Shown: in pieces, positions 1-64,000 of the stretch
How the letters are laid out: each line of letters begins with the position of its first letter
Position numbering within the stretch: position 1 is the first letter of the stretch
From: Geobacter sp. SVR
GTDB taxonomy: Bacteria; Desulfobacterota; Desulfuromonadia; Geobacterales; Pseudopelobacteraceae
DNA: 64,000 bases
Assembly: GCF_016865365.1 (NCBI RefSeq)
Contig: NZ_AP024469.1
Span: 921,001-985,000, forward strand
Direction: 5' to 3'
Made by a program: the position numbers and the translations under genes
The notes under the pieces: model-generated
What the model was told of the DNA's origin: nothing
The model's database searches: none
The model's input: the letters and a program-made list of their open reading frames with translations, nothing else

Positions 1-106
1 GCAGGCCCTGATCCGCCTGGTGGTGCGGGTGGAGCGGGTACTGGCGTTTTGCAGCGGGTTTCACACCGATCTGCCTGTCGAATTTGACAGTGCGGTACAC
101 CTGTGA
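1..106 (+). CDS. 3' end of an unidentified gene (partial)
   Basis: An open frame enters from the left edge and stops with TGA at 104-106, giving a 34-residue C-terminal tail (ends FDSAVHL). Only 14 nt separate it from the next start codon, and a Shine-Dalgarno sequence lies in the gap, so the two genes are probably co-transcribed. The fragment is too short to assign a family. It has no membrane segment or recognisable motif. It could also be a non-coding frame, but its spacing and strand fit a real upstream gene. Confidence 0.5.
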   Translation, partial: QALIRLVVRVERVLAFCSGFHTDLPVEFDSAVHL

Positions 107-120
107 CAGGAGGGCAGCCT

Positions 121-609
121 ATGAACCTGGAAATGCATGCGGTAAAGATAGATTACCCGGAAGGGTGCAATATCATCATGGGACAGGCCCATTTCATCAA
201 GACCGCCGAGGACCTGTACGAGATCGTGGCCACCACCCTGCCGCAGGCCCGGTTCGGAGTGGCCTTCAGCGAAGCCTCCGGCGCCTGCCTGATCAGGACC
301 GAGGGGAACGATCAGGAGCTGGAGCATGTCTGTGCCACTGCCCTGAAGGCGATCGGTGCCGGCCATGTCTTCTGCATCCTGCTGCGGGATGGGTACCCGA
401 TCAATATCCTCAACCAGTTGAAGCACTGTCCGGAGGTTTGCACCATCTACTGCGCCACAGCTAACCCGCTCCAGGTGATGGTCGCCTCCACCCTGCAGGG
501 GTGGGGTATCCTGGGGGTGATCGACGGTTTTCCCCCCAAAGGTATCGAGTCCGACGAAGACCGACAGGAACGGCGGGAGCTTCTGCGGCGGATCGGGTAC
601 AAGCGGTGA
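121..609 (+). CDS. adenosine-specific kinase family protein (DUF355-type)
   Basis: This 162-aa protein matches the small adenosine-specific kinase family (Pfam Adenosine_kin), whose usual length is about 160 aa. Characteristic stretches are the N-terminal MHAVKIDYPEG, the central GVAFSEASGACLIRTEGND, the GHVFCILLRDGYPINILN segment and the C-terminal GILGVIDGFPPKGIE. Archaeal members are annotated as nucleoside-binding or adenosine kinases; the bacterial role is poorly defined. The ATG at 121 is preferred over the in-frame GTG at 103 because AGGAGG lies at 108-113. It is a single soluble domain with no signal peptide and probably sits in an operon with the truncated gene upstream. Family assignment is by recognition; activity is inferred. 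Confidence 0.82.
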   Translation: MNLEMHAVKIDYPEGCNIIMGQAHFIKTAEDLYEIVATTLPQARFGVAFSEASGACLIRTEGNDQELEHVCATALKAIGAGHVFCILLRDGYPINILNQLKHCPEVCTIYCATANPLQVMVASTLQGWGILGVIDGFPPKGIESDEDRQERRELLRRIGYKR

Positions 610-657
610 GATACAAGCGGTGAGAAGATATTTCCAGCGAGGTTGAACCGCGTTGAA

Positions 658-833
658 TCTGAAGCCGTAACGTCTCCATGCCTGCGCTGGCCTGGAAGGC
701 CTCTGCCCTGACGTTTCTGCGGCATGGAGCGGCTCTGCGGAGGGCCCGCGAATCAAGCGACTGTAGCTGCACAGGCGACGTTGGGGCCCCGGCTCTTCCA
801 GGCGCTCCGGCATTCCGACGTCACGGCTTCAGA
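658..833. repeat. MITE-like element, family A, copy 1
   Basis: This 176-bp stretch is bounded by imperfect inverted ends of about 25 bp. The left end (658-682) reads TCTGAAGCCGTAACGTC, and the right end (809-833) is its near complement ending GTCACGGCTTCAGA. It resembles the 174-bp element at 35271-35444 in length, in its ends and in interior blocks (GCCTCTGC, then a CGTTT..GC..CATG block, and GCCCCGGC near the right end). It contains no plausible ORF and fills most of the 610-1084 gene-free gap. Confidence 0.6.
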
Positions 834-950
834 ATGTGTCGCGTAATAACTCCCTGTCCCCTTTAGGACCTATGGTCCCTCTTATCCTAAGAGGGGGAAC
901 GCATTGATCACGGTTCAGCCGAAACTCCGGTGGAGCCGCTCTGGAGCGTC

Positions 951-973
951 CCTCCCCTTAAATTAAGGGGAGG
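951..973. repeat. perfect 11-bp-arm palindrome
   Basis: CCTCCCCTTAA and TTAAGGGGAGG flank a single central A, giving a perfect inverted repeat in the intergenic region upstream of pncB. It could form a strong hairpin but has no following T-run, so it looks like a dispersed palindromic repeat and not an intrinsic terminator. Nothing else recognisable was seen between 834 and 1084. Confidence 0.6.
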
Positions 974-1084
974 ACAGGTGGGGTTACAGGTTTGAGCTTT
1001 CGGCTTCTACAAAGATTCGAGGCACCTGAACTTCTCCCTGCTCTCCGTTTCTCCGCGTTATACGCCTTGCACCCCGAGGAACGC

Positions 1085-2518
1085 ATGCGCTATCCCGCCT
1101 TGCTGACCGACCTGTACGAACTGACCATGCTGGCCGGCTACCTGGAAGAGGGGATGGCCGACAAGCCGGCCATCTTCGACCTGTTCTTCCGTACCAATCC
1201 GTTCGAGGGGAGTTATGCCGTGTTTGCCGGGCTGGGGCCGGCCCTGGATTATCTGGAGGGACTGCGCTTTCTGCCCGGGGAACTCCGCTATCTGCAGAAG
1301 CTGGGTATTTTCCGACCGCGCTTGCTGGAGTACCTGCGCGAATTCCGTTTCGGGTGCACCGTGACTGCTCCGCCGGAAGGGACGGTCATGTTTGCCAACG
1401 AACCGCTGCTGACCGTGGAAGGGAGGCTGGCCGAAGCCCAACTGGTGGAGACGGCGCTGCTCAACATGATCAATTTTCAGACGCTGGTGGCCACCAAGGC
1501 GGCCCGCATCAGTCATGCAGCAGGCGCGTCCGAGGTGATCGAGTTCGGCCTGCGGCGGGCGCACGGGCCGGATGGCGGGCTTTCCTGCGCCAGGGCTGCA
1601 GCCGTGGGAGGGGTACGCAGCACCAGCAACGTCCAGGCCGGCATGTCATTTGGCCTGCCGGTGCGAGGCACCCATGCCCACAGCTGGGTGCTGGCCTTTC
1701 CCGACGAACTGACCGCTTTCCGCGCCTATGCCGCGGCTTTTCCCGACAGCACAGTGCTGCTGGTGGACACCTTCGACACCCTCAAAAGCGGTCTGCCCAA
1801 TGCCATTACCGTGGCGCGGGAGCTGCGCGGCGCAGGTCACGAGCTGCGCGGCATCCGCCTCGACTCCGGCGACCTGGCCTATCTTTCCCGCGAAAGCCGT
1901 CGGATGCTGGATGAGACCGGCTTTCCCGGGGTACGCATCATGGCCTCCAACGAACTGGACGAGCACGTGATCAGTTCGATCAGGGAGGAGGGAGGGCAGG
2001 TGGATTACTACGGCGTCGGCACCCGTTTGGCCACCTGTACCGGTCCGGGAGGGGGCGCGCTGGGCGGGGTGTACAAATTGGTGGCCATAGATGGCCTGCC
2101 GAAGCTCAAGCTGACCAGCGACATATCCAAGGCCACCTTGCCGGGGAAAAAGCGCCTCCTGCGGGGAGTGACGCCCCGGGGGGACTACATCCAGGATGTG
2201 GTCTGCCTGGAGGATGAGCAGCCGCAGGCGGGCGATCAGGTTTTCGATCCGGCCAATCCGCTCCAGCACGTTGTGCTGCCGCAGGAGACCGGGCTGCACG
2301 AGTTGAGGTGCGTGGTGATGGAAAACGGCCGACGCACCGCTGCCGTAGAGACGCTGGATGTCATGGCGGAGCGCTGTCGGCAGGATCTGGCCCGCTTGCC
2401 GCAGGGCTGCCTGCGCCTGGTCAATCCCCACCGCTACAAGGTCTCCGTCTCGGGGCGACTGAACGACCTCAAGGCACGTCTGCTGATCGAGATACGGCAG
2501 CAGGAGACACCGGAATGA
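1085..2518 (+). CDS. pncB: nicotinate phosphoribosyltransferase
   Basis: Converts nicotinate plus PRPP (with ATP) to nicotinate mononucleotide, the entry step of the Preiss-Handler NAD salvage route. The 477-aa protein opens with PALLTDLYELTMLAGYL, typical of the family. It carries the phosphoribosyl-binding GGVRSTSNVQAG segment (about residues 175-187), GTHAHSW (about 195), DTFDTLKSG, and GIRLDSGDLAYLSR (about 258-271). An ORF extends upstream to 992, but the ATG at 1085 has GAGGA at 1076-1080 and gives the normal N-terminus. The stop codon overlaps the start of pncA (ATGA), so the two are translationally coupled. Confidence 0.93.
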   Translation: MRYPALLTDLYELTMLAGYLEEGMADKPAIFDLFFRTNPFEGSYAVFAGLGPALDYLEGLRFLPGELRYLQKLGIFRPRLLEYLREFRFGCTVTAPPEGTVMFANEPLLTVEGRLAEAQLVETALLNMINFQTLVATKAARISHAAGASEVIEFGLRRAHGPDGGLSCARAAAVGGVRSTSNVQAGMSFGLPVRGTHAHSWVLAFPDELTAFRAYAAAFPDSTVLLVDTFDTLKSGLPNAITVARELRGAGHELRGIRLDSGDLAYLSRESRRMLDETGFPGVRIMASNELDEHVISSIREEGGQVDYYGVGTRLATCTGPGGGALGGVYKLVAIDGLPKLKLTSDISKATLPGKKRLLRGVTPRGDYIQDVVCLEDEQPQAGDQVFDPANPLQHVVLPQETGLHELRCVVMENGRRTAAVETLDVMAERCRQDLARLPQGCLRLVNPHRYKVSVSGRLNDLKARLLIEIRQQETPE

Positions 2519-3126
2519 GCAGGCGCAAGGCGCTCATGATCGTGGACGTGCAGAACGACTTCTGTCCCGGCGGCGCACTGCCGGTGCCGGAGGGGGACCG
2601 GGTGGTGGAGCCGCTCAATCGCGCTGCCGGGTGGTTCGTCGCCCTGGGGCTGCCGGTCTTTGCCAGCAGGGACTGGCATCCGCCGGTGTCCCGCCACTTC
2701 AGGGAGTGGGGCGGCCCTTGGCCGGGGCACTGCATCCAGGGGACTCCGGGAGCCGCCTTTCACCCGCTTTTGCGCCTGCCCGAGGGGACGCGGGTGTTCT
2801 CCAAGGGAAGCGATCCCGACAGTCACGGCTATTCGGCCTTCGAGGGGCGTTGCGAGCGGGGGCGGACGCTGCTGGAGGTGGTGTGCGAATTGGGGGTGGG
2901 ACATCTTTACGTCGGCGGCCTGGCTACCGATTACTGCGTGCGAGCCACTGCCCTGGAGGCGCTCCACAGTGGACTGGAGGTCACGCTGCTGGCGGATGCC
3001 GTGGCCGGGGTGGAGCTCAGTTCGGGCGATACGGCCGCGGCGGTTGCGGAGATGACCGGGGCGGGGGTGCGTCTGGGGAGCGTGGAGGAGTTGCTCGTTC
3101 AATCCGATTTCAGGTCATTGCCTTGA
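2515..3126 (+). CDS. pncA: nicotinamidase (isochorismatase fold)
   Basis: Hydrolyses nicotinamide to nicotinate, the substrate of the upstream pncB, so the pair forms a two-step NAD-salvage operon. The 203-aa protein keeps the catalytic triad Asp11 (VDVQNDF), Lys97 (FSKGSD) and Cys141 (LATDYCV). It also keeps the metal ligands Asp53, His55 and His61 (DWHPPVSRH). The start ATG lies inside the last codons of pncB (4-nt overlap), which fixes the start. Length and motifs are normal for bacterial PncA. It is a soluble cytoplasmic enzyme. Confidence 0.93.
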   Translation: MSRRKALMIVDVQNDFCPGGALPVPEGDRVVEPLNRAAGWFVALGLPVFASRDWHPPVSRHFREWGGPWPGHCIQGTPGAAFHPLLRLPEGTRVFSKGSDPDSHGYSAFEGRCERGRTLLEVVCELGVGHLYVGGLATDYCVRATALEALHSGLEVTLLADAVAGVELSSGDTAAAVAEMTGAGVRLGSVEELLVQSDFRSLP

Positions 3127-3174
3127 AGAGTACTATTTCCTCAGCGGTGTCCGGTTAGCTTTTTGCGGCACGTC

Positions 3175-3345
3175 AAATAACCCCTCATCCGCTCCTTCAG
3201 GGCACCTTCTCCCCAAGGGAGAAGGGATAATACTATTCCCTCTCCCACCGGGAGAGGGTGGCCCATCCCTCACCCTATCCCTCTCCCGGTGGGAGAGGGC
3301 AAAGAGTACTCTCCCCCTCTGGTGGAGAGATAGAGAGAGGGACTG
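3175..3345. repeat. cluster of REP-like hairpins between convergent genes
   Basis: Several C-rich/G-rich palindromes stand in a row: CTTCTCCCC..GGGAGAAG near 3206-3225, CCCTCTCCC-ACCG-GGAGAGGG at 3238-3258, CCCTCTCCC-GGTG-GGAGAGGG at 3279-3299, and a weaker CTCTCC..GGAGAG near 3311-3331. They separate pncA (rightward) from a leftward LysR gene, and may end transcription from both sides. Such clusters are common dispersed repeats in Geobacter-type genomes. Confidence 0.65.
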
Positions 3346-3398
3346 GCCGGGTGTTAGTCTCATTGCAACTAGCTACTCAGACAGTGCTGACTATTTTC

Positions 3399-3420
3399 AG
3401 GAATCCGTAACGTCTCCATG
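3399..3420. repeat. solo end of the family A repeat
   Basis: CAGGAATCCGTAACGTCTCCATG at this position shares the 16-nt block CCGTAACGTCTCCATG exactly with the left end of the element at 658-833 (block at 665-680). No matching right end was found nearby, so this looks like a decayed or solo terminus. Confidence 0.5.
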
Positions 3421-3432
3421 ACTTGTCTGCAA

Positions 3433-4320
3433 TCACTCTCCGCTGTACCCCGCTGTCCGCTCCAGCAGAAAGTCCACGAAGGCCCGGTTGGCACGGGAGA
3501 GATAGGCCCCCCGTTTCCAGGCGATCACCAGGTCCAGGTACAGGGGCGGATCAAAGGAGACTGCCGCCAGATCGCTGTCACCGGCCACCACCATCCGCAG
3601 GAAGGTGGATATGCCCATGCCCTCCCGCACCAGGGATTTCACCAGTGAAAACAGGTTGGTCTCAAAGACGATGCGCGGTTCGGCCCCCCCTGCCTTGAAC
3701 TTGTCCAGCAGTAATTCCCGCTGATAGTAGCCCTCCTTGTAGAACACCAGCGGCTCCTGCGCAAATTCCGCAAGGCTGACCGAACGTCTGGCGGCGAAGG
3801 GATGTTCGCGCGGCACGCAGATCATGACCTCCTCCCTGAGAAAGTGCCGCGCCTCCAGGCTCTCCAGCACGCTCCGTTCGGCGATCACCCCCATGTCCAA
3901 CTCCCCCTGGCCGAGCATCTGCTGGATGCGTCCGGCGCCGTCGCCGTAGACCGACAGGTTCAGGCGCGGGTAACGCAGGGCAAAATCGCGGATAATGCCG
4001 GGGAAGAAGTAGGAGCTGAGCATGGGGGGGATGCCGATGCGGACATCCCCTTTCTGCAGTCCCCGCAGGTCGGCCATCTCCTGCTCGGCTGCCTGGGCAT
4101 CCGCCAGCAGGCGCCGGGCATGCCCCAGCAGGGTCTCCCCCTCGGCCGTCAGCGTGACCCGCTTGTCCTGGCGATTGAAGAGCGTCAGCTCCAGTTCGTC
4201 CTCCAGTCGCCTGATCGCCATGCTGATGGCGGGCTGGGCGATGCGCAGGCGCTCGGCCGCGCGGGTGAAGCTCCCCTGCCGGGCTATTTCCACGAAGTAT
4301 CTGGCCTGCCTGAGATCCAT
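3433..4320 (-). CDS. LysR-family transcriptional regulator (YnfL-like context)
   Basis: A 295-aa LysR-type regulator. The winged helix-turn-helix occupies residues 1-60 (MDLRQARYFVEIARQGSFTRAAERLRIAQPAIS), followed by the linker helix and a periplasmic-binding-like effector domain (about 90-290). It is transcribed divergently from a methyltransferase/MFS pair. This mirrors the LysR/MFS pairing of ynfL-ynfM in enterobacteria, so it probably controls that pair and itself. An AT-rich palindrome in the 127-nt intergenic gap is a candidate operator. The inducer cannot be predicted from the sequence. Confidence 0.9.
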   Translation of the reverse strand: MDLRQARYFVEIARQGSFTRAAERLRIAQPAISMAIRRLEDELELTLFNRQDKRVTLTAEGETLLGHARRLLADAQAAEQEMADLRGLQKGDVRIGIPPMLSSYFFPGIIRDFALRYPRLNLSVYGDGAGRIQQMLGQGELDMGVIAERSVLESLEARHFLREEVMICVPREHPFAARRSVSLAEFAQEPLVFYKEGYYQRELLLDKFKAGGAEPRIVFETNLFSLVKSLVREGMGISTFLRMVVAGDSDLAAVSFDPPLYLDLVIAWKRGAYLSRANRAFVDFLLERTAGYSGE

Positions 4321-4331
4321 GCATTCCTCGT

Positions 4332-4348
4332 CATAAAATTAATTTATG
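4332..4348. promoter_or_regulatory. candidate LysR operator
   Basis: CATAAA-ATTAA-TTTATG is a 17-nt interrupted palindrome containing a T-N11-A LysR-type core. It lies just upstream of the LysR start codon in the divergent intergenic region, and AT-rich promoter-like sequence follows up to 4390. A similar palindrome precedes the second LysR gene (31463-31480). Confidence 0.5.
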
Positions 4349-4446
4349 TGACAAATAAGAATAATATATTTTTTTTATTGCAAGGCAAGTGTTACGGTGA
4401 GGATGCAGCAACGAAGGATCAATTATGAATTGTGGGAGGGGGGGGC

Positions 4447-5205
4447 ATGGGCACCTTCAAGGACCATTTTTCCGGCCGGGCCGCGGATTATACCCGTTAC
4501 CGCCCCAGCTATCCGCCGGCGCTGTTCGACTGGCTGGCGGGATTGAGCGAACGGCACGAACTGGCCTGGGACTGTGGCTGCGGCAACGGTCAGGCCGCCC
4601 TTGGGCTCGTGCCCCATTACCGGCTGGTGCTGGCCACCGATCCAAGTCCGCAGCAGATCGAGAACGCCGTGCCCCACGAGCAAATCAGGTATGGCGTAGC
4701 CTCTGCCGAGCAGTCGGGGCTCGATCCGGCATCCATCGACCTGATCGTGGTTGCCCAGGCGCTGCACTGGTTCGATTTCGGGCGTTTTTACGAAGAGGTG
4801 CGGCGGGTGGCGCGGCCCGGGGGGATAGTGGCGGCCATTTCCTATGGCGAGGTGAAGGTGGCGGGGGCGCCGGATGCAGTGATCTCGCGCTTCTATCACG
4901 ATCTGATCGGTCCGTACTGGCCCCCGGAACGGCGGTACGTGGACGAGTGCTATGCCACCATTCCCTTTCCCTTTGCCGAGATCGCGGCGCCCCCCTTTGC
5001 CATGGAAGCGGAGTGGAGCATGGAGCATCTGCTGGGGTATCTGGGGACCTGGTCGGCGGTCAAGGAATACCACCGTCAGCGCGGTCACGATCCCCTGGCG
5101 CTGATCGCGGAGGAACTTGCCGCTGCCTGGGGAGAACCCGGACAGCTGCGGCGGATCAGCTGGCCGCTGGCCTTGCGGGTCGGCCGGGTCGGGAGGGATG
5201 CGTGA
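4447..5205 (+). CDS. class I SAM-dependent methyltransferase
   Basis: A 252-aa Methyltransf_11/25-type enzyme. Motif I is LAWDCGCGNGQAALGL (about residues 40-55), followed by LATDPSPQQIENA (motif II acidic residue) and the post-motif IDLIVVAQALHWFDF typical of YcgJ/UbiE-like small-molecule methyltransferases. The G-run upstream (4432-4445) supplies the ribosome binding site for ATG 4447; an in-frame GTG at 4432 would overlap that site. It overlaps the MFS gene by 4 nt (GTGA), so the two are coupled. Substrate unknown; the link to an exporter suggests modification of an exported or toxic compound. Confidence 0.8.
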   Translation: MGTFKDHFSGRAADYTRYRPSYPPALFDWLAGLSERHELAWDCGCGNGQAALGLVPHYRLVLATDPSPQQIENAVPHEQIRYGVASAEQSGLDPASIDLIVVAQALHWFDFGRFYEEVRRVARPGGIVAAISYGEVKVAGAPDAVISRFYHDLIGPYWPPERRYVDECYATIPFPFAEIAAPPFAMEAEWSMEHLLGYLGTWSAVKEYHRQRGHDPLALIAEELAAAWGEPGQLRRISWPLALRVGRVGRDA

Positions 5206-6419
5206 CAGGCGCAGCTCAGGGCCTGCCACACAGCGCAGGCATCCGCATCGGCACCCCTGCTTACCGCAGGGTCAATCTGGCGCTGTTCTGCGCCGGATTC
5301 GTCACCTTTGTCACACTGTACGACGTGCAGCCACTGCTGCCGCTCTTTGCCCGGGAGTTCAACGTCGTGCCGGCGGTGGCCAGCCTGCCGCTCTCGATCG
5401 CCACTGCCGCCCTGGCGCTGGGCATGCTGCTGGCAGGCACGGTTTCGGACAGTTTTGGCCGGAGACAGCTGATGACCCTGGCCCTGGTGCTGACCTCGCT
5501 GCTGGCCCTGGCCACCTATTTCAGCCATTCCTTTCAATCGCTGCTGGCTCTGCGTCTGGTGCAGGGGCTGGTGCTGGCCGGCGTGCCTTCGGTAGCCATG
5601 GCCTACCTGGGGGAGGAGATGGATGCCCATTCCATAAGCAGCGCCATGGGGCTCTACATCAGCGGCAATGCCGTGGGTGGCATGACCGGCCGGATCGGTT
5701 CGGCGATTCTGTGCGACCATCTCCCCTGGCAGACAGCCATCGCCGTGATCGGCATCATCAGCCTCGGCTTGAGCCTGCTCTTTCTGAGGAGTCTGCCCCC
5801 CTCGGCCAATTTCCACCATCGTCCCTTCCAACTCGGTTATCTGTTCAGCTCGCTCTACCGGCAGTTGCGCGATCCGGGGCTGCTCTGCCTGTACGGGCTG
5901 GCCTTCCTGTGCATGGGGGGCTTTGTCTCGCTCTACAACTACATCGGTTTCCGGCTGCTCGATGCCCCTTACAGCCTGAGCCAGTCCAGCGTCAGCCTGA
6001 TCTTTCTGGTCTATCTGCTGGGGTCGTTCAGCTCCGGCATCGTGGGCAGTCTGATCAACCGCTTCGGGCGCCCCTTCATGATCAGGGTTACCTTACTCGT
6101 CATGCTGGCCGGAACGCTGGTCACCCTGGCATCGTCCCTGCCGCTGATCGTGTTCGGCGTGGGTATCTTTACCTGCGGCTTCTTTAGCGCCCATGCCATC
6201 GCCTCCAGCTGGGTGGGGCGGCGGGCCAGGACCGGCAAGGCCCAGGCCTCGTCGCTCTACCTTTTCTGCTATTACCAGGGGTCCAGCATTTCAGGGACAT
6301 TGGGGGGGATGTTCTGGCAGCACCTGGGCTGGCCGGGGGTGGCGTGCATGATCGCGCTGCTGGTAGTGGCGGCATTCGGGGTGGCAACCGTGCTGCTGCG
6401 GTTGCCGGCTGCTGAATAG
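5202..6419 (+). CDS. MFS transporter (YnfM-like)
   Basis: A 405-aa major facilitator with about 12 membrane segments. The MFS motif A-like loop GTVSDSFGRRQL follows TM2, and DVQPLLPLFAREFNV follows TM1, as in the YnfM/AraJ-like drug or metabolite exporter group. Translation probably starts at the GTG at 5202 that overlaps the methyltransferase stop (GTGA), with GGGAGGG at 5191-5197 as ribosome binding site. A longer open frame runs upstream but would lie entirely inside the methyltransferase. The divergent LysR gene suggests inducible expression. The transported substrate is unknown. Confidence 0.85.
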   Translation: MTGAAQGLPHSAGIRIGTPAYRRVNLALFCAGFVTFVTLYDVQPLLPLFAREFNVVPAVASLPLSIATAALALGMLLAGTVSDSFGRRQLMTLALVLTSLLALATYFSHSFQSLLALRLVQGLVLAGVPSVAMAYLGEEMDAHSISSAMGLYISGNAVGGMTGRIGSAILCDHLPWQTAIAVIGIISLGLSLLFLRSLPPSANFHHRPFQLGYLFSSLYRQLRDPGLLCLYGLAFLCMGGFVSLYNYIGFRLLDAPYSLSQSSVSLIFLVYLLGSFSSGIVGSLINRFGRPFMIRVTLLVMLAGTLVTLASSLPLIVFGVGIFTCGFFSAHAIASSWVGRRARTGKAQASSLYLFCYYQGSSISGTLGGMFWQHLGWPGVACMIALLVVAAFGVATVLLRLPAAE

Positions 6420-6438
6420 CGGAGCCGCCAAAGGCCAT

Positions 6439-7044
6439 TCAGTCCTTTGAATTGGAGAGCATCAGGCTCAGCCGCCCGTGCAGCGTGTTCAGATCCTCCT
6501 CCGTCGGCACCGATGCGCCGATGCCCTTCAGCCAGAACCTGTCGTGGGCCGTCTTGCCCGTGGTCGCTATCTCCAGTTCCGTGGGGAACAGGGAGTAAAA
6601 ACTGAATGTCCTCAGGATGCCGTATAGAAAGCCGATGCAGTCTCCGCCGGTAATTTCGGTATAGATGCTGCCGTTGTGGTGCGTGGAATGTTCCACCTTG
6701 AAGTCGGATATCTTGAGCTGCGGGAGTTCCACCTGTGCTGCCGAGCCCATGATCGCCGGGAGAGGATCGAATTTCTCGATCGGGTCTGACAGGTTGCGCC
6801 TGCCCTGGATTTCAAAGGAGGACTCCCAGCAGAGCGGCCCGCATTTCCGTGCGGTTCCCCGCATGATATTGATCTTCCGGTGTGACAGGTGCGACGAAAG
6901 CCGGCCCAGCCAGCCCGGCTTGAGGTCGCCGGAGAGGCGCAGGAGGCTTTCGCCGGTGATTGAGGAGGGGGTCAGATCCCACTGGATGCGGGAGTCGGAT
7001 GTGCAGGATGGTGAAGGGTGTACCGACGTCGTCGTTGATATCAC
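6439..7044 (-). CDS. tandem ACT-domain protein related to the GlnD C-terminus
   Basis: A 201-aa soluble protein with two ACT-like segments. The first is around residues 35-85 (LRLSGDLKPGWLGRLSSHLSHRKINIMRG). The second is around 112-185 (FKVEH..SIYTEITGGDCIGFLYGILRTFS...LEIATTGKTAHDRFWL), whose pattern matches the ACT repeats that end GlnD uridylyltransferases. It has no nucleotidyltransferase or HD domain, so it is probably a small-molecule sensor or regulator. The start is GTG at 7044, supported by AAGGAG seven bases upstream. It is a single gene between convergent and divergent neighbours. The ligand is unknown; amino-acid or nitrogen sensing is only an inference. Confidence 0.6.
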   Translation of the reverse strand: MISTTTSVHPSPSCTSDSRIQWDLTPSSITGESLLRLSGDLKPGWLGRLSSHLSHRKINIMRGTARKCGPLCWESSFEIQGRRNLSDPIEKFDPLPAIMGSAAQVELPQLKISDFKVEHSTHHNGSIYTEITGGDCIGFLYGILRTFSFYSLFPTELEIATTGKTAHDRFWLKGIGASVPTEEDLNTLHGRLSLMLSNSKD

Positions 7045-7369
7045 GGCTGTCTCCTTTGATGATCCGGTAGTGCGGTTGTCTCCGGCAGGTCAGCACAGGG
7101 CGTGCCAAAGAAAGCATGTTCGATAATTCATGGGGTTATGATCTCAGTGAATGCCGGGCAGACTCGCGGAAAGGCGTTTTTGCCTAAAATTGAGGCGATG
7201 CGCTTCGGGAAGGGCAGGATAAAGTGCCGGCCGCATATCTCCTGATCAATGTTTAGCTTGCCAGTGGCAGGGAGATATGACACACTTTTACTGTTCATTG
7301 AACAGCCGGTGTAGCATCCGGCAATCTGCAGGAGCAGCACGCATCTTGGTTTCCCCTCTTCTGAACACG

Positions 7370-9322
7370 ATGAAAACATTCCTCGCCGCGGTCCTGTTCC
7401 TGGTCCTTGCCCTTGCCCTGGTTTCAGCGGCAGCGGCCCAGGACGTCACACCGGCCTATCCCCCTCTGCCGTCAGGCTATTCCTCCATCAGAGTATTCGA
7501 CAATCAGGGGCGCTTCGTCGGCCGGATTCTGCCGGAGAAACGCTACTGGGTTTCCATCGATCGCATCCCGTTTTTCCTGCAGCGGGCCGTGGTGGCGGTC
7601 GAAGACGCCCGTTTTTTCGAGCATGGCGGAATCGATGTGCGCGGGATCGCACGGGCGCTGGTCAAGGATGTGGTCAAGGGAAGGCTGGCCGAAGGGGGAT
7701 CGACCATCACCCAGCAGCTGATCAAGAACAAGTACCTTTCCGGCGAAAAGACCATCGAGCGGAAGTTCGAGGAAGCCCGCCTGGCCATGGAGTTCGAGAA
7801 GAAATACTCCAAGAAGCAGATCCTGGAGATGTACTTCAACGAGATCTATTACGGGAACGGCGCCTGGGGAATCGCCCAGGCGGCCCGGCTGTATTTCGAC
7901 AAGAACCCGGAAGAGCTGAATGAAGCCGAATGCGCCCTGCTGGCAGGGGTGCAGAAAAATCCGGCCCGCTACAATCCCCTGGGAAAGGCCACGTACGTCA
8001 CGGGAAGGCGCGACGTGGTGCTCAAGCGGATGGTGGAACTGGAGATGATCACCTCCCGGCAGCGGCAGAAGCTGCAGTCCAATCCGCCCGCCATCATCAA
8101 GCCGGGGCAGGCACAACAGTACCTGACCCATGTCCGCGGCAAGCTGATCGAGCGCTATGGGGCGGATATCATCGAGCAGGGGGGGCTGGAGGTGACGACC
8201 GCGATGGATCTGAATCTGCAGACACAGGCGGAGCAGGCCCTGCGCGACGGCGTCAGGCGCATCTCTCCCGAGCTGCAGGGTGCCCTGGTCTGCCTTGATC
8301 CGATCACCGGCGATGTCCTGGCCGCCGCCGGGGGAGTCGATGCTGCCGCCAATTCTTATAACCGCGCCTTTTCCGCCAGACGGCAGCCCGGCTCCTCGAT
8401 CAAGCCGCTGATCTACGCTGCGGCCCTGGAGAAGGGGTACACGGCCAGCAGCATCTGGGACGACACGCCAGTGGCCTACAACCGCGGCAACAACGAAACC
8501 TGGAAACCGCTGAACTACGGCAAGGAGCGCTTCGGAGAGCTTTCGCTCCGGCAGGCCCTGGCACATTCCAACAACGTCATCACCGTAAAGCTGCTGGAGG
8601 CGATCGGTGTCCCCTATTTCACCGAGTTCACCGGAAAGATGGGGCTGCCGTTGCGGCCGCAGAACGGACTCTCCCTGGCCCTGGGAACCGACGAAGTCAG
8701 CTTGAGCGAACTGGTGACCGCCTATACGCCCCTGGCCACCGGAGGCCTGAGATCCGAAGCGCGGACCATCGTGCGCATTTACGACCGCCGCCGCCAGACC
8801 TGGACCGAGAACCCGCCTTTAGTCGCTCCGGTCCTCTCCCCGGCTGTCGCCTTTGTCACCACCCAGATGCTGAAGGACGTCATGACCTACGGCACCGCCA
8901 AGGGGCTCAGGAAATTCAGCCAGGAGCGCCCCGCAGCCGGGAAGACCGGCACCACCGACGATTATCGTGATGCCTGGTTCGTCGGCTATACCCCCCGGAT
9001 GGTAACCGGCGTCTGGGTTGGGCACGACAAGCCCCGTCCGGGAGGGAAAGGCTTTACCGGCGGAGCAGTGGCGGCCCCCATCTGGGAGCGCTTCATGCGC
9101 AAGGCCCTGGCTTCCAAACCGGCCGTGGATTTCGCCAAACCCGACATGGTGGTGTCAGTTTCCATCGATCCCGCGACCGGTCTGCTGGCGACGGCGGATT
9201 GCCCCGTCAAGCGCGAGGAATACTACATCGCCGGAACCGAACCGAGCGAGTACTGCCACAAGCACGGCGAAGCCCCACCGCAGCCGGACAAGGTCGAAGC
9301 CGCGGTAACCACGCCCCCCTGA
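7370..9322 (+). CDS. class A penicillin-binding protein (PBP1A-like)
   Basis: A bifunctional peptidoglycan synthase of 650 aa. An N-terminal hydrophobic signal/anchor (residues 1-24) is followed by a GT51 transglycosylase domain with the catalytic VEDARFFEHGGID (about 75-88) and GGSTITQQLIKN. The transpeptidase domain has its Ser in GSSIKP (about 341), the SNN motif in LAHSNNVITVK (about 400) and KTGTT (about 524). It polymerises and crosslinks glycan strands in the periplasm. The start is ambiguous: ATG 7370 lacks a clear Shine-Dalgarno, and a TTG at 7346 is an in-frame alternative. The 7045-7369 gap upstream holds nothing else recognisable. Confidence 0.9.
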   Translation: MKTFLAAVLFLVLALALVSAAAAQDVTPAYPPLPSGYSSIRVFDNQGRFVGRILPEKRYWVSIDRIPFFLQRAVVAVEDARFFEHGGIDVRGIARALVKDVVKGRLAEGGSTITQQLIKNKYLSGEKTIERKFEEARLAMEFEKKYSKKQILEMYFNEIYYGNGAWGIAQAARLYFDKNPEELNEAECALLAGVQKNPARYNPLGKATYVTGRRDVVLKRMVELEMITSRQRQKLQSNPPAIIKPGQAQQYLTHVRGKLIERYGADIIEQGGLEVTTAMDLNLQTQAEQALRDGVRRISPELQGALVCLDPITGDVLAAAGGVDAAANSYNRAFSARRQPGSSIKPLIYAAALEKGYTASSIWDDTPVAYNRGNNETWKPLNYGKERFGELSLRQALAHSNNVITVKLLEAIGVPYFTEFTGKMGLPLRPQNGLSLALGTDEVSLSELVTAYTPLATGGLRSEARTIVRIYDRRRQTWTENPPLVAPVLSPAVAFVTTQMLKDVMTYGTAKGLRKFSQERPAAGKTGTTDDYRDAWFVGYTPRMVTGVWVGHDKPRPGGKGFTGGAVAAPIWERFMRKALASKPAVDFAKPDMVVSVSIDPATGLLATADCPVKREEYYIAGTEPSEYCHKHGEAPPQPDKVEAAVTTPP

Positions 9323-9516
9323 TCGTCTCATTCCGGCTCTTGCCTCGAACGAGCTTGACTCCAATGCTTCCAATGTAATAATACTGAAATTTAACAATAT
9401 TCGGCAGCGCTTCGCATGTCCCCGTCCCCCCTGTTCCTGGGATGGCGGAAGCTGGAGAAGTGCGAGCGCGCCGAATGAAATGCATTGCAGAATTTACATT
9501 ATGTGGAGGGGTGCTC

Positions 9517-11253
9517 ATGGTTAACCTGATATGGTCGGGTCTGGCGATGATCGTACTGTTGTCAGGCTGCGGCTGGGGCGGGACCCCGACCAGGCACAAC
9601 GATATTACACCGCTGACCTCGATGCAGATCTCGGCGGTATCCCCGACCATCGCACCGCTGACCTCCACCAAGCTGAGCGTGAAAGGCAATTACTCCGGTC
9701 TCTTTACCAGGGACATTACCGATTTGGCGACCTGGTCAAGCGATACGCCCGCCATAGCCGATTTCCTCACCGCCGGCAGCCCGAGCCGGGTGACTGCCCG
9801 CGCCTCGGGAACTGCCATACTGACGGCAAAGGTTGTAACCGCCACGGGAACCGTGACGGCCACCTTCTCGCTGACGATCAGCTCGGCCACCATTGACACC
9901 CTGACAATCTCTCCCGCAGCCCCCACCATTGCCAAAGGCCTTTCCACGCAATTTACCGCCAGCGGCCTCTTTTCGGACGGCACCACTCAGGATCTGACCT
10001 TCGACGCCGTCTGGAGTTCCAGCGCCCCTACCGTAGCCAGCGTGAGCAATGACCCCGCCAGCAAGGGGCTGGCCCAGGCCCTGACCGCCGGCACGACGAC
10101 CATTGCCGCCACCTTTGATGGGGTCAGCGGCACCACCCTGATGACGGTCACCGTCCCGGTCCTGCAGTCGATTTCGTTCGACCCGGCAGATCCCTCCCTC
10201 CTGAGTCTGTCCACCACCACGCTGAAAGCCACCGGGCATTATTCCGACGGCACCACGGCCGATATCACCAGTCAGGCCACCTGGACCTCGTCCCGGACCG
10301 ATTTCGCCACGGTTGCCGCCAACGGAGCGGTAAAGACCCTGGCGCCGGGCACGACCGCGATCAGCGCCAGCCTGGATGGCATCAGCGGAACCACGAACCT
10401 CAAGGTGACCGGTGGTATTCTGAACAGTATCGCGCTGGCCATCACGCCGAATCCGACCGGCTCCCGGCTGGTCCTCGGTACCGACGCCCGCCTGACGGCG
10501 ACCGGGACATTCACCAACAATGTTACCCGTGACATCACCGGCGCGGTGGACTGGTCGACAACCGATGCGGGCATCGCCACCGTAACCGTTCAGGGAGGCA
10601 ATCTGGCCCTGCTGAAGGCTTTGGCTGCGACACCGTCAATCACCGTGACCGCCGAATCGGGCACGGTGAGCGCCACGATCACTGTAAATATTACCGCTCC
10701 GTCACTGCTGTCGCTGGCAATCGCTCCAACCAGCCTGACCGCAATCACCGGAATCAGCGACCGTCTCACCGCGACCGCCACGTTCAGCGACGGCAGTACC
10801 CAGGATGTTACCCTCAACAGCACCTGGACATCCGATAATACCGCGGCAGCTTCGGTCAACAATAGCGATCTCGGCAAGGGAAAGGTCACCGGCGTTGCTG
10901 CCGGAACAGCGTTGGTCACCGCCGCTCTCGGCGACAAGTCGGCCACGGCCCAGGTTGTCGTGGTGGCACGTACCGTCCAGCGACTGACTATTTTCAGCCA
11001 GAACCAGGCTGTTGTAAGCTCGACGGTCGCTTCCGGGAAGCAGGTGGCATTCAACCTGATCGCCACTCTGAATGATGGTTCCACCAAAGATGTGACCGAA
11101 GATGCGGTCTGGAAAATAGACAATACAAAGATCGCCATTCTGGCCGACAGTCTGAATCAACCCGGCCAGGTCGTGGCAGTGGATGGCGGCCAGACGACTC
11201 TCACGGCCACCCTGGGGGGCCTGAGCACATCCATTACCGTAGTGGTGCCCTGA
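9517..11253 (+). CDS. lipoprotein with tandem Big2 immunoglobulin-like repeats
   Basis: A 578-aa secreted lipoprotein: the signal peptide ends in the lipobox LLSGC (Cys about residue 20). The rest consists of about six bacterial Ig-like group 2 repeats of roughly 85-95 aa. Each has the pattern A..tFSDGTTQDvT..atWtSs...aSVs..GkvtGvaaGtalVtA, and the chain ends ITVVVP. Such proteins are surface-exposed adhesin or scaffold proteins. ATG 9517 is supported by GGAGGG at 9505-9510. It is followed 53 nt downstream by an outer-membrane barrel gene, so the two may act together at the outer membrane. The ligand is unknown. Confidence 0.82.
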   Translation: MVNLIWSGLAMIVLLSGCGWGGTPTRHNDITPLTSMQISAVSPTIAPLTSTKLSVKGNYSGLFTRDITDLATWSSDTPAIADFLTAGSPSRVTARASGTAILTAKVVTATGTVTATFSLTISSATIDTLTISPAAPTIAKGLSTQFTASGLFSDGTTQDLTFDAVWSSSAPTVASVSNDPASKGLAQALTAGTTTIAATFDGVSGTTLMTVTVPVLQSISFDPADPSLLSLSTTTLKATGHYSDGTTADITSQATWTSSRTDFATVAANGAVKTLAPGTTAISASLDGISGTTNLKVTGGILNSIALAITPNPTGSRLVLGTDARLTATGTFTNNVTRDITGAVDWSTTDAGIATVTVQGGNLALLKALAATPSITVTAESGTVSATITVNITAPSLLSLAIAPTSLTAITGISDRLTATATFSDGSTQDVTLNSTWTSDNTAAASVNNSDLGKGKVTGVAAGTALVTAALGDKSATAQVVVVARTVQRLTIFSQNQAVVSSTVASGKQVAFNLIATLNDGSTKDVTEDAVWKIDNTKIAILADSLNQPGQVVAVDGGQTTLTATLGGLSTSITVVVP

Positions 11254-11306
11254 TGTGCAAGACCAGAGTGGAAAACTCATTTTCAGCCGTACCGAGAAAG
11301 GTTGAC

Positions 11307-11957
11307 ATGAAATCGATCTGCCGGACATTGATAGCCCTGTGCCTGCCGTTTTTGTTCTGCAGTCCGGCCAGCGCCCAGCATTCAGGCCCCTATGTGGGAG
11401 CCTTTGTGGGAGGCAATCTCCTGACAGCCTCCAAGAGCTCCGACAGCCAAGGCACCTTTGAGCTCAAATTCAATCCCGGGCTGATGGGCAGCGCCGTTCT
11501 GGGGTGGGATTTCGAGCCGGGCAATCCGGTGGGGGAAGGACGGATCGAGCTTGAGTACACCCATCGCAGCAATCCGCTTGACCAGGCGAGATTTGTCGAG
11601 GGAAGCGTCAAGAGCAGCGGCCATGTGGCGGCCGACAGCCTGTTGCTGAACTTTTACGGCGTTTACCGCGAAAACGGTTTCTGGTCCCCCTATATCGGGG
11701 CGGGTGCCGGTGCCGCCCGCATTGCAGCTTCCAATCTGCAGGTGACCGGCCAGCCGCTGGGAGACGGATCGGCCTTTGTCTTCGCCTACCAGGCAGCGGC
11801 CGGGGTAGACTTTGCGATGACTGACTCCCTCAGTCTGGATATTGGCTATCGTTTTTTCAACACGACCAAGCCCGACATTCCGGAAGCCGGAGGAGGCAGC
11901 TTGAAACTGGAGTATTTGAATCACAGTGCCGTTCTCGGACTGCGTTGGGGATTTTGA
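11307..11957 (+). CDS. outer-membrane beta-barrel protein
   Basis: A 216-aa protein with a cleavable signal peptide (cut near SPASAQ, residue 23). Alternating amphipathic strands typical of an 8-stranded OmpA/OprF-like barrel follow: GPYVGAFVGGN, RIELEYTHRS, LLLNFYGVYREN, WSPYIGAGAGAARI, LSLDIGYRFF, and a final AVLGLRWGF ending in Phe, the outer-membrane assembly signal. It lacks an OmpA peptidoglycan-binding domain. A GAAAGG ribosome site precedes ATG 11307. It is probably co-transcribed with the Big2 lipoprotein and ends at the terminator at 11981. Confidence 0.82.
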   Translation: MKSICRTLIALCLPFLFCSPASAQHSGPYVGAFVGGNLLTASKSSDSQGTFELKFNPGLMGSAVLGWDFEPGNPVGEGRIELEYTHRSNPLDQARFVEGSVKSSGHVAADSLLLNFYGVYRENGFWSPYIGAGAGAARIAASNLQVTGQPLGDGSAFVFAYQAAAGVDFAMTDSLSLDIGYRFFNTTKPDIPEAGGGSLKLEYLNHSAVLGLRWGF

Positions 11958-11980
11958 GCATCGCAGCATTGTCCGAATCA

Positions 11981-12007
11981 AAAGGCGGCCACCCGGCCGC
12001 CTTTGTT
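11981..12007 (+). terminator. intrinsic terminator
   Basis: The hairpin AAAGGCGGC-CACCCG-GCCGCCTTT is followed by a T-rich stretch. It lies 24 nt after the outer-membrane barrel stop codon. Confidence 0.8.
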
Positions 12008-12126
12008 GTTCATAACAATAATTATCTCCATCTGCTTTTTAGGTTTTACACTTTGATCAGGTTTTCAGCTTCTTACCCGTGGTCAGGACATCACCGATAT
12101 TCACGGCGAACCGCAACATGACCGGC

Positions 12127-13131
12127 TTATGCCATCATCCTGACCACCACCCGACCGCTGATTTCACCTTTGAGGATCGCTGCAATCTTTTCCTCCAGTC
12201 CATCCAGAGTTACTCCGGTTACCATCTCTTGCAACTGAGCCGGCTTCCATTCCCCGGCAAGCTTTTCCCATACCTGTAATCTGATATCCGTCGGGCATTT
12301 GACCGAATCGATGCCGATGAGACTGACCCCGCGCAATATAAAGGGATAGACATTTACGGGGAGTTCTGTTGATCCAACCAGGCCGCAACAGGTAACAGCG
12401 CCGCCGTAGCGGGTTGACTTGACAACTGCCACGAGGGTATCACCTCCAACGACATCCACACATCCAGCCCATCGCTCCTTCATCATCGGCCGCTCCGAAC
12501 CTGTTAAAACCTGATCGCGAGGTATGATCTCCGCCGCTCCGAGATTACGAAGAAACTGCTCATCGGCACTTTTCCCTGTAGAAGCCACTACCCGGTACCC
12601 TGCGCGGGCCAGAATTGCCACAGCAATGGCGCCGACTCCACCTGTTGCGCCGGTGACAAGGACATCGCCGTCTGAGGGGATGACTCCGGCCCGCTCAAGC
12701 TTCAACACCGATAGTGCGGCAGTAAATCCGGCGGTGCCAAGGGCCATGGCTTCCGCTTGGGTCAAACCATCAGGAAGTCGCACCGCCCAGCTCGACGGTA
12801 TGCGGATCAGCTCACCCCAACCGCCGTCCGTCTCCATTCCCAGGTCGTAACCAGTGATAACAACCGTGTCTCCGGCAGCAAAGACGCCACTTTCACACGA
12901 GAGCACTTCGCCGACCGCGTCTATGCCGGGAGTGTGCGGGAACTGCCGCGTGACCCCCGGGTGTCCCGTTGCCGAGAGGGCGTCTTTGTAGTTGAGTGAG
13001 GAGTAGCTGACTCGCACCACAAGATCTCCCTGCGGCAGGTCGTCGATGGACCGCTCCTTTATTTTCCGCACGAACTGCCCATCATTTGTTTTTTCGACTA
13101 CAAGTGCTTTGAACTGTGTTGGCGTTGCCAT
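12127..13131 (-). CDS. YhdH/AcuI-family NADPH-dependent oxidoreductase
   Basis: A zinc-independent medium-chain dehydrogenase/reductase of 334 aa. The N-terminal GroES-like domain contains SYSSLNYKDALSATG and HTPGIDAVGEV. The Rossmann fold has VLVTGATGGVGAIAVAILARAGY (about residues 150-172), and the C-terminus has the family pattern LRGVSLIGIDSVKCP. Characterised relatives include acrylyl-CoA reductase AcuI and E. coli YhdH, which reduce alpha,beta-unsaturated acyl compounds. ATG 13131 is chosen because GAGGAGGAG lies just upstream; a longer ORF to 13170 would overlap this site. A TetR gene precedes it on the same strand with an operator between them. Confidence 0.87.
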   Translation of the reverse strand: MATPTQFKALVVEKTNDGQFVRKIKERSIDDLPQGDLVVRVSYSSLNYKDALSATGHPGVTRQFPHTPGIDAVGEVLSCESGVFAAGDTVVITGYDLGMETDGGWGELIRIPSSWAVRLPDGLTQAEAMALGTAGFTAALSVLKLERAGVIPSDGDVLVTGATGGVGAIAVAILARAGYRVVASTGKSADEQFLRNLGAAEIIPRDQVLTGSERPMMKERWAGCVDVVGGDTLVAVVKSTRYGGAVTCCGLVGSTELPVNVYPFILRGVSLIGIDSVKCPTDIRLQVWEKLAGEWKPAQLQEMVTGVTLDGLEEKIAAILKGEISGRVVVRMMA

Positions 13132-13241
13132 GTCCTTGTCTCCTCCTCTATTTGTAGGTACCGCCGCCAAGAAGGTGGTGGTTGTGTGCTGGTTGCTTCA
13201 CCAGCAATGGGGCCTGCTTCAAGCGAACGTGCAGAGCCAAT

Positions 13242-13262
13242 AATTAGACCGATCGTCTAATT
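13242..13262. promoter_or_regulatory. candidate TetR operator upstream of the oxidoreductase
   Basis: AATTAGAC-CGATC-GTCTAATT is a perfect palindrome with 8-bp arms and a 5-nt spacer. It lies between the tetR stop codon and the oxidoreductase start. The 15-nt core TAGACCGATCGTCTA is identical to the site upstream of tetR at 13924-13938. Confidence 0.8.
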
Positions 13263-13276
13263 ATTGGCAAAAAAAA

Positions 13277-13912
13277 TCATCTGTGCAGCGCGGCGAAGAA
13301 AAAATCCGCAAAAAGGTCAAGCGCATCGGGAGTACCTTCCAACTTGGTCCGCAAAACCGCTCCTTCCCATCCAATCCAAAAAACAGTTGCCAATTGACGA
13401 CAGTCCGAAATTTCGGGGATTTCCCCGAGTTCTTTTGCTTCTTCGAGGCAAAGGGCGACACGATCCTGCCAGTCCTGAAAAACCGCTCCCAATTCTCTTC
13501 GGAAAGATTCAGGTAATGCCCCCATCTCCTGCCCCATATTTCCAACCAGGCAGCCCCGTTTATACTCATAACGTGCCATGCCGTTGCGCGCATCATCGGT
13601 GAAGGCTTGCAGCCGTTGCAACGGTTGCATAGTGGTATCAAGAAGAAAGCGATCCAGCTTTCGTGCAAAATAGGCGGCATAGCGCGTAAGCAATTCTGTT
13701 CCAAAGGCTTCTTTGCTACCGAAAAAATGATAAAAGGATCCTTTGGGTACACCAACGCGCCGGAGGATTTCATCAATTCCTGCTGAAGAAAAACCCTTCT
13801 CGGTTAAAACTTCCACTCCAGCCTGGAGGAGTAATTCCCGTGTTTCGCTGTAACCTCCGCCTTCTTTGGGAGGGCGACCGCGACGACGTGTTTGTTTCTC
13901 CATAGTTTCCAT
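13277..13912 (-). CDS. TetR-family regulator (AcuR/NemR-like)
   Basis: A 211-aa TetR repressor. A basic N-terminal tail (RRRGRPPKEGG) precedes the helix-turn-helix (residues 23-69: GFSSAGIDEILRRVGVPKGSFYHFFGSKEAFG). The ligand-binding domain contains the RGCLVGNMGQE segment with Cys121. An equivalent cysteine in NemR senses electrophiles; whether this one does is inference. Gene order (tetR then YhdH/AcuI oxidoreductase) and twin identical operators suggest it represses itself and the oxidoreductase, released by a reactive alpha,beta-unsaturated compound. Confidence 0.88.
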   Translation of the reverse strand: METMEKQTRRRGRPPKEGGGYSETRELLLQAGVEVLTEKGFSSAGIDEILRRVGVPKGSFYHFFGSKEAFGTELLTRYAAYFARKLDRFLLDTTMQPLQRLQAFTDDARNGMARYEYKRGCLVGNMGQEMGALPESFRRELGAVFQDWQDRVALCLEEAKELGEIPEISDCRQLATVFWIGWEGAVLRTKLEGTPDALDLFADFFFAALHR

Positions 13913-13923
13913 GCTTAATTATA

Positions 13924-13938
13924 TAGACCGATCGTCTA
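13924..13938. promoter_or_regulatory. candidate TetR operator upstream of tetR
   Basis: TAGAC-CGATC-GTCTA lies 12 nt upstream of the tetR start codon and is identical to the core of the site at 13242-13262, which supports autoregulation. The rest of the gap to the next gene (13939-14246) holds only an AT palindrome, TTTTAATTAAAA, at 14112-14123. Confidence 0.8.
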
Positions 13939-14246
13939 CTAAATGTCAACTTGAAAAATATATCCCCTTCAGCGCCTTAGGCGGCGTACTGGGTAAGCGC
14001 TGTGTACTTGGTACGAAGCCCGCTGAGCCTGCCGCGCAGGCTTGTTATTGTATACCCGATTGGTGAACCCGGCATGATTTTATTCTTGACTTTTTCAGTT
14101 TAGAAGGTCAGTTTTAATTAAAATAGTCGAGTTTTTATCTGATAGCTACGATGGAATCCGAAGCATGCGCACGAGGCGGGCCGGACTGTACCGGCGGTTT
14201 CAAAGCGTGTGGCCAATTATCTGCACACATCGAAAAGGAGGATGTC

Positions 14247-14840
14247 ATGAAACGCATTCTCGTATCCGTCAGCACCATCGTTGCACTGTTCCTGCCTGTA
14301 CTGGCGTCTGCCGATACGTGGAAAATCGATCCCGATCACTCCAACGTCGGCTTCAAAGTCCGCCATCTGATGGTGTCCAATGTCAAAGGAAGCTTCGAAA
14401 AGCATGCCGGCACGGTTGTGATCGACGACAGGGATATCGCCAAATCAAGGGTCGAGGTGACCATCGATACCGCTTCCATCAATACCAATGTCCGGAAACG
14501 GGATGATCATCTGCGCAGCCCCGATTTCCTGGACGTTGCCAAATACCCCTCCATGACCTTCGTATCCAGGAAGGTGGTCCGGGTGGGGGGCGACCGGCTC
14601 CAGGTCACCGGAGACCTGACCCTGCATGGCATTACCCGGGAGGTGGTCCTGGATGTGGAAGGGCTCACCGGAGAAAGCAGGGATCCCATGGGCAACATCA
14701 GGCGCGGAGCGTCGGCCAGCACCAGGATCAATCGCAAGGATTACGGGCTGACCTGGAACAAGGCCCTGGAAACGGGGGGCGTTGCCGTCGGCGAAGAGAT
14801 CGCCATAAGCCTTGAAATCGAGCTGATCAAGGCAAAGTAG
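14247..14840 (+). CDS. YceI-family periplasmic protein
   Basis: A 197-aa protein with a cleavable signal peptide (cut near ASA-DTWKIDPDHS). The YceI lipocalin-like domain shows all the usual blocks: WKIDPDHSNVGFKVRHLMVSNVKGSF, VEVTIDTASINTN, RDDHLRSPDFLDVAKYPSMTF, and GDLTLHGITREV, followed by INRKDYGLTWNKALETGG. Family members bind isoprenoid/polyprenyl lipids; in many bacteria their role is unclear. ATG 14247 follows AAAGGAGGAT at 14234-14242. It is monocistronic as far as can be seen. Confidence 0.9.
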   Translation: MKRILVSVSTIVALFLPVLASADTWKIDPDHSNVGFKVRHLMVSNVKGSFEKHAGTVVIDDRDIAKSRVEVTIDTASINTNVRKRDDHLRSPDFLDVAKYPSMTFVSRKVVRVGGDRLQVTGDLTLHGITREVVLDVEGLTGESRDPMGNIRRGASASTRINRKDYGLTWNKALETGGVAVGEEIAISLEIELIKAK

Positions 14841-14950
14841 GAAGGCCCGCCTGCCTGATTTTCTCCGCTACCCTGATTATTACGACTCCATTCCCGCGGG
14901 ACCATGCGGTACCGCGGGTAGGAGACCGACTGCCCGGGATCCTAACGACG

Positions 14951-15202
14951 ATGAATACAACATTGCTCATAATCGAAGACGATCGGGATCTCAGGAGAGG
15001 CATTTCCACCTATTTCAAGGATGGCGGTATAATCGCTCCGTACGGAACAAGAAAATCCAGAAATTGAAGAAACAGCTGCCCCGTCATTACCCCGCAGGAA
15101 CCTGCGAAAATTTTCCCCGCCGCATCCCATAATGGTCACAAGACAGAGGGCGCTTATATCCAGCTTCCCATGGCTTCTGCTAAATTTCCCCGCCTTTTTT
15201 AA
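14951..15202 (+). pseudogene. truncated response-regulator receiver remnant
   Basis: The frame starting at ATG 14951 reads MNTTLLIIEDDRDLRRGISTYFKDGG, the first beta-alpha unit of a receiver domain with its acidic pair. It closely resembles the N-terminus of the intact regulator at 18404 (VLTVEDDRNLRRGISAFLKDIG). After about residue 27 the similarity stops, and an unrelated tail of about 56 residues runs to a TAA at 15200. The phospho-acceptor Asp and everything after it are missing. It lies about 350 nt upstream of the sensor kinase. The 15203-15550 gap shows no further gene I can support. Confidence 0.6.
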
Positions 15203-15550
15203 TAATAGCTTAATATAATTACTGAAATGATTGATCAGTGGGTTTGATTATGCCATCTGCTTTGTCCAAAACCATGCGGTGCGTCTGTGGTGCCCCGGGA
15301 AGGCTTTCATTCTCATTTCGCGCAGGTGAGGGAAATGCTGGACGGCCACCAGTGATGAAGCTACTATGCCCCGCATAACATCAAGGTGCTCTCTGTGGCG
15401 GTTCGTTTCCGGCTCTTGCGGCATGCTGTCATATGCTTTCGGCGACGGCGGCCCGGTCACTGGTGCTCCGCGATTGCATTCCTTGATTTGATGAAGCTGG
15501 AACGCGTTGATCACGGTACAGGTGGTCAATATCGGAAACAGGGGGAATGG

Positions 15551-18394
15551 ATGGCCGTAAAGATTTTATCTGGGCCAGGCATGATCGTGCATCGTGTCGT
15601 CGTCCTTTTTTCAATTGTGGTGTTGCTGTGGTGCCTGAAAGTCGAAGCCGCCCCATCGGGAAAACCGTTGCTCCTGCTCGGAGACCGTGACTATCCCCCG
15701 CTGAATTTCATGGACAAGCGGGGTGCCAGAGGGGTGACGGTCGACATGGTGAGGGCACTGTCCCGGGAAATGGGACGTTCGATCGACATCGAGCTGACAG
15801 ACTGGAAAACGGCCCAAGACAGGGTTCTCAAGGGAGAGGCGGACGGGCTGATCGGAATGAGTGTCACCGAAGGTCGCCAGCGGCTCTACGATTTCTCCGA
15901 TCCGATATTGACGAACGAGTTCGGCTTGTTCGTGCGCAGCGACGATCTGCGTATCAAGGGGACCGGCAACCTGGCCGGGATGAGGGTGGCGGTGACCAGG
16001 GGGGGGCTGCCGCTGACGTTCATGGAGTCCCGCCCCGAGGTCGAGACGGTTCCGGTGGAAAGTTACCGGGCCGGCCTGGAACAGGTGGCTGCCGGGAGCG
16101 CTGACGCATTTGCCGGCGATCTGTGGGTGGGGGCCTACACCATCCAGAAATATGGTCTGCCGGGTCTCAAGGTCGCGGCCCCTTTTGCTGCGCTGCCCGG
16201 GGCCATTGCCCTCAGGAAGGGCAATCCGGAACTGCTTGCGGAGATCAACCGGGCAATCGGCGCACTGGAGCGAAGAGGGGCCATGTCGCGGATCCGGAAC
16301 GAATGGCGGCCCCATGAGATGGTTTTCCTCTCGCGAGAGCGGGCGAAAGGAATCGTGATAACCACGACCTCCCTCGTCCTTTTGTTTCTTTCCGGTTCCA
16401 TGGCGGTCTGGATCGTCTTTCTCAAACGGCAGATCAGAGAACGCAGGAAGGCGGAACAGGCCCTGCGCGAGAGCCGGGCAGTGCTGGAGCGGATACTGGA
16501 TTCGGTGCCGCAGGGAATCTTCTGGAAGGACCGTAACGGCGTCTACCGGGGCTGCAACAGAGCTCTTGTCAGATCGCTCGGTTTTCAGAGTACCGATCAG
16601 GTCATCGGCAAAACCGATTTCGACCTGTCATGGCCCGTGAAACAGGCCGAAGCTTACCGGAAGGACGACCGGGAGGTCATGGAGAACAACCGTCCCAAAC
16701 GCTACATCGATGAACCATTGCAGCAGGCGGACGGTACCCGCTTGAGGATGGATACCACCAAGGTACCGCTTGCTGATGACGATGGGACCGTATATGGCGT
16801 TCTGGGTGTCTTCAATGACGTGACCGAGCGCAGGCAAACCCAGACTGCACTCCGGGAAAGCGAGAGGAAATACCGCGAGCTGGTGGAAAATCTGAATGTC
16901 GGCGTCTTCAGGAGCAAACCGACATCGGAGAGCATCGTCAGCGCCAACAGCGCCCTGGTCGAGATCTTCGACTACGATACGCTGGAGGAGTTCAGGCGGC
17001 AGCCGTTCTCGACACATTATCTTCACGATACCGACTGGTCGCTCTTCCTGGAAAAGATCTCCCGAACCGGCCAGATCAGGGAGTGGGAAGTGGCGGCCCG
17101 CAAACGGGACGGTTCCCCCTTCTGGATTGCCATCAGCGCCAAGGCCCATTATGATGGGAACGATACCGTCTGCTGGATCGATGGCATCATCGAGGATATC
17201 ACCGAGCGCCGCCGCATGCAGCAGACGCTGAAGGAAAACGAGCAGCGCTTCCGCGCCATCTTCGAGCATTCGGGGATCGGCATCGCCGTTGTGGACCTGA
17301 ACGGACGCCCCGTCGAGAGCAATCCCGTGCTCCTGAAAATGCTTGGCTACAGCGAAAAAGAACTCAGCTCCATGGTGTTCACCGAATTCACCCATCCTGA
17401 CGACCGGGAGCTGGATTGGGGACTGTCCCAGGAACTTTTCGAGGGAAAACGTGAGTGCTACCAGATTGAAAAGCGCTATATCACCCAAAAGGGGTACATG
17501 ATCTGGGGACGCCTGTCCGCGTCTCTCATTCGAAACGCTGCGGGAGAGCCGTTATATGCCATAGGAGTGGTCGACGACATCACCGAGCGCAAACAGATGC
17601 AGGACATGATGATTCAGGCGGAGAAGATGGCCATGATCGCCGGACTGGCGGCCGGCGTGGCCCATGAGATCAACAATCCGCTCGGGATCATCGTGCAGAA
17701 TCTGCAGGTTGTGGAGCGGCGTTTTTCCCCGAGATTTCCCCAGAACATCGAGATCGCGGAACAGGTCGGTATCCCGTTCGACCGGTTGCTCGCCTACCTG
17801 GAGCGCCAGGAGGTGATCGATTTCATGGCCGGGATGCGGGAGGCCGGCAACCGTGCCTCAAAGGTCATGACCAACATGCTGCAGTTCAGCAGGAAAAGCG
17901 ACGGCTGTCACCATCCCGCCTCCCTGCCGATGGTGTGCGATCAGGCCATAGAAATGACCAGAAACGATTACGACCTCAGAAAGATCCATGACTTCAAGGC
18001 CCTTTCGATTGTCAGGGAATATGCCGATGACGTGCCGCAGATATCGATCGACACATCCGAGATCGAACAGGTGCTGATCAACCTGCTCAAAAATGCCGCA
18101 CAGGCGTTGTTCGAGCCGTGTGCCATCGATGAGCCCTGCATACGCATCAGCGTCCGCCGTAACAAGGGAATGGCTGAAATCAGGGTGGCCGACAACGGGC
18201 CGGGCATGACGGAGGAGACAAAGCGGCGTGTTTTCGAGCCCTTCTTCACCACCAAGGAGGTCGGGGTCGGCACCGGTCTCGGCCTGGCGGTTTCATATGC
18301 CATCATCACCAAAAATCACGGGGGCTCGATCGAGGTCGATTCATCGCCGGGCATCGGCAGCTGTTTTACCATATACCTGCCGACCGTGAACTAG
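15551..18394 (+). CDS. sensor histidine kinase: periplasmic SBP domain, three PAS domains, HisKA/HATPase
   Basis: A 947-aa membrane kinase. A signal/TM segment (about residues 12-32) precedes a SBP_bac_3 extracellular ligand-binding domain (about 40-265: LLLLGDRDYPPLNFMD, DGLIGMSVTEGRQRLYDFSDP). TM2 lies at about 266-290. Three PAS/PAC units follow (about 310-690, each ending near DITERR/DVTERR), then HisKA with phospho-acceptor His705 in VAHEINNP, and HATPase_c (INLLKNAAQAL, DNGPGM, GTGLGLAVS). SBP_bac_3 domains in such kinases usually bind amino acids or similar small solutes. ATG 15551 has a GGGGGAATGG site upstream; the ORF is open further upstream but without a ribosome site. It is co-transcribed with the regulator 9 nt downstream. 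Confidence 0.9.
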   Translation: MAVKILSGPGMIVHRVVVLFSIVVLLWCLKVEAAPSGKPLLLLGDRDYPPLNFMDKRGARGVTVDMVRALSREMGRSIDIELTDWKTAQDRVLKGEADGLIGMSVTEGRQRLYDFSDPILTNEFGLFVRSDDLRIKGTGNLAGMRVAVTRGGLPLTFMESRPEVETVPVESYRAGLEQVAAGSADAFAGDLWVGAYTIQKYGLPGLKVAAPFAALPGAIALRKGNPELLAEINRAIGALERRGAMSRIRNEWRPHEMVFLSRERAKGIVITTTSLVLLFLSGSMAVWIVFLKRQIRERRKAEQALRESRAVLERILDSVPQGIFWKDRNGVYRGCNRALVRSLGFQSTDQVIGKTDFDLSWPVKQAEAYRKDDREVMENNRPKRYIDEPLQQADGTRLRMDTTKVPLADDDGTVYGVLGVFNDVTERRQTQTALRESERKYRELVENLNVGVFRSKPTSESIVSANSALVEIFDYDTLEEFRRQPFSTHYLHDTDWSLFLEKISRTGQIREWEVAARKRDGSPFWIAISAKAHYDGNDTVCWIDGIIEDITERRRMQQTLKENEQRFRAIFEHSGIGIAVVDLNGRPVESNPVLLKMLGYSEKELSSMVFTEFTHPDDRELDWGLSQELFEGKRECYQIEKRYITQKGYMIWGRLSASLIRNAAGEPLYAIGVVDDITERKQMQDMMIQAEKMAMIAGLAAGVAHEINNPLGIIVQNLQVVERRFSPRFPQNIEIAEQVGIPFDRLLAYLERQEVIDFMAGMREAGNRASKVMTNMLQFSRKSDGCHHPASLPMVCDQAIEMTRNDYDLRKIHDFKALSIVREYADDVPQISIDTSEIEQVLINLLKNAAQALFEPCAIDEPCIRISVRRNKGMAEIRVADNGPGMTEETKRRVFEPFFTTKEVGVGTGLGLAVSYAIITKNHGGSIEVDSSPGIGSCFTIYLPTVN

Positions 18395-18403
18395 GGGCCA
18401 AGC

Positions 18404-20185
18404 ATGCATGTAAAAAACCGGACCGTATTGACCGTCGAAGATGACCGGAACCTGCGCCGTGGTATCTCCGCTTTCCTGAAGGATATCGGCTTCACGGTGC
18501 TGGAGGCGGAAAACGGCCGTCAGGGCTTTGAAGTATTCATGCGGGAGCGGCCCGACCTTGTGCTCACCGACCTCAAGATGCCGGTGATGGACGGATTCAT
18601 GCTGATCTCGGCCATCGCGCAGACCGATCCTGACATCCCCCTGGTGGCCATATCGGGAACAGGTGCCGTAAACGATGCCGTGGAGGCCATTCGCCGGGGG
18701 GCATGGGACTTCATCACCAAGCCGATTGCCGATCTGGAGGAATTGGAAGCCGTTGCCGGAAAGATGCTGGAGCGTGCCGAAGAACGCCGGGCTCGGCAGG
18801 ACCACCTTCGTAGCCTTGAAGGCCTGGTCGACAAGCAGTCCCGGCAATTGTCGGATCTGGCCAGGGTGGACAGGCTGACCGGTCTGCCCGCCAAATCGTG
18901 CCTGGAAGAATGTTTCCGGCACATGGCCCTGTCAGCCCACCCCGCGCACAGTCCGGCGTTGCTGTCCATTGATCTGGACAATATCAATCCGGTGAATCAC
19001 ACCTACGGCGAGGATTATGGCGATCTGCTGCTCATGGAGGCGGGCAAACGCCTCAAATCCCTGATAAAGCCTTCCGACGGGATCTGCAGGCTGTCCGGGG
19101 CCAGGTTTGCCCTGCTGACGTTCCGAGACACCAGCCTCTCCCATCTGGTTACGGAGATCAAGGCGCGTTTCGCGGTCCCTTTCCTGGTATTCGGCCAGGA
19201 GTTCTTCATCGGCACAAATGTCGGCATCGCCAGATTCCCCCATGACGGCGAAACGTTCGAGGCGTTGCTCAGGAATGCCGACATAGCCTTGTCCGAGGCG
19301 AAACTGCTGGGCAGGAACAGGCACCTGTCCTATTCCCCCGATCTCAGCCGGAGGCTCGAAGGGCGCGTAAAGATGGAAACCCGGCTGCGGCGTGCCCTTG
19401 ATCGCGAAGAGTTCGTCCTTCATTATCAGCCGCAGGTCGATGCCACATCGTTCCGGATCGTAGGCATGGAATCCCTGTTGCGCTGGCGTCCCACAGGGGA
19501 GAGTGAGCTTGTCTCCCCTGCGTCTTTCATACCGCTTCTGGAAGAAACCGGTATGATCGTCCCGGTGGGGGAATGGGTGCTTCATACCGCCTGCAGCCAG
19601 TATGTCGCATGGCGAGCCGCCGGCATGCCCGCTCTCAGGCTTGCGGTCAACGTCTCGGCCTGCCAGTTCGGCTCCGGAAGGTTTGCGGAGACGGTCGCGC
19701 GGATTCTCGAACGCACCGGCATGGAACCGGCGTGCCTCTGCCTGGAGCTGACGGAAAGCATCGTCATGGGGGACATGCAGCAGACGCTGGCCACCCTCGT
19801 AACTCTGGACGGCATGGGGGTAAAACTGTCGCTGGACGACTTCGGCACCGGTTTCTCGTCGCTGGCCTATCTGAGAAAAATGCCGCTGCACGAGCTGAAG
19901 ATAGACCGGTCATTCATCGTCGGCCTGCCTGACAGTAACGTGGTCGCCATCACGGAGTCCATCATCGCCATGGCCCATAGTCTTAATCTGAAAATCGTGG
20001 CGGAGGGGGTCGAAACGAAGGAACAGCTGGATTTTCTGACTGAACGGCAGTGTCAGGAGATACAAGGTTTTTATTTCAGCAAACCCTTGGAAGGGGAGGA
20101 GTTTTTTGCGCTCGTGTCCGGCTGGACACGGTGCGGGGCACAGCCTGCTGCGGCAGAGGCGCCCCCTGTGCCATTACATTGCTGA
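18404..20185 (+). CDS. response regulator with degenerate GGDEF and intact EAL domains
   Basis: A 593-aa regulator. The receiver domain (residues 5-125) has phospho-acceptor Asp56 in LVLTDLKMPVMDG. A GGDEF-like domain follows (about 160-305) whose signature is replaced by LSGARF, so diguanylate cyclase activity is unlikely. The EAL domain (about 325-575) keeps ESLLRW, the NVSACQF block, the metal-binding LELTES, the LDDFGTGFSSLAYL loop, KIDRSF and VAEGVET. It is therefore probably a c-di-GMP phosphodiesterase controlled by the kinase 9 nt upstream. It acts in the cytoplasm. The pair would link an extracellular solute to c-di-GMP turnover. Confidence 0.88.
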   Translation: MHVKNRTVLTVEDDRNLRRGISAFLKDIGFTVLEAENGRQGFEVFMRERPDLVLTDLKMPVMDGFMLISAIAQTDPDIPLVAISGTGAVNDAVEAIRRGAWDFITKPIADLEELEAVAGKMLERAEERRARQDHLRSLEGLVDKQSRQLSDLARVDRLTGLPAKSCLEECFRHMALSAHPAHSPALLSIDLDNINPVNHTYGEDYGDLLLMEAGKRLKSLIKPSDGICRLSGARFALLTFRDTSLSHLVTEIKARFAVPFLVFGQEFFIGTNVGIARFPHDGETFEALLRNADIALSEAKLLGRNRHLSYSPDLSRRLEGRVKMETRLRRALDREEFVLHYQPQVDATSFRIVGMESLLRWRPTGESELVSPASFIPLLEETGMIVPVGEWVLHTACSQYVAWRAAGMPALRLAVNVSACQFGSGRFAETVARILERTGMEPACLCLELTESIVMGDMQQTLATLVTLDGMGVKLSLDDFGTGFSSLAYLRKMPLHELKIDRSFIVGLPDSNVVAITESIIAMAHSLNLKIVAEGVETKEQLDFLTERQCQEIQGFYFSKPLEGEEFFALVSGWTRCGAQPAAAEAPPVPLHC

Positions 20186-20206
20186 CTCGTGAAAGGAATC
20201 CCATAC

Positions 20207-20611
20207 ATGCAGAAGATCGAACCAGCCACCCTTGAATCGGGCAATGCCATTCCCTTGCTGAAAACGCTCGCCATCCACCTGCGGGAGATCGGTGACGGCC
20301 ACGCCGTCATGGAGGTTACGGTTGACGAGCGGCATTTCAATTATTTCGGCGGAGCGCACGGCGGCCTGATCGCCACGCTGGTGGACACGGTCTCGTTTTT
20401 TCCCCGTCCTCTGCTGCCTTCGGGGACCCCCTGTACGACAACCAACCTCAATGTCACCTATGTCAGGCCTGCAGCCCGGGGGGATGTTCTGACGGCCCGC
20501 TCCGAACTGGTGCACCGGGGACGCCGGATAGCGAGTCTGACGATTACCGTGAAGAATCAGGAAGATAAGCTGGTGGCGCACGGAACCGCAACTCTTATGT
20601 TGACCCCCTGA
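20207..20611 (+). CDS. PaaI-type hotdog thioesterase
   Basis: A 134-aa single hotdog-fold domain. The PaaI-family signature HFNYFGGAHGGLIATLVDTV (about residues 40-60) contains the HGG motif. TTTNLNVTYVRPAARGDVLTA and a final VAHGTATLML follow. Members hydrolyse acyl- or aryl-CoA thioesters. ATG 20207 is preferred over GTG 20189 because AAAGGA (20192-20197) fits as its ribosome site. It starts 21 nt after the c-di-GMP regulator on the same strand and could be read through from it, but no functional link is evident. Confidence 0.85.
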   Translation: MQKIEPATLESGNAIPLLKTLAIHLREIGDGHAVMEVTVDERHFNYFGGAHGGLIATLVDTVSFFPRPLLPSGTPCTTTNLNVTYVRPAARGDVLTARSELVHRGRRIASLTITVKNQEDKLVAHGTATLMLTP

Positions 20612-20642
20612 ACCGGAAGACGTACCGGTCGGGCATGCGGGC

Positions 20643-20804
20643 TTACCGGCCCGGGTTCGGATCCGTCGGGGGAGACTGAGAAGGTCGGTCGGCACGGCGC
20701 TGTTTCCTGCGCCGCCAGGCGGCGCGGGTGCCGAAAAAGCACCCTGCTGCTGTCAGTGTCCAGATCGTGACAATGACTGCCGTTTCGCTGGTGGTGATCA
20801 TCAT
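20643..20804 (-). CDS. possible small single-span membrane protein
   Basis: A 53-aa frame with one hydrophobic segment (TAVIVTIWTLTAAGCFFGT, about residues 8-26) followed by a very basic, Arg-rich tail (AAWRRRKQRRADR). That is the layout of a small N-out/C-in membrane protein. Start codon ATG 20804 has only a weak purine-rich site (CAGGGA). No family is recognised, and it could be a chance ORF. It sits between a convergent thioesterase gene and a zinc-ribbon gene. Confidence 0.35.
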   Translation of the reverse strand: MMITTSETAVIVTIWTLTAAGCFFGTRAAWRRRKQRRADRPSQSPPTDPNPGR

Positions 20805-20870
20805 GCCGTCCCTGCCGCACGGCACCGAATGTCAGGTCCGGTGCCCCTGCGGTACATGTTTTCGGATGTA

Positions 20871-21161
20871 TTACTGCAGTTTTGGCAGGCGGTAGTCTGC
20901 CCCGGCAAACTGGATGTTGGCCGGATCTTCGCAGCGGGGGGGCGAAACGGCATGGACCCCACCGCACGACGGGCAGCTTGCCACAAAGGTTTTCAGTAAG
21001 AAGGGGGTCTGGCACCCCTGGCAGGTCGTCGACAATCCGCCGCCGGGCAGCTCCCAGGTTCTGAGGCTGCCGCCATGGGCCTGCGCAACAAACTCCACCA
21101 ACTCCCTGCCTTCAGCAAACGGTCCCACACCGGCAGCGTGGCCGCATCCGCAATTTCCCAT
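20871..21161 (-). CDS. small zinc-ribbon-like hypothetical protein
   Basis: A 96-aa protein rich in paired cysteines: MGNCGCGHAAG at the start, CQGCQTPF at about 49-56, CPSCGG at about 63-68 and a further Cys near 77. This suggests one or two structural zinc or metal sites. ATG 21161 is supported by CAGGAGTG upstream; a longer frame begins at 21179. It has no signal peptide. No characterised family is recognised. Confidence 0.6.
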   Translation of the reverse strand: MGNCGCGHAAGVGPFAEGRELVEFVAQAHGGSLRTWELPGGGLSTTCQGCQTPFLLKTFVASCPSCGGVHAVSPPRCEDPANIQFAGADYRLPKLQ

Positions 21162-21394
21162 CGTGTCACTCCTGTACAATAGTCTGAAGCGACACTATAC
21201 ACCGGGCCTGCCGCCGGAAAATTGACCCAGGTCAATTATCGCGGGAGCGGCGGACGGGGAGGGCAGTGCGGACATTTCCGCTCCACCGGGCCAGGGCACG
21301 GAAGTCGTTGTCCTGTGTGCACCACTCCGATCTTGTTGCCCCCCCGCTGCAGGCGATATGGATCCTCCGAAGGGTTGGGGGAACAGCCCCTAGT

Positions 21395-22186
21395 TTACAG
21401 ATCGGCCAGAAACTCCATGATCGCCTGGTTGAAACCCTCCGGCTGCTCCAGGTTTACCATGTGTCCGGCGCCATGCAGAATGCACAGATCGGCATCGGGA
21501 AGCCCTTCGGCAAGCAGGCGGGAGTTTTCCAGCGGCAGGGCCTGGTCGAGATCGGCACCGATTACGAGAGCCGGGTGGGAGATGCTGTCGAGCAGGGGGA
21601 GATAGTCTTTACGATCCCGCATGGCGATCAGGCCGGCAGCGGCACCCACGGGGTCCGTCGCTCGTATCCAGCCGACCACCTCATCCACCAGCGCCCCGTT
21701 TTCCGCCAGGGTTTCCGGCGCGAACAGGAGAGGGCGAAAGGCCTCCACCACTGCCCCGATCCCCTGGTTGCGGCAGGCCTCGGCCAGGGCGGTCCGTCGG
21801 GCCTTGCCGGCATCGTCGTCGCCGCCCCCTTTGGTGACGATGAATATTCCGGCGGCCACCCGGTCGGGATGGCGTTCCAGGAGATTCAGCAGAACATAGC
21901 CCCCCATCGACATGCCTCCCACCACAGCCTTATCGATCCCCAGGTGGTCCATCAGCGCCACGATGTCGTCGGCATAGGCATTCATGCCGGCTGTGTCGGA
22001 TCCCGCTCCGCTCCCCCCGAAGCCGCGCAGGTCGGGGGTTATCACCCGGCAGCCGGCTTTGGCCAGCGCTTCGGCCTGTGGCCGCCACATGGTGCGGCAG
22101 AGTGGAAAACCGTGGATCAGAACCAGAGGAAGACCGGTCCCTCTGTCGCTGTAGGCCAGTGTGATGCCGTTGAGATCTGCTTTCAT
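21395..22186 (-). CDS. alpha/beta-fold hydrolase
   Basis: A 263-aa alpha/beta hydrolase_1 enzyme. It has the oxyanion motif LIHGFPLCRTMW (about residues 22-33) and DLRGFGGSG. The nucleophile elbow is GGMSMGGYV (Ser about 94), the acid is near VIGADLDQALP, and the His is in LHGAGHMVNLEQPEGF (about 245). ATG 22186 follows an AGGGGG site. Relatives include 3-oxoadipate enol-lactonase-like and general esterases; the substrate cannot be assigned. It lies 95 nt downstream of the THUMP gene on the same strand. Confidence 0.85.
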   Translation of the reverse strand: MKADLNGITLAYSDRGTGLPLVLIHGFPLCRTMWRPQAEALAKAGCRVITPDLRGFGGSGAGSDTAGMNAYADDIVALMDHLGIDKAVVGGMSMGGYVLLNLLERHPDRVAAGIFIVTKGGGDDDAGKARRTALAEACRNQGIGAVVEAFRPLLFAPETLAENGALVDEVVGWIRATDPVGAAAGLIAMRDRKDYLPLLDSISHPALVIGADLDQALPLENSRLLAEGLPDADLCILHGAGHMVNLEQPEGFNQAIMEFLADL

Positions 22187-22281
22187 TGATACCCCCTGTG
22201 GTTGTCGGATCGAATCGATGCACGGGATCCTATCACAAATGGTTGGCAGTGGTAAGTTCTCCGAGCCGGACCGCCGTGATG

Positions 22282-22821
22282 TCAATCCAGATGCAGCAGG
22301 GAAAAGCGTCTGAGGTGCTCCCTGTCCAGAAGGGTCAGACCGGCCCGAGGCCCGATGGTTTCCACGGCGATGATCGTATCCGGATCGTCGAAAGCGATCG
22401 TAGCAGGGGTACCGGCTTCCGAGAGCCTGTTGAGCAGAAATCCGTCCAGAAAACGCTCTTCTTCGGCACTGGACAGTCGCCCCTTGAAACCGCGCCGATG
22501 CATGCGGACATGGAAGCTGGTGCCGGCCAGGCGGGGGAGCCACTCCAGCACCGTTTCCCGCGAACGAAGTTCGAATTCCGCGGCGGACCGGAAGCTGAAC
22601 AGGTGCTGCACCGGCATGAAGCGCGAGATCCAGGCGGCGATGTCCGGATTACCGGCCAGCTGTCCCTGAAGATCGGCCAGCAGTCGGAAGGGATCAGGGG
22701 CGCGCATCGCCAGGGTATTGAAGAACTCGGTCCTGACTACCTGACCAAAGGGCTCCAACAGCCGGCAGGCAGGGACAAAACCACCCTCGCGGACGGTGAT
22801 GACGGCATTCCAGTCGCGCAC
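22282..22821 (-). CDS. THUMP-domain protein
   Basis: A 179-aa protein with a GTG start at 22821, fixed by AAGGAGAGAAGC immediately upstream. It begins RDWNAVITVREGGF. The C-terminal half matches a THUMP RNA-binding fold: SFHVRMHRRGFKGRLSSAEEERFLDGFLLNRL, then DDPDTIIAVETIGPRAGLTLLDREHL. No methyltransferase or thiolase domain is attached, unlike ThiI or RlmL, so it may be a tRNA/rRNA-binding accessory protein. An open frame runs further upstream across a terminator and is not used. Confidence 0.72.
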   Translation of the reverse strand: MRDWNAVITVREGGFVPACRLLEPFGQVVRTEFFNTLAMRAPDPFRLLADLQGQLAGNPDIAAWISRFMPVQHLFSFRSAAEFELRSRETVLEWLPRLAGTSFHVRMHRRGFKGRLSSAEEERFLDGFLLNRLSEAGTPATIAFDDPDTIIAVETIGPRAGLTLLDREHLRRFSLLHLD

Positions 22822-22929
22822 GCTTCTCTCCTTGTGGTTCTGCTTAAAGCATAGCTCTTGGGGGGCTTTTCTCAAATGGGAAGCAGAGTGGCACGAGGAG
22901 GGACAAATCTCGACGGGAATTCCCATAAG

Positions 22930-22955
22930 AAAAGGCGACCTGGCGGCCGCCTTTT
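22930..22955 (-). terminator. intrinsic terminator after the CsbD-like gene
   Basis: On the minus strand AAAAGGCG-GCCGCCAGGT-CGCCTTTT forms a hairpin ending in a T-run. It lies 45 nt after the CsbD-like gene. Confidence 0.75.
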
Positions 22956-22999
22956 CTCTCTTTCCGTGTGGCGACGGCAGCGGGCCGTCCGTCGGCTGT

Positions 23000-23179
23000 T
23001 CAGAAGCCGAACTTTCCCTGAACCCTGCCGATTTTACGCTGTGTCCTGCCCGCAAACCGCTCCAGCTTGCCTATGGCTCCCAAGGCGGTATTCGAGCTTA
23101 TGCCGGCCACGATCTCCTTGAGTGCGCCCCTGATTTCGCGGAAAAATCCTTTTGCCATGAACTTGGTGCTGGTTTTCAT
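23000..23179 (-). CDS. CsbD-like small protein
   Basis: This 59-aa protein falls just below the usual ORF length cut-off. It starts MKTSTKFMAKGFFREIRG and contains LKEIVAGISSNTALGAIGKLE and GRTQRKIGRVQGKFGF. The repeated GK/G..K.G spacing resembles CsbD-family stress proteins, which are small, highly charged and often induced by general stress. ATG 23179 is preceded by GGGAGG, and a clear terminator follows. The family call is by pattern only. Its role in stress is an inference from the family. Confidence 0.6.
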   Translation of the reverse strand: MKTSTKFMAKGFFREIRGALKEIVAGISSNTALGAIGKLERFAGRTQRKIGRVQGKFGF

Positions 23180-23456
23180 GGTAGCCTCCCGATTCTCAAA
23201 TAAGGTGCCGTACCATCACACACTCCGTAACCTCTCTTATGTATGTCATTATATCAGAGAGATCGGCGAATGCAGTCGAATGAAATGCGTGCGCATTCTC
23301 CGGAGCGAACGCATGCTGACCTGTGCCGATTCCGTGGAGACCGGAAGATTTCACCGATTCAGGTTTTGATTTAGACAGCGATTTGCGGTAGTTTGATTGC
23401 CCCGCTACGGCGCTTATCGTTGCAACAGCTTCTGTACATCCATCGGAGGTCGGCCA

Positions 23457-24602
23457 ATGAAAATCGTGATTGCTCCGGATTCGTTCAAGGAGAGCCTGTC
23501 AGCACTGGAGGCGGCAGAGCAGATTGCGGCAGGTTTCCGGGAGGTGTTCCCCGATGGCGAGTATGTACTGGTACCTCTGGCCGATGGGGGTGAGGGCACG
23601 GTGCAGGCCATGGTGGCCGCCACCGGCGGCAGGATCGTTCCTGTCGATGCCACTGGTCCCTTGGGAACAGCGGTGCCCGCCTTTTACGGCCTGACAGGGG
23701 ACGGGCGCACCGCCGTCATCGAAATGGCTGCTGCCAGCGGACTGACCCTGGTTCCTCCTGCCCGGCGCAACCCGCTGCTGACCACGACCTACGGCACCGG
23801 TGAGCTGATCCGTTCAGCACTGGCCGAGGGGGTCTCCCGCATCATAGCCGGCATCGGCGGGAGCGCTACCAACGACGGCGGCGCGGGCATGCTCCAGGCC
23901 TTGGGCATGAAGCTGCTCGATGCCCAAGGGGACGAGATCGGGTTCGGCGGTGGCGCCTTGGCCGGTCTGGCCGGGATCGATGCTGGCGGCTTGGTAAGAG
24001 GGGTGCGCGAGGTGAGGATCGAGGTGGCCTGCGATGTGGATAATCCCCTGCTGGGGGTGCGGGGGGCCTCGGCGGTATTCGGCCCGCAGAAGGGGGCTAC
24101 CCCGGATATGGTGGCGCAGCTGGATGCCAATCTGGCCCATTATGCGGCAGTTATCAGCCGTGATCTGGGAGTTGAGGTGGCCACAAGGCCGGGTGCCGGG
24201 GCTGCCGGCGGCATGGGCGCGGCCCTGCTGGCCCTGGGGGGGCGGCTGCGTCCCGGCATTGACATCGTCCTGGATGCAGTCGGTTTCGAGGCCATTGCCC
24301 GGGATGCCGATCTGATCATCACCGGCGAAGGGCGCATCGATGGCCAGACTGCGGGGGGCAAGGCGCCTCTGGGGGTGGCGCGCATCGCCAGCCGGCTGGG
24401 CAAACCGCTGATCGGCATTGCCGGCAGCTTGGGGTCCGATGCAGAAGGGATATATGCCCATGGCATCGATGCCCTTTTCAGTGCGGTGCCCCGGCCATGC
24501 AGCCTGGAGAACGCCCTGGCCGATGCCGCCTCCAACCTCCGCACGGCCGCCCGCAACATTGCCGCAACCATCAGGCTGGGATGCCGGCTGGCCAGGACTT
24601 GA
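23457..24602 (+). CDS. glycerate 2-kinase (GarK/GlxK family)
   Basis: Phosphorylates D-glycerate to 2-phosphoglycerate, feeding glyoxylate or serine-derived carbon into glycolysis. The 381-aa protein shows the family landmarks APDSFKESLSALEAA (N-terminus), PLADGGEGTVQAM (about residues 40-52), IGGSATNDGGAGMLQALG (about 132-149), PGAGAAGGMGAAL and ITGEGRIDGQTAGGKAP (about 285-301). GGAGGT at 23445-23450 supports ATG 23457. It stands alone; no glyoxylate-pathway neighbours are visible. Confidence 0.92.
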   Translation: MKIVIAPDSFKESLSALEAAEQIAAGFREVFPDGEYVLVPLADGGEGTVQAMVAATGGRIVPVDATGPLGTAVPAFYGLTGDGRTAVIEMAAASGLTLVPPARRNPLLTTTYGTGELIRSALAEGVSRIIAGIGGSATNDGGAGMLQALGMKLLDAQGDEIGFGGGALAGLAGIDAGGLVRGVREVRIEVACDVDNPLLGVRGASAVFGPQKGATPDMVAQLDANLAHYAAVISRDLGVEVATRPGAGAAGGMGAALLALGGRLRPGIDIVLDAVGFEAIARDADLIITGEGRIDGQTAGGKAPLGVARIASRLGKPLIGIAGSLGSDAEGIYAHGIDALFSAVPRPCSLENALADAASNLRTAARNIAATIRLGCRLART

Positions 24603-24723
24603 ATCCAGGCATTCCGAGGGGCGTCCCGATACGAAAAAGCCGCTGCCGCACGTGTGCCGGCCCGCTTCCTCATTCATGAAGCGCATATTTTCACGATTAC
24701 ACTGAAACGAGTTTTTGAAGCCC

Positions 24724-25206
24724 ATGAACAAAGAGCACATCATTCAGCACATCATTGCCGAGCTTTCAGCCGATCTGGAGGTTTTCTCCTCCGCTGCCAG
24801 GGCGGCCCACGAGGCAGCCACGCATGAAGAATGCATACCGGACAACAAGTACGATACCACTGCCTTGGAGGCTTCCTATATAGCCCAGGGGCAAGCCAAC
24901 CGGGCCCAGGAGATCCGGGGCGCTTTAAAGGAGTACCAGGCCCTGACGCTGCATGAGTTCGATGACGAAAAGCCGATCCGGCTGACTGCCCTGGTTACCC
25001 TGGAGGACACCGACGGAAATCTCAGGAGGTTGTTTCTCGGCCCGCAGGCGGGGGGCAAGAAGATTGCCGACAGCAACGGGGAGATCGTCGTGATTACGCC
25101 GGCATCTCCTCTGGGGCGGTCGTTGCTGGGGTTGCGCACTGGCGACGAGGTCTGCGCACCCGGGAACGCTGCAGGCATGCCCTTTACCGTCGTCTCCGTC
25201 TCCTGA
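24724..25206 (+). CDS. GreA/GreB-family protein
   Basis: A 160-aa protein. The N-terminal helical region (residues 1-80: SADLEVFSSAARAAHEAATHEE..DNKYDTTALEASYIAQGQANRAQEIRGALKEY) has the length and position of the Gre coiled coil, although the usual acidic tip is not obvious. The C-terminal half fits the Gre FKBP-like domain (LVTLEDTDGNLRRLFLGP, VVITPASPLGRSLLGLRTGDEV). Typical GreA factors rescue backtracked RNA polymerase. Whether this variant does so is uncertain; it may belong to the GreA-like/Rnk group. The start codon choice (ATG 24724 versus TTG 24715) is weakly supported. Confidence 0.68.
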   Translation: MNKEHIIQHIIAELSADLEVFSSAARAAHEAATHEECIPDNKYDTTALEASYIAQGQANRAQEIRGALKEYQALTLHEFDDEKPIRLTALVTLEDTDGNLRRLFLGPQAGGKKIADSNGEIVVITPASPLGRSLLGLRTGDEVCAPGNAAGMPFTVVSVS

Positions 25207-25253
25207 GGGGGCAGATGGCCGTCAGAGGGGAGCGGCAGGTGGAGGCCGGAATC

Positions 25254-26567
25254 CTATGGCTCTTCGGTTGAACCGCTCGGATTCTCCAGGCTGAGGATGC
25301 CGGAACTCTCCTCATAGGCAAAAAGCTCCGCATAGCGACCCCACTCGATGGCCACCTGCAGCACCCGTTCCGCTTCATCCTCGCTCAAGAAATCCTCCAG
25401 TTCCCGCAGAAAGCGGTCCTCCCTGGCCCGGTTGCCGGGGCGCTCATCGAGCACTTTGCGTATGTGGGCCGCCAGGGTAACGTGCCTGATGAGATGTTCG
25501 GCAAATATCTCCTTGCGCCGTAGAATATCGGCATCGACGTAGCTTTTGCCCGAGGGGGTCAGTTCGGCATCTCCGCCTTCGATATGGGCAAAAGCAAGGA
25601 TGTCGAGCGCTTCGAGAAGCGGGAAGAGCTGATCCACGCCGAATCCCATCTGGTCGGCCAGCTCGGGCAGATCGGCCTTGCCGCTGTAGGGTTCGGCCGC
25701 CAGCGCCTCCAGCAGGCCGGCCAACTGGTTGACATGCGCCTCCGGGAGGCGGGAGGAGAGCGGTACCGCCTCCACTTTGGCGCCACGGGGACGCTTGGTC
25801 ATCAGGGCATAGACCTCATCGACGATCTGGCGGAACGCCGGTGCTTCGCGGTCGCGTGGCTGCGGCAACGGCACCGCCATTTCCGCGATTACCTGCCCCG
25901 GATTGCTCCCGAGAATCACGATCCGGTCGGCCAGCAGCACCGCCTCCTCGATGTTGTGGGAAACCAGCAGGATGCCCCTGGTGGGAATGCGGCGCTCCAG
26001 CCAGAGCTCGATCAGGTCGGTGCGGAGCGTCTCCGCCGTAAGTACGTCCAGGGCGGAAAAGGCCTCGTCCATCAGGAGCAGCGTCGGTTCGACAACCAGC
26101 GCACGGGCAAAGCCGACCCGCTGCCGCATCCCGCCGGACAGTTCCTTGGGGTAGGCGGACTCGAATCCGTCCAGGCCGATCAGGTCGATGGCGGCCAGGG
26201 CCCGGCGGCGGCGCTCCTCGCGGGGAACCCTCCTGGCCTCCAGGCCCAGCTCCACATTTTCCAGCACGGTCAGCCACGGAAAAAGGGCAAAGGTCTGAAA
26301 CACCATGGCCAGCCCCTCCACCGGGCCATCCACCGGCTTGCCGCAGTACAGGACCTCGCCCCCCTCCTGCTGCGTCAAACCCGAGATGATGCGCAGCAGC
26401 GTGGATTTGCCCGAGCCGGAGCGGCCGAGCAGGGCAACGATCTCCCCTTCGGCGATGGCAAGATTGACGCCGTCGAGAACCAGATGTTCGTCCCCCTCGC
26501 TTTTCTTGTATGACTTCCTGACATCGGTAAGTTTAAGCAGCGTATTGTTCCCTTGTAACGCTTCCAT
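25254..26567 (-). CDS. ABC transporter ATPase with AAA-associated C-terminal domain (nitrate/sulfonate type)
   Basis: A 437-aa protein. The N-terminal ABC domain has Walker A GRSGSGKST (48-56), Q-loop FQTFALFPW, signature LSGGMRQR and Walker B LLLMDEAFSALD, with D-loop/H-loop SHNIEEA. The last ~150 residues form the AAA-associated domain found on some NitT/TauT-type ATPases (LPELADQMGFGVDQLFPLLEALDIL.., EDFLSEDEAERVLQVAIEWGRYAELFAYEE). It lies 12 nt after the permease gene in the same operon. No substrate-binding protein is present. Substrate is therefore unknown; nitrate, sulfonate or cation families are candidates. Confidence 0.88.
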   Translation of the reverse strand: MEALQGNNTLLKLTDVRKSYKKSEGDEHLVLDGVNLAIAEGEIVALLGRSGSGKSTLLRIISGLTQQEGGEVLYCGKPVDGPVEGLAMVFQTFALFPWLTVLENVELGLEARRVPREERRRRALAAIDLIGLDGFESAYPKELSGGMRQRVGFARALVVEPTLLLMDEAFSALDVLTAETLRTDLIELWLERRIPTRGILLVSHNIEEAVLLADRIVILGSNPGQVIAEMAVPLPQPRDREAPAFRQIVDEVYALMTKRPRGAKVEAVPLSSRLPEAHVNQLAGLLEALAAEPYSGKADLPELADQMGFGVDQLFPLLEALDILAFAHIEGGDAELTPSGKSYVDADILRRKEIFAEHLIRHVTLAAHIRKVLDERPGNRAREDRFLRELEDFLSEDEAERVLQVAIEWGRYAELFAYEESSGILSLENPSGSTEEP

Positions 26568-26579
26568 GGTCAGTTCCTT

Positions 26580-28304
26580 TCAATCCAGGCGATATCTGGT
26601 CTGGCTGGTGGTATAGAGTCGCCGCCATACAAAACGGTTGAGCGCCACCACGTAGATGCTCATGGCCGCGATGCCGAGAACGATATGGGGGTAGTCCCCC
26701 TTTTCGGTCCATTGGGCGATGTAGGCCCCGAGGCCGGTGGCCGTGAGCCTGGTATCTCCCCAGTTGACCACTTCCGCCACGATGCTGGCGTTCCAGGTGC
26801 CTCCGGAGGCGGTCACCAGCCCGGTCAGCAGGGCAGGGAAGATGCCGGGCAGCAGCAGCCGTTTCCAGAGGCGCCATCCGGTGACGCCCAGGTTGCGGGC
26901 TGCCTCGCGCAGGTCGGTGGGAATGGCAGCCGCCCCTGCTATGACGTTGAAGAGAATGTACCACTGGGTTCCCAGGATCATGAGCGGCGCTGTCCAGATC
27001 TCCGGCGAGAGCCGATAGCGGACCATCAGGAAGACCGCCACCGGGAAGAAGAGGTTCGCCGGAAAGGCCGCCAGGAACTGGGCCAGCGGCTGTACCTTCG
27101 TCGACCAGCGCGGATTGAGGCCGATCATCACCCCCAGCGGCACCCAGATCAGGCACGCCAGCACCAGCAGAACCATGACGCGCACCAGGGTGATGAGGCC
27201 AAGCACGAAAACCGTGACGATCTCGGAGCGGTCAACGCCGGTACCGACGAACCTGACCAGGAGCCATATCCCCGCCGCAATGCCGCCCCAGAGGCCGATG
27301 TGCCATACGGCTGCCTGCAAGCCGTTCCGCAGCCGGGATGGCCGCGGGTGGCGTGCCGGCCGGCGCGGCGGTCGTGGCAACCGTTCGGCCAGGAAAGACC
27401 ACGCCCGATCGGCTTCCTGCAGTACGGCCCGCAGGAACCCGGCTCTTTTGAACAGGGTAAGCACCCACGACGAGGCGGTGTCCTGGCTTTCGGCCAGTTC
27501 GAACTTGAACTTTTCCGCCCAGGCCACCAAAGGTCTGAACAGGAGCTGGTCATAGATGAGGATGACCACCAGCATGGTGATGAGTGCCCAGGCAATGGCG
27601 CTCAAATTCTTGTCCCGGATGGCCTGAGCCACATACGAGCCGATACCGGGAAGCGTCACGGCTGTCTTGCCCACGGTGATAGCCTCCGAGGCCACCACGA
27701 AGAACCAGCCGCCCGAGACCGACATCATGGTGTTCCAGATCAGCCCCGGGGTGGCAAACGGTGCTTCCAGCCTCCAGAAACGCTGCCAGGGGGAAAGTCC
27801 GAACAGGATGGATGCTTCCTGAAGTTCCCGGGGAACGATGCGGAGCGATTGATAGAAGCTGAAGGCCATGTTCCAGGCCTGGGAGGTGAAGATGGCAAAG
27901 ATGGAGGCTGCCTCGACCCCCAGCAGACTGCCGGGGAACAGGGCGATGAAGCCGGTTACCGTGATCGACAGGAATCCCAATATCGGCACCGATTGCAGGA
28001 TGTCGAGAACAGGAATCAGCACGGCTTCCGCGCGCCGGCTTTTAGCTGCCAGGGTGGCATAGGTGAAGGTGAACAGCAGGGAACAGACCAGGGCCGCAGC
28101 CATGCGGAGCACGCTTCGCAGGGCATACAGAGGCAGATTCTGAGGGGCGAGCGAAAGGGGGAGCTGTTCCCCGGGGGTATAGGGGACCGCCATTTGCCGG
28201 CTTCCCCAGGCCATGAGTGTGATAATGCCCATGACGAGAAAGAAAGCCACCAGGTCCCAGAGATTGATACGCAGCTTCAGGTTTCGATTGTTCGAGGTTT
28301 CCAT
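26580..28304 (-). CDS. fused double ABC transporter permease
   Basis: This 574-aa protein has two BPD_transp_1 (TauC/SsuC-type) membrane domains in one chain. The first is about residues 70-270 (ending near TVGKTAVTLPGIGSYVAQAIRDKN) and the second about 340-560 (EAARNLGVTGWRLWKRLLLPGIFPALLTGL). A charged cytoplasmic linker (about 275-335, rich in RPPRRPARHPRPSR) joins them. The EAA loop for ATPase contact is present in both halves (RELQEASILFGLSPWQRFWRLEAPF and the one above). The fusion replaces the usual homodimer. ATG 28304 is used; ATG 28322 is an alternative. It is the first gene of the two-gene operon with the ATPase. Confidence 0.88.
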   Translation of the reverse strand: METSNNRNLKLRINLWDLVAFFLVMGIITLMAWGSRQMAVPYTPGEQLPLSLAPQNLPLYALRSVLRMAAALVCSLLFTFTYATLAAKSRRAEAVLIPVLDILQSVPILGFLSITVTGFIALFPGSLLGVEAASIFAIFTSQAWNMAFSFYQSLRIVPRELQEASILFGLSPWQRFWRLEAPFATPGLIWNTMMSVSGGWFFVVASEAITVGKTAVTLPGIGSYVAQAIRDKNLSAIAWALITMLVVILIYDQLLFRPLVAWAEKFKFELAESQDTASSWVLTLFKRAGFLRAVLQEADRAWSFLAERLPRPPRRPARHPRPSRLRNGLQAAVWHIGLWGGIAAGIWLLVRFVGTGVDRSEIVTVFVLGLITLVRVMVLLVLACLIWVPLGVMIGLNPRWSTKVQPLAQFLAAFPANLFFPVAVFLMVRYRLSPEIWTAPLMILGTQWYILFNVIAGAAAIPTDLREAARNLGVTGWRLWKRLLLPGIFPALLTGLVTASGGTWNASIVAEVVNWGDTRLTATGLGAYIAQWTEKGDYPHIVLGIAAMSIYVVALNRFVWRRLYTTSQTRYRLD

Positions 28305-28641
28305 GTATTCCATCCATTGCACGTGGTCGTGGCATATCCATGACGGTGCGGCTGCTGTCGCGGTTCATTGCGCAGAACGTCCCCCTTCGGGCGGCAGAAC
28401 TGCGACCGTGAGGGCCGTGCGCAACGGTATGGTGGTGTGCAGGTATCGGAGGAATAACAGGATTCCCCCCCTTTTGCGTTTATCCGATCACATCCGCGGT
28501 TTTCGGCCAAAGCAGGGAGGAAGCGTGGGGGTGCCGGGCGATCAACTCGGGAGTGACGGGATGTTGGAGATGTAACAGCGACTATGACTGTCCAAAGGGG
28601 ATAACCACCACCTTTCGTTCGTTTTTTTTCGTATTCCAAAT

Positions 28642-28669
28642 AAAAAAAGGCCACGGGAGAACCGTGGCC
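28642..28669 (-). terminator. intrinsic terminator of the candidate ncRNA
   Basis: The minus strand reads GGCCACGG-TTCTC-CCGTGGCC followed by seven Ts. The hairpin is followed by a T-run only in this orientation, which fixes the strand of the transcript. The sequence from 28305 to 28641, between this terminator and the permease start, shows no gene or motif I can support. Confidence 0.85.
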
Positions 28670-28850
28670 GGACGATAACGCGCCTCAATTCCCCACTCGT
28701 AGGTTTTCAGCAGTGCACAACGTAGGTCATCTGACCAGCTACCTTGGGTAAGGCCTTAATCCGGCAATACCTGGTCTACCCATTGGCGTCTTTCGACGTT
28801 TCCGGGCAGTAGCCTGTGTTTGTGCAAACGCCTCATGCTAACGAGGAACT
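28642..28850 (-). ncRNA. candidate structured non-coding RNA of about 200 nt
   Basis: On the minus strand a promoter-like TTGACT (28881-28886) is followed by a region with several complementary segments. TGCACAA/TTGTGCA (28820-28826 with 28714-28720) closes two arms: CGTC-GAAA-GACG (28787-28798) inside a CTA..CCC/GGGTAG stem, and GACCAG/CTGGTC (28771-28776 with 28733-28738) extended by compensating pairs. The transcript would end at the strong intrinsic terminator at 28642-28669. No ORF fits the region. It matches no riboswitch class I recognise. It could be an independent sRNA, a 6S-type RNA, or a leader of the ABC operon, although the terminator lies 338 nt before that operon. Confidence 0.5.
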
Positions 28851-29083
28851 ATCATGTAACTACTACCCTGCGATGGATAAAGTCAACGCTTTTCAGCAGC
28901 AAGCCGGATACTTCCTGACGCGGTCACCTTCATGCGGACTCGGTGCAACAGGATCTCCCGGAGAGAGCATTCAGTCCTCATGCGTGACGCCGCGAGCGGA
29001 TGGTGACAAAAGCGTGAAAGGTCCGGCTGTTGCACAGCATGCGCAAGGTGATACAGTTCAAGTAAAGCATGCGGGAGGATACC

Positions 29084-29527
29084 ATGAACATCCTGAAAGG
29101 TATCGCGGGTGGAGCATTGCTGCTGGTCGCGGCACAGGCCGTGCCGGTCGATGCTCCGGCGGGCAGCCGGCCGCAATGGCAGGTGCTGTTCGGCGACAAG
29201 GATTCACAAAACTCCTATGACAAGGCAAACGTGAAGAAAAACGGAAATATCATCACCGTTACCACCAGGATTGCCTATACCGCCAAGGGAAAGGCGGATG
29301 CGCTGGAGCTGTTGAAATACCCCCAGGGCTTTGACGACCTCGCCTACACCATCTACGTGCACGATACCAATTGCAGCGACATGATCAACAAACTGCGCAC
29401 GGTGACCCATTACAACAGCAAGGGGGCGGAGATCAGAAACGTGGACATGTCGGGCGTGGCGGAATGGGAAAAGATCCAGCCGGACTCGCTCATGGAAATG
29501 GTGGCAAATGCGGAGTGCCCGCGGTAG
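29084..29527 (+). CDS. secreted protein resembling surface-adhesin protein E
   Basis: A 147-aa protein with a signal peptide (residues 1-22, cut near VPVDA). A single domain follows the SAE/adhesin E pattern: QWQVLFGDKDSQNSYDKANVKKNGNIITVTTRIAY, a Cys in YVHDTNCSDMINKLRTVTHYNSKG, and a final IQPDSLMEMVANAECP whose Cys probably pairs with the first. Similar small periplasmic proteins are widespread, with unproven roles. ATG 29084 follows GGGAGGAT. It appears monocistronic, ending at the hairpin at 29583. Confidence 0.65.
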   Translation: MNILKGIAGGALLLVAAQAVPVDAPAGSRPQWQVLFGDKDSQNSYDKANVKKNGNIITVTTRIAYTAKGKADALELLKYPQGFDDLAYTIYVHDTNCSDMINKLRTVTHYNSKGAEIRNVDMSGVAEWEKIQPDSLMEMVANAECPR

Positions 29528-29582
29528 GCAGATGAAGCGCTGCTGGCTGAGTGCTGACCAAAGGCATGCAGGCTGGGTAAAG

Positions 29583-29604
29583 GGGCCGGATAGTTGTCCG
29601 GCCC
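29583..29604. terminator. hairpin between convergent genes
   Basis: GGGCCGGA-TAGTTG-TCCGGCCC is followed on the plus strand by a CTCCTTTTG stretch. It lies between the adhesin-E-like gene (+) and the cytochrome gene (-). Confidence 0.65.
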
Positions 29605-29626
29605 GCTCCTTTTGTGCCCGAAGTGC

Positions 29627-30304
29627 TTAGTCGCGTTGGTATCCCAGGGAGTCGTGGCAACTGGTGGTGCAGTTCCCCCCCTTGTCCGTGGCGGTGTAGG
29701 TGATGGTAACCGCTTCCGCGCCTTTGGCTCCCTTCGGCCGCATCAGGTAAAGCTGTTGGCTGGCATGGGCATCGTGGCAGGTGAGACAGGGGATGGCAGC
29801 GCCCTTCCTGCCGGCATGCAGGTAGTGCAGATTCTGCGTGCCGTCGCGGAATCCGGTCTTGGTGGTTTCCCGCTCTTTTACCAGCGCGCAATCGTGGCAT
29901 TCGAAGCAGAGTTTTTCCGGCTTGGCCCTGAGCAGTTTCCGGTGCGGCGAATTATGGGGGGCGTGGCAGCCAAGGCATTCGTTCGCCATGATGGGAGGGT
30001 GCACGCTCTTTTGGTTTGACTGGTTATCGTGGCACTCGTAGCACAGTGTGGCACTCCTGTCCTTGACGGCATAGAGGCTGTGATCGCTCTGATGGTTGCC
30101 GGGCCTGGTCTGGTGGCAGGGGGTGCATTCTTTGCCGGCCACCGCTTCGTGCACGTACCGGCCGGTAATCTTGCTCCGATGGCATTGATGGCAGGGCTTG
30201 CCGTTGGAAGGATCGATGGTCCCCTGTGCATCAGCCATAGAGGCGGGCATCTGAAAAATGACTGCAGGCAGAGCAAGCATCAAAGCGGCAAGGGTCTTTT
30301 TCAT
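29627..30304 (-). CDS. periplasmic multihaem c-type cytochrome
   Basis: A 225-aa exported protein (signal peptide to about residue 26, SMADA). It has six CXXCH haem-binding motifs (CHQCH, CTPCH, CYECH, CLGCH, CFECH, CLTCH) and a seventh, atypical CX3CH (CTTSCH) near the C-terminus. The spacing resembles doubled-CXXCH and DmsE/MtrA-like electron-transfer cytochromes. It would carry electrons in the periplasm, consistent with a metal-reducing lifestyle. It has no lipobox or membrane anchor. No partner oxidoreductase lies beside it, so its redox partners are unknown. Confidence 0.9.
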   Translation of the reverse strand: MKKTLAALMLALPAVIFQMPASMADAQGTIDPSNGKPCHQCHRSKITGRYVHEAVAGKECTPCHQTRPGNHQSDHSLYAVKDRSATLCYECHDNQSNQKSVHPPIMANECLGCHAPHNSPHRKLLRAKPEKLCFECHDCALVKERETTKTGFRDGTQNLHYLHAGRKGAAIPCLTCHDAHASQQLYLMRPKGAKGAEAVTITYTATDKGGNCTTSCHDSLGYQRD

Positions 30305-30545
30305 TCGGCCTCCCCTCCGGTAAAGGCGGAAACGCCCTCACCGATCCGTGAATGGTATACACCCACAACTGCGCTGTTTCTTCATTTGCCTGTCAATTTC
30401 CGGTCATGACCATCCGCGGCTCGACGTAGCGCAAAAGTGACAGTAAAAGAATACCCGGGGGTAGGAAAAATACAAGACAGGCTGAACCCGAGCGACATTC
30501 AGCATATGTCAGGGTACTTGTTCCGTTGTCAGGTGTTCGGAACAC

Positions 30546-31433
30546 TCATCCCCCGTAAACCTCGGGGGAGCCTGCCAGCGCCAGCCAAGCCTGTGCCGCG
30601 TGCGACAGATAACCGCCGCGCCGCCAGACCAGGGCCATGTGCCAGTAGATCGCGGGGTGCCCGACTGCGACGCGTTTCGTCAGGGGATGCGGCCGCTGTT
30701 CGGCGATCAAGCGTGGCAGCAGGGCAACGCCGAGCTTGGCGGCCACAAGCTCGATGATGAAATCGATCTGGCTCGACTGGGTCGCCACGCTGGGCGTGAA
30801 GCCGCTTGCCCGGCACGCCTCCAAAATGATGGGGTTGAGCGCAAACTCCGGTCCGTACAGGATAAACGGCATATCAGCCAACTCTTCGAAGGCGAGCGTG
30901 TCGCATTCAGCCAGTGGATGGTCGGCTGCCAGCAGGAGATCAATCGGTTCCCGTCGCACCTCCTGCCACTCGAATTCTTCACTGATCGGCAGCAGCGAAG
31001 CGGCCAGGTCCAGTTCACCGGCCAGTACCAGTTCTTCCAGGCGTTTGCTGCCATTCTCCACCAGTTTAATGTCCACATCCGGATAGCGGCTCCGATAGGC
31101 GGCAAACCAGCGGGCAAAAAGGGTGTTGCTGCCAATCAAGGGAAATCCCAGACGCAGGGTGCCCCCCGCAAGATTCCGCAATTCCTCCAATTCTATCTTC
31201 AAATCGTCGGCCTGCGCCAGGATCGTCAAGGCGCGACGGTAAACGATTTCGCCGGCCTCCGTCAGCCTGCTGCGGTGGCCGATCCGTTCGAGCAACCGGA
31301 GCCCCAGTTCATCTTCCAGCTGTTTGACCGCCTTGCTTACTGTCGATTGAGTCGCAAACACCGTCCTGGCGGCTCTCGAAAAACCCCCTTGACGAACCAC
31401 CTCGACCAATGCCCGCAATGTCCGGATTTCCAT
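30546..31433 (-). CDS. LysR-family regulator divergent from cidA/lrgB-like genes
   Basis: A 295-aa LysR regulator. The HTH lies in residues 1-60 (MEIRTLRALVEVVRQGGFSRAARTVFATQSTVSKAVKQLEDELG), followed by a LysR substrate domain (about 90-290; LRLGFPLIGSNTLFARWFAAYRSRYPDVD). It is read divergently from CidA/LrgB-like genes. That resembles the CidR-type arrangement in which a LysR protein responds to acetate or overflow metabolism, so it probably activates them. An interrupted palindrome at 31463-31480 in the divergent promoter is a candidate site. Confidence 0.9.
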   Translation of the reverse strand: MEIRTLRALVEVVRQGGFSRAARTVFATQSTVSKAVKQLEDELGLRLLERIGHRSRLTEAGEIVYRRALTILAQADDLKIELEELRNLAGGTLRLGFPLIGSNTLFARWFAAYRSRYPDVDIKLVENGSKRLEELVLAGELDLAASLLPISEEFEWQEVRREPIDLLLAADHPLAECDTLAFEELADMPFILYGPEFALNPIILEACRASGFTPSVATQSSQIDFIIELVAAKLGVALLPRLIAEQRPHPLTKRVAVGHPAIYWHMALVWRRGGYLSHAAQAWLALAGSPEVYGG

Positions 31434-31462
31434 TTTTATTCCATTTCTGAATTATTTCGAGT

Positions 31463-31480
31463 CATAAAATTCATTTTACG
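31463..31480. promoter_or_regulatory. candidate LysR operator
   Basis: CATAAAAT-TC-ATTTTACG is an 18-nt palindrome with one mismatch, 29 nt upstream of the LysR start in the divergent region. It shares the CATAAAATT.ATTT core with the site at 4332-4348 in front of the first LysR gene. Confidence 0.5.
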
Positions 31481-31530
31481 AATAGCATGATTCGCCCTAT
31501 GATGCAATCAAGCAAGCGAAAGGAGCTTCC

Positions 31531-31953
31531 ATGAACAGGTATCGACGTATGAGCGTTTGGCGGCGGCGCTGTCGTTCCAGCCGGTTGTTTCAGGCGCTTC
31601 TCATTCTGGGCTTCTGGCTGGGCGGCGAGATTATCGTGCGTTGGACCGGGCTGCCGCTTCCCGGAGCTATTGCAGGATTGTTCATCATGCTCGCTTTGCT
31701 GGGAAGCGGGCGGCTCAGCATTGGAACGGTGCGCCGCGGAGCGCAGTGGTTTCTGGCCGAGATGCTTCTCTTCTTCGTGCCCGCAGTGCTGGCGGTGCTG
31801 GATCATCCGGAGTTACTCGGTCTGCTGGGGCTGAAGATCCTGGCGGTAATCGTGCTGGGCACGCTGATCGTCATGATTGTCACGGCAACGGTCATGGACG
31901 TTTGTTTTCGCCTGAGCGTCGCCGGGAAGGGGCATGCCGATGTCGCAGAGTAG
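31531..31953 (+). CDS. CidA/LrgA holin-like membrane protein
   Basis: A 140-aa protein with four predicted membrane helices. The family hallmarks are LILGFWLGGEIIVRWTGLPLPGAIAGLFIMLALL (TM1-TM2 with the GLPLPG turn), VRRGAQWFLAEMLLFFVPAVLAVL and a last hydrophobic helix. CidA/LrgA proteins are holin-like and influence murein hydrolase activity and lysis; newer work links them to pyruvate/acetate movement. The basic N-terminus (MNRYRRMSVWRRRCRSSR) is longer than usual. It overlaps the LrgB-like gene by 20 nt. Confidence 0.85.
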   Translation: MNRYRRMSVWRRRCRSSRLFQALLILGFWLGGEIIVRWTGLPLPGAIAGLFIMLALLGSGRLSIGTVRRGAQWFLAEMLLFFVPAVLAVLDHPELLGLLGLKILAVIVLGTLIVMIVTATVMDVCFRLSVAGKGHADVAE

Positions 31954-32641
31954 CGACTGGCTGTTCAGGGCGCTATGGTGGTCAGTGTTGACCATTGCGC
32001 TCTACATGTTCGGGAAAGCGTTGTACCGCCGCTGGCCCAGCTGGTGGTCGTCGCCGTTGTTGGTGGCGCCGCTGCTGTTGATCATGGCTGCGCTCGCGTC
32101 TCATGTGACTTATCGGGAGTATAGCCGGGGGACGCACTGGCTGGTCGCCCTGCTTGCCCCGGCAACGGTCTCGTTTGCCGTTCCGATCTACGAACAGCGC
32201 ATGCTGATACGTCGGCACTGGCTGCCGCTACTCGTCGGAGTACTGGTGGGGAGTATCACGGCGATAGTCTCTTCATGGCTACTGGCGCGTCTGTTCGGAC
32301 TGAGTGATCTCGTACGTCTGAGTCTGCTGCCGCGCTCCCTGAGCACCCCCTTTGCCATGACCGTTTCAGGCGATCTCGGCGGTGCACCGGCGCTTACCGC
32401 TGTGTTCGTGGTAATTACCGGCGTTTTGGGTGCGGCGATGGGGGAGGGGCTGCTCAACTGCCTGCCGCTGCGATCTGTTCTGGCGCAAGGGGCGCTCTTC
32501 GGCATGGGCGCCCACGGGGCTGGTACTGCCAAGGCGCACCAGATTGACGGGGAAATCGGTGCCATTGCAGGGCTCGTCATGGTGCTCGTCGGCATGCTCA
32601 ATGTCCTGGCTGCTCCGCTGCTTGCCCATATCCTGCACTGA
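31934..32641 (+). CDS. LrgB/CidB-family membrane protein
   Basis: A 235-aa protein with about seven membrane helices. The LrgB signatures are SPLLVAPLLLIMAALASHVTYREY, LLAPATVSFAVPIYEQ, LLPRSLSTPFAMTVSGDLGGAPALTAVFVVITG and LFGMGAHGAGTAKA. It partners the CidA/LrgA-like protein encoded just upstream, with which it overlaps. ATG 31934 is favoured by GGAAGGGG at 31924-31932; ATG 31940 is possible. The 32642-32889 gap after it holds no visible feature apart from an AT-rich lead into rdgC. Confidence 0.88.
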   Translation: MPMSQSSDWLFRALWWSVLTIALYMFGKALYRRWPSWWSSPLLVAPLLLIMAALASHVTYREYSRGTHWLVALLAPATVSFAVPIYEQRMLIRRHWLPLLVGVLVGSITAIVSSWLLARLFGLSDLVRLSLLPRSLSTPFAMTVSGDLGGAPALTAVFVVITGVLGAAMGEGLLNCLPLRSVLAQGALFGMGAHGAGTAKAHQIDGEIGAIAGLVMVLVGMLNVLAAPLLAHILH

Positions 32642-32889
32642 TGTGCATGGTGCCCAACCTGCCTCTTGTAGCCCGGTGCTATGGGGCGGGAGACTTCTGC
32701 TATTCATCGCCGTATTTTGTGGCTGATCCCCCTTATCCCCCGGATGGCCGGAATGCTGTTCAGTTCCTGTTCGATGTATATTCCATCGGAGGCACATGAT
32801 GCAGTTGAGCGTGGCGCATTGCCCGAAAATGTGCCATAATGCCCCGCTCAAAATCATACCCATACCGATGAAAGGATGTATCAGTTCAG

Positions 32890-34071
32890 ATGGGAGTCTA
32901 CGCCAATACCGTCAGCATCACTCAATTTACCGTCACCGGCGATCTGCCGAAGCAGGATCAATTCCAATGGTTTTCCGAAAAACTGGCCGGCCGTGGCTTT
33001 CAGTCCATTGAAAACTCCACCGAGGAAGTTTCCGAAGGGTGGGTCCAGGTGGACCGTCCCGATGAGGCAGCTTTTGCGGCACCCTCGGATTTCTGGCGCG
33101 ACAACTACCTGGTGTTCAGCCTGCGGCGCGACCAGCGCAAGATCCCGGCCTCGGTGCTCAAATCCCATACCGGCCGTGAGGAAGGTGCCTTCCTGTCGCA
33201 GCACCCCAACCTGCGGCGCACCCCCAAGAAGAAACGCGAGGAGATCAAGGAACAGGTGCAGTTGAAACTGATGAGCCGCTGCCTGCCGGTCCCCTCCACC
33301 GTGGATGTGGTCTGGGACCAGAAAAGCGGCGTGTTGACCCTGTTCAGCCTGGGCTCCAAGGTGGTCGAGCGCTTCGAGGACATCTTCCGCAAGTGCTTCG
33401 AGGGCTTCCATCCGGTGGCCATCCATCCTTTTGCCCGGGCCCGGATGCTCTTGGAAGGACAGCTTTTGGACAAGCTGGAGGGTGCCAATCAGGCCAACTC
33501 CGATTCGGTCATCGCCCTGATCCGCGACAACCAGTGGCTGGGCTGGGACTTCATGCTGTGGCTCCTGCAACGCGGGGTCAACGGCGAGGGTGAATTCACA
33601 GTCAGCCGCCCCGGCCATTTCACGGCCGGCGAGCGTTTTTCGGCCTGGATCGACGATAAGATTCAGCTGCAGGGTGGGGGAGAAGAGGGGGGCATCCAGA
33701 AGGTGTCGGTTTCCGGCTCCCAGGACAGTTACCTGGAAGCCATCTCGGCGCTCAAGGGGGGCAAGCAGATCACCAGCGCCACCATCTGCATGGAAAAGGA
33801 CGAGAACCTCTGGAAACTGACCCTGAAAGGGGAAACCTTCGGCTTTGCCGGGTTCAAGTGCCCTCAGGTGCGCATCGAGCGCGACGCCACGGTGGAGGAG
33901 ATGAGCGAGCGCGAGGCAGCCTTCTATGAGCGCATGTATCTGCTGGAGCAAGGGGTGCAGATGTTCGACAGCCTGTTCGCCACGTTTCTGCAGGAACGTC
34001 TGAGTGACGCCTGGAACGGGCGCATGAAGGCGATCCAGGAGTGGCTGGACGGGAAACAGCAACCCGAATAG
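32890..34071 (+). CDS. rdgC: RdgC-like recombination-associated protein
   Basis: A 393-aa soluble protein resembling the RdgC family, which forms a DNA-encircling ring that limits RecA access in E. coli. Matching features are the N-terminal NTVSITQFTVTGDLP strand, EGWVQVDRPDE, LRRDQRKIPASVLK, the basic KKKREEIKEQVQLKLMSRCLPVPSTVDVVW stretch and LTLFSLGSKVVERFEDIFRK. It is longer than the ~300-aa E. coli protein, with an extra C-terminal region (from about 300). The function in this lineage is inferred. It lies upstream of obg on the same strand, separated by a repeat. Confidence 0.75.
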   Translation: MGVYANTVSITQFTVTGDLPKQDQFQWFSEKLAGRGFQSIENSTEEVSEGWVQVDRPDEAAFAAPSDFWRDNYLVFSLRRDQRKIPASVLKSHTGREEGAFLSQHPNLRRTPKKKREEIKEQVQLKLMSRCLPVPSTVDVVWDQKSGVLTLFSLGSKVVERFEDIFRKCFEGFHPVAIHPFARARMLLEGQLLDKLEGANQANSDSVIALIRDNQWLGWDFMLWLLQRGVNGEGEFTVSRPGHFTAGERFSAWIDDKIQLQGGGEEGGIQKVSVSGSQDSYLEAISALKGGKQITSATICMEKDENLWKLTLKGETFGFAGFKCPQVRIERDATVEEMSEREAAFYERMYLLEQGVQMFDSLFATFLQERLSDAWNGRMKAIQEWLDGKQQPE

Positions 34072-34182
34072 AACGCGGAAAAAGCCGGGTCGTTGAGGAT
34101 GCACGCGGATTGAACAAATTCAGCATCTGTTAGCCTACCCGGAACCGTGCACATCCGCCGCATCCGCAAAAATCCGCGTTCC
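34071..34182. repeat. inverted-repeat element, family B, copy 1
   Basis: A 112-bp intergenic stretch begins GAACGCGGAAAAAGC and ends with the near complement AAAAATCCGCGTTCC. GCGGATTGA lies inside, and GCATCCGC appears near the right end. The element at 43624-43720 has the same ends and interior blocks. There is no ORF. It starts exactly at the rdgC stop codon. Confidence 0.65.
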
Positions 34183-34215
34183 ATTAACGATTTGATTTAG
34201 AAGAAGAGGTTCAAC

Positions 34216-35232
34216 GTGAAGTTTATCGATGAAGTAACCCTGTATGCATCCTCCGGCCATGGCGGCGCCGGGTGCGTGGCCTTCCGGCACGAGAAGTTCG
34301 TCGAGTTCGGCGGGCCCAGCGGCGGTGACGGCGGCAAGGGAGGGGACGTGGTCTTCCAGGCCATGTCCGGTCTTTCGACCCTGCTTGAGCTGCGCCACAA
34401 GCCGCACCAGCGCGCCGAAAAGGGGCACAACGGCATGGGCAAGAACCGCCACGGTGCCGGCGGCGAGGACCTGGTCGTCAAGGTGCCGGTGGGCACCGTG
34501 ATCAAGGATGCCGAAACCGGGGACCAACTGGCCGACCTGACCGAGGATGGTCAATGCATCGTGCTACTCAAGGGGGGGCGCGGCGGCCAGGGCAATGCCC
34601 GCTTCGCCACCGCTACCAACAAGGCCCCCAAGTTCGCCCAGCCGGGGGAGGAGGGGGAGGAACGCAAACTGCGGCTGGAGCTGAAGCTGATGGCCGATGT
34701 CGGCCTGCTGGGGCTGCCCAATGCCGGCAAGTCGTCCCTGATCAGCAAGCTCTCGGCCGCGCGTCCCAAGATTGCCGATTATCCCTTCACCACTCTGAAA
34801 CCTTCCCTGGGGGTGGTGGAGTACAAGAACCGGCGCTCCTTTGTGATGGCCGACATCCCCGGCATCATCGAGGGGGCCCACGAAGGGGCCGGGCTGGGGC
34901 ACCGCTTCCTGAAGCACCTGGAACGCTCCGGGATTCTGCTGCATCTGGTGGACATCTCCTGGATGCCGGAACGGGACCCGCTGGCCGAGTACACGGCCAT
35001 TGCCCGCGAGCTGTCCATGTTCAGCCCCGAGCTGGCTGCCAAGGAGCAGATCGTGGTGATCACCAAGACGGACCTGACCGAGACCCGCGAGCATCTGCCC
35101 GAGATTCGGAGCTGGTTCGAAGGGCAGGGCATTCGGGTCTTTCCCATATCGTCCGCCACCGGCGAAGGGATACCCGAACTGCTGGACGAAGTGGCCCGCC
35201 GGCTGTGGGGGCGGGCTGAGGAAGCATGGTGA
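34216..35232 (+). CDS. obg: Obg-family GTPase ObgE/CgtA
   Basis: A 338-aa essential ribosome-associated GTPase. The glycine-rich Obg fold spans residues 1-158 ([41 protein letters not shown]). The G domain has G1 GLPNAGKSS (about 166-174), G2 DYPFTTL, G3 [17 protein letters not shown]4 TKTD (about 280) and G5 SSATGEG. It acts in 50S maturation and stringent control. It lacks the extra C-terminal OCT domain, as is common outside Gram-positives. AAGAAGAGG upstream serves as ribosome site. proB follows after a repeat. Confidence 0.95.
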
Positions 35233-35270
35233 GTTTGCAGCAGGTTGATGGGATAAGAAGTTCTCAGACC

Positions 35271-35444
35271 CTGAATCCGTGAAGCCTTCCAGCCTTCACT
35301 CGCTACCCATGCCTCTGCTCTTGCGTTTTCCGCATGAGAAGCATCCCAGCGTAGGTGAAGCGAGATTGTCGGAATGAAGCGGATCCAGCGACGATCGAGC
35401 CCCGGCATGACGCTCGCTTCGGCTTCCATGCTTCACGGATTCAG
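35271..35444. repeat. MITE-like element, family A, copy 2
   Basis: A 174-bp element between obg and proB. Its left end, CTGAATCCGTGAAGCCTTCC.., and right end, ..CTTCCATGCTTCACGGATTCAG, are inverted repeats of about 24 bp with a few mismatches. Length, ends and interior blocks (GCCTCTGC, CGTTTTCCGCATG, GCGACG..GCCCCGGC) match the element at 658-833. There is no coding potential. Confidence 0.65.
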
Positions 35445-35477
35445 TCGGCCTTAGCCTGTAGAGAGGGAGTTTGTGTG

Positions 35478-36599
35478 ATGCGACGGGAGTTGCTTAAAAA
35501 GGTCAAGCGGGTGGTGGTCAAGATCGGCAGCCGTGTGTTGACCGATAGCGACGGCAGCCTGGACATGGCGGTGATCGGGCGGATCAGCGATGATCTGGCC
35601 CTGCTGCGCCGCCAGGGGCTGCAGGTGGTGGTGGTGTCCTCCGGGGCGGTAGCTGCCGGCCGCTCGGAACTGGGACTGACCGAGAAACCGCGCACCATAC
35701 CTCACAAGCAGGCTGCAGCGGCCATCGGCCAGACGCGCCTGATGCGGGCCTACCAGGAGGCACTGGCGCCCCACGGACTCAAGGTGGCCCAGGTGCTTCT
35801 GACCTCCGAGGATCTGGCCAGCCGGCATCGTTTTCTCAATGCCCGCGCCACCCTGGACGCCCTGCTCGGGTTCGGCATCATCCCGGTCATCAACGAGAAC
35901 GATACGGTGGTGGTGGACGAGATCAAGTTCGGTGACAACGACAATCTTTCTGCGCTGGTTACCAACGTGGCCGAGGCGGATCTGCTGGTGATCCTGACCG
36001 ATATCGAGGGGTTCTACAGCGCTGACCCGCGCAGCGATCCCGATGCCCGGCTGATCCCGCTGGTCAAGGCCGTTACCCGCGAAATCGAGCGGGCTGCCGG
36101 CGGCTCGGGCTCCGGCGTCGGCACCGGCGGCATGGCCACCAAGGTGGCGGCGGCCAAGAAGGCGGGCAGGAACGGCGTGGCAACCGTGATGGTGCCGGGC
36201 AAGCGGGAAGGGATCATTGCTGCGGTCATGCTGGGGAAGGAGGTCGGCACCCTGTTCCTGCCCGAAGACTCGGGGCTGAACCGCCGCAAGCACTGGATCG
36301 CCTATACCCTCAAGCCGGCCGGCCGGATCGTGGTGGACGACGGTGCCCGGGAGGTGCTGCTGAAAAAGGGCAAAAGCCTGCTGCCGTCGGGGATCGTACG
36401 GGTGGAGGGGCGCTTCGACCGGGGGGGCTGCGTACGGATCTGCGGACTGGACGAAAAGGAATTCGCCCGGGGACTGTCGGACTACTCGGGCAGCGAGATC
36501 GCCCGGCTGGCGGGGCATAAGAGCGGCGAGATCGAGGATATCCTGGGGTACCGCTACAGCGATGTGGTGGTGCACTGTGACAATCTGGTGATGCTGTAG
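35478..36599 (+). CDS. proB: glutamate 5-kinase with PUA domain
   Basis: Phosphorylates glutamate as the first step of proline synthesis. The 373-aa protein has the amino-acid kinase domain (about residues 1-260: [69 protein letters not shown]). A C-terminal PUA domain follows (about 275-370: [36 protein letters not shown]). The ATG at 35478 follows GAGAGGGAG; the open frame before it lies in the repeat. The usual Geobacter order obg-proB is kept. It ends at a bidirectional terminator. Confidence 0.95.
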
Positions 36600-36638
36600 T
36601 TTCTCTGGAAAATCTTTTTAATCACTCCGTCGAAATTA

Positions 36639-36679
36639 AAAAAACCGGTTGCCGGCATAAGCCGGTAACCGGTTTTTTA
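36639..36679. terminator. bidirectional intrinsic terminator
   Basis: AAAAAACCGGTTGCCGGC-ATAA-GCCGGTAACCGGTTTTTT has A/T runs on both flanks, so it can stop proB (+) and rpoD (-) transcription. Confidence 0.9.
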
Positions 36680-36701
36680 CATGGTGCTTCCGCTGTATTC
36701 G

Positions 36702-38450
36702 CTATTCCACGAAACTCTTCAGCTTTTTGCTGCGGCTGGGGTGACGCAGTTTGCGCAGGGCCTTGGCCTCGATCTGACGAATCCTCTCGCGGGTAACTTC
36801 GAAGTCCTGGCCCACCTCTTCCAGGGTATGGTCGCTCTTTTCGCCGATGCCGAAGCGCATCCGCAGGACCTTTTCCTCACGAGGGGTCAGGGTTGACAGT
36901 ACCCTCGAAGTCTGCTCGGAGAGGTTTGCCTTTATGACCGCCTCGATCGGTGATACCACGGCCTTGTCCTCGATGAAGTCTCCCAGGTGGGAATCCTCCT
37001 CCTCACCGATGGGAGTTTCCAGCGAGATCGGCTCCTTGGCGATTTTGAGCACCTTGCGCACCTTGTCCAGCGGTAGCTGCATCCGCTCGGCAATCTCCTC
37101 GGGGGAGGGCTCGCGGCCGTTTTCCTGGACCAATTGACGGCTGGTGCGGATCAGCTTGTTGATGGTTTCGATCATGTGCACCGGGATCCTGATCGTACGG
37201 GCCTGGTCCGCAATGGCGCGGGTAATGGCCTGGCGGATCCACCAAGTGGCGTAAGTGGAAAACTTGTAGCCGCGCTGGTACTCGAACTTGTCGACCGCCT
37301 TCATCAGGCCGATGTTGCCCTCCTGAATCAGGTCGAGGAACTGCAGGCCGCGGTTGGTGTATTTTTTGGCAATCGAAACCACCAGGCGCAGGTTGGCCTC
37401 GATCAGCTCCGACTTGGCGATGCGGGCCTTGCTTTCACCCTCTTCGATGGCCAGCAATGCAGTAGAAAGCTCGCTGGCCTTGAAGCCCGATTCCTGTTCG
37501 ATCTTCTGCAGCTTCTCGGCCGCTGCCACCAGACGCTTGTCGAGCACATCGGTGTCTTCGGCGTTCAGCTTCAGTTTTTTGAGTTCGGCAGGGGCCTTCT
37601 CCTCGTCGCGCAGGTATTTCTCCATCAGCGCCTTGAGCTTGTCGGAGGGTATCAGCGTTTCCAGGTCGGCCATTTCCTTCATCAGGCGATCGACCTTGAA
37701 GGACAGCTCCTTGAGGCGTTCGGCGATCTTGGTGATGTGCCGGTCTTTCAGCCGCAGGGAGGTCAGCAGCGTGGCCTGATGCTCCTTGGTCTCGCGGGCC
37801 TTCTTCTCCAGTTCCTTCTTCTTGGCGGCTGACTTGGCGCTTTCCATGGCCTCGTTGATGGCAACCAGTTCCTGGTCTCCGGCGGCAATGGCGTCAATCA
37901 CCTCCAGAATGCGCAGCTTGTTGACATCTTCCTCGTCCTCTTCCAGTACCTCTTCTTCCACCTCTTTGCTGATCTCCGAGGCGCCGATCTGGAATTTGCG
38001 CAGTTTTTCGCCCAGCAGCACCACTTCCCGGATCGTGATGGGGGTGTTGAGAATCACGCTGGCAACGTCGCGCTCCCCTTCTTCGATCCGTTTGGCGATT
38101 TCGACCTCGCCCTCGCGGGTCAGGAGCGACACGGAACCCATTTCCCTGAGGTACATGCGGACCGGGTCGCTGGTGCGGCCGATGGAGCCGGGCTCGAACT
38201 CGACCTCTTCGGCTTCGCCTTCCCCCTCCTCGTCCTCTTCCATGTCGATCTTCAGCTTGGGGATCTTGACTTTCTGCGTGGAGTCGACGATCTCGATGTC
38301 CATGTCACCGAACATGCCCATGACATCATCGATCTGCTCGGTGGCAATGTCAGGGGGCAGTATATCGTTAACCTCGTCAAAGGTCAGAAAGCCCTTCTCT
38401 TTGCCGAGATCGATCAGTTGTTTTACTTCATCCATGTTTTTCTTTGCCAT
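36702..38450 (-). CDS. rpoD: RNA polymerase primary sigma factor (sigma-70)
   Basis: A 582-aa housekeeping sigma factor. Region 1.1 is at the N-terminus ([27 protein letters not shown]), and a long non-conserved acidic insert follows (about residues 130-300). Region 2 contains [39 protein letters not shown], and region 3 contains [20 protein letters not shown]-like sequence. Region 4.2 at the C-terminus is [30 protein letters not shown]. It directs transcription of most genes. It is the last gene of the classical macromolecular-synthesis order rpsU-dnaG-rpoD, here with yqeY and cvpA inserted. Confidence 0.97.
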
Positions 38451-38479
38451 TCTCTCACCTCAAATGCAGTCGTTCATGG

Positions 38480-40228
38480 CTACAGTTTTGATTTTCTCAT
38501 GCTTATGTCATTAATTTCATGGAGTAATGCTATATATTCTGCACTGTCCTGGTCCAGTACTCTCAACTTGGCAGTCAGACTTTGAATTGAAGGAAGAGAT
38601 TTCTTTTTAACTGCGCGTAAGCAGTCTTCAAGTACTGTATGCCAGTTAACGCCTGCCAAGTGTTCTTCTGAAACAAGTAGTTTTGTGAGCAAGTTCTTAT
38701 GCTCTTGATTTTCTAGACTATCAATCAGTAATTGGAGGTTTTTCGAATTCTCATCACCGGGGACTGTAGCAATAAAATTAGCAATTTCTTGATATTGTCC
38801 GCTAAAAATATTGTCTATTCCATATGAGATGATTTCTGCCCTCGCTTCTGGGTATAACCCCATGAGCGAAAGCATCATTTCTTGCGTTGAATCGCCTCGC
38901 TTATGTGGGTGGCTTTTGTCGCTAACTAAATCTTGTGAGGAAAGAGTTATACCTCCCAAAGCTTTACGAAAAGTATGAATTGGAATTTCCAATAAACGGC
39001 AAACTTCTTTTTCGTATAAATCTCTTTCAAGAGGCCTAGTAATTTTTTTAAAAGTCGGAACAATCTCGTCTATGATTCGTCTTTTGCTATCTACACTGTC
39101 CAGTGGAGTGCTGGCCAAAATCGACTGTACAAAAAACTCGAAAGCCGGCCGGGCCTTTGTCTGGCAGGTGCGGAAGGCCTCGACCGTGTTGCCGGCCAGG
39201 AAGCTGTCCGGATCGTCGCCGGAAGGCAGCGTGATGACATAGGCCGGCAGGCGCTGCTCCAGGAACAGCTCCATCGAACGGATGGTCGCCTTGCGGCCGG
39301 CCGCATCGCTGTCGAACAGGGTAAACACCCGGGCCGCATGCCGCTTGATGAGCCCGGCGTGATGCGATGTCAGGGCGGTGCCGCAGGTGGCCACCACGTT
39401 GCGGATGCCGGCCCGGTACAGGGCCAGGTGGTCGAAGTAGCCCTCCACCAGGATGACGCTGTTCTCGGTCCTGATGGCCGGCAGGGCTAGGTCCAGCCCG
39501 AACAGCACCGAACTCTTGTGGTAGATCGGCGATTCGGGCGAGTTGATGTATTTGGGCAGCGAAGCATCCAGCACCCGGCCGGCAAAGGCGATCACATGGC
39601 CTTTGGCATCCCGGATCGGAAAAATCAGCCGGTTGCGGAACAGATCATACCAGCCCCGGTCGCTTTTCCGGATGATGCCCAGCTTCAGGGCGGTTTCCAG
39701 TGGGATGCCGCTGGCTTTCAGATGCTGAACCAAGCCGTCGCCGCGATCCGGAGCAAAACCGAGCCGGTAGGTTTCGGCAATCTCCCCCCGGGCAGTGCGC
39801 TGTTCCAGGTAAGAACGGGCAATCGAACCCTCCGGTTTCTGTTCAAGAACCGTCCGGTAATAGCCGGCAGCCAGATCGTTGATGCGCTGGAATGTCTGCC
39901 GTTCGCTCTGGGCCTGCTTTTCGGCCGGCGTCAGCTGGCGTTCCTCGATTTCAACCCCGGCCTTGCGGGCCAGCAGCTTGACCGATTCCGGAAAACTCAG
40001 CCCTTCGATCTTCATGATGAAGGAGAAGGCGTTGCCCCCGGTGCCGCACCCAAAGCAATGAAAGATCTCCCGGGCCGGATTCACGTTGAATGATGGGGTC
40101 TTCTCGGCGTGAAACGGGCAGAGTCCGGTGTAATTGGCGCCGGCACGACGCAACTGCACGTAATCGGACACGACCTCCACGATGGAGAGCCGCTCCATCA
40201 CCTCGCGCACCTTCTCTTCCGGGATCAT
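38480..40228 (-). CDS. dnaG: DNA primase, with an AT-rich 3' third
   Basis: A 582-aa primase that makes RNA primers at the replication fork. The N-terminal zinc domain (CPFHAEKTPSFNV..CFGCG, about residues 40-65) is followed by the catalytic core with Toprim (SVILVEGYFDHLALY, FDSDAAGRKA) and a C-terminal helicase-interaction domain. ATG 40228 overlaps the cvpA stop (ATGA). The first two thirds are GC-rich like the neighbours. From about 39115 to the 3' end the sequence is clearly AT-richer (18 of 60 bases G/C at 38761-38820, versus 42 of 60 at 39241-39300), coding the DnaB-binding region. This suggests a mosaic gene. Confidence 0.93.
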   Translation of the reverse strand: MIPEEKVREVMERLSIVEVVSDYVQLRRAGANYTGLCPFHAEKTPSFNVNPAREIFHCFGCGTGGNAFSFIMKIEGLSFPESVKLLARKAGVEIEERQLTPAEKQAQSERQTFQRINDLAAGYYRTVLEQKPEGSIARSYLEQRTARGEIAETYRLGFAPDRGDGLVQHLKASGIPLETALKLGIIRKSDRGWYDLFRNRLIFPIRDAKGHVIAFAGRVLDASLPKYINSPESPIYHKSSVLFGLDLALPAIRTENSVILVEGYFDHLALYRAGIRNVVATCGTALTSHHAGLIKRHAARVFTLFDSDAAGRKATIRSMELFLEQRLPAYVITLPSGDDPDSFLAGNTVEAFRTCQTKARPAFEFFVQSILASTPLDSVDSKRRIIDEIVPTFKKITRPLERDLYEKEVCRLLEIPIHTFRKALGGITLSSQDLVSDKSHPHKRGDSTQEMMLSLMGLYPEARAEIISYGIDNIFSGQYQEIANFIATVPGDENSKNLQLLIDSLENQEHKNLLTKLLVSEEHLAGVNWHTVLEDCLRAVKKKSLPSIQSLTAKLRVLDQDSAEYIALLHEINDISMRKSKL

Positions 40229-40716
40229 GGCCGCACACCCGGTTTTTCCCGCCAAGCGGCGATCATTCTGTTGCCCAACTGGGCGAACATACTGGCCGAA
40301 TCGGAGCTGTTGATCCTCTGCTTGAGCTTGAGCGGCATGAAATCCGCTGTGGCAATACAGAATAACATGCTCAGCAGCAGCACGCCTTCGGCGGCACCGA
40401 TCAGGAGCCCCCCCAGGCGATTGAGGCTGCCCAGCATGACGACCCGCAGGGCGGCCGTGATGATGTTGCCGAGGATGTGGGCGATGAATCCCGTCAGCAG
40501 CAACAGCAGCATGAAGGCCAGAAAGGCGGCCACATGCGCCGGAATATGCAGGATTGCGTGTATCGGAGCCGAAAGGGACGGATAGTAATGATACGCAAGC
40601 CATCCACCCAGGATCAGACCTGCCAGCGACGACGCTTCGTTGACAAGTCCGCGAAACAGCCCCTTCAGGGCAAAGAAAGCCAGGATCACCAGGATGACGA
40701 TGTCAAAAAGGTTCAT
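40225..40716 (-). CDS. CvpA-family membrane protein
   Basis: A 163-aa integral membrane protein starting MNLFDIVILVILAFFALKGLFRGLVNEASSLAGLILGGWLAYHYYP, the standard CvpA opening with four or five membrane segments. It ends in a soluble tail. E. coli CvpA is linked to colicin V production and envelope homeostasis; the molecular role is unclear. ATG 40716 is used; the six extra residues upstream (from 40734) lack a better ribosome site. It overlaps dnaG by 4 nt, so it is translationally coupled to the primase. Confidence 0.82.
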   Translation of the reverse strand: MNLFDIVILVILAFFALKGLFRGLVNEASSLAGLILGGWLAYHYYPSLSAPIHAILHIPAHVAAFLAFMLLLLLTGFIAHILGNIITAALRVVMLGSLNRLGGLLIGAAEGVLLLSMLFCIATADFMPLKLKQRINSSDSASMFAQLGNRMIAAWREKPGVRP

Positions 40717-40809
40717 CGAAGTGCCTTGATACAATTACAAAGAAGGGGCGATCATAGCGATAGCCCCTCAAATATGGACGGATATGCCGATGTCGGGCAA
40801 TAGCGTGCG

Positions 40810-41253
40810 TCAGGAAAGGCGTCGTCTGACAATGTCGCTGACAACCTTGCCGTCCGCCTTCCCGGCGGTCAGCGGGGTCACCGCCTTCATGACGATGCCC
40901 ATATCCTTGGGGCCGGCTGCCCCGGTCTCGCTGATGATACGTTCGACCAATTGTTCCAGTTCGGCTGTTTCCATCTGGCGCGGAAGGAAGCCCAGCAGGA
41001 CATCCAGTTCCGCCTGTTCTTTGGCGGCCAAATCTTCCCGGTTTCCCTCACGATAGAGGCGGATCGATTCGCGGCGCTGTTTTGCCAGGGAGGAGATGAC
41101 CTCGATGATGCCCTGGTCGTCCAGTTCCCGCATCTGATCGATTTCGCGGTTCTTCACCGCCGAACGGATCATGCGGACAGCCGAAAGGCGCAGGTCATCC
41201 CGCGCCTTCATGGCTTGTTTCATCGCTTCGGTTAATTCTTCCTTAAGGGCCAT
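40810..41253 (-). CDS. GatB/YqeY domain protein
   Basis: A 147-aa YqeY-family protein with the typical opening LKEELTEAMKQAMKARDDLRLSAVRMIRSAVKNREID and closing GAAGPKDMGIVMKAVTPLTAGKADGKVVSDIVRRRLS. The fold is shared with the tRNA-binding tail of GatB. It sits between rpsU and cvpA-dnaG, an arrangement common in bacteria, and may bind tRNA. Its exact function is not established. A hairpin just upstream (41301-41325) may attenuate read-through from rpsU. Confidence 0.88.
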   Translation of the reverse strand: MALKEELTEAMKQAMKARDDLRLSAVRMIRSAVKNREIDQMRELDDQGIIEVISSLAKQRRESIRLYREGNREDLAAKEQAELDVLLGFLPRQMETAELEQLVERIISETGAAGPKDMGIVMKAVTPLTAGKADGKVVSDIVRRRLS

Positions 41254-41300
41254 GCGTGCTTTGGGTCCCCCGCGTACGGTTTCAAAGTCGGAAAAAGTAT

Positions 41301-41325
41301 CTCCTGCCCCATGAAAGGGCAGGAG
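41301..41325 (-). terminator. hairpin/attenuator after rpsU
   Basis: CTCCTGCCC and GGGCAGGAG flank a 7-nt loop. On the minus strand it is followed by ATACTTTTTCC, 10 nt after the rpsU stop. It may act as a partial terminator inside the rpsU-yqeY-cvpA-dnaG-rpoD operon. Confidence 0.65.
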
Positions 41326-41334
41326 AATGTCTTA

Positions 41335-41532
41335 CTAGTCCATCATCTTGCGCTGTTTCTTGAGGGCACGCTTGCGAGCGGCAATGGCCTTTTTCTTGCG
41401 CTTGATGCTTGGTTTCTCGTAATGTTCGCGTTTACGAACTTCGGAGAGAATGCCTGCCTTTTCGCACTGCTTCTTGAATTTCTTCAGGGCGAGCTCAAAC
41501 GGTTCGCTCTCCTTGATTTTTACTCCCGGCAT
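41335..41532 (-). CDS. rpsU: 30S ribosomal protein S21
   Basis: A 65-aa basic ribosomal protein: [48 protein letters not shown], with an Arg/Lys-rich tail. The ATG at 41532 is preceded by GGGGGAGGGA; a 12-residue upstream extension of the frame would bury this site. It heads the macromolecular-synthesis operon and is possibly transcribed from a promoter in the AT-rich 41570-41640 region. Confidence 0.95.
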
Positions 41533-41673
41533 CCAGTATCCCTCCCCCCATTGTGAAGTGACTGCCAAGACGATCGTACTGCGCCGTGACGTAAAAAATA
41601 TGCGAGTTATATAACATAGCAGCTATGGGAATATTGTCAAGATAAAAACGGAATTTACAATAGGATAGCCTGC

Positions 41674-42003
41674 TCAGGACGGACGGGAGTTCTTTTCCTC
41701 AATGCCCGATGTGCCGAAACGGCGTCGCAGTTCCCCGAATATCTCCTCCGGCGGAATCTCGTGGTATCCCAGCAGCACCAGGGTGTGAAAAAACAGGTCC
41801 GCGGTTTCGCAGACGATCTCGCGGCGCGCACCCCCTTTGCCGGCGATCACCAGCTCGGTGGATTCTTCGCCCACCTTCTTGAGAATCGTGTCCAGTCCCT
41901 TCCGCATCAGCGAGGCAGTATAGGAGTTTTCCCCGGGATTGGCCTTGCGGTCGAGAATCACCTGATAAACGGCATCGAGGATATGTTGCGGGGGCTGATT
42001 CAT
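41674..42003 (-). CDS. hisE: phosphoribosyl-ATP pyrophosphatase
   Basis: A 109-aa enzyme of the second step of histidine synthesis (PR-ATP to PR-AMP). It shows the MazG-like all-alpha pattern NSYTASLMRKGLDTILKKVGEESTELVIAGK and ETADLFFHTLVLLGYHEIPPEEIFGELRRR. The GEEs-E-E..D metal-binding acidic residues are present. HisI is not fused to it and is not in the window. It lies 31 nt after hisF in the same operon. Confidence 0.93.
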   Translation of the reverse strand: MNQPPQHILDAVYQVILDRKANPGENSYTASLMRKGLDTILKKVGEESTELVIAGKGGARREIVCETADLFFHTLVLLGYHEIPPEEIFGELRRRFGTSGIEEKNSRPS

Positions 42004-42034
42004 TGGTGGGTCCTGTCTGCACCGGGAGTGCGAA

Positions 42035-42796
42035 TTACAATCTGACCGGCACGTTACGGTCGCTGAGAAACTGTTTGGCTTCCCCGATGGTGTACTCGCG
42101 GTAATGGAAGATGGAGGCAGCCAGGCAGGCGCTGGCGCCGGCCCGCGTGAAGCCGTCGTAAAGATGCTCCAGATTGCCGACCCCGCCGGAGGCGATCACC
42201 GGTATTGAAACCGCGTCCACCACCGCACGGGTCAGGTCGAGATCATATCCGTCTTTGGTGCCGTCGCAGTCCATGCTGGTCAAGAGAATCTCTCCCGCCC
42301 CGTAGGACTCCATCCGGACCGCCCACTCGACTGCGTCGATACCGGTCGTTTTACGTCCCCCGTGGGTGTAAACTTCCCAGCGGTTCTCGCCCGGAACACG
42401 CCGGGCATCAATGGCCACCACTGTGCACTGGGAACCGAAGCGTTCCGCGGCTTCCCGGACAAATTCGGGCCGGTGCACGGCTGCGGTATTGATCGAGGTC
42501 TTGTCAGCACCGGCATTCAGCATGCGGCGGATGTCCTCCACCGTGCGGATGCCCCCGCCGACGGTCAGCGGCATGAAGACCCGCTCGGCGGTGCGGCGCA
42601 CCACATCCACGATCGTGTCGCGCTCATCGCTGGAAGCGGTGATGTCCAGGAAGGTCAACTCGTCGGCACCCTGGTGGTCGTACATTTCGGCGATTTCGAC
42701 AGGATCGCCGGCGTCACGCAGTTCCAGGAACTGCACCCCTTTGACGACTCGCCCCCCTTTGACATCCAGGCAGGGTATAATGCGTTTGGTCAACAT
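42035..42796 (-). CDS. hisF: imidazole glycerol phosphate synthase, cyclase subunit
   Basis: A 253-aa (beta/alpha)8 barrel that forms imidazole glycerol phosphate from PRFAR and HisH-delivered ammonia. Asp11 ([14 protein letters not shown]) and the second catalytic Asp near residue 130 (VVAIDARRV) are present, as are the phosphate-binding loops LTVGGGIRT and IASGGVGN. It lies in the leftward his operon with hisH and hisA upstream. A repeat separates it from hisA. Confidence 0.95.
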
Positions 42797-42813
42797 GCGC
42801 GTTTCTCCGAAAC

Positions 42814-42880
42814 GCAGGTTAAGATTGAGGTTAAGGTCAAGAGAACTTCATTCTCAACCTCAACCTGGACCTCAACCTGC
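42814..42880. repeat. long inverted repeat between hisF and hisA
   Basis: GCAGGTTAAGATTGAGGTTAAGGT and its near complement ..AACCTGGACCTCAACCTGC enclose a short AT loop, forming a ~67-nt hairpin. The right arm covers the last bases of hisA, including its stop codon. Confidence 0.7.
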
Positions 42881-43600
42881 TTTTGTAAGTGCAATGGCTT
42901 CGGCCAGCCTGATCGATCCGGTGTAGACCGCCTTGCCGGTGATCACGCCGGTGACGCCGCTCTGCTCGATTGCCATCAGGTTCCTGATGTCGTCGAGTGA
43001 GGAGACACCCCCCGAGGCGATGACCGGGATCGATATGGCTTCGGCCAGCGTTTTGGTGGCATCGAGGTTGGGGCCCTGCAGCATTCCGTCGCGGCTGATG
43101 TCGGTGTAAATGATGGCAGAGACGCCGAAGTCCTCGAATTTTCGGGCAAGGTCCACGGCGGTGGTGTCGGTCACCTCGGCCCAGCCCTGTACCGCCACCA
43201 ATCCGTTTTTGGCGTCGATCCCTACCACGATTCTGCCGGGGAAGCTGGCGCAGGCCTCGCGCACCAGTTCGGGGTTGCGCTGTGCCGCGGTACCGATGAT
43301 AACCCGCGAGAGCCCCAGCGAGAGATAGGCCTCGATAGTGGCCAGATCACGGATGCCCCCCCCGAGCTGTGCCGGAATGGCGATGGTCTTGACGATGGCC
43401 TCGATGGCGCTCCGGTTGCGGGGTTCGCCGGCAAAGGCGCCATCCAGATCGACGAGGTGCAGCAGTTCGGCCCCCTGGTTCTGCCAGTCCAGAGCCTGCG
43501 CGGCCGGGTTGTCGTTGAACACCGTATCCTTGTCCATCAGCCCCTGTTCAAGGCGGACGCATTTTCCTTCTTTCAGATCAATGGCAGGTATGACGAGCAT
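42872..43600 (-). CDS. hisA: phosphoribosylformimino-5-aminoimidazole carboxamide ribotide isomerase
   Basis: A 242-aa (beta/alpha)8 barrel isomerase of histidine synthesis. Asp8 ([20 protein letters not shown]) and the second catalytic Asp near 129 (VVGIDAKNG) are present, along with AQLGGGIRD and [12 protein letters not shown] phosphate loops. The C-terminus (IALTKAG) and stop fall inside a dispersed inverted repeat, so the last codons may have been shaped by insertion. It is in operon with hisH, separated by a family B repeat. Confidence 0.95.
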
Positions 43601-43623
43601 CGGTAGTTACCTTTCAAAGCAAT

Positions 43624-43720
43624 GGAACGCGGAAAAAGCAGGATTTTAGCGGATTGACACGGATAAAAGGAAAAAGGTAAATCCGCGTGAATCCGTCGTA
43701 TCCGCGAACATCCGCGTCCC
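43624..43720. repeat. inverted-repeat element, family B, copy 2
   Basis: A 97-bp element in the hisH-hisA gap. It begins GGAACGCGGAAAAAGC, contains GCGGATTGA, and ends with ATCCGCGTGAATCCG..AACATCCGCGTCCC, near complement of its start. It is homologous to the element at 34071-34182. Confidence 0.65.
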
Positions 43721-43732
43721 AATACTTCTGTT

Positions 43733-44356
43733 TTATTTCATTGCGGCGAAATTCTTCAGTATCCGCAGCCCTACAGCCTGCGACTTTTCCGGGTGGAACT
43801 GGGTGGCGACGACGTTGTCCTTCCAGACGGCCGAGCAGAATTCGATGCCGTAGCTGGTGGTGGCAGCGGCGACGGATGGATCATCCGGACGGACATAATA
43901 CGAATGAACGAAATAGACGTTGGCGTTATCCTCTATCCCTTCGCATACCGGCGGACGCCGGCTGAAGCTGAGCTGGTTCCAGCCCATGTGGGGGACCTTC
44001 AGTTCCTCGTCATTCTCCCGCATTCCTTCCGGAAAGCGCAGGACATGGCCGGGGATCACGTCCAGGCCTCGGTACAGGCCGAACTCGACACTGTCGGTAA
44101 AGAGCAGTTGCATGCCGACGCAGATCCCCAGGAACGGGCGTCCCTCCCCGATCACCTTCAGGATCGGTTCAACGAACCCCCCCTGTTCCAGATTGCGCAT
44201 GCAGTCGCGAAAAGCGCCCACACCGGGCAGCACGATTTTCTCCGCCTCCAGGATCATGCGCGGGTCGGCCGTGATGACCGCCTGAGAGCCAACCTTTTCG
44301 AAGCCTTTCTGCACCGAGCGCAGATTGCCCATGCCATAGTCGACGATGGTGATCAT
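43733..44356 (-). CDS. hisH: imidazole glycerol phosphate synthase, glutamine amidotransferase subunit
   Basis: A 207-aa class I glutamine amidotransferase. The nucleophile Cys79 lies in [12 protein letters not shown], and the His-x-Glu pair lies in [11 protein letters not shown] near the C-terminus. It supplies ammonia to HisF. The start ATG overlaps the stop codon of the upstream chemoreceptor gene (ATGA), so its translation appears coupled to that gene. Confidence 0.95.
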
Positions 44357-45903
44357 TTGATGCCGTTCCTGTTGATGTAGGTGCCATAGCCCTTATCAAC
44401 GCCCTTGATGTGGTTGATCAGCCAGTCCTGCAGGAAGTTGATCACATCCTGTGCGATGAGCGGAGTGCCGGAGTTGAATTTACCGATCAGGTCGACCACC
44501 TGATCGACCAGTTTTTTGTGATGTGCCTTATGGGTGGCCTCATCGGGATATCCCGCAAAGCTGCGTTCCTCTTCGGCAAAATGATTAACGGTATATTCGG
44601 CCAATCCATTCAGCACCCGGCCGATCGCTTCCTTGCTCTTCTTCTGCTGCATGGCGTCGGCCAGATCGTTGACCATGTTGAAAAGCACCTTGTGCTGATC
44701 GTCGAATTTGCCGACCCCGGTCGCAAACGACGGGTCCCATTCCAGGGCCTTGGAGAGGCGGAATTTCCCGACCAGTTCGTGCAGGCCGTCGACCTGCTGT
44801 GCCAGCGTAGTGGTGGCCTGAGTGGTGTGCCGGGCGTTTTCCACATTGCGATTGACGACATCGGTGATCAGCTGGATGTTGTTGGTGATCTCCTGGGTGG
44901 TGGCGGTCTGCTCCTCGGCAGCAGTGGCAACCTGGCTGATCTGCATCGTCAGGTCGTTGATCTTGTTGAGGATGTCTTCCAGGGCCTCACCGGAGCGGGC
45001 GGTTTCGGCGGTGCCGCGTTTGACTTCGTCGACCCCTTCCGACATGGAGTTGACGGCGCTCTGTGTCTCGTTCTGAATCGCCTTGATCATTGCAGCGATT
45101 TCCTTGGTCGCCTTGGTGGTGCGTTCCGCCAGAGCCCGGACCTCATCGGCAACCACCGCGAACCCACGCCCCTGCTCGCCTGCCCGGGCAGCTTCGATGG
45201 CTGCGTTCAGAGCCAGAAGATTGGTCTGGTCGGCAATGTCCTGGATGGTGTTGACGATGGCGCCGATCTGGTCGGAGCGCTGCCCCAGCCCCTCGACGGT
45301 TTGGGACGATATATTCACCCGGTTGGCGATGTTTTCCATCAGGTGGGAACTGCTCTGAACCAGCTGGGAGCCGCTGTGGGTCTGTTCAGTCGCCTTATGG
45401 GCGCTTTCGGCAGCATACAGGCAGTTGCGGGCGATATCGCTGGAAGTGGCCGACATCTCTTCGCTGGCAGTGGCGATGGTACTGGCCTGGGTGGCAACGT
45501 CTTCGGCGGCGGCCGCCATGGCGTCGGTGGTGGAGCGGACCATCACCACCGAGTCACGCACCGTATCAGCAACGGAAAAGAACTGGCGCATGGCCTTGTT
45601 CATATCGGTCATCATGGTATTGAAGGAATTGGCAAGCCGTACGAATTCCTCTCCGCCGGTCACATCGGCTCGCACCGAGAGATCGCCGGCAGCCGCTTTC
45701 TCAAGCGCAGTGATTATGCCGGCCAACGGCCTGAAAGCGCTGCTGCTGAGAAAGCCCAGCAGGATCGACATCACGACCAGCACCACTGTGCCGATCAGCG
45801 CATTCAGCCAGAGCTGGCCCTGCGGATTCAGGACCGCAATTGCCGCAACTGTGAGGAGGATACTGACAGCGTTGCCGACGATAATGCGCATGGTAAATGA
45901 CAT
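44353..45903 (-). CDS. methyl-accepting chemotaxis protein with C-terminal bacteriohemerythrin
   Basis: A 516-aa receptor. Two membrane helices (about residues 8-28 and 35-55) leave almost no periplasmic loop. HAMP follows (about 55-110), then the signalling domain with the conserved tip [41 protein letters not shown] bacteriohemerythrin domain completes it (about 390-510: [42 protein letters not shown]) with all the His/Glu/Asp iron ligands. It probably senses oxygen internally through the di-iron site and drives aerotaxis. Its stop overlaps the hisH start by 4 nt. Confidence 0.93.
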
Positions 45904-45943
45904 CGATCTTTCCTTTCAATGGTCTGGCGTGTGGTAGCTGCGT

Positions 45944-48007
45944 CTAGGCAATCCTCGAAAAATCAGAGATTTTACCGAACATGCGGGCGATTGCGGTCAG
46001 GAGAGCCAGGCGATTTTCGCGTACGCGCGGATCTTCCGCCATGACCATGACTTTGTCGAAGAAATGATCCACCGGGCCACGCAGGGTGGCGATTTCCACC
46101 AGGGCATCCAGCCAGGCGCCGGATGAGATCAATCCTTCTGTGGAGGCCTTTACCGCCATGGCGGCTTTATACAGATCCCCCTCGGCCGGATCCTGGAACA
46201 GGGCCGGATCGACCGGTGCATCCAGGCCCTCCTTGATAATGTTGCCGATCCGTTTGAAGGCCACCGTCAGCGGATCGAAATCGGGATGTGCCTTGAACTC
46301 GGACAGTGCAGCGATGCGTGCCGCCACATCCACCAGGTCGTCGAAACCGGCGGCCACGGCGGCATCCACCGCATCAGCCGGGTGCTGTTCGGCAAGCAGG
46401 TTGACGAAACGGCCCCGGAAGAACTCCATGATGTCCCCCTGTACCGCCTCGTAGGGACGGGTCATACGGGGGGCCAGAGACGTGAGGGCCTTGTCGACGT
46501 AAGCGGACAGGGACAGGCGATATCCCTTGTCGAGAATGATGTTGATGATGCCGAGGGCGGCACGGCGCAGGGCATAGGGGTCGGCCGAGCCGGTGGGGAT
46601 CAGCCCGACGCAGAAGCAGCCACAGATGCTGTCCAGCTTGTCGGCAATGGAAACAAATGCGCCGATGTCCGACGCCGGCAGTTCACCGCCGGCCTGGGTC
46701 GGCATGTAATGTTCGGCAATGGCGTTGGCAACGGCCGGATCGATTCCTTCCAGCAGGGCATATTCACGTCCCATGATTCCCTGCACCTCGGGGAATTCCC
46801 CCACCATACCGGACACCAGATCGGCCTTGCACAGATAAGCGGCCTCGCTGGCCTGTGCCTTGACGGCACCGTTGAGATCGTTGGCCAGATCCTCGGCCAA
46901 TCCCCGGAACCGCTCCATCTTCTCATAAGAGGTGCCGAGCTTCTGCTGATAGACCACCGATTTCAGCGCCTCCACGCGGGTGGCCAGCTTCACCTTCTGA
47001 TCCTCTTCAAAGAAGAAGCGGGCATCGGAAAGTCTGGCGCGCAGCACGCGTTCATTGCCCTTTACCACCACGGAGGGGTCTTCGGTGAGGGTGTTGTTGA
47101 CGGTGATAAAGCCGGGCAGCAGTTTGCCGCCGGCATCGACGATCGAAAAATAACGCTGGTGGCTGCGCATTGAGGTGATCAGCACCTCTTTGGGCACCTT
47201 GAGGAACTCGGCAGAAAAGGTGCCGGCCACGGCGCTCGGGTATTCGGCCAGATAAGTGACCTCTTCCAGGAGCCCCTCATCCGGGAGCAGCCTTCCGCCG
47301 GATGCTTCCGCCACCCGGTGGGTTTCGCGGCGGATGATCTCCTTGCGCCGCTCCGGGTCGGGGATCACAAAGTGGCGTTCGCATTCCTCCAGGTAATGGG
47401 CATAGTCACGGACCGGGAAAGGGGTGTTGGCCATGAAGCGGTGACCACGGGACACGGCGCCGCTCTGGATGGTGCCGAATGAAAACGGCACCACGCTGCC
47501 ATCGAACAGGGCTACGATCCAGTGGATCGGCCGGGCGAAGCGAACGTCCAGATTACCCCAGCGCATGGATTTTCTGAAGGGGATCTCAGCGATCAGTTTC
47601 GGCAGGATTTCTGCCAGGATCAGGTGCGTCGGCCGGCCATTTTCCTGTTTAGTGACCGACAGGTACTCGCCCTTTTCGGTGGTGATGATTTTCAGTTCGG
47701 AGACGTCGACACCCTGGCCGCGGGCAAAGCCCTCGGCAGCCTTGGTCGGCTTGCCGTCGGCGTCGTAAGCTGCCTTCCGGGATGGACCGGTGGCGGTTAT
47801 CTCCGCGTCGGGCTGCACATCCGGCAGACCTCGCACCACCAGAGCCAGGCGGCGTGGTGCCCCCAGGCTTTTGACCTCTTCGAAGGAGAGCCTGGCATTG
47901 GTCAGTTCGCGGGTGATGATGGCCTCCATTTCGGCCATGGCGCGCGGGATGAACCCGGCGGGAATCTCCTCGCTGCCGATTTCGAGAAACAGTTCTTTGG
48001 CGCTCAT
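45944..48007 (-). CDS. glyS: glycyl-tRNA synthetase beta subunit
   Basis: The 687-aa beta subunit of the alpha2-beta2 bacterial glycyl-tRNA synthetase. It has the usual start [25 protein letters not shown], central [37 protein letters not shown], and a C-terminal DALR-like anticodon domain ([22 protein letters not shown]). It is required for tRNA(Gly) binding. It overlaps the glyQ stop by 4 nt and lies 40 nt before the chemoreceptor gene, so gly and his genes may be read together. Confidence 0.95.
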
Positions 48008-48885
48008 CGCTCGACGCCCCCTTTCAGCAGCGGATATCCCAGCCGTTCACGTTGCTGCACATAAGCCTCGGCGCAGATCTTTGCCACGTTGCGCACCCGG
48101 CCGATGTAAGAGGCCCGCTCGGTGACCGAGATGGCGCCGCGGGCATCCAGGAGGTTGAAGGTGTGGGAGCATTTCATGACGAAATCGTAGGCCGGAAAAA
48201 CCAGGCCCTTTTCGGCGAGACGGATGCACTCCCGTTCGAAATTGGTAAACGACTCCAGCAGCAGGGGCACATTGGCCTCCTCGAAGTTATAGGTTGAAAA
48301 CTCCACCTCGGTCTGGTGATGGATGTCGCCGTATTTTACCCCCTTGACCCATTCCAGATCATAGACGTTGTCCACCCCCTGCAGATACATGGCAATGCGT
48401 TCGCAGCCGTAGGTGATCTCACCGGCCACCGGCTTCAGGTCGATGCCGCCGGCCTGCTGGAAATAGGTGAACTGGGTGATCTCCATGCCGTCCAGCCATA
48501 CCTCCCAACCCAGCCCCCAGGCGCCCAGGGTCGGCGACTCCCAGTCATCCTCGACAAAACGGATGTCGTGCTTGTTCGGATCGAGGCCGAAGGAGCGCAG
48601 CGAATCGAGGTACAGGTCCAGGATGTTCAGGGGCGACGGCTTCATGATCACCTGGAACTGGTAGTAATGCTGCAGACGGTTGGGATTCTCCCCGTAGCGG
48701 CCGTCGGTCGGCCGGCGGGAAGGTTCCACGTAGGCCACGTTCCATGGCTCGGGGCCGAGCACACGCAGGAATGTGGCGGGATTGAAGGTGCCGGCGCCCT
48801 TCTCGGTGTCGTAGGGCTGCTGGATGACGCATCCCTGCTTTGCCCAATAGCCCTGCAGCGAGAGGATAAGGTCCTGAAATGTCAC
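48004..48885 (-). CDS. glyQ: glycyl-tRNA synthetase alpha subunit
   Basis: A 293-aa catalytic class II subunit with the family opening [72 protein letters not shown] 48885 is selected because GGAGGA lies just upstream at the right distance and the protein then begins as in other species; ATG 48915 would add ten unrelated residues. It charges tRNA(Gly) together with glyS. Confidence 0.95.
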
Positions 48886-48915
48886 AATGAAGTCCTCCGA
48901 AGGGGGATTGCACAC

Positions 48916-49717
48916 AAAAGAAAATTAGAATACCAGCTCCACGCAGTGCGGTCAAGAAGCTAGATATGGAGCGGTTTTCCGTATCAAGAGCATTCAGTAT
49001 GCCGCTCCCAGAAGGAATCGAGAGCGTCGGCAGCACGACCGGAGTGTCGGAGGCATGCAGGAATACCTATAGATGCTGTTCGTTCTGCAGGCGCCGGAGT
49101 GCTACCTGACGCCGCTGCCGTGAAGACCGGTGCGCTCACGGTGGTGATGGATGGCAGAGTAGAGCTGGCGTGTGGCTGAACACATATATTCACCTTCAGG
49201 GTGCGGTCAAGGCACATCACCCGACGCTTCCCCAGCTCCCCACGGGAAGTACAGCGGTTCGGTCGGCGGTTTTCCCGGCATGGACTGCCGCCGCGGAGGC
49301 TCCTGGCCCGATGTGCTGCATACCTGCCGTTGTTCCGGTCACTGTCCCGAAGGCACTCCGGCAGTGCGGCGTCGCCACGTGCGAATGGTTCCGGGGTGGG
49401 GGATCGATTATTTACTTTCCTCCATTTTGTGTTATTTATATGTTGACAAGCCCGAGAAATTAAGGATAACGTTTCAGTAACCTCGGTGCACGAACCCAAG
49501 TTAATAACGACCCCAGACAACCTTCGCATTTGTTGACGAATCTCCGACTCTATTCAGACGTGAAATAATGTAGGAAGTCTCCTGCCAGGGCACTCTCCTT
49601 TTCCGCTTTGAGGTCATGTATCAATACGCCCGTAGCACCAATTCTCAAAAATCACACCATGTCCAATCCATTTTTGCAGCCGCATGACGCATGTCCATCG
49701 AACATGCAGGAGAAACG
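48916..49717. other. gene-poor stretch upstream of rho
   Basis: About 800 bp between divergent glyQ and rho. ORFs here on both strands are short, lack ribosome sites and look like shadows of each other. The 49430-49690 part is AT-richer and probably holds the rho promoter and leader. The 48990-49400 part has codon-like GC3 patterns but no intact frame, and may be a decayed gene. No RNA structure or terminator was clearly seen. Confidence 0.5.
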
Positions 49718-50965
49718 ATGAACCTACAGGAACTGAAGGGCAAGAAGATCAACGAACTCAACACCATCGCACGTGATCTCAGTATCGAGGGAGCATCCAG
49801 CCTGCGCAAGCAGGACCTGATCTTCGCGATCCTGAACGCCCAGACCGAACAGAACGGCATGATCTACGGCGAAGGGGTGCTGGAAACGTTGCAAGATGGT
49901 TTCGGTTTTCTGAGGGCCACCGATTACAACTATCTGCCGGGTCCTGACGATATCTACGTTTCTCCCAGCCAGATCCGGCGCTTCAACCTGCGTACCGGCG
50001 ATACCGTTTCAGGTCAGATCCGCCCCCCCAAGGAAGGGGAACGCTACTTTGCGCTGCTCAAGGTGGAGTCGGTCAACTTTGAACCCCCTGAGGTCGCCCG
50101 CGACAAGATCCTCTTCGACAACCTCACTCCGTTGTATCCCGATGAAAAACTCAAGCTGGAAACTGCCCCTGACAACATGCCGATGCGCGTGGTGGAGCTG
50201 GTGGCCCCGATCGGCAAAGGGCAGCGCGGCCTGATCGTTGCCCCGCCCCGGACCGGCAAAACCATGCTGATCCAGAACATCGCCAACTCCATCGCTACCA
50301 ACCATCCCGAGGTTTATCTGATCGTGCTCCTGATCGACGAACGCCCCGAAGAGGTTACCGACATGCAGCGTTCGGTCAGGGGCGAGGTGGTTTCCTCGAC
50401 GTTCGACGAGCCGGCCACGCGCCACGTGCAGGTGGCCGAAATGGTCATCGAAAAGGCCAAACGCCTGGTTGAGCACAAACGCGATGTAGTGATCCTGCTG
50501 GATTCCATCACCCGTCTGGCGCGGGCCTACAACACCGTCATCCCCCCCTCCGGCAAGATTCTTTCCGGCGGGGTCGACTCCAATGCCCTGCACAAGCCCA
50601 AACGCTTTTTCGGCGCTGCCCGCAACATCGAAGAGGGGGGCTCCCTGACCATTATCGCTACTGCCCTGGTGGACACCGGCAGCAAGATGGACGACGTGAT
50701 CTTCGAGGAGTTCAAGGGCACCGGCAACATGGAGCTGCACCTGGACCGCAAGCTGATCGAGAAGCGTACCTTCCCGGCCATCGACATCAATAAGTCGGGT
50801 ACCCGCAAGGAAGAGCTGCTGATCGACAAGACCTCCCTCAACCGGATCTGGATCCTGCGCAAGGTGCTCCACCCCATGAACGTGGTCGACAGCATGGAGT
50901 TCCTGCTGGACAAGCTTTCCGAAACCAAGACCAATCAGGAATTTCTGGACGCCATGTCCAAATAG
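49718..50965 (+). CDS. rho: transcription termination factor Rho
   Basis: A 415-aa hexameric RNA helicase. The N-terminal Rho_N helical domain ([25 protein letters not shown]) precedes the RNA-binding cold-shock domain ([30 protein letters not shown]). The ATPase follows with Walker A APPRTGKT (about residues 176-183), Walker [12 protein letters not shown], the Q-loop and the R-loop. ATG 49718 is supported by AGGAGA; nine upstream residues in frame are not needed. It heads the rho-rpmE-thyX-DUF1385-prfA cluster. Confidence 0.96.
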
Positions 50966-51060
50966 AAAAATACAGTTGCAAAAACAGGATGCAATCGATA
51001 GTATAAACAATTCCCGCAGTACCATTCGCTCACTGGCGGCGAGATAAGAGGAGGAAGAAA

Positions 51061-51261
51061 ATGAAAGAAGGAATTCACCCCCTGTACAACGAAGTGACCG
51101 TGAAATGCCTGTGCGGCAACTCGTTCCAGACCCGTTCGACCCGCAAGGAAATCAACACCGAAATCTGCTCGGCCTGCCACCCGTTCTTCACCGGCAAGCA
51201 GAAGCTGGTCGACACTGCCGGCCGCGTCGAGCGGTTCAAGAAGCGCTACGGCCAAATGTAG
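51061..51261 (+). CDS. rpmE: 50S ribosomal protein L31 (zinc-binding type)
   Basis: A 66-aa protein starting [27 protein letters not shown]. Cys16, Cys18, Cys36 and Cys39 (CLCG..CSACHPF) form the zinc site, so this is the C+ type L31. AGAGGAGGA precedes the start. It follows rho, as in many bacteria. Confidence 0.96.
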
Positions 51262-51385
51262 CCTGTCCTTGGTTCATCGACAAAGGGGGGTTTTGTCTTC
51301 AGACAAAATCCCTTTTTCATATGCGGTGAACCCATTTTTGCCCGGAGTCGGGTCCTGCATTTCACCACAGGTGGACAGTGACGTC

Positions 51386-52078
51386 ATGAACGTTGAACTT
51401 CTTCAATACACCCCCGAGCCGGAGAAGGCGGTCGCCCTGGCGGCGCGACTTTGCTACTCTCCCTCCTCGATCGGCGCGTTACGCGAACGGCTCGAATCGG
51501 CCGATATCGAATCGTTTCTCGACAAGATCATGTCTCTTGGGCATCACTCGGTTCTGGAGCATGCCTCCTTCACCTTCGGCATCGAAGGTATCTCCCGGGT
51601 GACGACGCATCAGCTGGTGCGGCACCGGATCGCATCATTCTCCCAGCAGTCCCAGCGCTATGTGTCCCACAAGGAAGAGTTCACCTCGATCATGCCCGAC
51701 ACCATCGCCGAGAATATCGAGGCGCGCCAGATTTTCGCCTTCATGTCCGAGACGGTGCACAAGGCCTATGCCCAACTGGTCGATCTTGGCATTCCGCCGG
51801 AAGACGCCCGTTACATCCTTCCCAATGCCACGGAAACAAAGATCATCATGACCATGAATGCCCGTGAGCTGCTGCATTTCTTCGCTCTGCGCTGCTGTCA
51901 GCGGGCTCAGTGGGAGATTCGCGAAATGAGCGTGGAGATGCTGCGCCTGGTCAAGAAGGTGGCTCCGGTCATTTTTCGCGAGGCGGGCCCCGGCTGTGTG
52001 GGGGGACCATGTCCCGAGGGGCAGTTCTGCTGCGGCCAGACCCAGGAAATACGGGACTACTTCAGGGATCTGGAATGA
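51386..52078 (+). CDS. thyX: flavin-dependent thymidylate synthase
   Basis: A 230-aa FAD enzyme that methylates dUMP to dTMP, replacing ThyA. The ThyX motif RHRIASFSQQSQRY (RHR-x7-S) lies at about residues 79-92. HHSVLEHASFTF and the C-terminal ARELLHFFALRCCQRAQWEIREM are also typical. The C-terminal tail is Cys-rich (GCVGGPCPEGQFCCGQ), which is not needed for the known catalysis and might bind a metal. ATG 51386 gives the normal length; the longer frame from 51269 is unsupported. Confidence 0.94.
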   Translation: MNVELLQYTPEPEKAVALAARLCYSPSSIGALRERLESADIESFLDKIMSLGHHSVLEHASFTFGIEGISRVTTHQLVRHRIASFSQQSQRYVSHKEEFTSIMPDTIAENIEARQIFAFMSETVHKAYAQLVDLGIPPEDARYILPNATETKIIMTMNARELLHFFALRCCQRAQWEIREMSVEMLRLVKKVAPVIFREAGPGCVGGPCPEGQFCCGQTQEIRDYFRDLE

Positions 52079-52268
52079 TGGAGTGTTTGACATCTGACAC
52101 CGAGACACGGAGAAAACCCGTCTGAATAACCCCACGCAATGAGAACGCGGTGAACCATTCCCGATCTTTTGAGTGGAGTGTAAATTTCAAAGACGTGGGG
52201 CCGCTTCTGATTTTTCTCTGCGTCCACTGTGGCAGAAGTTCATATCGTTGACTCAAGCGAAAGGTACT

Positions 52269-53195
52269 ATGGAAAAGATCAACGTTGGGGGGCAGGCGGT
52301 AATTGAAGGTGTGATGATGCGGGCCCCGCGTTCAGTGGCAATTGCCGTCCGCCGCCCGAACGGTGAAATCGTGGTTAAAAAAGAGCTGGTGGTGCCCCTT
52401 TCGGAGCGCTACCCGATCGTCAAGCTTCCCATCATCCGCGGCGCCGTTGCTTTGATCCAGTCCCTGGTGATCGGCATCAAGGCACTCAATTTCTCTGCCA
52501 ACGAGGCCATGACGGAGGAGGAAAAGCAGGGGGAGAAGGAGAAGGAAGAACTATCCTCCTGGGCCATGGCCGGCACCATGGCGGTGGCCTTCGGTTTCGG
52601 CATCGGGCTGTTTTTCGTGCTGCCTCTCTATGCGACCAAGTGGCTGACGCAGCTGTCGCTGATCAGCGACAACAATATCGCTTTCAACCTGGTGGACGGC
52701 ATCATCCGGGTGGTGGTGTTTCTGATCTACATCTGGAGCATCTCCCGCATGAGCGATATCAAGAGGGTGTTCCAGTATCACGGAGCAGAACACAAGTCCA
52801 TCTTCGCCTACGAGGCGGGCGAGGAACTGACCGTGGACAACGTACGGCGCTACAGCCGCCTGCACCCGCGCTGCGGCACCAGTTTTCTCCTGATTGTCAT
52901 GCTGGTCAGCATTGCGGTCTTCTCCTTGATTCCAAAGCTGTGGCCATTCTACCTCAAGGCCGGCTCGCGCGTGGTGCTGCTGCCGCTGATCGCCGGCATC
53001 TCCTATGAGTTCCTGAAATGGAGCGCCAAGCACGACAACCATCCGCTGGTCAGGATGATCATCACCCCCGGTCTGGCCCTGCAGCGCCTGACCACCGGCG
53101 AGCCGGACGACAGCCAACTGGAAGTGGCTATCCGCTCGCTGGACGAGGCGCTGGAGGTAAACGCCGGATACGCCGATGACCGTCTCGTAGTTTAG
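52269..53195 (+). CDS. DUF1385 membrane protein
   Basis: A 308-aa protein of the DUF1385 family: [17 protein letters not shown] at the start, [14 protein letters not shown], then a hydrophobic hairpin region (about 100-150). The conserved [44 protein letters not shown] block (about 175-220) follows, and a C-terminal amphipathic part. It has four to five membrane helices. The conserved His/Glu and Arg/Cys residues hint at a metal site, but the function is unknown. It lies between thyX and prfA, a recurrent order. Confidence 0.88.
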
Positions 53196-53319
53196 GAGAT
53201 TTCTGAAAAACAGCCATCTCGCCGCCGTCCTCGAAAGCCCTTTTGTGCGGCGTAGCGCTGCTACGCCTCCGCGGGGCTTTCTGCGGGTGCGACGATCTGA
53301 CTATTTTTGAGCAATCTGA
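53196..53319. repeat. long nested palindromic element
   Basis: An outer pair of arms (GAGATTTCTGAAAAACAGCC and, inverted, ..GACTATTTTTGAGCAATCTG) encloses a second palindrome at 53233-53281 (GAAAGCCC..GGGCTTTC). This contains a third, GGCGTAGC-GC-TGCTACGCC. The whole ~124 bp can fold on itself. It directly follows the DUF1385 stop codon. Confidence 0.7.
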
Positions 53320-53458
53320 TTTGGTAGGGTCGGACGAAGGGGGGGGGCACCGCCCCTCGATAGCCTTGCCCAGACAAGAAAATCCGCGCCTTGAAAACTT
53401 CTTTTTGGATCTTCTCTGTGCCCTCTGTGGTAATTATTTTTGTAGTTGAGGTTATGTG

Positions 53459-54526
53459 ATGTTTGACAGGATTGAAGAACTTGAACGGCGCTACCAGGAG
53501 CTGGAGGCGCTGTTGTCCGACCCGGCAGTAATCTCCAACCAGCCCGAATTCCGCAAGCTGTCCCGCGAGCATAACGACCTGTCCGAGCTGGTGGCCGCCT
53601 ATCGCCGCTGGCGCAAGGTGCTGGCCGAGATCGAGGAAAACCGGGAGCTTTTAGGTGACGCGGACATGAAGGAGATGGCCGAGGAGGAGCTGAAGAATCT
53701 GGAGGCGGAACGCGAAGCGCTGGAGGCGGATATCCAGGTGCTGCTGCTTCCCAAAGACCCCAACGACAACAGGAGCGTCATCCTCGAGATCCGTGCCGGT
53801 ACCGGCGGCGACGAGTCGGCGCTGTTCGCGGGGGACCTGTTCCGCATGTACTCCCGTTATGCCGATACCAACCGCTGGAGGGTCGAGACGATCTCCGCCT
53901 CCGAGTCGGAGCGGGGGGGCTTCAAAGAGATCATCGCCTCTGTGGAAGGGGAGGGGGTCTTCGCCAAACTGAAGTACGAGTCCGGCACCCATCGCGTACA
54001 GCGTGTTCCCGAGACCGAGGCCCAGGGACGCATCCACACCAGCGCCTGCACCGTGGCGATCATGGCCGAGGCAGAGGATGTCGAGATCGACATCAATCCG
54101 GCTGACTTGAAGATCGATGTCTACCGCTCATCCGGTGCCGGCGGCCAGCACGTCAACACCACCGACTCGGCGGTGCGCATCACGCATATCCCGACCGGCA
54201 CGGTGGTGGCCTGCCAGGAAGAGCGCAGCCAGATCAAGAACCGCGCCAAGGCCATGAAGGTCCTGAAGACCCGCATCATGGACACCATCCTGCAGGACCA
54301 AAACGCCAAGCTGGCGGCAGACCGCAAGCAGCAGGTCGGCAGCGGCGACCGCAGCGAGCGCATCCGCACCTACAACTTCCCCCAGGGGCGCATGACCGAT
54401 CACCGCATCGGGCTGACGCTCTACCGCCTGGATTCGATCATGGCCGGGGATATCAACGAAATCACCGAGGCACTCCGCACCCACTACCAAATGGAGGCGC
54501 TGAAGGCGCAAAGCGAAGGGGCATAA
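53459..54526 (+). CDS. prfA: peptide chain release factor 1
   Basis: A 355-aa class I release factor recognising UAA/UAG. The GGQ catalytic motif is at residues 228-230 ([17 protein letters not shown]). The PxT-type tripeptide lies in [15 protein letters not shown], which marks it as RF1 and not RF2. The N-terminal coiled coil opens [25 protein letters not shown] 53459 is preferred over the GTG one codon upstream. A terminator follows; prmC/hemK, which often follows prfA, is absent here. Confidence 0.96.
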
Positions 54527-54551
54527 ATCGTCCTCTTCGGGAGTAATCGGA

Positions 54552-54584
54552 ACGGGCATGCCTGAAAATCGGCATGCCCGTTTT
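54552..54584 (+). terminator. intrinsic terminator after prfA
   Basis: CGGGCATGCC-TGAAAATC-GGCATGCCCG is followed by TTTTTTTATT, 25 nt after the prfA stop. Confidence 0.92.
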
Positions 54585-54694
54585 TTTATTCCTTGGCGTA
54601 CAGCGGGTGACGGTGGTTTTTTCCTGGTGACCTGCCCCTTCCGTCGCTCGTCGAGGCTGTGCGGGAAGACAACTCTCGTTTCAGGTGTGCGACA

Positions 54695-55387
54695 TCAATC
54701 TCCGATGGGGGTTATGGAGAATTCAAGGACGTTTCCTTCCTGGAGATGGGCCTTGGCCAGCTGTTCCAGTTTCGTTCTCGCATCGGTTCTGATGTTCATG
54801 CTGTATTCGAAAATACTGCCATCGTCGGTCAGTCGGTACGACAGATGCGCAACGGAAAAACCGTGGGATTCTATACGCTGCCGAAGTTCCGATTCGTCGG
54901 GCATGTTCGAGCGATGAAAGCGGATGATGTGATGGGCGTACACCTGGGCGGGCATGTGTGCCTCCCCGAGCCGGAACAGCCAGAGGGCGCCGATTGTCAG
55001 CGCGGTTGCCATGAATACCACCGAATACATGCCCACACCGGCAAGGATGCCTATCGCAGAGGTGGCCCATATCGATGCCGCCGTTGTCAGGCCCCGGACA
55101 GCAGCCCTTTCCCGCATGATTACCCCGGCACCGAGAAAACCGATACCGGTCATGATACCCTGGGCAAGCCGCGTCGGGTCGATGCGCACCGTTTCGCTGC
55201 TCCCCCCCGGAAACCACTTGTGCTGGTAGATGGTGACCAGCATCAACAGGCTCGATGCCATGCAGACGATCGTATGGGTGCGGAAACCTGCCGGGCGGCC
55301 GTGGTAGCTCCTCTCAAGGCCGATCAGTCCGCCGGCCGCCATGGCGACCAGCAGATGTATCAGCATGTTCACGATATCGGTATCCAT
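54695..55387 (-). CDS. MgtC/SapB-family membrane protein
   Basis: A 230-aa protein with about five N-terminal membrane helices and the family motifs AAGGLIGLERSYHGRPAGFRTHTIVCMASSLLML and GIMTGIGFLGAGVIMRERAAVRGLTTAASIWATSAIGI. A C-terminal soluble ACT-like domain follows (about 150-228: HHIIRFHRSNMPDESELRQRIESHGFSVAHLSYR). The family is linked to growth at low Mg2+ and, in pathogens, to control of ATP synthase. It is monocistronic. The 55388-55743 gap to the next gene contains only a weak hairpin near 55492-55514. Confidence 0.9.
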   Translation of the reverse strand: MDTDIVNMLIHLLVAMAAGGLIGLERSYHGRPAGFRTHTIVCMASSLLMLVTIYQHKWFPGGSSETVRIDPTRLAQGIMTGIGFLGAGVIMRERAAVRGLTTAASIWATSAIGILAGVGMYSVVFMATALTIGALWLFRLGEAHMPAQVYAHHIIRFHRSNMPDESELRQRIESHGFSVAHLSYRLTDDGSIFEYSMNIRTDARTKLEQLAKAHLQEGNVLEFSITPIGD

Positions 55388-55743
55388 TGTTCTCTCCCGT
55401 TTCCCCCTGTACGGTTGCCATCGTTACACGATTACACCCGTTTTTTCAACGTTGACATGCTTCGCCCGGGATGGGGTCCTGAAAGAGAACTCCTGCCTTC
55501 GATGCGGCGGGCAGGAATCTGGCCATTGCTGGGGGAAGCCTCACAGGGATGCCCGCTACGGATGCTCGGAACCGTGGTTTACCTGGCAGATGCGGGGATT
55601 TGGTAAGAAATTGGTGCGGGGTGAAGGGTTTTTCCTGCAGAGGCTCCCCGTCAGAGGCAGACATGGCGGAAAAACCTGCGCTGAAGTGGAAGGTTGGATC
55701 ACTGTATGGTTTTACATGCAGCAGGGCAGGGAAGGGCGAGTGC

Positions 55744-57105
55744 CTAGCGCTTGAAGTCAGCCGGGTCCAGACGGTGTTTTTTGAGCAGGGTGTAGAAGTC
55801 GGCCCGGTACTTCCCGGCCAGGGCAGCGGCACGGCTGATATTCCCCCCTGTCAGTTCGAGCAGGCGCACAAGATAACTGCTTTCAAAGCCATCCTTGGCC
55901 TCTTTGAGCGGTTTCAGAGGTTCCCGCACCTCTCCGTTTTTTGCAGGAAGAATGAGCCCTTCATTGATGACCTCCTGCGTGGCCATGGCTACCGCATATT
56001 CGATGGTGTTCTCCAGCTCCCGCACGTTTCCGGGCCAGTCGTGGAGCATGAGGCGCTGCATGGCCGCGGGGGAGAACCCTTTCACCCGTTTCTTCATGCT
56101 ACGGCCGAATTTTTTCAGAAAAGTTTCCGCCAGGAGGGAGATGTCTTCGGTCCGCTCCCTCAGGGGGGGCAGCGTGATCGGGATGACATGGATCCGGTAG
56201 TAAAGGTCCTCGCGGAACAGGGACTGGCGCACCAGCTCCTCCAGATTCTTGTTGGTGGCAACGATGACACGCACATCCACCTCGAGGGGACGGTCGCTTC
56301 CCACGGGATAGAACTGCCGCTCCTGGAGGACCCGCAGGAACTTGGCCTGAATCGAGAGAGGCATGTCCCCGATCTCGTCCAAAAGGATCGTTCCGCCATG
56401 GGCCTGGGCAAACAAGCCTTTCGAAGTGCGGATCGCCCCGGTGAAGGCCCCTTTTTCGTGGCCGAACAGTTCGCTCTCCAACAGGGTCTCCGGCAGGGCT
56501 GCACAGTTTATGGCCACGAAAGGACGGTCTTTTCTTCCGCTCGCAAGATGGACGGCGCGGGCGATGACCTCTTTGCCGGTGCCGCTTTCACCGTGAATGT
56601 AGACGGTGGAGTCGCTCTCGGCGATCTGGGTGACCACCTCCAGCACCCTGCGCATTGATTCGCTGCGCGCCACCACATTGGCAAAATCGTACCGTTCCGC
56701 CAGCAGTCCTTTCAGCCGCTTGACTTCGGTGGTCAGCCGCCGGTTTTCCAGCGCGCGTTCGACATGCAGCCCCAGTTCACGGGCGTCGAAGGGCTTTGTC
56801 AGGTAGCTGAAGGCGCCGCGCTGCATCGCCTCCACCGCGTTCTCGATGCTGCCGAATGCCGTAAGGATGATGACTGCCATGCCCGGGCAGGTGACATGGA
56901 GTTCCTCCATCAGCGTTATGCCGTCCTGCTGTTCCAGTTGCAGGTCGACGACCGCCAGATCGAAGGCCTGTGACGCTATTGCCTGCCGGGCTTCACTTTC
57001 GTTGCGGGCAGGCGTCACCTCGTAGTCCAGGGACTCCAGCCGCATGGTGATGATTTTCAGGAGATTGCGGTCGTCGTCGACCGCCAGGAGTTTTCCACGT
57101 GACAT
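55744..57105 (-). CDS. sigma54-dependent response regulator (GlrR/QseF-like)
   Basis: A 453-aa NtrC-type regulator. Receiver with Asp54 (LAVVDLQLEQQDG); AAA+ domain with Walker A HGESGTGKE (about residues 170-178), the sigma54-contact loop EKGAFTGAIRT, Walker B GGTILLDEIGD and an Arg finger region. The C-terminal Fis-type HTH is LTGGNISRAAALAGKYRADFYTLLKKH. It activates sigma54 promoters when phosphorylated. It is the third gene of a kinase-lipoprotein-regulator operon matching the enterobacterial qseE-qseG-qseF order. Confidence 0.92.
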   Translation of the reverse strand: MSRGKLLAVDDDRNLLKIITMRLESLDYEVTPARNESEARQAIASQAFDLAVVDLQLEQQDGITLMEELHVTCPGMAVIILTAFGSIENAVEAMQRGAFSYLTKPFDARELGLHVERALENRRLTTEVKRLKGLLAERYDFANVVARSESMRRVLEVVTQIAESDSTVYIHGESGTGKEVIARAVHLASGRKDRPFVAINCAALPETLLESELFGHEKGAFTGAIRTSKGLFAQAHGGTILLDEIGDMPLSIQAKFLRVLQERQFYPVGSDRPLEVDVRVIVATNKNLEELVRQSLFREDLYYRIHVIPITLPPLRERTEDISLLAETFLKKFGRSMKKRVKGFSPAAMQRLMLHDWPGNVRELENTIEYAVAMATQEVINEGLILPAKNGEVREPLKPLKEAKDGFESSYLVRLLELTGGNISRAAALAGKYRADFYTLLKKHRLDPADFKR

Positions 57106-57119
57106 CCGGCTCCACCTAC

Positions 57120-58430
57120 CTATCTCAACTGTTTCTTTTTCTCGTCGATTTCCATATCGACCCGCGCTGCCTTTTCCATTGTTTCGAGGACATTGATCCA
57201 GATTTTCGCCTCTTCCGCAAACGGGCTGCCCGGGAACTCCTTCTTCAGCCGCACGAAGTAGCTCAGAGCCTTCTTGTAGTCCATCTTGGGATTGGCAAAG
57301 TGGACATGGACCAGCCCCATGGTGAACAGCGCCTCATCCCCCAGCGGGCTTTTGGGTGAAAGGGCCAGAACTTTCTGGCTCTCCCGCAGGGCGCCTTCAA
57401 AGTCTTCCTTGCGGATGAAGGATTGCACCCGCTGCAGGTGGGCGCGCGCCTCCAGTCCGGATCGCTCGTTTTCCAGCACATCATTCCAGATTCTGGCACT
57501 CTCGGCCAGCGGGCTGTCGGGAAAATCCTTCACGAGCTGTGTGAAGTAGCCTTGGGCTTTCCTGTGGTCCATCTTCGGGTTGGCGAAGTGGGCATGGATG
57601 AGCCCCATGCTGAACAGTGCCGCGTCCCCGGGGGAACTCTTCCGGGAGTGGTCAAGTATCTTCTGGTTTTCCCGCAGTGCCCCATCGAAGTCCCGCTGGC
57701 TTACCAGGAGCTGTACCCGCTGCAGGTGGGCGCGCCCCTCCTGTCCCACGATCTCGTTCTGAAGGATGCCGTCCCAGATCCGGCCGTCTTCCGCGAACGG
57801 GCTTTGGGGGAAATCAGTCAGAAGCAGCGTGAAATACTCGAGCGCCTTTTTGTAGTCCTTCTGCGGATTGGCATAATCGGCGTAGACCAGTCCCATGCTG
57901 AGCAGCGCTGCATCTGCGGGGGGCGTTTGCGGAGAGTGTTCGAGTACGTTCCGGTTTTCCCGCAGGGCTCCCTCGAAATCGCCCTGCCGGGTCAGGACCT
58001 GAACCCGCTGGAGGTGGGCCCGTCCTTCACGCTCCGCCGATACTTCGTCCTGGAGGAAACCGGCCCATGTCTGGGCCTCCCCCGCAAAAGGGCTGTAGGG
58101 AAAATCATTCACAAGCTGTTTGAAGAAACCCAGCGCCTTTTTGTAGTCCTTCTGCGGATTGGCACGGTCAACGCAGATCAGGCCCATGCTGAACAGCGCT
58201 GCATCGGCGGGGGGAGAGGTGGGGGCGTTTTCGAAGACCCTGCGGTTTTCCCGCATGCCCCCCTCGAAATCCCCCTGGCGAGTGAGAAGCCGCACCTGCT
58301 CCAGATGGGCGCGCCCCTCACGTTCCGCCAGTATCGTTGCGAACGTGGCGCATCCCCCCAGTACGGCCAGAACTAGGCCGGCAACGCACAGGTGAAGGTA
58401 CTGCCTCGTTTGATTTCGCTTTCTGCCCAA
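57120..58430 (-). CDS. lipoprotein with four tandem TPR-like repeats (QseG-position)
   Basis: A 436-aa lipoprotein: basic start MGRKRNQTRQ, hydrophobic core and lipobox VLGGC (Cys27). Four near-identical units of about 97 aa follow. Each is built as EGRAHLQRVQ.L..QgDFeGALRENqkvL..SP.sPpgDAALfSMGLih..fANPkmDYkKAlgYF..LvkdFP.SPFAE.arIW..vLenE, a pattern of tetratricopeptide-like helix pairs. A short charged tail (DMEIDEKKKQLR) ends it. The position matches QseG/YfhG, which is a single shorter unit. It overlaps the kinase gene by 58 nt, and the regulator starts 14 nt after it. Confidence 0.85.
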   Translation of the reverse strand: MGRKRNQTRQYLHLCVAGLVLAVLGGCATFATILAEREGRAHLEQVRLLTRQGDFEGGMRENRRVFENAPTSPPADAALFSMGLICVDRANPQKDYKKALGFFKQLVNDFPYSPFAGEAQTWAGFLQDEVSAEREGRAHLQRVQVLTRQGDFEGALRENRNVLEHSPQTPPADAALLSMGLVYADYANPQKDYKKALEYFTLLLTDFPQSPFAEDGRIWDGILQNEIVGQEGRAHLQRVQLLVSQRDFDGALRENQKILDHSRKSSPGDAALFSMGLIHAHFANPKMDHRKAQGYFTQLVKDFPDSPLAESARIWNDVLENERSGLEARAHLQRVQSFIRKEDFEGALRESQKVLALSPKSPLGDEALFTMGLVHVHFANPKMDYKKALSYFVRLKKEFPGSPFAEEAKIWINVLETMEKAARVDMEIDEKKKQLR

Positions 58431-59845
58431 ACTTTTCCTCCATGTGCCTCTACGATATGCCTGACAATGGCCAGTCCCAGACCGGTGCCCTGAAATCCGT
58501 GAGTCCGGGTGGTCGACGCCTGACGGTACTTGTCGAAGATCGTCCCGAGCTCCTGCTCCGGTATCCCCGGCCCCGTATCCGTCACGGAGAGGCGTATTTC
58601 ATCCCCCCGCCGGCTGACGGCCACCTGTACCGTGCCGCCCGGAGGGGTAAACTTGAGCGCGTTGCCGAGCAGGTTTCTCAGCACCTGCAAGATCCTTTCC
58701 GGATCCATGGACACGGCCGGCATTTCGCCAATATGGCTTTCGATCGTGATATTTTTGGCCTCGGCGAGCGGAGCTATTTCGCGGACTGCCCGCATGACCA
58801 GGCCAGGCAGGTCTGCAGGCAGAAAGGCGCAGGTAAGCACCCCCGCTTCCAGCCGGGAGAGTTCCAGCAGGCTGCTGACCAGTTCGATCAGGCGGGAGCT
58901 CTCTTCGGCAATGATGACCAGCAGTTCGCGCTGTTTTTCCGTTACGTCGCCTCCCAACCCCTCCAGGAACAGGTTTGTTCCCTCCCTGATGGACGTGAGA
59001 GGGGTCCGCAATTCATGTGACATCAGGGAGTAGAAATCGGATTTCATCCGGTCCACCTCCCCGAGCTTCATGCACATGCTATTGAAAGCAGCGGCCAGGG
59101 TGGCGATTTCAGGGGGCGCCGCCAGATCCAGATCCAGATCGGCCTTCAGTATGCCGCCGGCGACCTCACCGGTCTTCTTCTTCATGCGGGAAAGCGGCAG
59201 CGTGATGCTCCGCGTGATCACGATCGAAAGCGCAATGCCGAAAAGAAGGGCAATCCCGGTGATCACCTGGGCAACGGTCCGTGCCCTGGTTCCTGTCCGG
59301 TCCAGCTCGTTTATTTTGCGGAGAATGCTCTGCTGGCTGGATGCCTTCAACCGGCCGAGTTCAGCCATGGCCTCGTTCACCAGCCGCTCTTTTTCCCGGT
59401 TGTGCCGCTTTGACGGTCGTCTGCCGGCTTCCGCGGAAGCGAGATCCTTCTCGAACAGCCCGGCATAGGCCCCGTTCAGCTCCCGTACGCGGTTCAGGGA
59501 CTCCTTCACCTCAGGCGAGTCCGCCAGGGTCAGCGCTTCGTTCAGATACTTCTCAAATTCCGCCCGGGAGGCGAGAAACCCGTCATGGAGGGTTTCGTCC
59601 TGCAGGAGAGCAAACTTCTTTTCATAGCGGGTCTCGGACAAAAGGGCGCCGGTCATGTCCTTGTTGAGGTCGATGAGGACGTTATGAACCTGGATGATGC
59701 GGCGGGAGATATCCTTCATGTGGCCGAGCTGCAGAATGGCGTAAACACTCACTGCGGTGGCCATGGCCAGAACGGCGATGTTTCCCAGGACCAGCCGGGA
59801 AAAAATAGTAAGCTTGAAGCCTGTGAGCCTGAATGGTACCTGCAC
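58373..59845 (-). CDS. HAMP-containing sensor histidine kinase (QseE/GlrK-like)
   Basis: A 490-aa membrane kinase: TM1 about residues 15-38, a helical periplasmic four-helix-bundle region (40-185: SRRIIQVHNVLIDLNKDMTGALLSETRYEKKFALL), TM2 about 190-212, HAMP, HisKA with His in FYSLMSHELRTPLTSI (about 276), and HATPase_c (LLGNALKFTPPGG, TDTGPGIPEQ, GTGLGLAIVRHIVEAHGG). It is the first gene of the operon; the lipoprotein and sigma54 regulator follow, so it is likely to phosphorylate the latter. The signal is unknown. Confidence 0.92.
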   Translation of the reverse strand: MQVPFRLTGFKLTIFSRLVLGNIAVLAMATAVSVYAILQLGHMKDISRRIIQVHNVLIDLNKDMTGALLSETRYEKKFALLQDETLHDGFLASRAEFEKYLNEALTLADSPEVKESLNRVRELNGAYAGLFEKDLASAEAGRRPSKRHNREKERLVNEAMAELGRLKASSQQSILRKINELDRTGTRARTVAQVITGIALLFGIALSIVITRSITLPLSRMKKKTGEVAGGILKADLDLDLAAPPEIATLAAAFNSMCMKLGEVDRMKSDFYSLMSHELRTPLTSIREGTNLFLEGLGGDVTEKQRELLVIIAEESSRLIELVSSLLELSRLEAGVLTCAFLPADLPGLVMRAVREIAPLAEAKNITIESHIGEMPAVSMDPERILQVLRNLLGNALKFTPPGGTVQVAVSRRGDEIRLSVTDTGPGIPEQELGTIFDKYRQASTTRTHGFQGTGLGLAIVRHIVEAHGGKVWAESEIKRGSTFTCALPA

Positions 59846-60300
59846 GGTATGTTTTCATTCTCCTGCGGAATTGGGGCCTCGCGGGATTGTCTGCGGCCGC
59901 GTGGGTCGTCCGGGCATTGCAGATCTGCCGACTCGCGATCTTTGGAGGGATACAAAAAAAACCTGCCCTCGGTGGCGGGAGCAGGAGTCAACCGGGTGTT
60001 GCGAACGCGCTGGCAATTTCGTGCCATGGAATGGTGCGACATTACCAGTATTGAAGATAAAGATCAAGGAAAGGGAGGTAAAGAGACCCGCGTGGCCTGG
60101 CGCTCTGGCCCCAGCGGGCGATCCGGCCGGGACGTCGGCAGGGACGGGGCTCTCCGTGCCGCTGCCCCGGCTGCGCTTCGAAGGATGCGCAGCCGCGGCG
60201 GACTGAATCGGCCCACATTCGAGTGCTGCCCGCCGTCTGCTTGCCCTCGCCATCAACCGGCATATACTTCCTGGTATGAGGTCATGCCATGGAGGATATC

Positions 60301-60699
60301 ATGGACCGGTCCACTCACTCTTGCCTGGACCCTGAACAGTGGCAACACGTGCAACTCACCCGCCAGGCGATCAGGGCCAGGGCCACGCTCCTGTGCTACA
60401 CGCTGGCAGCGGGCTTGCCTTTCATAGCCCTTTCCGTCGGCGGGGCCTGCCTCTGCGGCCTGCCCCTCTATCAGATCACCGCAATTGCCGGTTATCACAC
60501 CATGCTCACGCTGCTCTTCATCTTCGATTCACTCAGGAATGCCGCCCATGCCTGTTTTGTCGAAGCCTGCGACCAGGGGCTGGTGGATATCCGTGAGGGA
60601 ATTCCGGTTGTGGACCGTGCCTGTCGAAACCGGCATCTCGCGCGGCTCTCCTTTGCCATCGGCGGCCAGCCATCCTGCGGCGAGGGGGGATTACGGTAG
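60301..60699 (+). CDS. hypothetical two-helix membrane protein
   Basis: A 132-aa frame starting MDRSTHSCLDPEQWQHVQLTRQAIRARATLL. It has two hydrophobic segments (about residues 33-60 LLCYTLAAGLPFIALSVGGACLCGLPL and 62-80 ITAIAGYHTMLTLLFIF) and several Cys residues. GAGGAT lies just upstream of ATG 60301. No family is recognised. The 59846-60300 sequence before it shows no gene I can support. Coding status is moderately supported by the ribosome site and hydrophobic design. Confidence 0.5.
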   Translation: MDRSTHSCLDPEQWQHVQLTRQAIRARATLLCYTLAAGLPFIALSVGGACLCGLPLYQITAIAGYHTMLTLLFIFDSLRNAAHACFVEACDQGLVDIREGIPVVDRACRNRHLARLSFAIGGQPSCGEGGLR

Positions 60700-60871
60700 C
60701 CGGCGGGAGTGCGGCCGGAGAGTCGGACGCCCGGGCTTCTGACGAGACCGGTTTTATAAGCAGAGCGGGATTGAGGAAATATGCGGGCATCAAAAGAGGG
60801 ACTGCCGATTGGCAGCCCCACTTTTGCGCGGGAATATCCCGGAGCCGCGCCGGACTTCCGGCGGATGAGGG

Positions 60872-61660
60872 TCACATCAGGCTCAGCAGCATTTTCGTGC
60901 CCATGACCAGGAGCAGCAGGGCGAACGCCTTCTTCAATCCGCCGATGGGGAGACTGTGGGCGAGCCGGGCTCCGAAAGGGGCGGTCAGCATGCTGGCCGT
61001 TACGATCCCGGCCAGGGCAGGCAGGTGGACGAACCCGAGTGAATGGTCCGGCAGATGAGTGGAAAGACCGTTGATCACATATCCGGCAGCACCGGCCAAT
61101 GCGATCGGAAAGCCGATGGCCGCCGATGTACCGATGGCGGTGCGCAGGGGGGTGTTGCACCAGATCATGAACGGCACCGACATGGTGCCACCGCCGATCC
61201 CCACCAGGCTCGATATCACGCCGATCAGGCTCCCGACCCCGAATATCGCCATATCTCCCGGCAACTGACGATGAGGGGTCGGTTTGATGTCAAGCAGCAG
61301 TTGGATGGCCACGAAGTATTGGAAGCCGGCAAAGAAAACCTTGAGAAAACCGGTGGAAAGTTGGGCCGCCACCCATGTCCCGGCCAAGGTGCCGATCAGT
61401 ATTCCCGGGGTTATCCTCCGCACCGTCTGCCAGTTGACCGCATCGCGCCCGTGGTGGGCCCTGATGCTGGACGCCGAGGTGAACAGGATGCTGGCCAGGG
61501 ATGTGCCGAGGGCCAGGTGGAGGATATGGGCTGTGGGCAGCCCCTGGGAGGTGAAGATGAAGGTCAGCATCGGCACGATCACCAAGCCTCCCCCCACGCC
61601 GAGCAACCCCGCCAGCACGCCGGCACAGGCTCCGGTAGCGAGATAGAGCAGCACCGTCAT
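60872..61660 (-). CDS. TSUP (TauE/SafE) family permease
   Basis: A 262-aa permease with about eight membrane helices in two related halves. Signatures are GACAGVLAGLLGVGGGLVIVPML at the N-terminus and GSLIGVISSLVGIGGGTMSVPFMIWCNTPLRTAIGTSAAIGFPIALAGAAGY in the second half. Family members export or import sulfite, sulfoacetate, thiosulfate or other anions. It lies just downstream of the lactate-utilisation genes on the same strand (52-nt gap), so transport of an organic acid is possible but unproven. Confidence 0.88.
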   Translation of the reverse strand: MTVLLYLATGACAGVLAGLLGVGGGLVIVPMLTFIFTSQGLPTAHILHLALGTSLASILFTSASSIRAHHGRDAVNWQTVRRITPGILIGTLAGTWVAAQLSTGFLKVFFAGFQYFVAIQLLLDIKPTPHRQLPGDMAIFGVGSLIGVISSLVGIGGGTMSVPFMIWCNTPLRTAIGTSAAIGFPIALAGAAGYVINGLSTHLPDHSLGFVHLPALAGIVTASMLTAPFGARLAHSLPIGGLKKAFALLLLVMGTKMLLSLM

Positions 61661-61712
61661 CTACGGCCTCCCCACCGGCACTACCGAGTCCTGATCCCGA
61701 GCAGTGTGCATG

Positions 61713-63848
61713 CTAATCCTTCAGTTGCCCGGCCAGGAGTTCCACCGTGTGCCGCACGGTGATGTCCGCACCGTCCTGGTCCAGTCCACCCCTGATCTGC
61801 AGCACACAGCCGGGGCAGTCCATGGCGACCAGCGGCGCGCCGGTCTCCTTGATGTTGTGCAGTTTGCGTTTCAGGATCGGGGCCGAGATCTCGGGCAGCT
61901 TGAGCGAATAGGAGCCCCCCATGCCGCAGCACATGTCGCACTCGAACATCTCGGTCACCTGGTAGCCTGCCTTGCCGAGCAATTCCCGCGGCTGCTCTGA
62001 CACATTCAGGGTCCGTTTGAGGTGGCAGGAGTCGTGATAGGTGAGCGTGCCCAACCGCTGCCCCTCCTTCAGTGACAAACGCCCTTCGTCCACCAGGCGC
62101 TTGGCCAGCGTCGAAAAATCGATGGTTTTGGCAGCCAACTCCCTGGCCTTGGGCATCCACTCGGTCTGGCCCAGGCTTTCGAAGGTGCTGACGAATTCAT
62201 GCGCCAGCGCCACGGTGCAGGTCGGGCAGGCCGACACCACGTATGCGGCATCAACGCCGAGCAGCGCCTTGATATTGTCGATGGCGTTTTTCTCGGCTAC
62301 CTCGTAAGCCCCGCTGTAGCGGGCGGGGGCACCGCAGCAGGTCTGCTCCTCCGGAAAGAGTACCTCGATGCCGGCCTTGTTGAGCAGCCGCACCAGCGCC
62401 TCACCCATCTCCGGATAGGCGAAGTCGATCAGGCAGCCGGCGTAGAAAACCGCCTTTTCTGCGCATTGGGGCTGTTTGATGTCGTTGAAGCGGTCCCGGA
62501 ACGGTTCCGCGGCGATGGCGGGCAGACTGCGGCCGTCGGTCATATCGGAAAGGAACAGTGGCAGGTGGCGCAGGAATTTGCCGGATGTGAAGGGCTTGGC
62601 AGCCACCGAGGCGGCCCGCAGCATGCCGTGGAAGAGCTTGCGGTTGTTCACCACGCCGTAGATGGCCTTCTGGATCAGCGGGACACCCTGTTCCTTCACC
62701 AGCCGGCGCCTGATCTCCATGATCATCTCGGGGATGTCCAGCTTGCCGGGGCAGATTTCCTTACAGTTGCCGCACTGGATGCAGAGCCCCTGGATGTCCT
62801 CGGAATTCTGCAACTCCTCGAACCAGGCAGTCAGGATCGTGCCGATGCCGCCGGTATAGATGCTGCCGAAGACATGGCCCCCCACCAGGCGGAAGATCGG
62901 GCAGACATTCAGGCAGGAGCCGCAGCGGATGCATTGCAGGGCCTGCTTGAACTTGGGGTCATCGGCCATTTCGGAGCGACGGTTGTCCATCAGGATGATG
63001 TGCAGGTCCTTGGGCAATCCGTCGGTATTCTCTCCCGGGCCGGTGATGATCGAAACGTAGCTGGTCAGCAGCTGCGCCGTGGCGCTGCGCGGCAGGGCAG
63101 TCAGGATCGGAGCCACGTCCTCGAATTTCTCCACGAACTTTTCGATGCCGACCAGGGCGATGTGAATCCGCGGCAGGGTGGTCACCATGCGGGCGTTGCC
63201 CTCGTTGGTCACCAGCACGATGCTGCCGGTTTCGGCTACGGCCAGGTTGGCGCCGGTAATGCCCATGTCGGCTGCCAGGAACTTGGAGCGCAGCTCGTTG
63301 CGGGCCACCTCCACCAGGCGCGGGATGTCGGTGGTCAGGCGCTCGTTGACCTCCTTGCTGAAGAGATCGGAAACCTCCTCCTTGGTCATGTGAATGGCGG
63401 GCATGACCATGTGGGACGGTTTCTGGCCCGCCAGCTGAATGATCCATTCCCCCAGGTCGGTTTCACCCACCGTGATCCCGTTTTTCTCCAGGTACGCGTT
63501 GAGGTGGATTTCCTCACTGGCCATGGACTTGGATTTGACCACGGTTTTGACGTCGTTCTCGCGGGCCACCTTGAGGATGTAGGCCTTGACCTCTTCCGGG
63601 TCGGTGGTCCGGAATACCTTGGCGCCCAGGGACTCGGCATTGCGGGTAAAGGCATCGGCCATCAGGTCCAGGTGCGAGGCGGCAAAGGATTTGCGCTCGG
63701 CGATGATCGTGCGCAACGCCTCGAAGTCGATGCCCTCATAGGCCTTGGCACGATTGACCTTGTACGCCTCCGAGAATTTGCCCAGCGCTCCGGTCAGGTT
63801 GGCGTCGTTGACAGCCCGCTCGATGGACTCCTTGAATTCCTTTTTCAT
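61713..63848 (-). CDS. fused LldF/LldE-like iron-sulfur protein for lactate oxidation
   Basis: A 711-aa protein that joins two usually separate subunits of the LutABC/LldEFG lactate dehydrogenase complex. The N-terminal LutB/LldF part (about residues 1-430) includes GANLAVAETGSIVLVTNEGNARM and two 4Fe-4S motifs, CIRCGSCLNVCP and CIQCGNCKEICP. The C-terminal LutA/LldE part (about 465-711) carries two CCG domains (CCGAPARYSG and CCGMGGSYSL) for a further FeS cluster. It oxidises L-lactate to pyruvate in the cytoplasm and passes electrons on. It overlaps the LutC-like gene by 4 nt. Confidence 0.9.
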   Translation of the reverse strand: MKKEFKESIERAVNDANLTGALGKFSEAYKVNRAKAYEGIDFEALRTIIAERKSFAASHLDLMADAFTRNAESLGAKVFRTTDPEEVKAYILKVARENDVKTVVKSKSMASEEIHLNAYLEKNGITVGETDLGEWIIQLAGQKPSHMVMPAIHMTKEEVSDLFSKEVNERLTTDIPRLVEVARNELRSKFLAADMGITGANLAVAETGSIVLVTNEGNARMVTTLPRIHIALVGIEKFVEKFEDVAPILTALPRSATAQLLTSYVSIITGPGENTDGLPKDLHIILMDNRRSEMADDPKFKQALQCIRCGSCLNVCPIFRLVGGHVFGSIYTGGIGTILTAWFEELQNSEDIQGLCIQCGNCKEICPGKLDIPEMIMEIRRRLVKEQGVPLIQKAIYGVVNNRKLFHGMLRAASVAAKPFTSGKFLRHLPLFLSDMTDGRSLPAIAAEPFRDRFNDIKQPQCAEKAVFYAGCLIDFAYPEMGEALVRLLNKAGIEVLFPEEQTCCGAPARYSGAYEVAEKNAIDNIKALLGVDAAYVVSACPTCTVALAHEFVSTFESLGQTEWMPKARELAAKTIDFSTLAKRLVDEGRLSLKEGQRLGTLTYHDSCHLKRTLNVSEQPRELLGKAGYQVTEMFECDMCCGMGGSYSLKLPEISAPILKRKLHNIKETGAPLVAMDCPGCVLQIRGGLDQDGADITVRHTVELLAGQLKD

Positions 63849-64000
63849 TGTTCTGCTCCCTCCGTTTCGTCGGCACAGACGATAACCAGTCTCTTGGGGC
63901 CGTGCACGCCGATGGTCAGCACCCGCTCGATATCAGCCGTACGGCTCGGGCCGGTAATAAACGCTATGTAGCGACTGGTGGCCGGAGTGATCCGGGTAAA
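63845..64000 (-). CDS. LutC/LldG-like protein (partial, 3' end)
   Basis: The C-terminal 51 residues of a LutC/LldG (LUD domain) subunit are visible, including the signature AFITGPSRTADIERVLTIGVHGPKRLVIV and the stop codon TGA overlapping the next ATG (ATGA). The rest lies beyond the right edge. It forms an operon with the fused LldF/LldE protein and is expected to be part of the lactate-oxidising complex. Confidence 0.9.
   Translation of the reverse strand, partial: FTRITPATSRYIAFITGPSRTADIERVLTIGVHGPKRLVIVCADETEGAEQ

Follow-up and report, generated by a model that had tools for sequence, protein, structure and literature searches.

Upstream of an ABC transporter operon of Geobacter sp. SVR, the minus strand of the window (by which we mean the whole 64,000-nucleotide stretch of DNA that was analysed) contains a compact structured RNA between positions 28642 and 28886, which raises the question of what kind of RNA this is and what signal it might convey to the genes behind it. 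A preliminary description had held that the RNA fits none of the riboswitch consensus patterns, an assessment that was mistaken. A search with Rfam covariance models (cmscan), which had been proposed as a check, identified the segment from 28852 to 28685 as an M-box (ykoK) Mg2+ riboswitch aptamer, RF00380, the score of 143.6 bits standing against a gathering score of 44 and the match extending over the full length of the model (1-169 of 169). The covariance-model E-value of 1.8e-32 is the decisive number for this identity, and RF00380 was the sole Rfam match over cut-off within the 64-kb window. The structured RNA is thus an M-box magnesium riboswitch, and the riboswitch itself is of an already known kind. 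Both the closed multi-branch fold and the GAAA tetraloop that had been seen by eye are those of the aptamer, and the folding energy of the segment 28852-28642 is moderately better than that of shuffled sequences (z -2.08; 3 of 200 as good). The terminator described earlier as textbook deserves that name: its stem-loop (28669-28649, minus strand) has 8 pairs, 7 of them G-C, and is followed by a run of seven T at 28648-28642. In agreement with the statement that no ORF explains the RNA, no gene-like frame was seen over the aptamer on inspection of a list of ORFs of at least 60 aa. Further upstream, the window contains a gene for an Adhesin_E-like protein, with a score just over cut-off (29069-29527, plus strand), a multihaem CXXCH cytochrome gene with Paired_CXXCH_1 and Cytochrome_C7 matches (29627-30304, minus strand) and, at 30546-32641, a LysR-type regulator gene and an LrgA-LrgB pair in divergent orientation.

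The same description had also entertained an independent small RNA, either an sRNA or a 6S-like RNA, that ends at the terminator. A promoter-like box and a terminator of its own would suit such an RNA, and short RNAs can build up from terminated riboswitch leaders; against it stand the full-length riboswitch match, the linkage to transporter genes in relatives and the lack of any sRNA family over cut-off (the best was isrD, with 18.7 bits against 37). We regard both forms of this proposal as unsupported and extremely improbable. The promoter-like box itself fared partly well. The minus-strand TTGACT is located at 28881-28886 as had been stated, and it is probably a real -35 box, because TTGACA recurs upstream of the M-boxes of relatives: among 40 M-box loci whose upstream sequence is long enough, 27 have it at a distance of up to 75 nt, and 22 of these 27 have TATA- or TAAA-like bases at the spacing of a -10 box. 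What did not hold up is the remainder of a promoter in the window, where the candidate -10 sequence (TAGTTA, 28857-28862, 18-nt spacing) is poor and a consensus promoter scan found no promoter at the TTGACT box.

The direction in which the riboswitch would act concerns its 3' end. The 3' strand of aptamer stem P1 (28698-28686, minus strand) includes GGGGAAUU, which is complementary to the terminator loop GGUUCUCC, inside 28656-28664, and might serve as an antiterminator. The two strands change together between loci, as in the combinations GGGGAACC/GGUUCUCC, GAGGAAG/CUUCCUC and GGGGAAA/UUUCUCC. Against shuffles, 15 of 41 loci reached a p of at most 0.05 for this pairing, a rough count in that the wrong T-run was probably taken in some of them; the p of the window, 0.205, is not significant. 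By analogy with other members of the M-box family, we infer the usual layout of P1 versus terminator, ON at low Mg2+. With enough Mg2+ the aptamer would close P1, the terminator would form and transcription would stop; when Mg2+ is scarce, the 3' P1 strand would pair with the terminator loop and transcription would continue into the ABC permease-ATPase operon ~380 nt downstream. The 4.72-Mb genome carries two M-boxes, the other of which precedes a PRC-MgtE_N-CBS gene and an Nramp-like gene, the latter 35% identical to the Nramp of locus L044.

The distance of 381 nt between the M-box and the operon leaves room for more than a terminator. Two types of sequence follow the M-box terminator in relatives: in the first a gene starts a few tens of nt past the terminator, and in the second the terminator is followed by a further leader, a few hundred nt long, whose shared motif consists of a short ORF and a Shine-Dalgarno-like (SD-like) sequence. 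The window belongs to the second type, and its second leader element (28615-28451, a short ORF and a hairpin) had been missed because the preliminary description ended at the terminator. On the minus strand the SD-like AAAGGTGGTGG lies at 28615-28605, and the leader ORF of 17 codons, with a TTG start and a TGA stop (MDSHSRCYISNIPSLPS), extends from 28595 to 28542. A sequence-only model of the element, searched over 141 genomes of the order Geobacterales (E<=0.01), matched 48 places in 45 genomes; three weak places without an SD sequence or ORF were dropped, leaving 45 places in 42 genomes. As many as 42 of the 45 places sit behind an M-box (39 recognized by a sequence pattern that ends 98-127 nt upstream and 3 by RF00380 coordinates), the exceptions being G018, G036 and a second copy in G053. 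Viewed from the other side, the order has 95 M-box matches, and the leader ORF follows 42 of them. In a class sample of 277 genomes (E<=1e-4) the element matched 41 genomes, all of them in the order and none outside it, and no Rfam family reached its cut-off on the second leader element. The copies that depart from the rule are varied. In G053 (L083) the ORF without an M-box precedes an OprB-type porin gene ~3.4 kb downstream of the M-box of that genome, and in G036 (L090) the ORF lies behind a TTGACA...TATAAG-like sequence and before PRC-MgtE_N and Nramp genes. Two copies with an M-box match, in G109 contig 28 (L086) and G110 (L088), look degenerate; one of these ORFs reads through, and an MFS gene follows the other. 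For the second element a sigma-54 promoter was considered and set aside, as its spacing, judged by eye, does not fit.

Whether the short ORF is translated can be approached through the features that its copies have kept. An in-frame stop occurs after 13-20 codons at 44 of the 45 places (there is none within 50 codons in G109 contig 28), and a GGTGG/GGAGG-like SD stretch precedes the ORF at 45 of 45, although this pattern was searched for, no place failing. The 34 distinct ORFs start with TTG (32), GTG (1) or ATG (1), stop with TAA (21), TAG (7) or TGA (6), and are exactly 17 codons long in 24 instances. In 16 representatives with <65% identity past codon 5, the ORF ends at 13-20 aa every time and at exactly 17 in 8, where dinucleotide shuffles give expectations of 15% and 2% per sequence, respectively; the nominal P of 1e-13 for the stop position is too small, since the sequences are related. 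Of 19 representatives, 13 and 8 have no stop in the other two frames, respectively, and the remaining ones have their first stop at scattered positions. In a codon-substitution test, on the other hand, in-frame changes were no more often synonymous or conservative than expected, so that the claim of an ORF is based on stop position, start codons and the SD sequence and not on peptide conservation. We conclude from these comparisons that the length of the ORF, that is, the point at which a ribosome would stop, appears to be under selection, and that selection on the second half of the predicted leader peptide is unsupported by the substitution test.

The negative substitution test would also agree with a different reading, in which the second element is an RNA motif, such as a second aptamer or a protein-binding site, and not a translated ORF. 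The nucleotides GGA.AGTCATAGT hardly vary, codons 3-5 are conserved as nucleotide sequence, and no synonymous change was seen in the two Ser codons. An RNA motif of this kind would not, however, readily explain why diverged sequences keep the in-frame stop position with all three stop codons in use, why first stops in the other two frames are absent or scattered, why an SD-like sequence precedes the ORF, or why GTG and ATG can each once replace TTG; we consider this reading unlikely. The predicted peptides begin M-D/E/G-S, the second residue being acidic in 28 of 31 distinct peptides. Their proline content (0.154, compared with 0.142 in shuffles) is not above composition, and neither an EPDP-like nor a proline-enriched destabilising sequence was found in them. 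Proline sensing of the type known for mgtL and mgtP was not adopted, as proline is no higher than base composition gives.

The leader ORF, which we prefer to read as translated, runs with its 3' half into the 5' arm of a long hairpin, where its stop codon also falls within the hairpin, so that a translating ribosome would set the fold of the downstream RNA. In the window (minus strand) the 5' arm of this predicted attenuator hairpin, Pa, is ATCCCGTCAC at 28562-28553, inside the ORF, and its 3' arm is GTGATCGGAT at 28491-28482, with 9 of 10 positions pairing by eye. The stem covaries in relatives: in an alignment of 23 leaders, 94.3% of the cells of stems Pa and Pc are paired, with compensatory change at 4 pairs in 9 cells. 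None of 500 shuffles equalled these stems for pairing, cells or score, while 7 did so for pairs and 65 for pair types. RNAalifold, given the same alignment, returned 15 pairs, 7 of them with compensatory change, and a small covariation term. A possible alternative stem, with arms TTCCTCCC (28522-28515) and GGGGGGAA (28470-28463, overlapping a 3' hairpin at 28467-28451), shares its middle strand with Pc and is 81.2% paired in relatives versus 48-61% in slid controls; across five measures, 20 to 310 of 500 shuffles reached values as high, which is weak support in relatives. For the attenuator region of the window itself, the folding energy does not stand out from that of shuffled sequences (z -0.09, matched by 88 of 200). 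The combination of ORF and hairpin resembles the ribosome-read attenuators of mgtL, corL and mgtP, and by this analogy a second checkpoint past the terminator, possibly with a Rho step as at enterobacterial mgtA and corA, might operate here.

The identity of the genes behind the leader ORF indicates what such a tandem might serve. The first genes behind 44 of these ORFs were grouped by clustering, and typing of representatives assigned them to P-type Mg2+ ATPases (17), Nramp (9), PRC-MgtE_N (7), ABC transporters (6), CorA (3), an OprB porin (1) and an MFS protein (1). The P-type ATPase representative matched the TIGR01524 Mg2+ ATPase model with 1069 bits (cut-off 611), and the PRC-MgtE_N representative that was typed is that of the other M-box locus of this genome (L002), a relative of the type without a leader ORF. 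One of the 6 ABC cases has a DDE transposase gene between leader ORF and permease. Nramp-related Mg2+ transport behind M-boxes has already been published (PMC4072509).

In the window the proposal of a leader of the ABC operon has proved sound, the M-box and its intrinsic terminator being upstream of, and co-directional with, a permease-ATPase pair, in a linkage that recurs in other genera. The first gene (28304-26580, minus strand; alternative GTG start at 28322) encodes a fused ABC importer permease of 574 aa with two BPD_transp_1 stretches (PF00528), and the second (26567-25254, minus strand) an ABC ATPase of 437 aa with a C-terminal AAA_assoc_C domain (PF00005 and PF09821). The next typed genes past the ATPase, for GreA/GreB (24715-25206) and glycerate kinase (23454-24602), are on the plus strand. 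None of the named NCBIfam ABC importer families scored above cut-off (the best were 209.6 against 360 for the ATPase and 79.8 against 209 for the permease). The transporter family occurs in many Proteobacteria and some Chlorobi, and the permease is present in 11 of the 141 genomes of the order, 6 of which have an M-box upstream on the same strand. The distance from M-box to permease is 100 nt in G060, 381 in the window, 438, 438 and 439 in G071, G072 and G078, and 1694 in G064, where a transposase gene intervenes. Citrifermentans bremense (L121) shows the same arrangement and is not an extra case beside G072. Among the other five genomes, G018 (an assembly 74% complete) has the leader ORF before the operon and no M-box that was found; in G083 the contig begins 289 nt upstream of the permease, too short to tell; and no M-box lies upstream of the permease in G003, G012 and G129, the first two being without any M-box match.

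A clue to the role of the operon comes from a genus (g17) in which different transporters occupy one chromosomal slot. The order of genes there is an FtsX-type permease gene, a cNMP/sigma54/4Fe-4S gene, the cassette of M-box and leader ORF, a variable segment and a sensor kinase gene (the names of the permease and kinase genes are those we presume from their sequences). The variable segment is the ABC operon in G071, G072 and G078 and includes mgtA in G054 and G068, with both flanks in common; in G056, which also has mgtA in the slot, only the downstream neighbour is kept. Between G071 and G068 the flanking orthologues are 80%, 81% and 71% identical and the cassette is 84% identical over 305 bp. 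A PTS EIIA-like gene follows mgtA in G056 and G068 (that of G068 was typed). Close MgtA orthologues (72% or more) are found in 19 of the 141 genomes, and only G083, an assembly in 370 contigs, has both an MgtA orthologue and the ABC permease. In G001, a congener of the organism of the window, the cassette (83% over 276 bp) precedes mgtA, an EIIA-like gene and a gene of a cation-efflux cluster, which in G060 and G064 is represented behind the ABC ATPase (the G060 gene was typed). The flanking genes of the window and G001 show no match, the cassette alone being shared. Since the slot holds either the ABC operon or MgtA behind the same cassette, the ABC operon probably stands in for MgtA.

These observations bear directly on the cargo of the transporter. 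It could be argued that the M-box and cassette are correctly read and that the cargo of the ABC transporter is nonetheless not Mg2+ but, for example, a solute that is needed, or a substitute such as a polyamine, at low Mg2+. The nearest solved chains by sequence are the nitrate transport proteins and CmpB and CmpD, CmpB being a bicarbonate permease; no binding-protein gene is present in the operon; outside the order, no M-box was found at any of the 13 ABC loci tested of the 80 found; and two of the short-ORF cassettes precede the OprB porin and MFS genes. The exchange with MgtA at one slot speaks against another cargo, as do the prevalence of Mg2+-transport-related families among the other frequent targets of the cassette and the co-occurrence of MgtA orthologue and ABC permease in G083 only. 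Four acidic residues in hydrophobic stretches of the permease (D101, E131, E207 and D252), conserved in 81 sequences, are compatible with a cation, though not specifically so. We give the alternative of a non-Mg2+ cargo a substantial chance, somewhat short of even. Among the 80 ABC loci no consistent partner of the operon emerged, the largest neighbour cluster (beyond permease, ATPase and out-of-frame ORFs) covering 11. At 8 of the 80 (L147, L150, L153, L157, L170, L171, L180 and L185) the homologous permease gene is preceded, within 3 kb and in the same orientation, by a CorA gene, a proximity that we count as weak because all eight belong to one clade, Duganella/Rugamonas.

Predicted expression at low Mg2+ combined with residence in the slot of MgtA makes Mg2+ uptake our leading guess and the most likely predicted function of the ABC transporter. 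With good confidence, then, the best explanation of the locus is that the M-box controls the ABC operon, that a second, ORF-attenuator checkpoint follows it, that the transporter would be expressed only at low Mg2+, and that Mg2+ is its likeliest cargo. A bolder version is more tentative, and we would put its chances distinctly below even: that a fused-permease/AAA_assoc_C ABC transporter without a substrate-binding protein is an ATP-driven Mg2+ importer, of a class not so far assigned to Mg2+, which in the Geobacterales has displaced MgtA in place behind a two-layer sensor of M-box and ribosome-reading leader ORF. In either version the M-box assigns a low-Mg2+ regulatory signal to an ABC transporter family without an assigned substrate, and from the in-place exchange with MgtA follows a specific claim open to experiment, namely that Mg2+ can be supplied by an ABC transporter. 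Placed in tandem, an aptamer and a leader read by the ribosome would allow two checks on Mg2+, one by direct binding and the other through translation, and nature has provided constructs with the M-box alone, the ORF alone and both.

In the literature searched, no M-box was reported ahead of an ABC transporter (one review that has both terms uses them in unconnected passages), ABC-type Mg2+ transporters had single mentions in four papers and none in a title or abstract, and the word ABC is absent from a review of Mg2+ transporters (PMC9276622). Nor was the Geobacterales leader ORF reported there; this coverage included some of the eight uORF candidates listed by a survey of bacterial non-coding RNAs (50 genomes, one of them a Geobacter; PMC11109978).

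Comparison with known systems places the locus between several of them. As in other RF00380 M-boxes, such as that of Bacillus subtilis mgtE, there is a full-length aptamer and an intrinsic terminator with a P1 strand complementary to it; unlike the usual M-boxes, which precede MgtE, MgtA, CorA or NrmT, this one has as its target an ABC operon without an assigned substrate, and a second, ORF-containing leader element then follows. The permease and ATPase are homologous to CmpB, CmpD and the nitrate ABC importers, from which they differ by two permease stretches per chain, the AAA_assoc_C domain on the ATPase and an operon without a binding-protein gene. The closest parallel in reasoning is NrmT, an Nramp-related Mg2+ transporter which, in a report that names Clostridia and Deltaproteobacteria, was found through its M-box and characterized with transport data (PMC4072509); there as here Mg2+ is suggested by an M-box in front of a transporter supposed to have a different substrate, the present one being an ABC transporter. 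The leaders of enterobacterial mgtL, corL and mgtP likewise have a short ORF in the leader of an Mg2+ transporter with alternative downstream folds (PMC11552253, PMC11282234, PMC3641672), and the attenuators at mgtA and corA act through Rho. The Geobacterales leader differs from them in being without an EPDP motif or proline enrichment, in its combination with an M-box and in a role for Rho that is conjectural, and the acidic second residue of most of its peptides may be compared with theirs. For the pairing of an M-box with a conserved short uORF behind it, Mycobacterium tuberculosis offers a precedent, with another peptide and a translational platform: the pe20 Mbox, with uORF rv1805A, acts via this platform and Rho, the peptide is specific to mycobacteria, and a homologous ORF is, as in the Geobacterales, also known without an M-box (PMC12810186). 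Unlike pe20, the locus described here has an intrinsic terminator and then an ORF of 13-20 codons that overlaps a hairpin.
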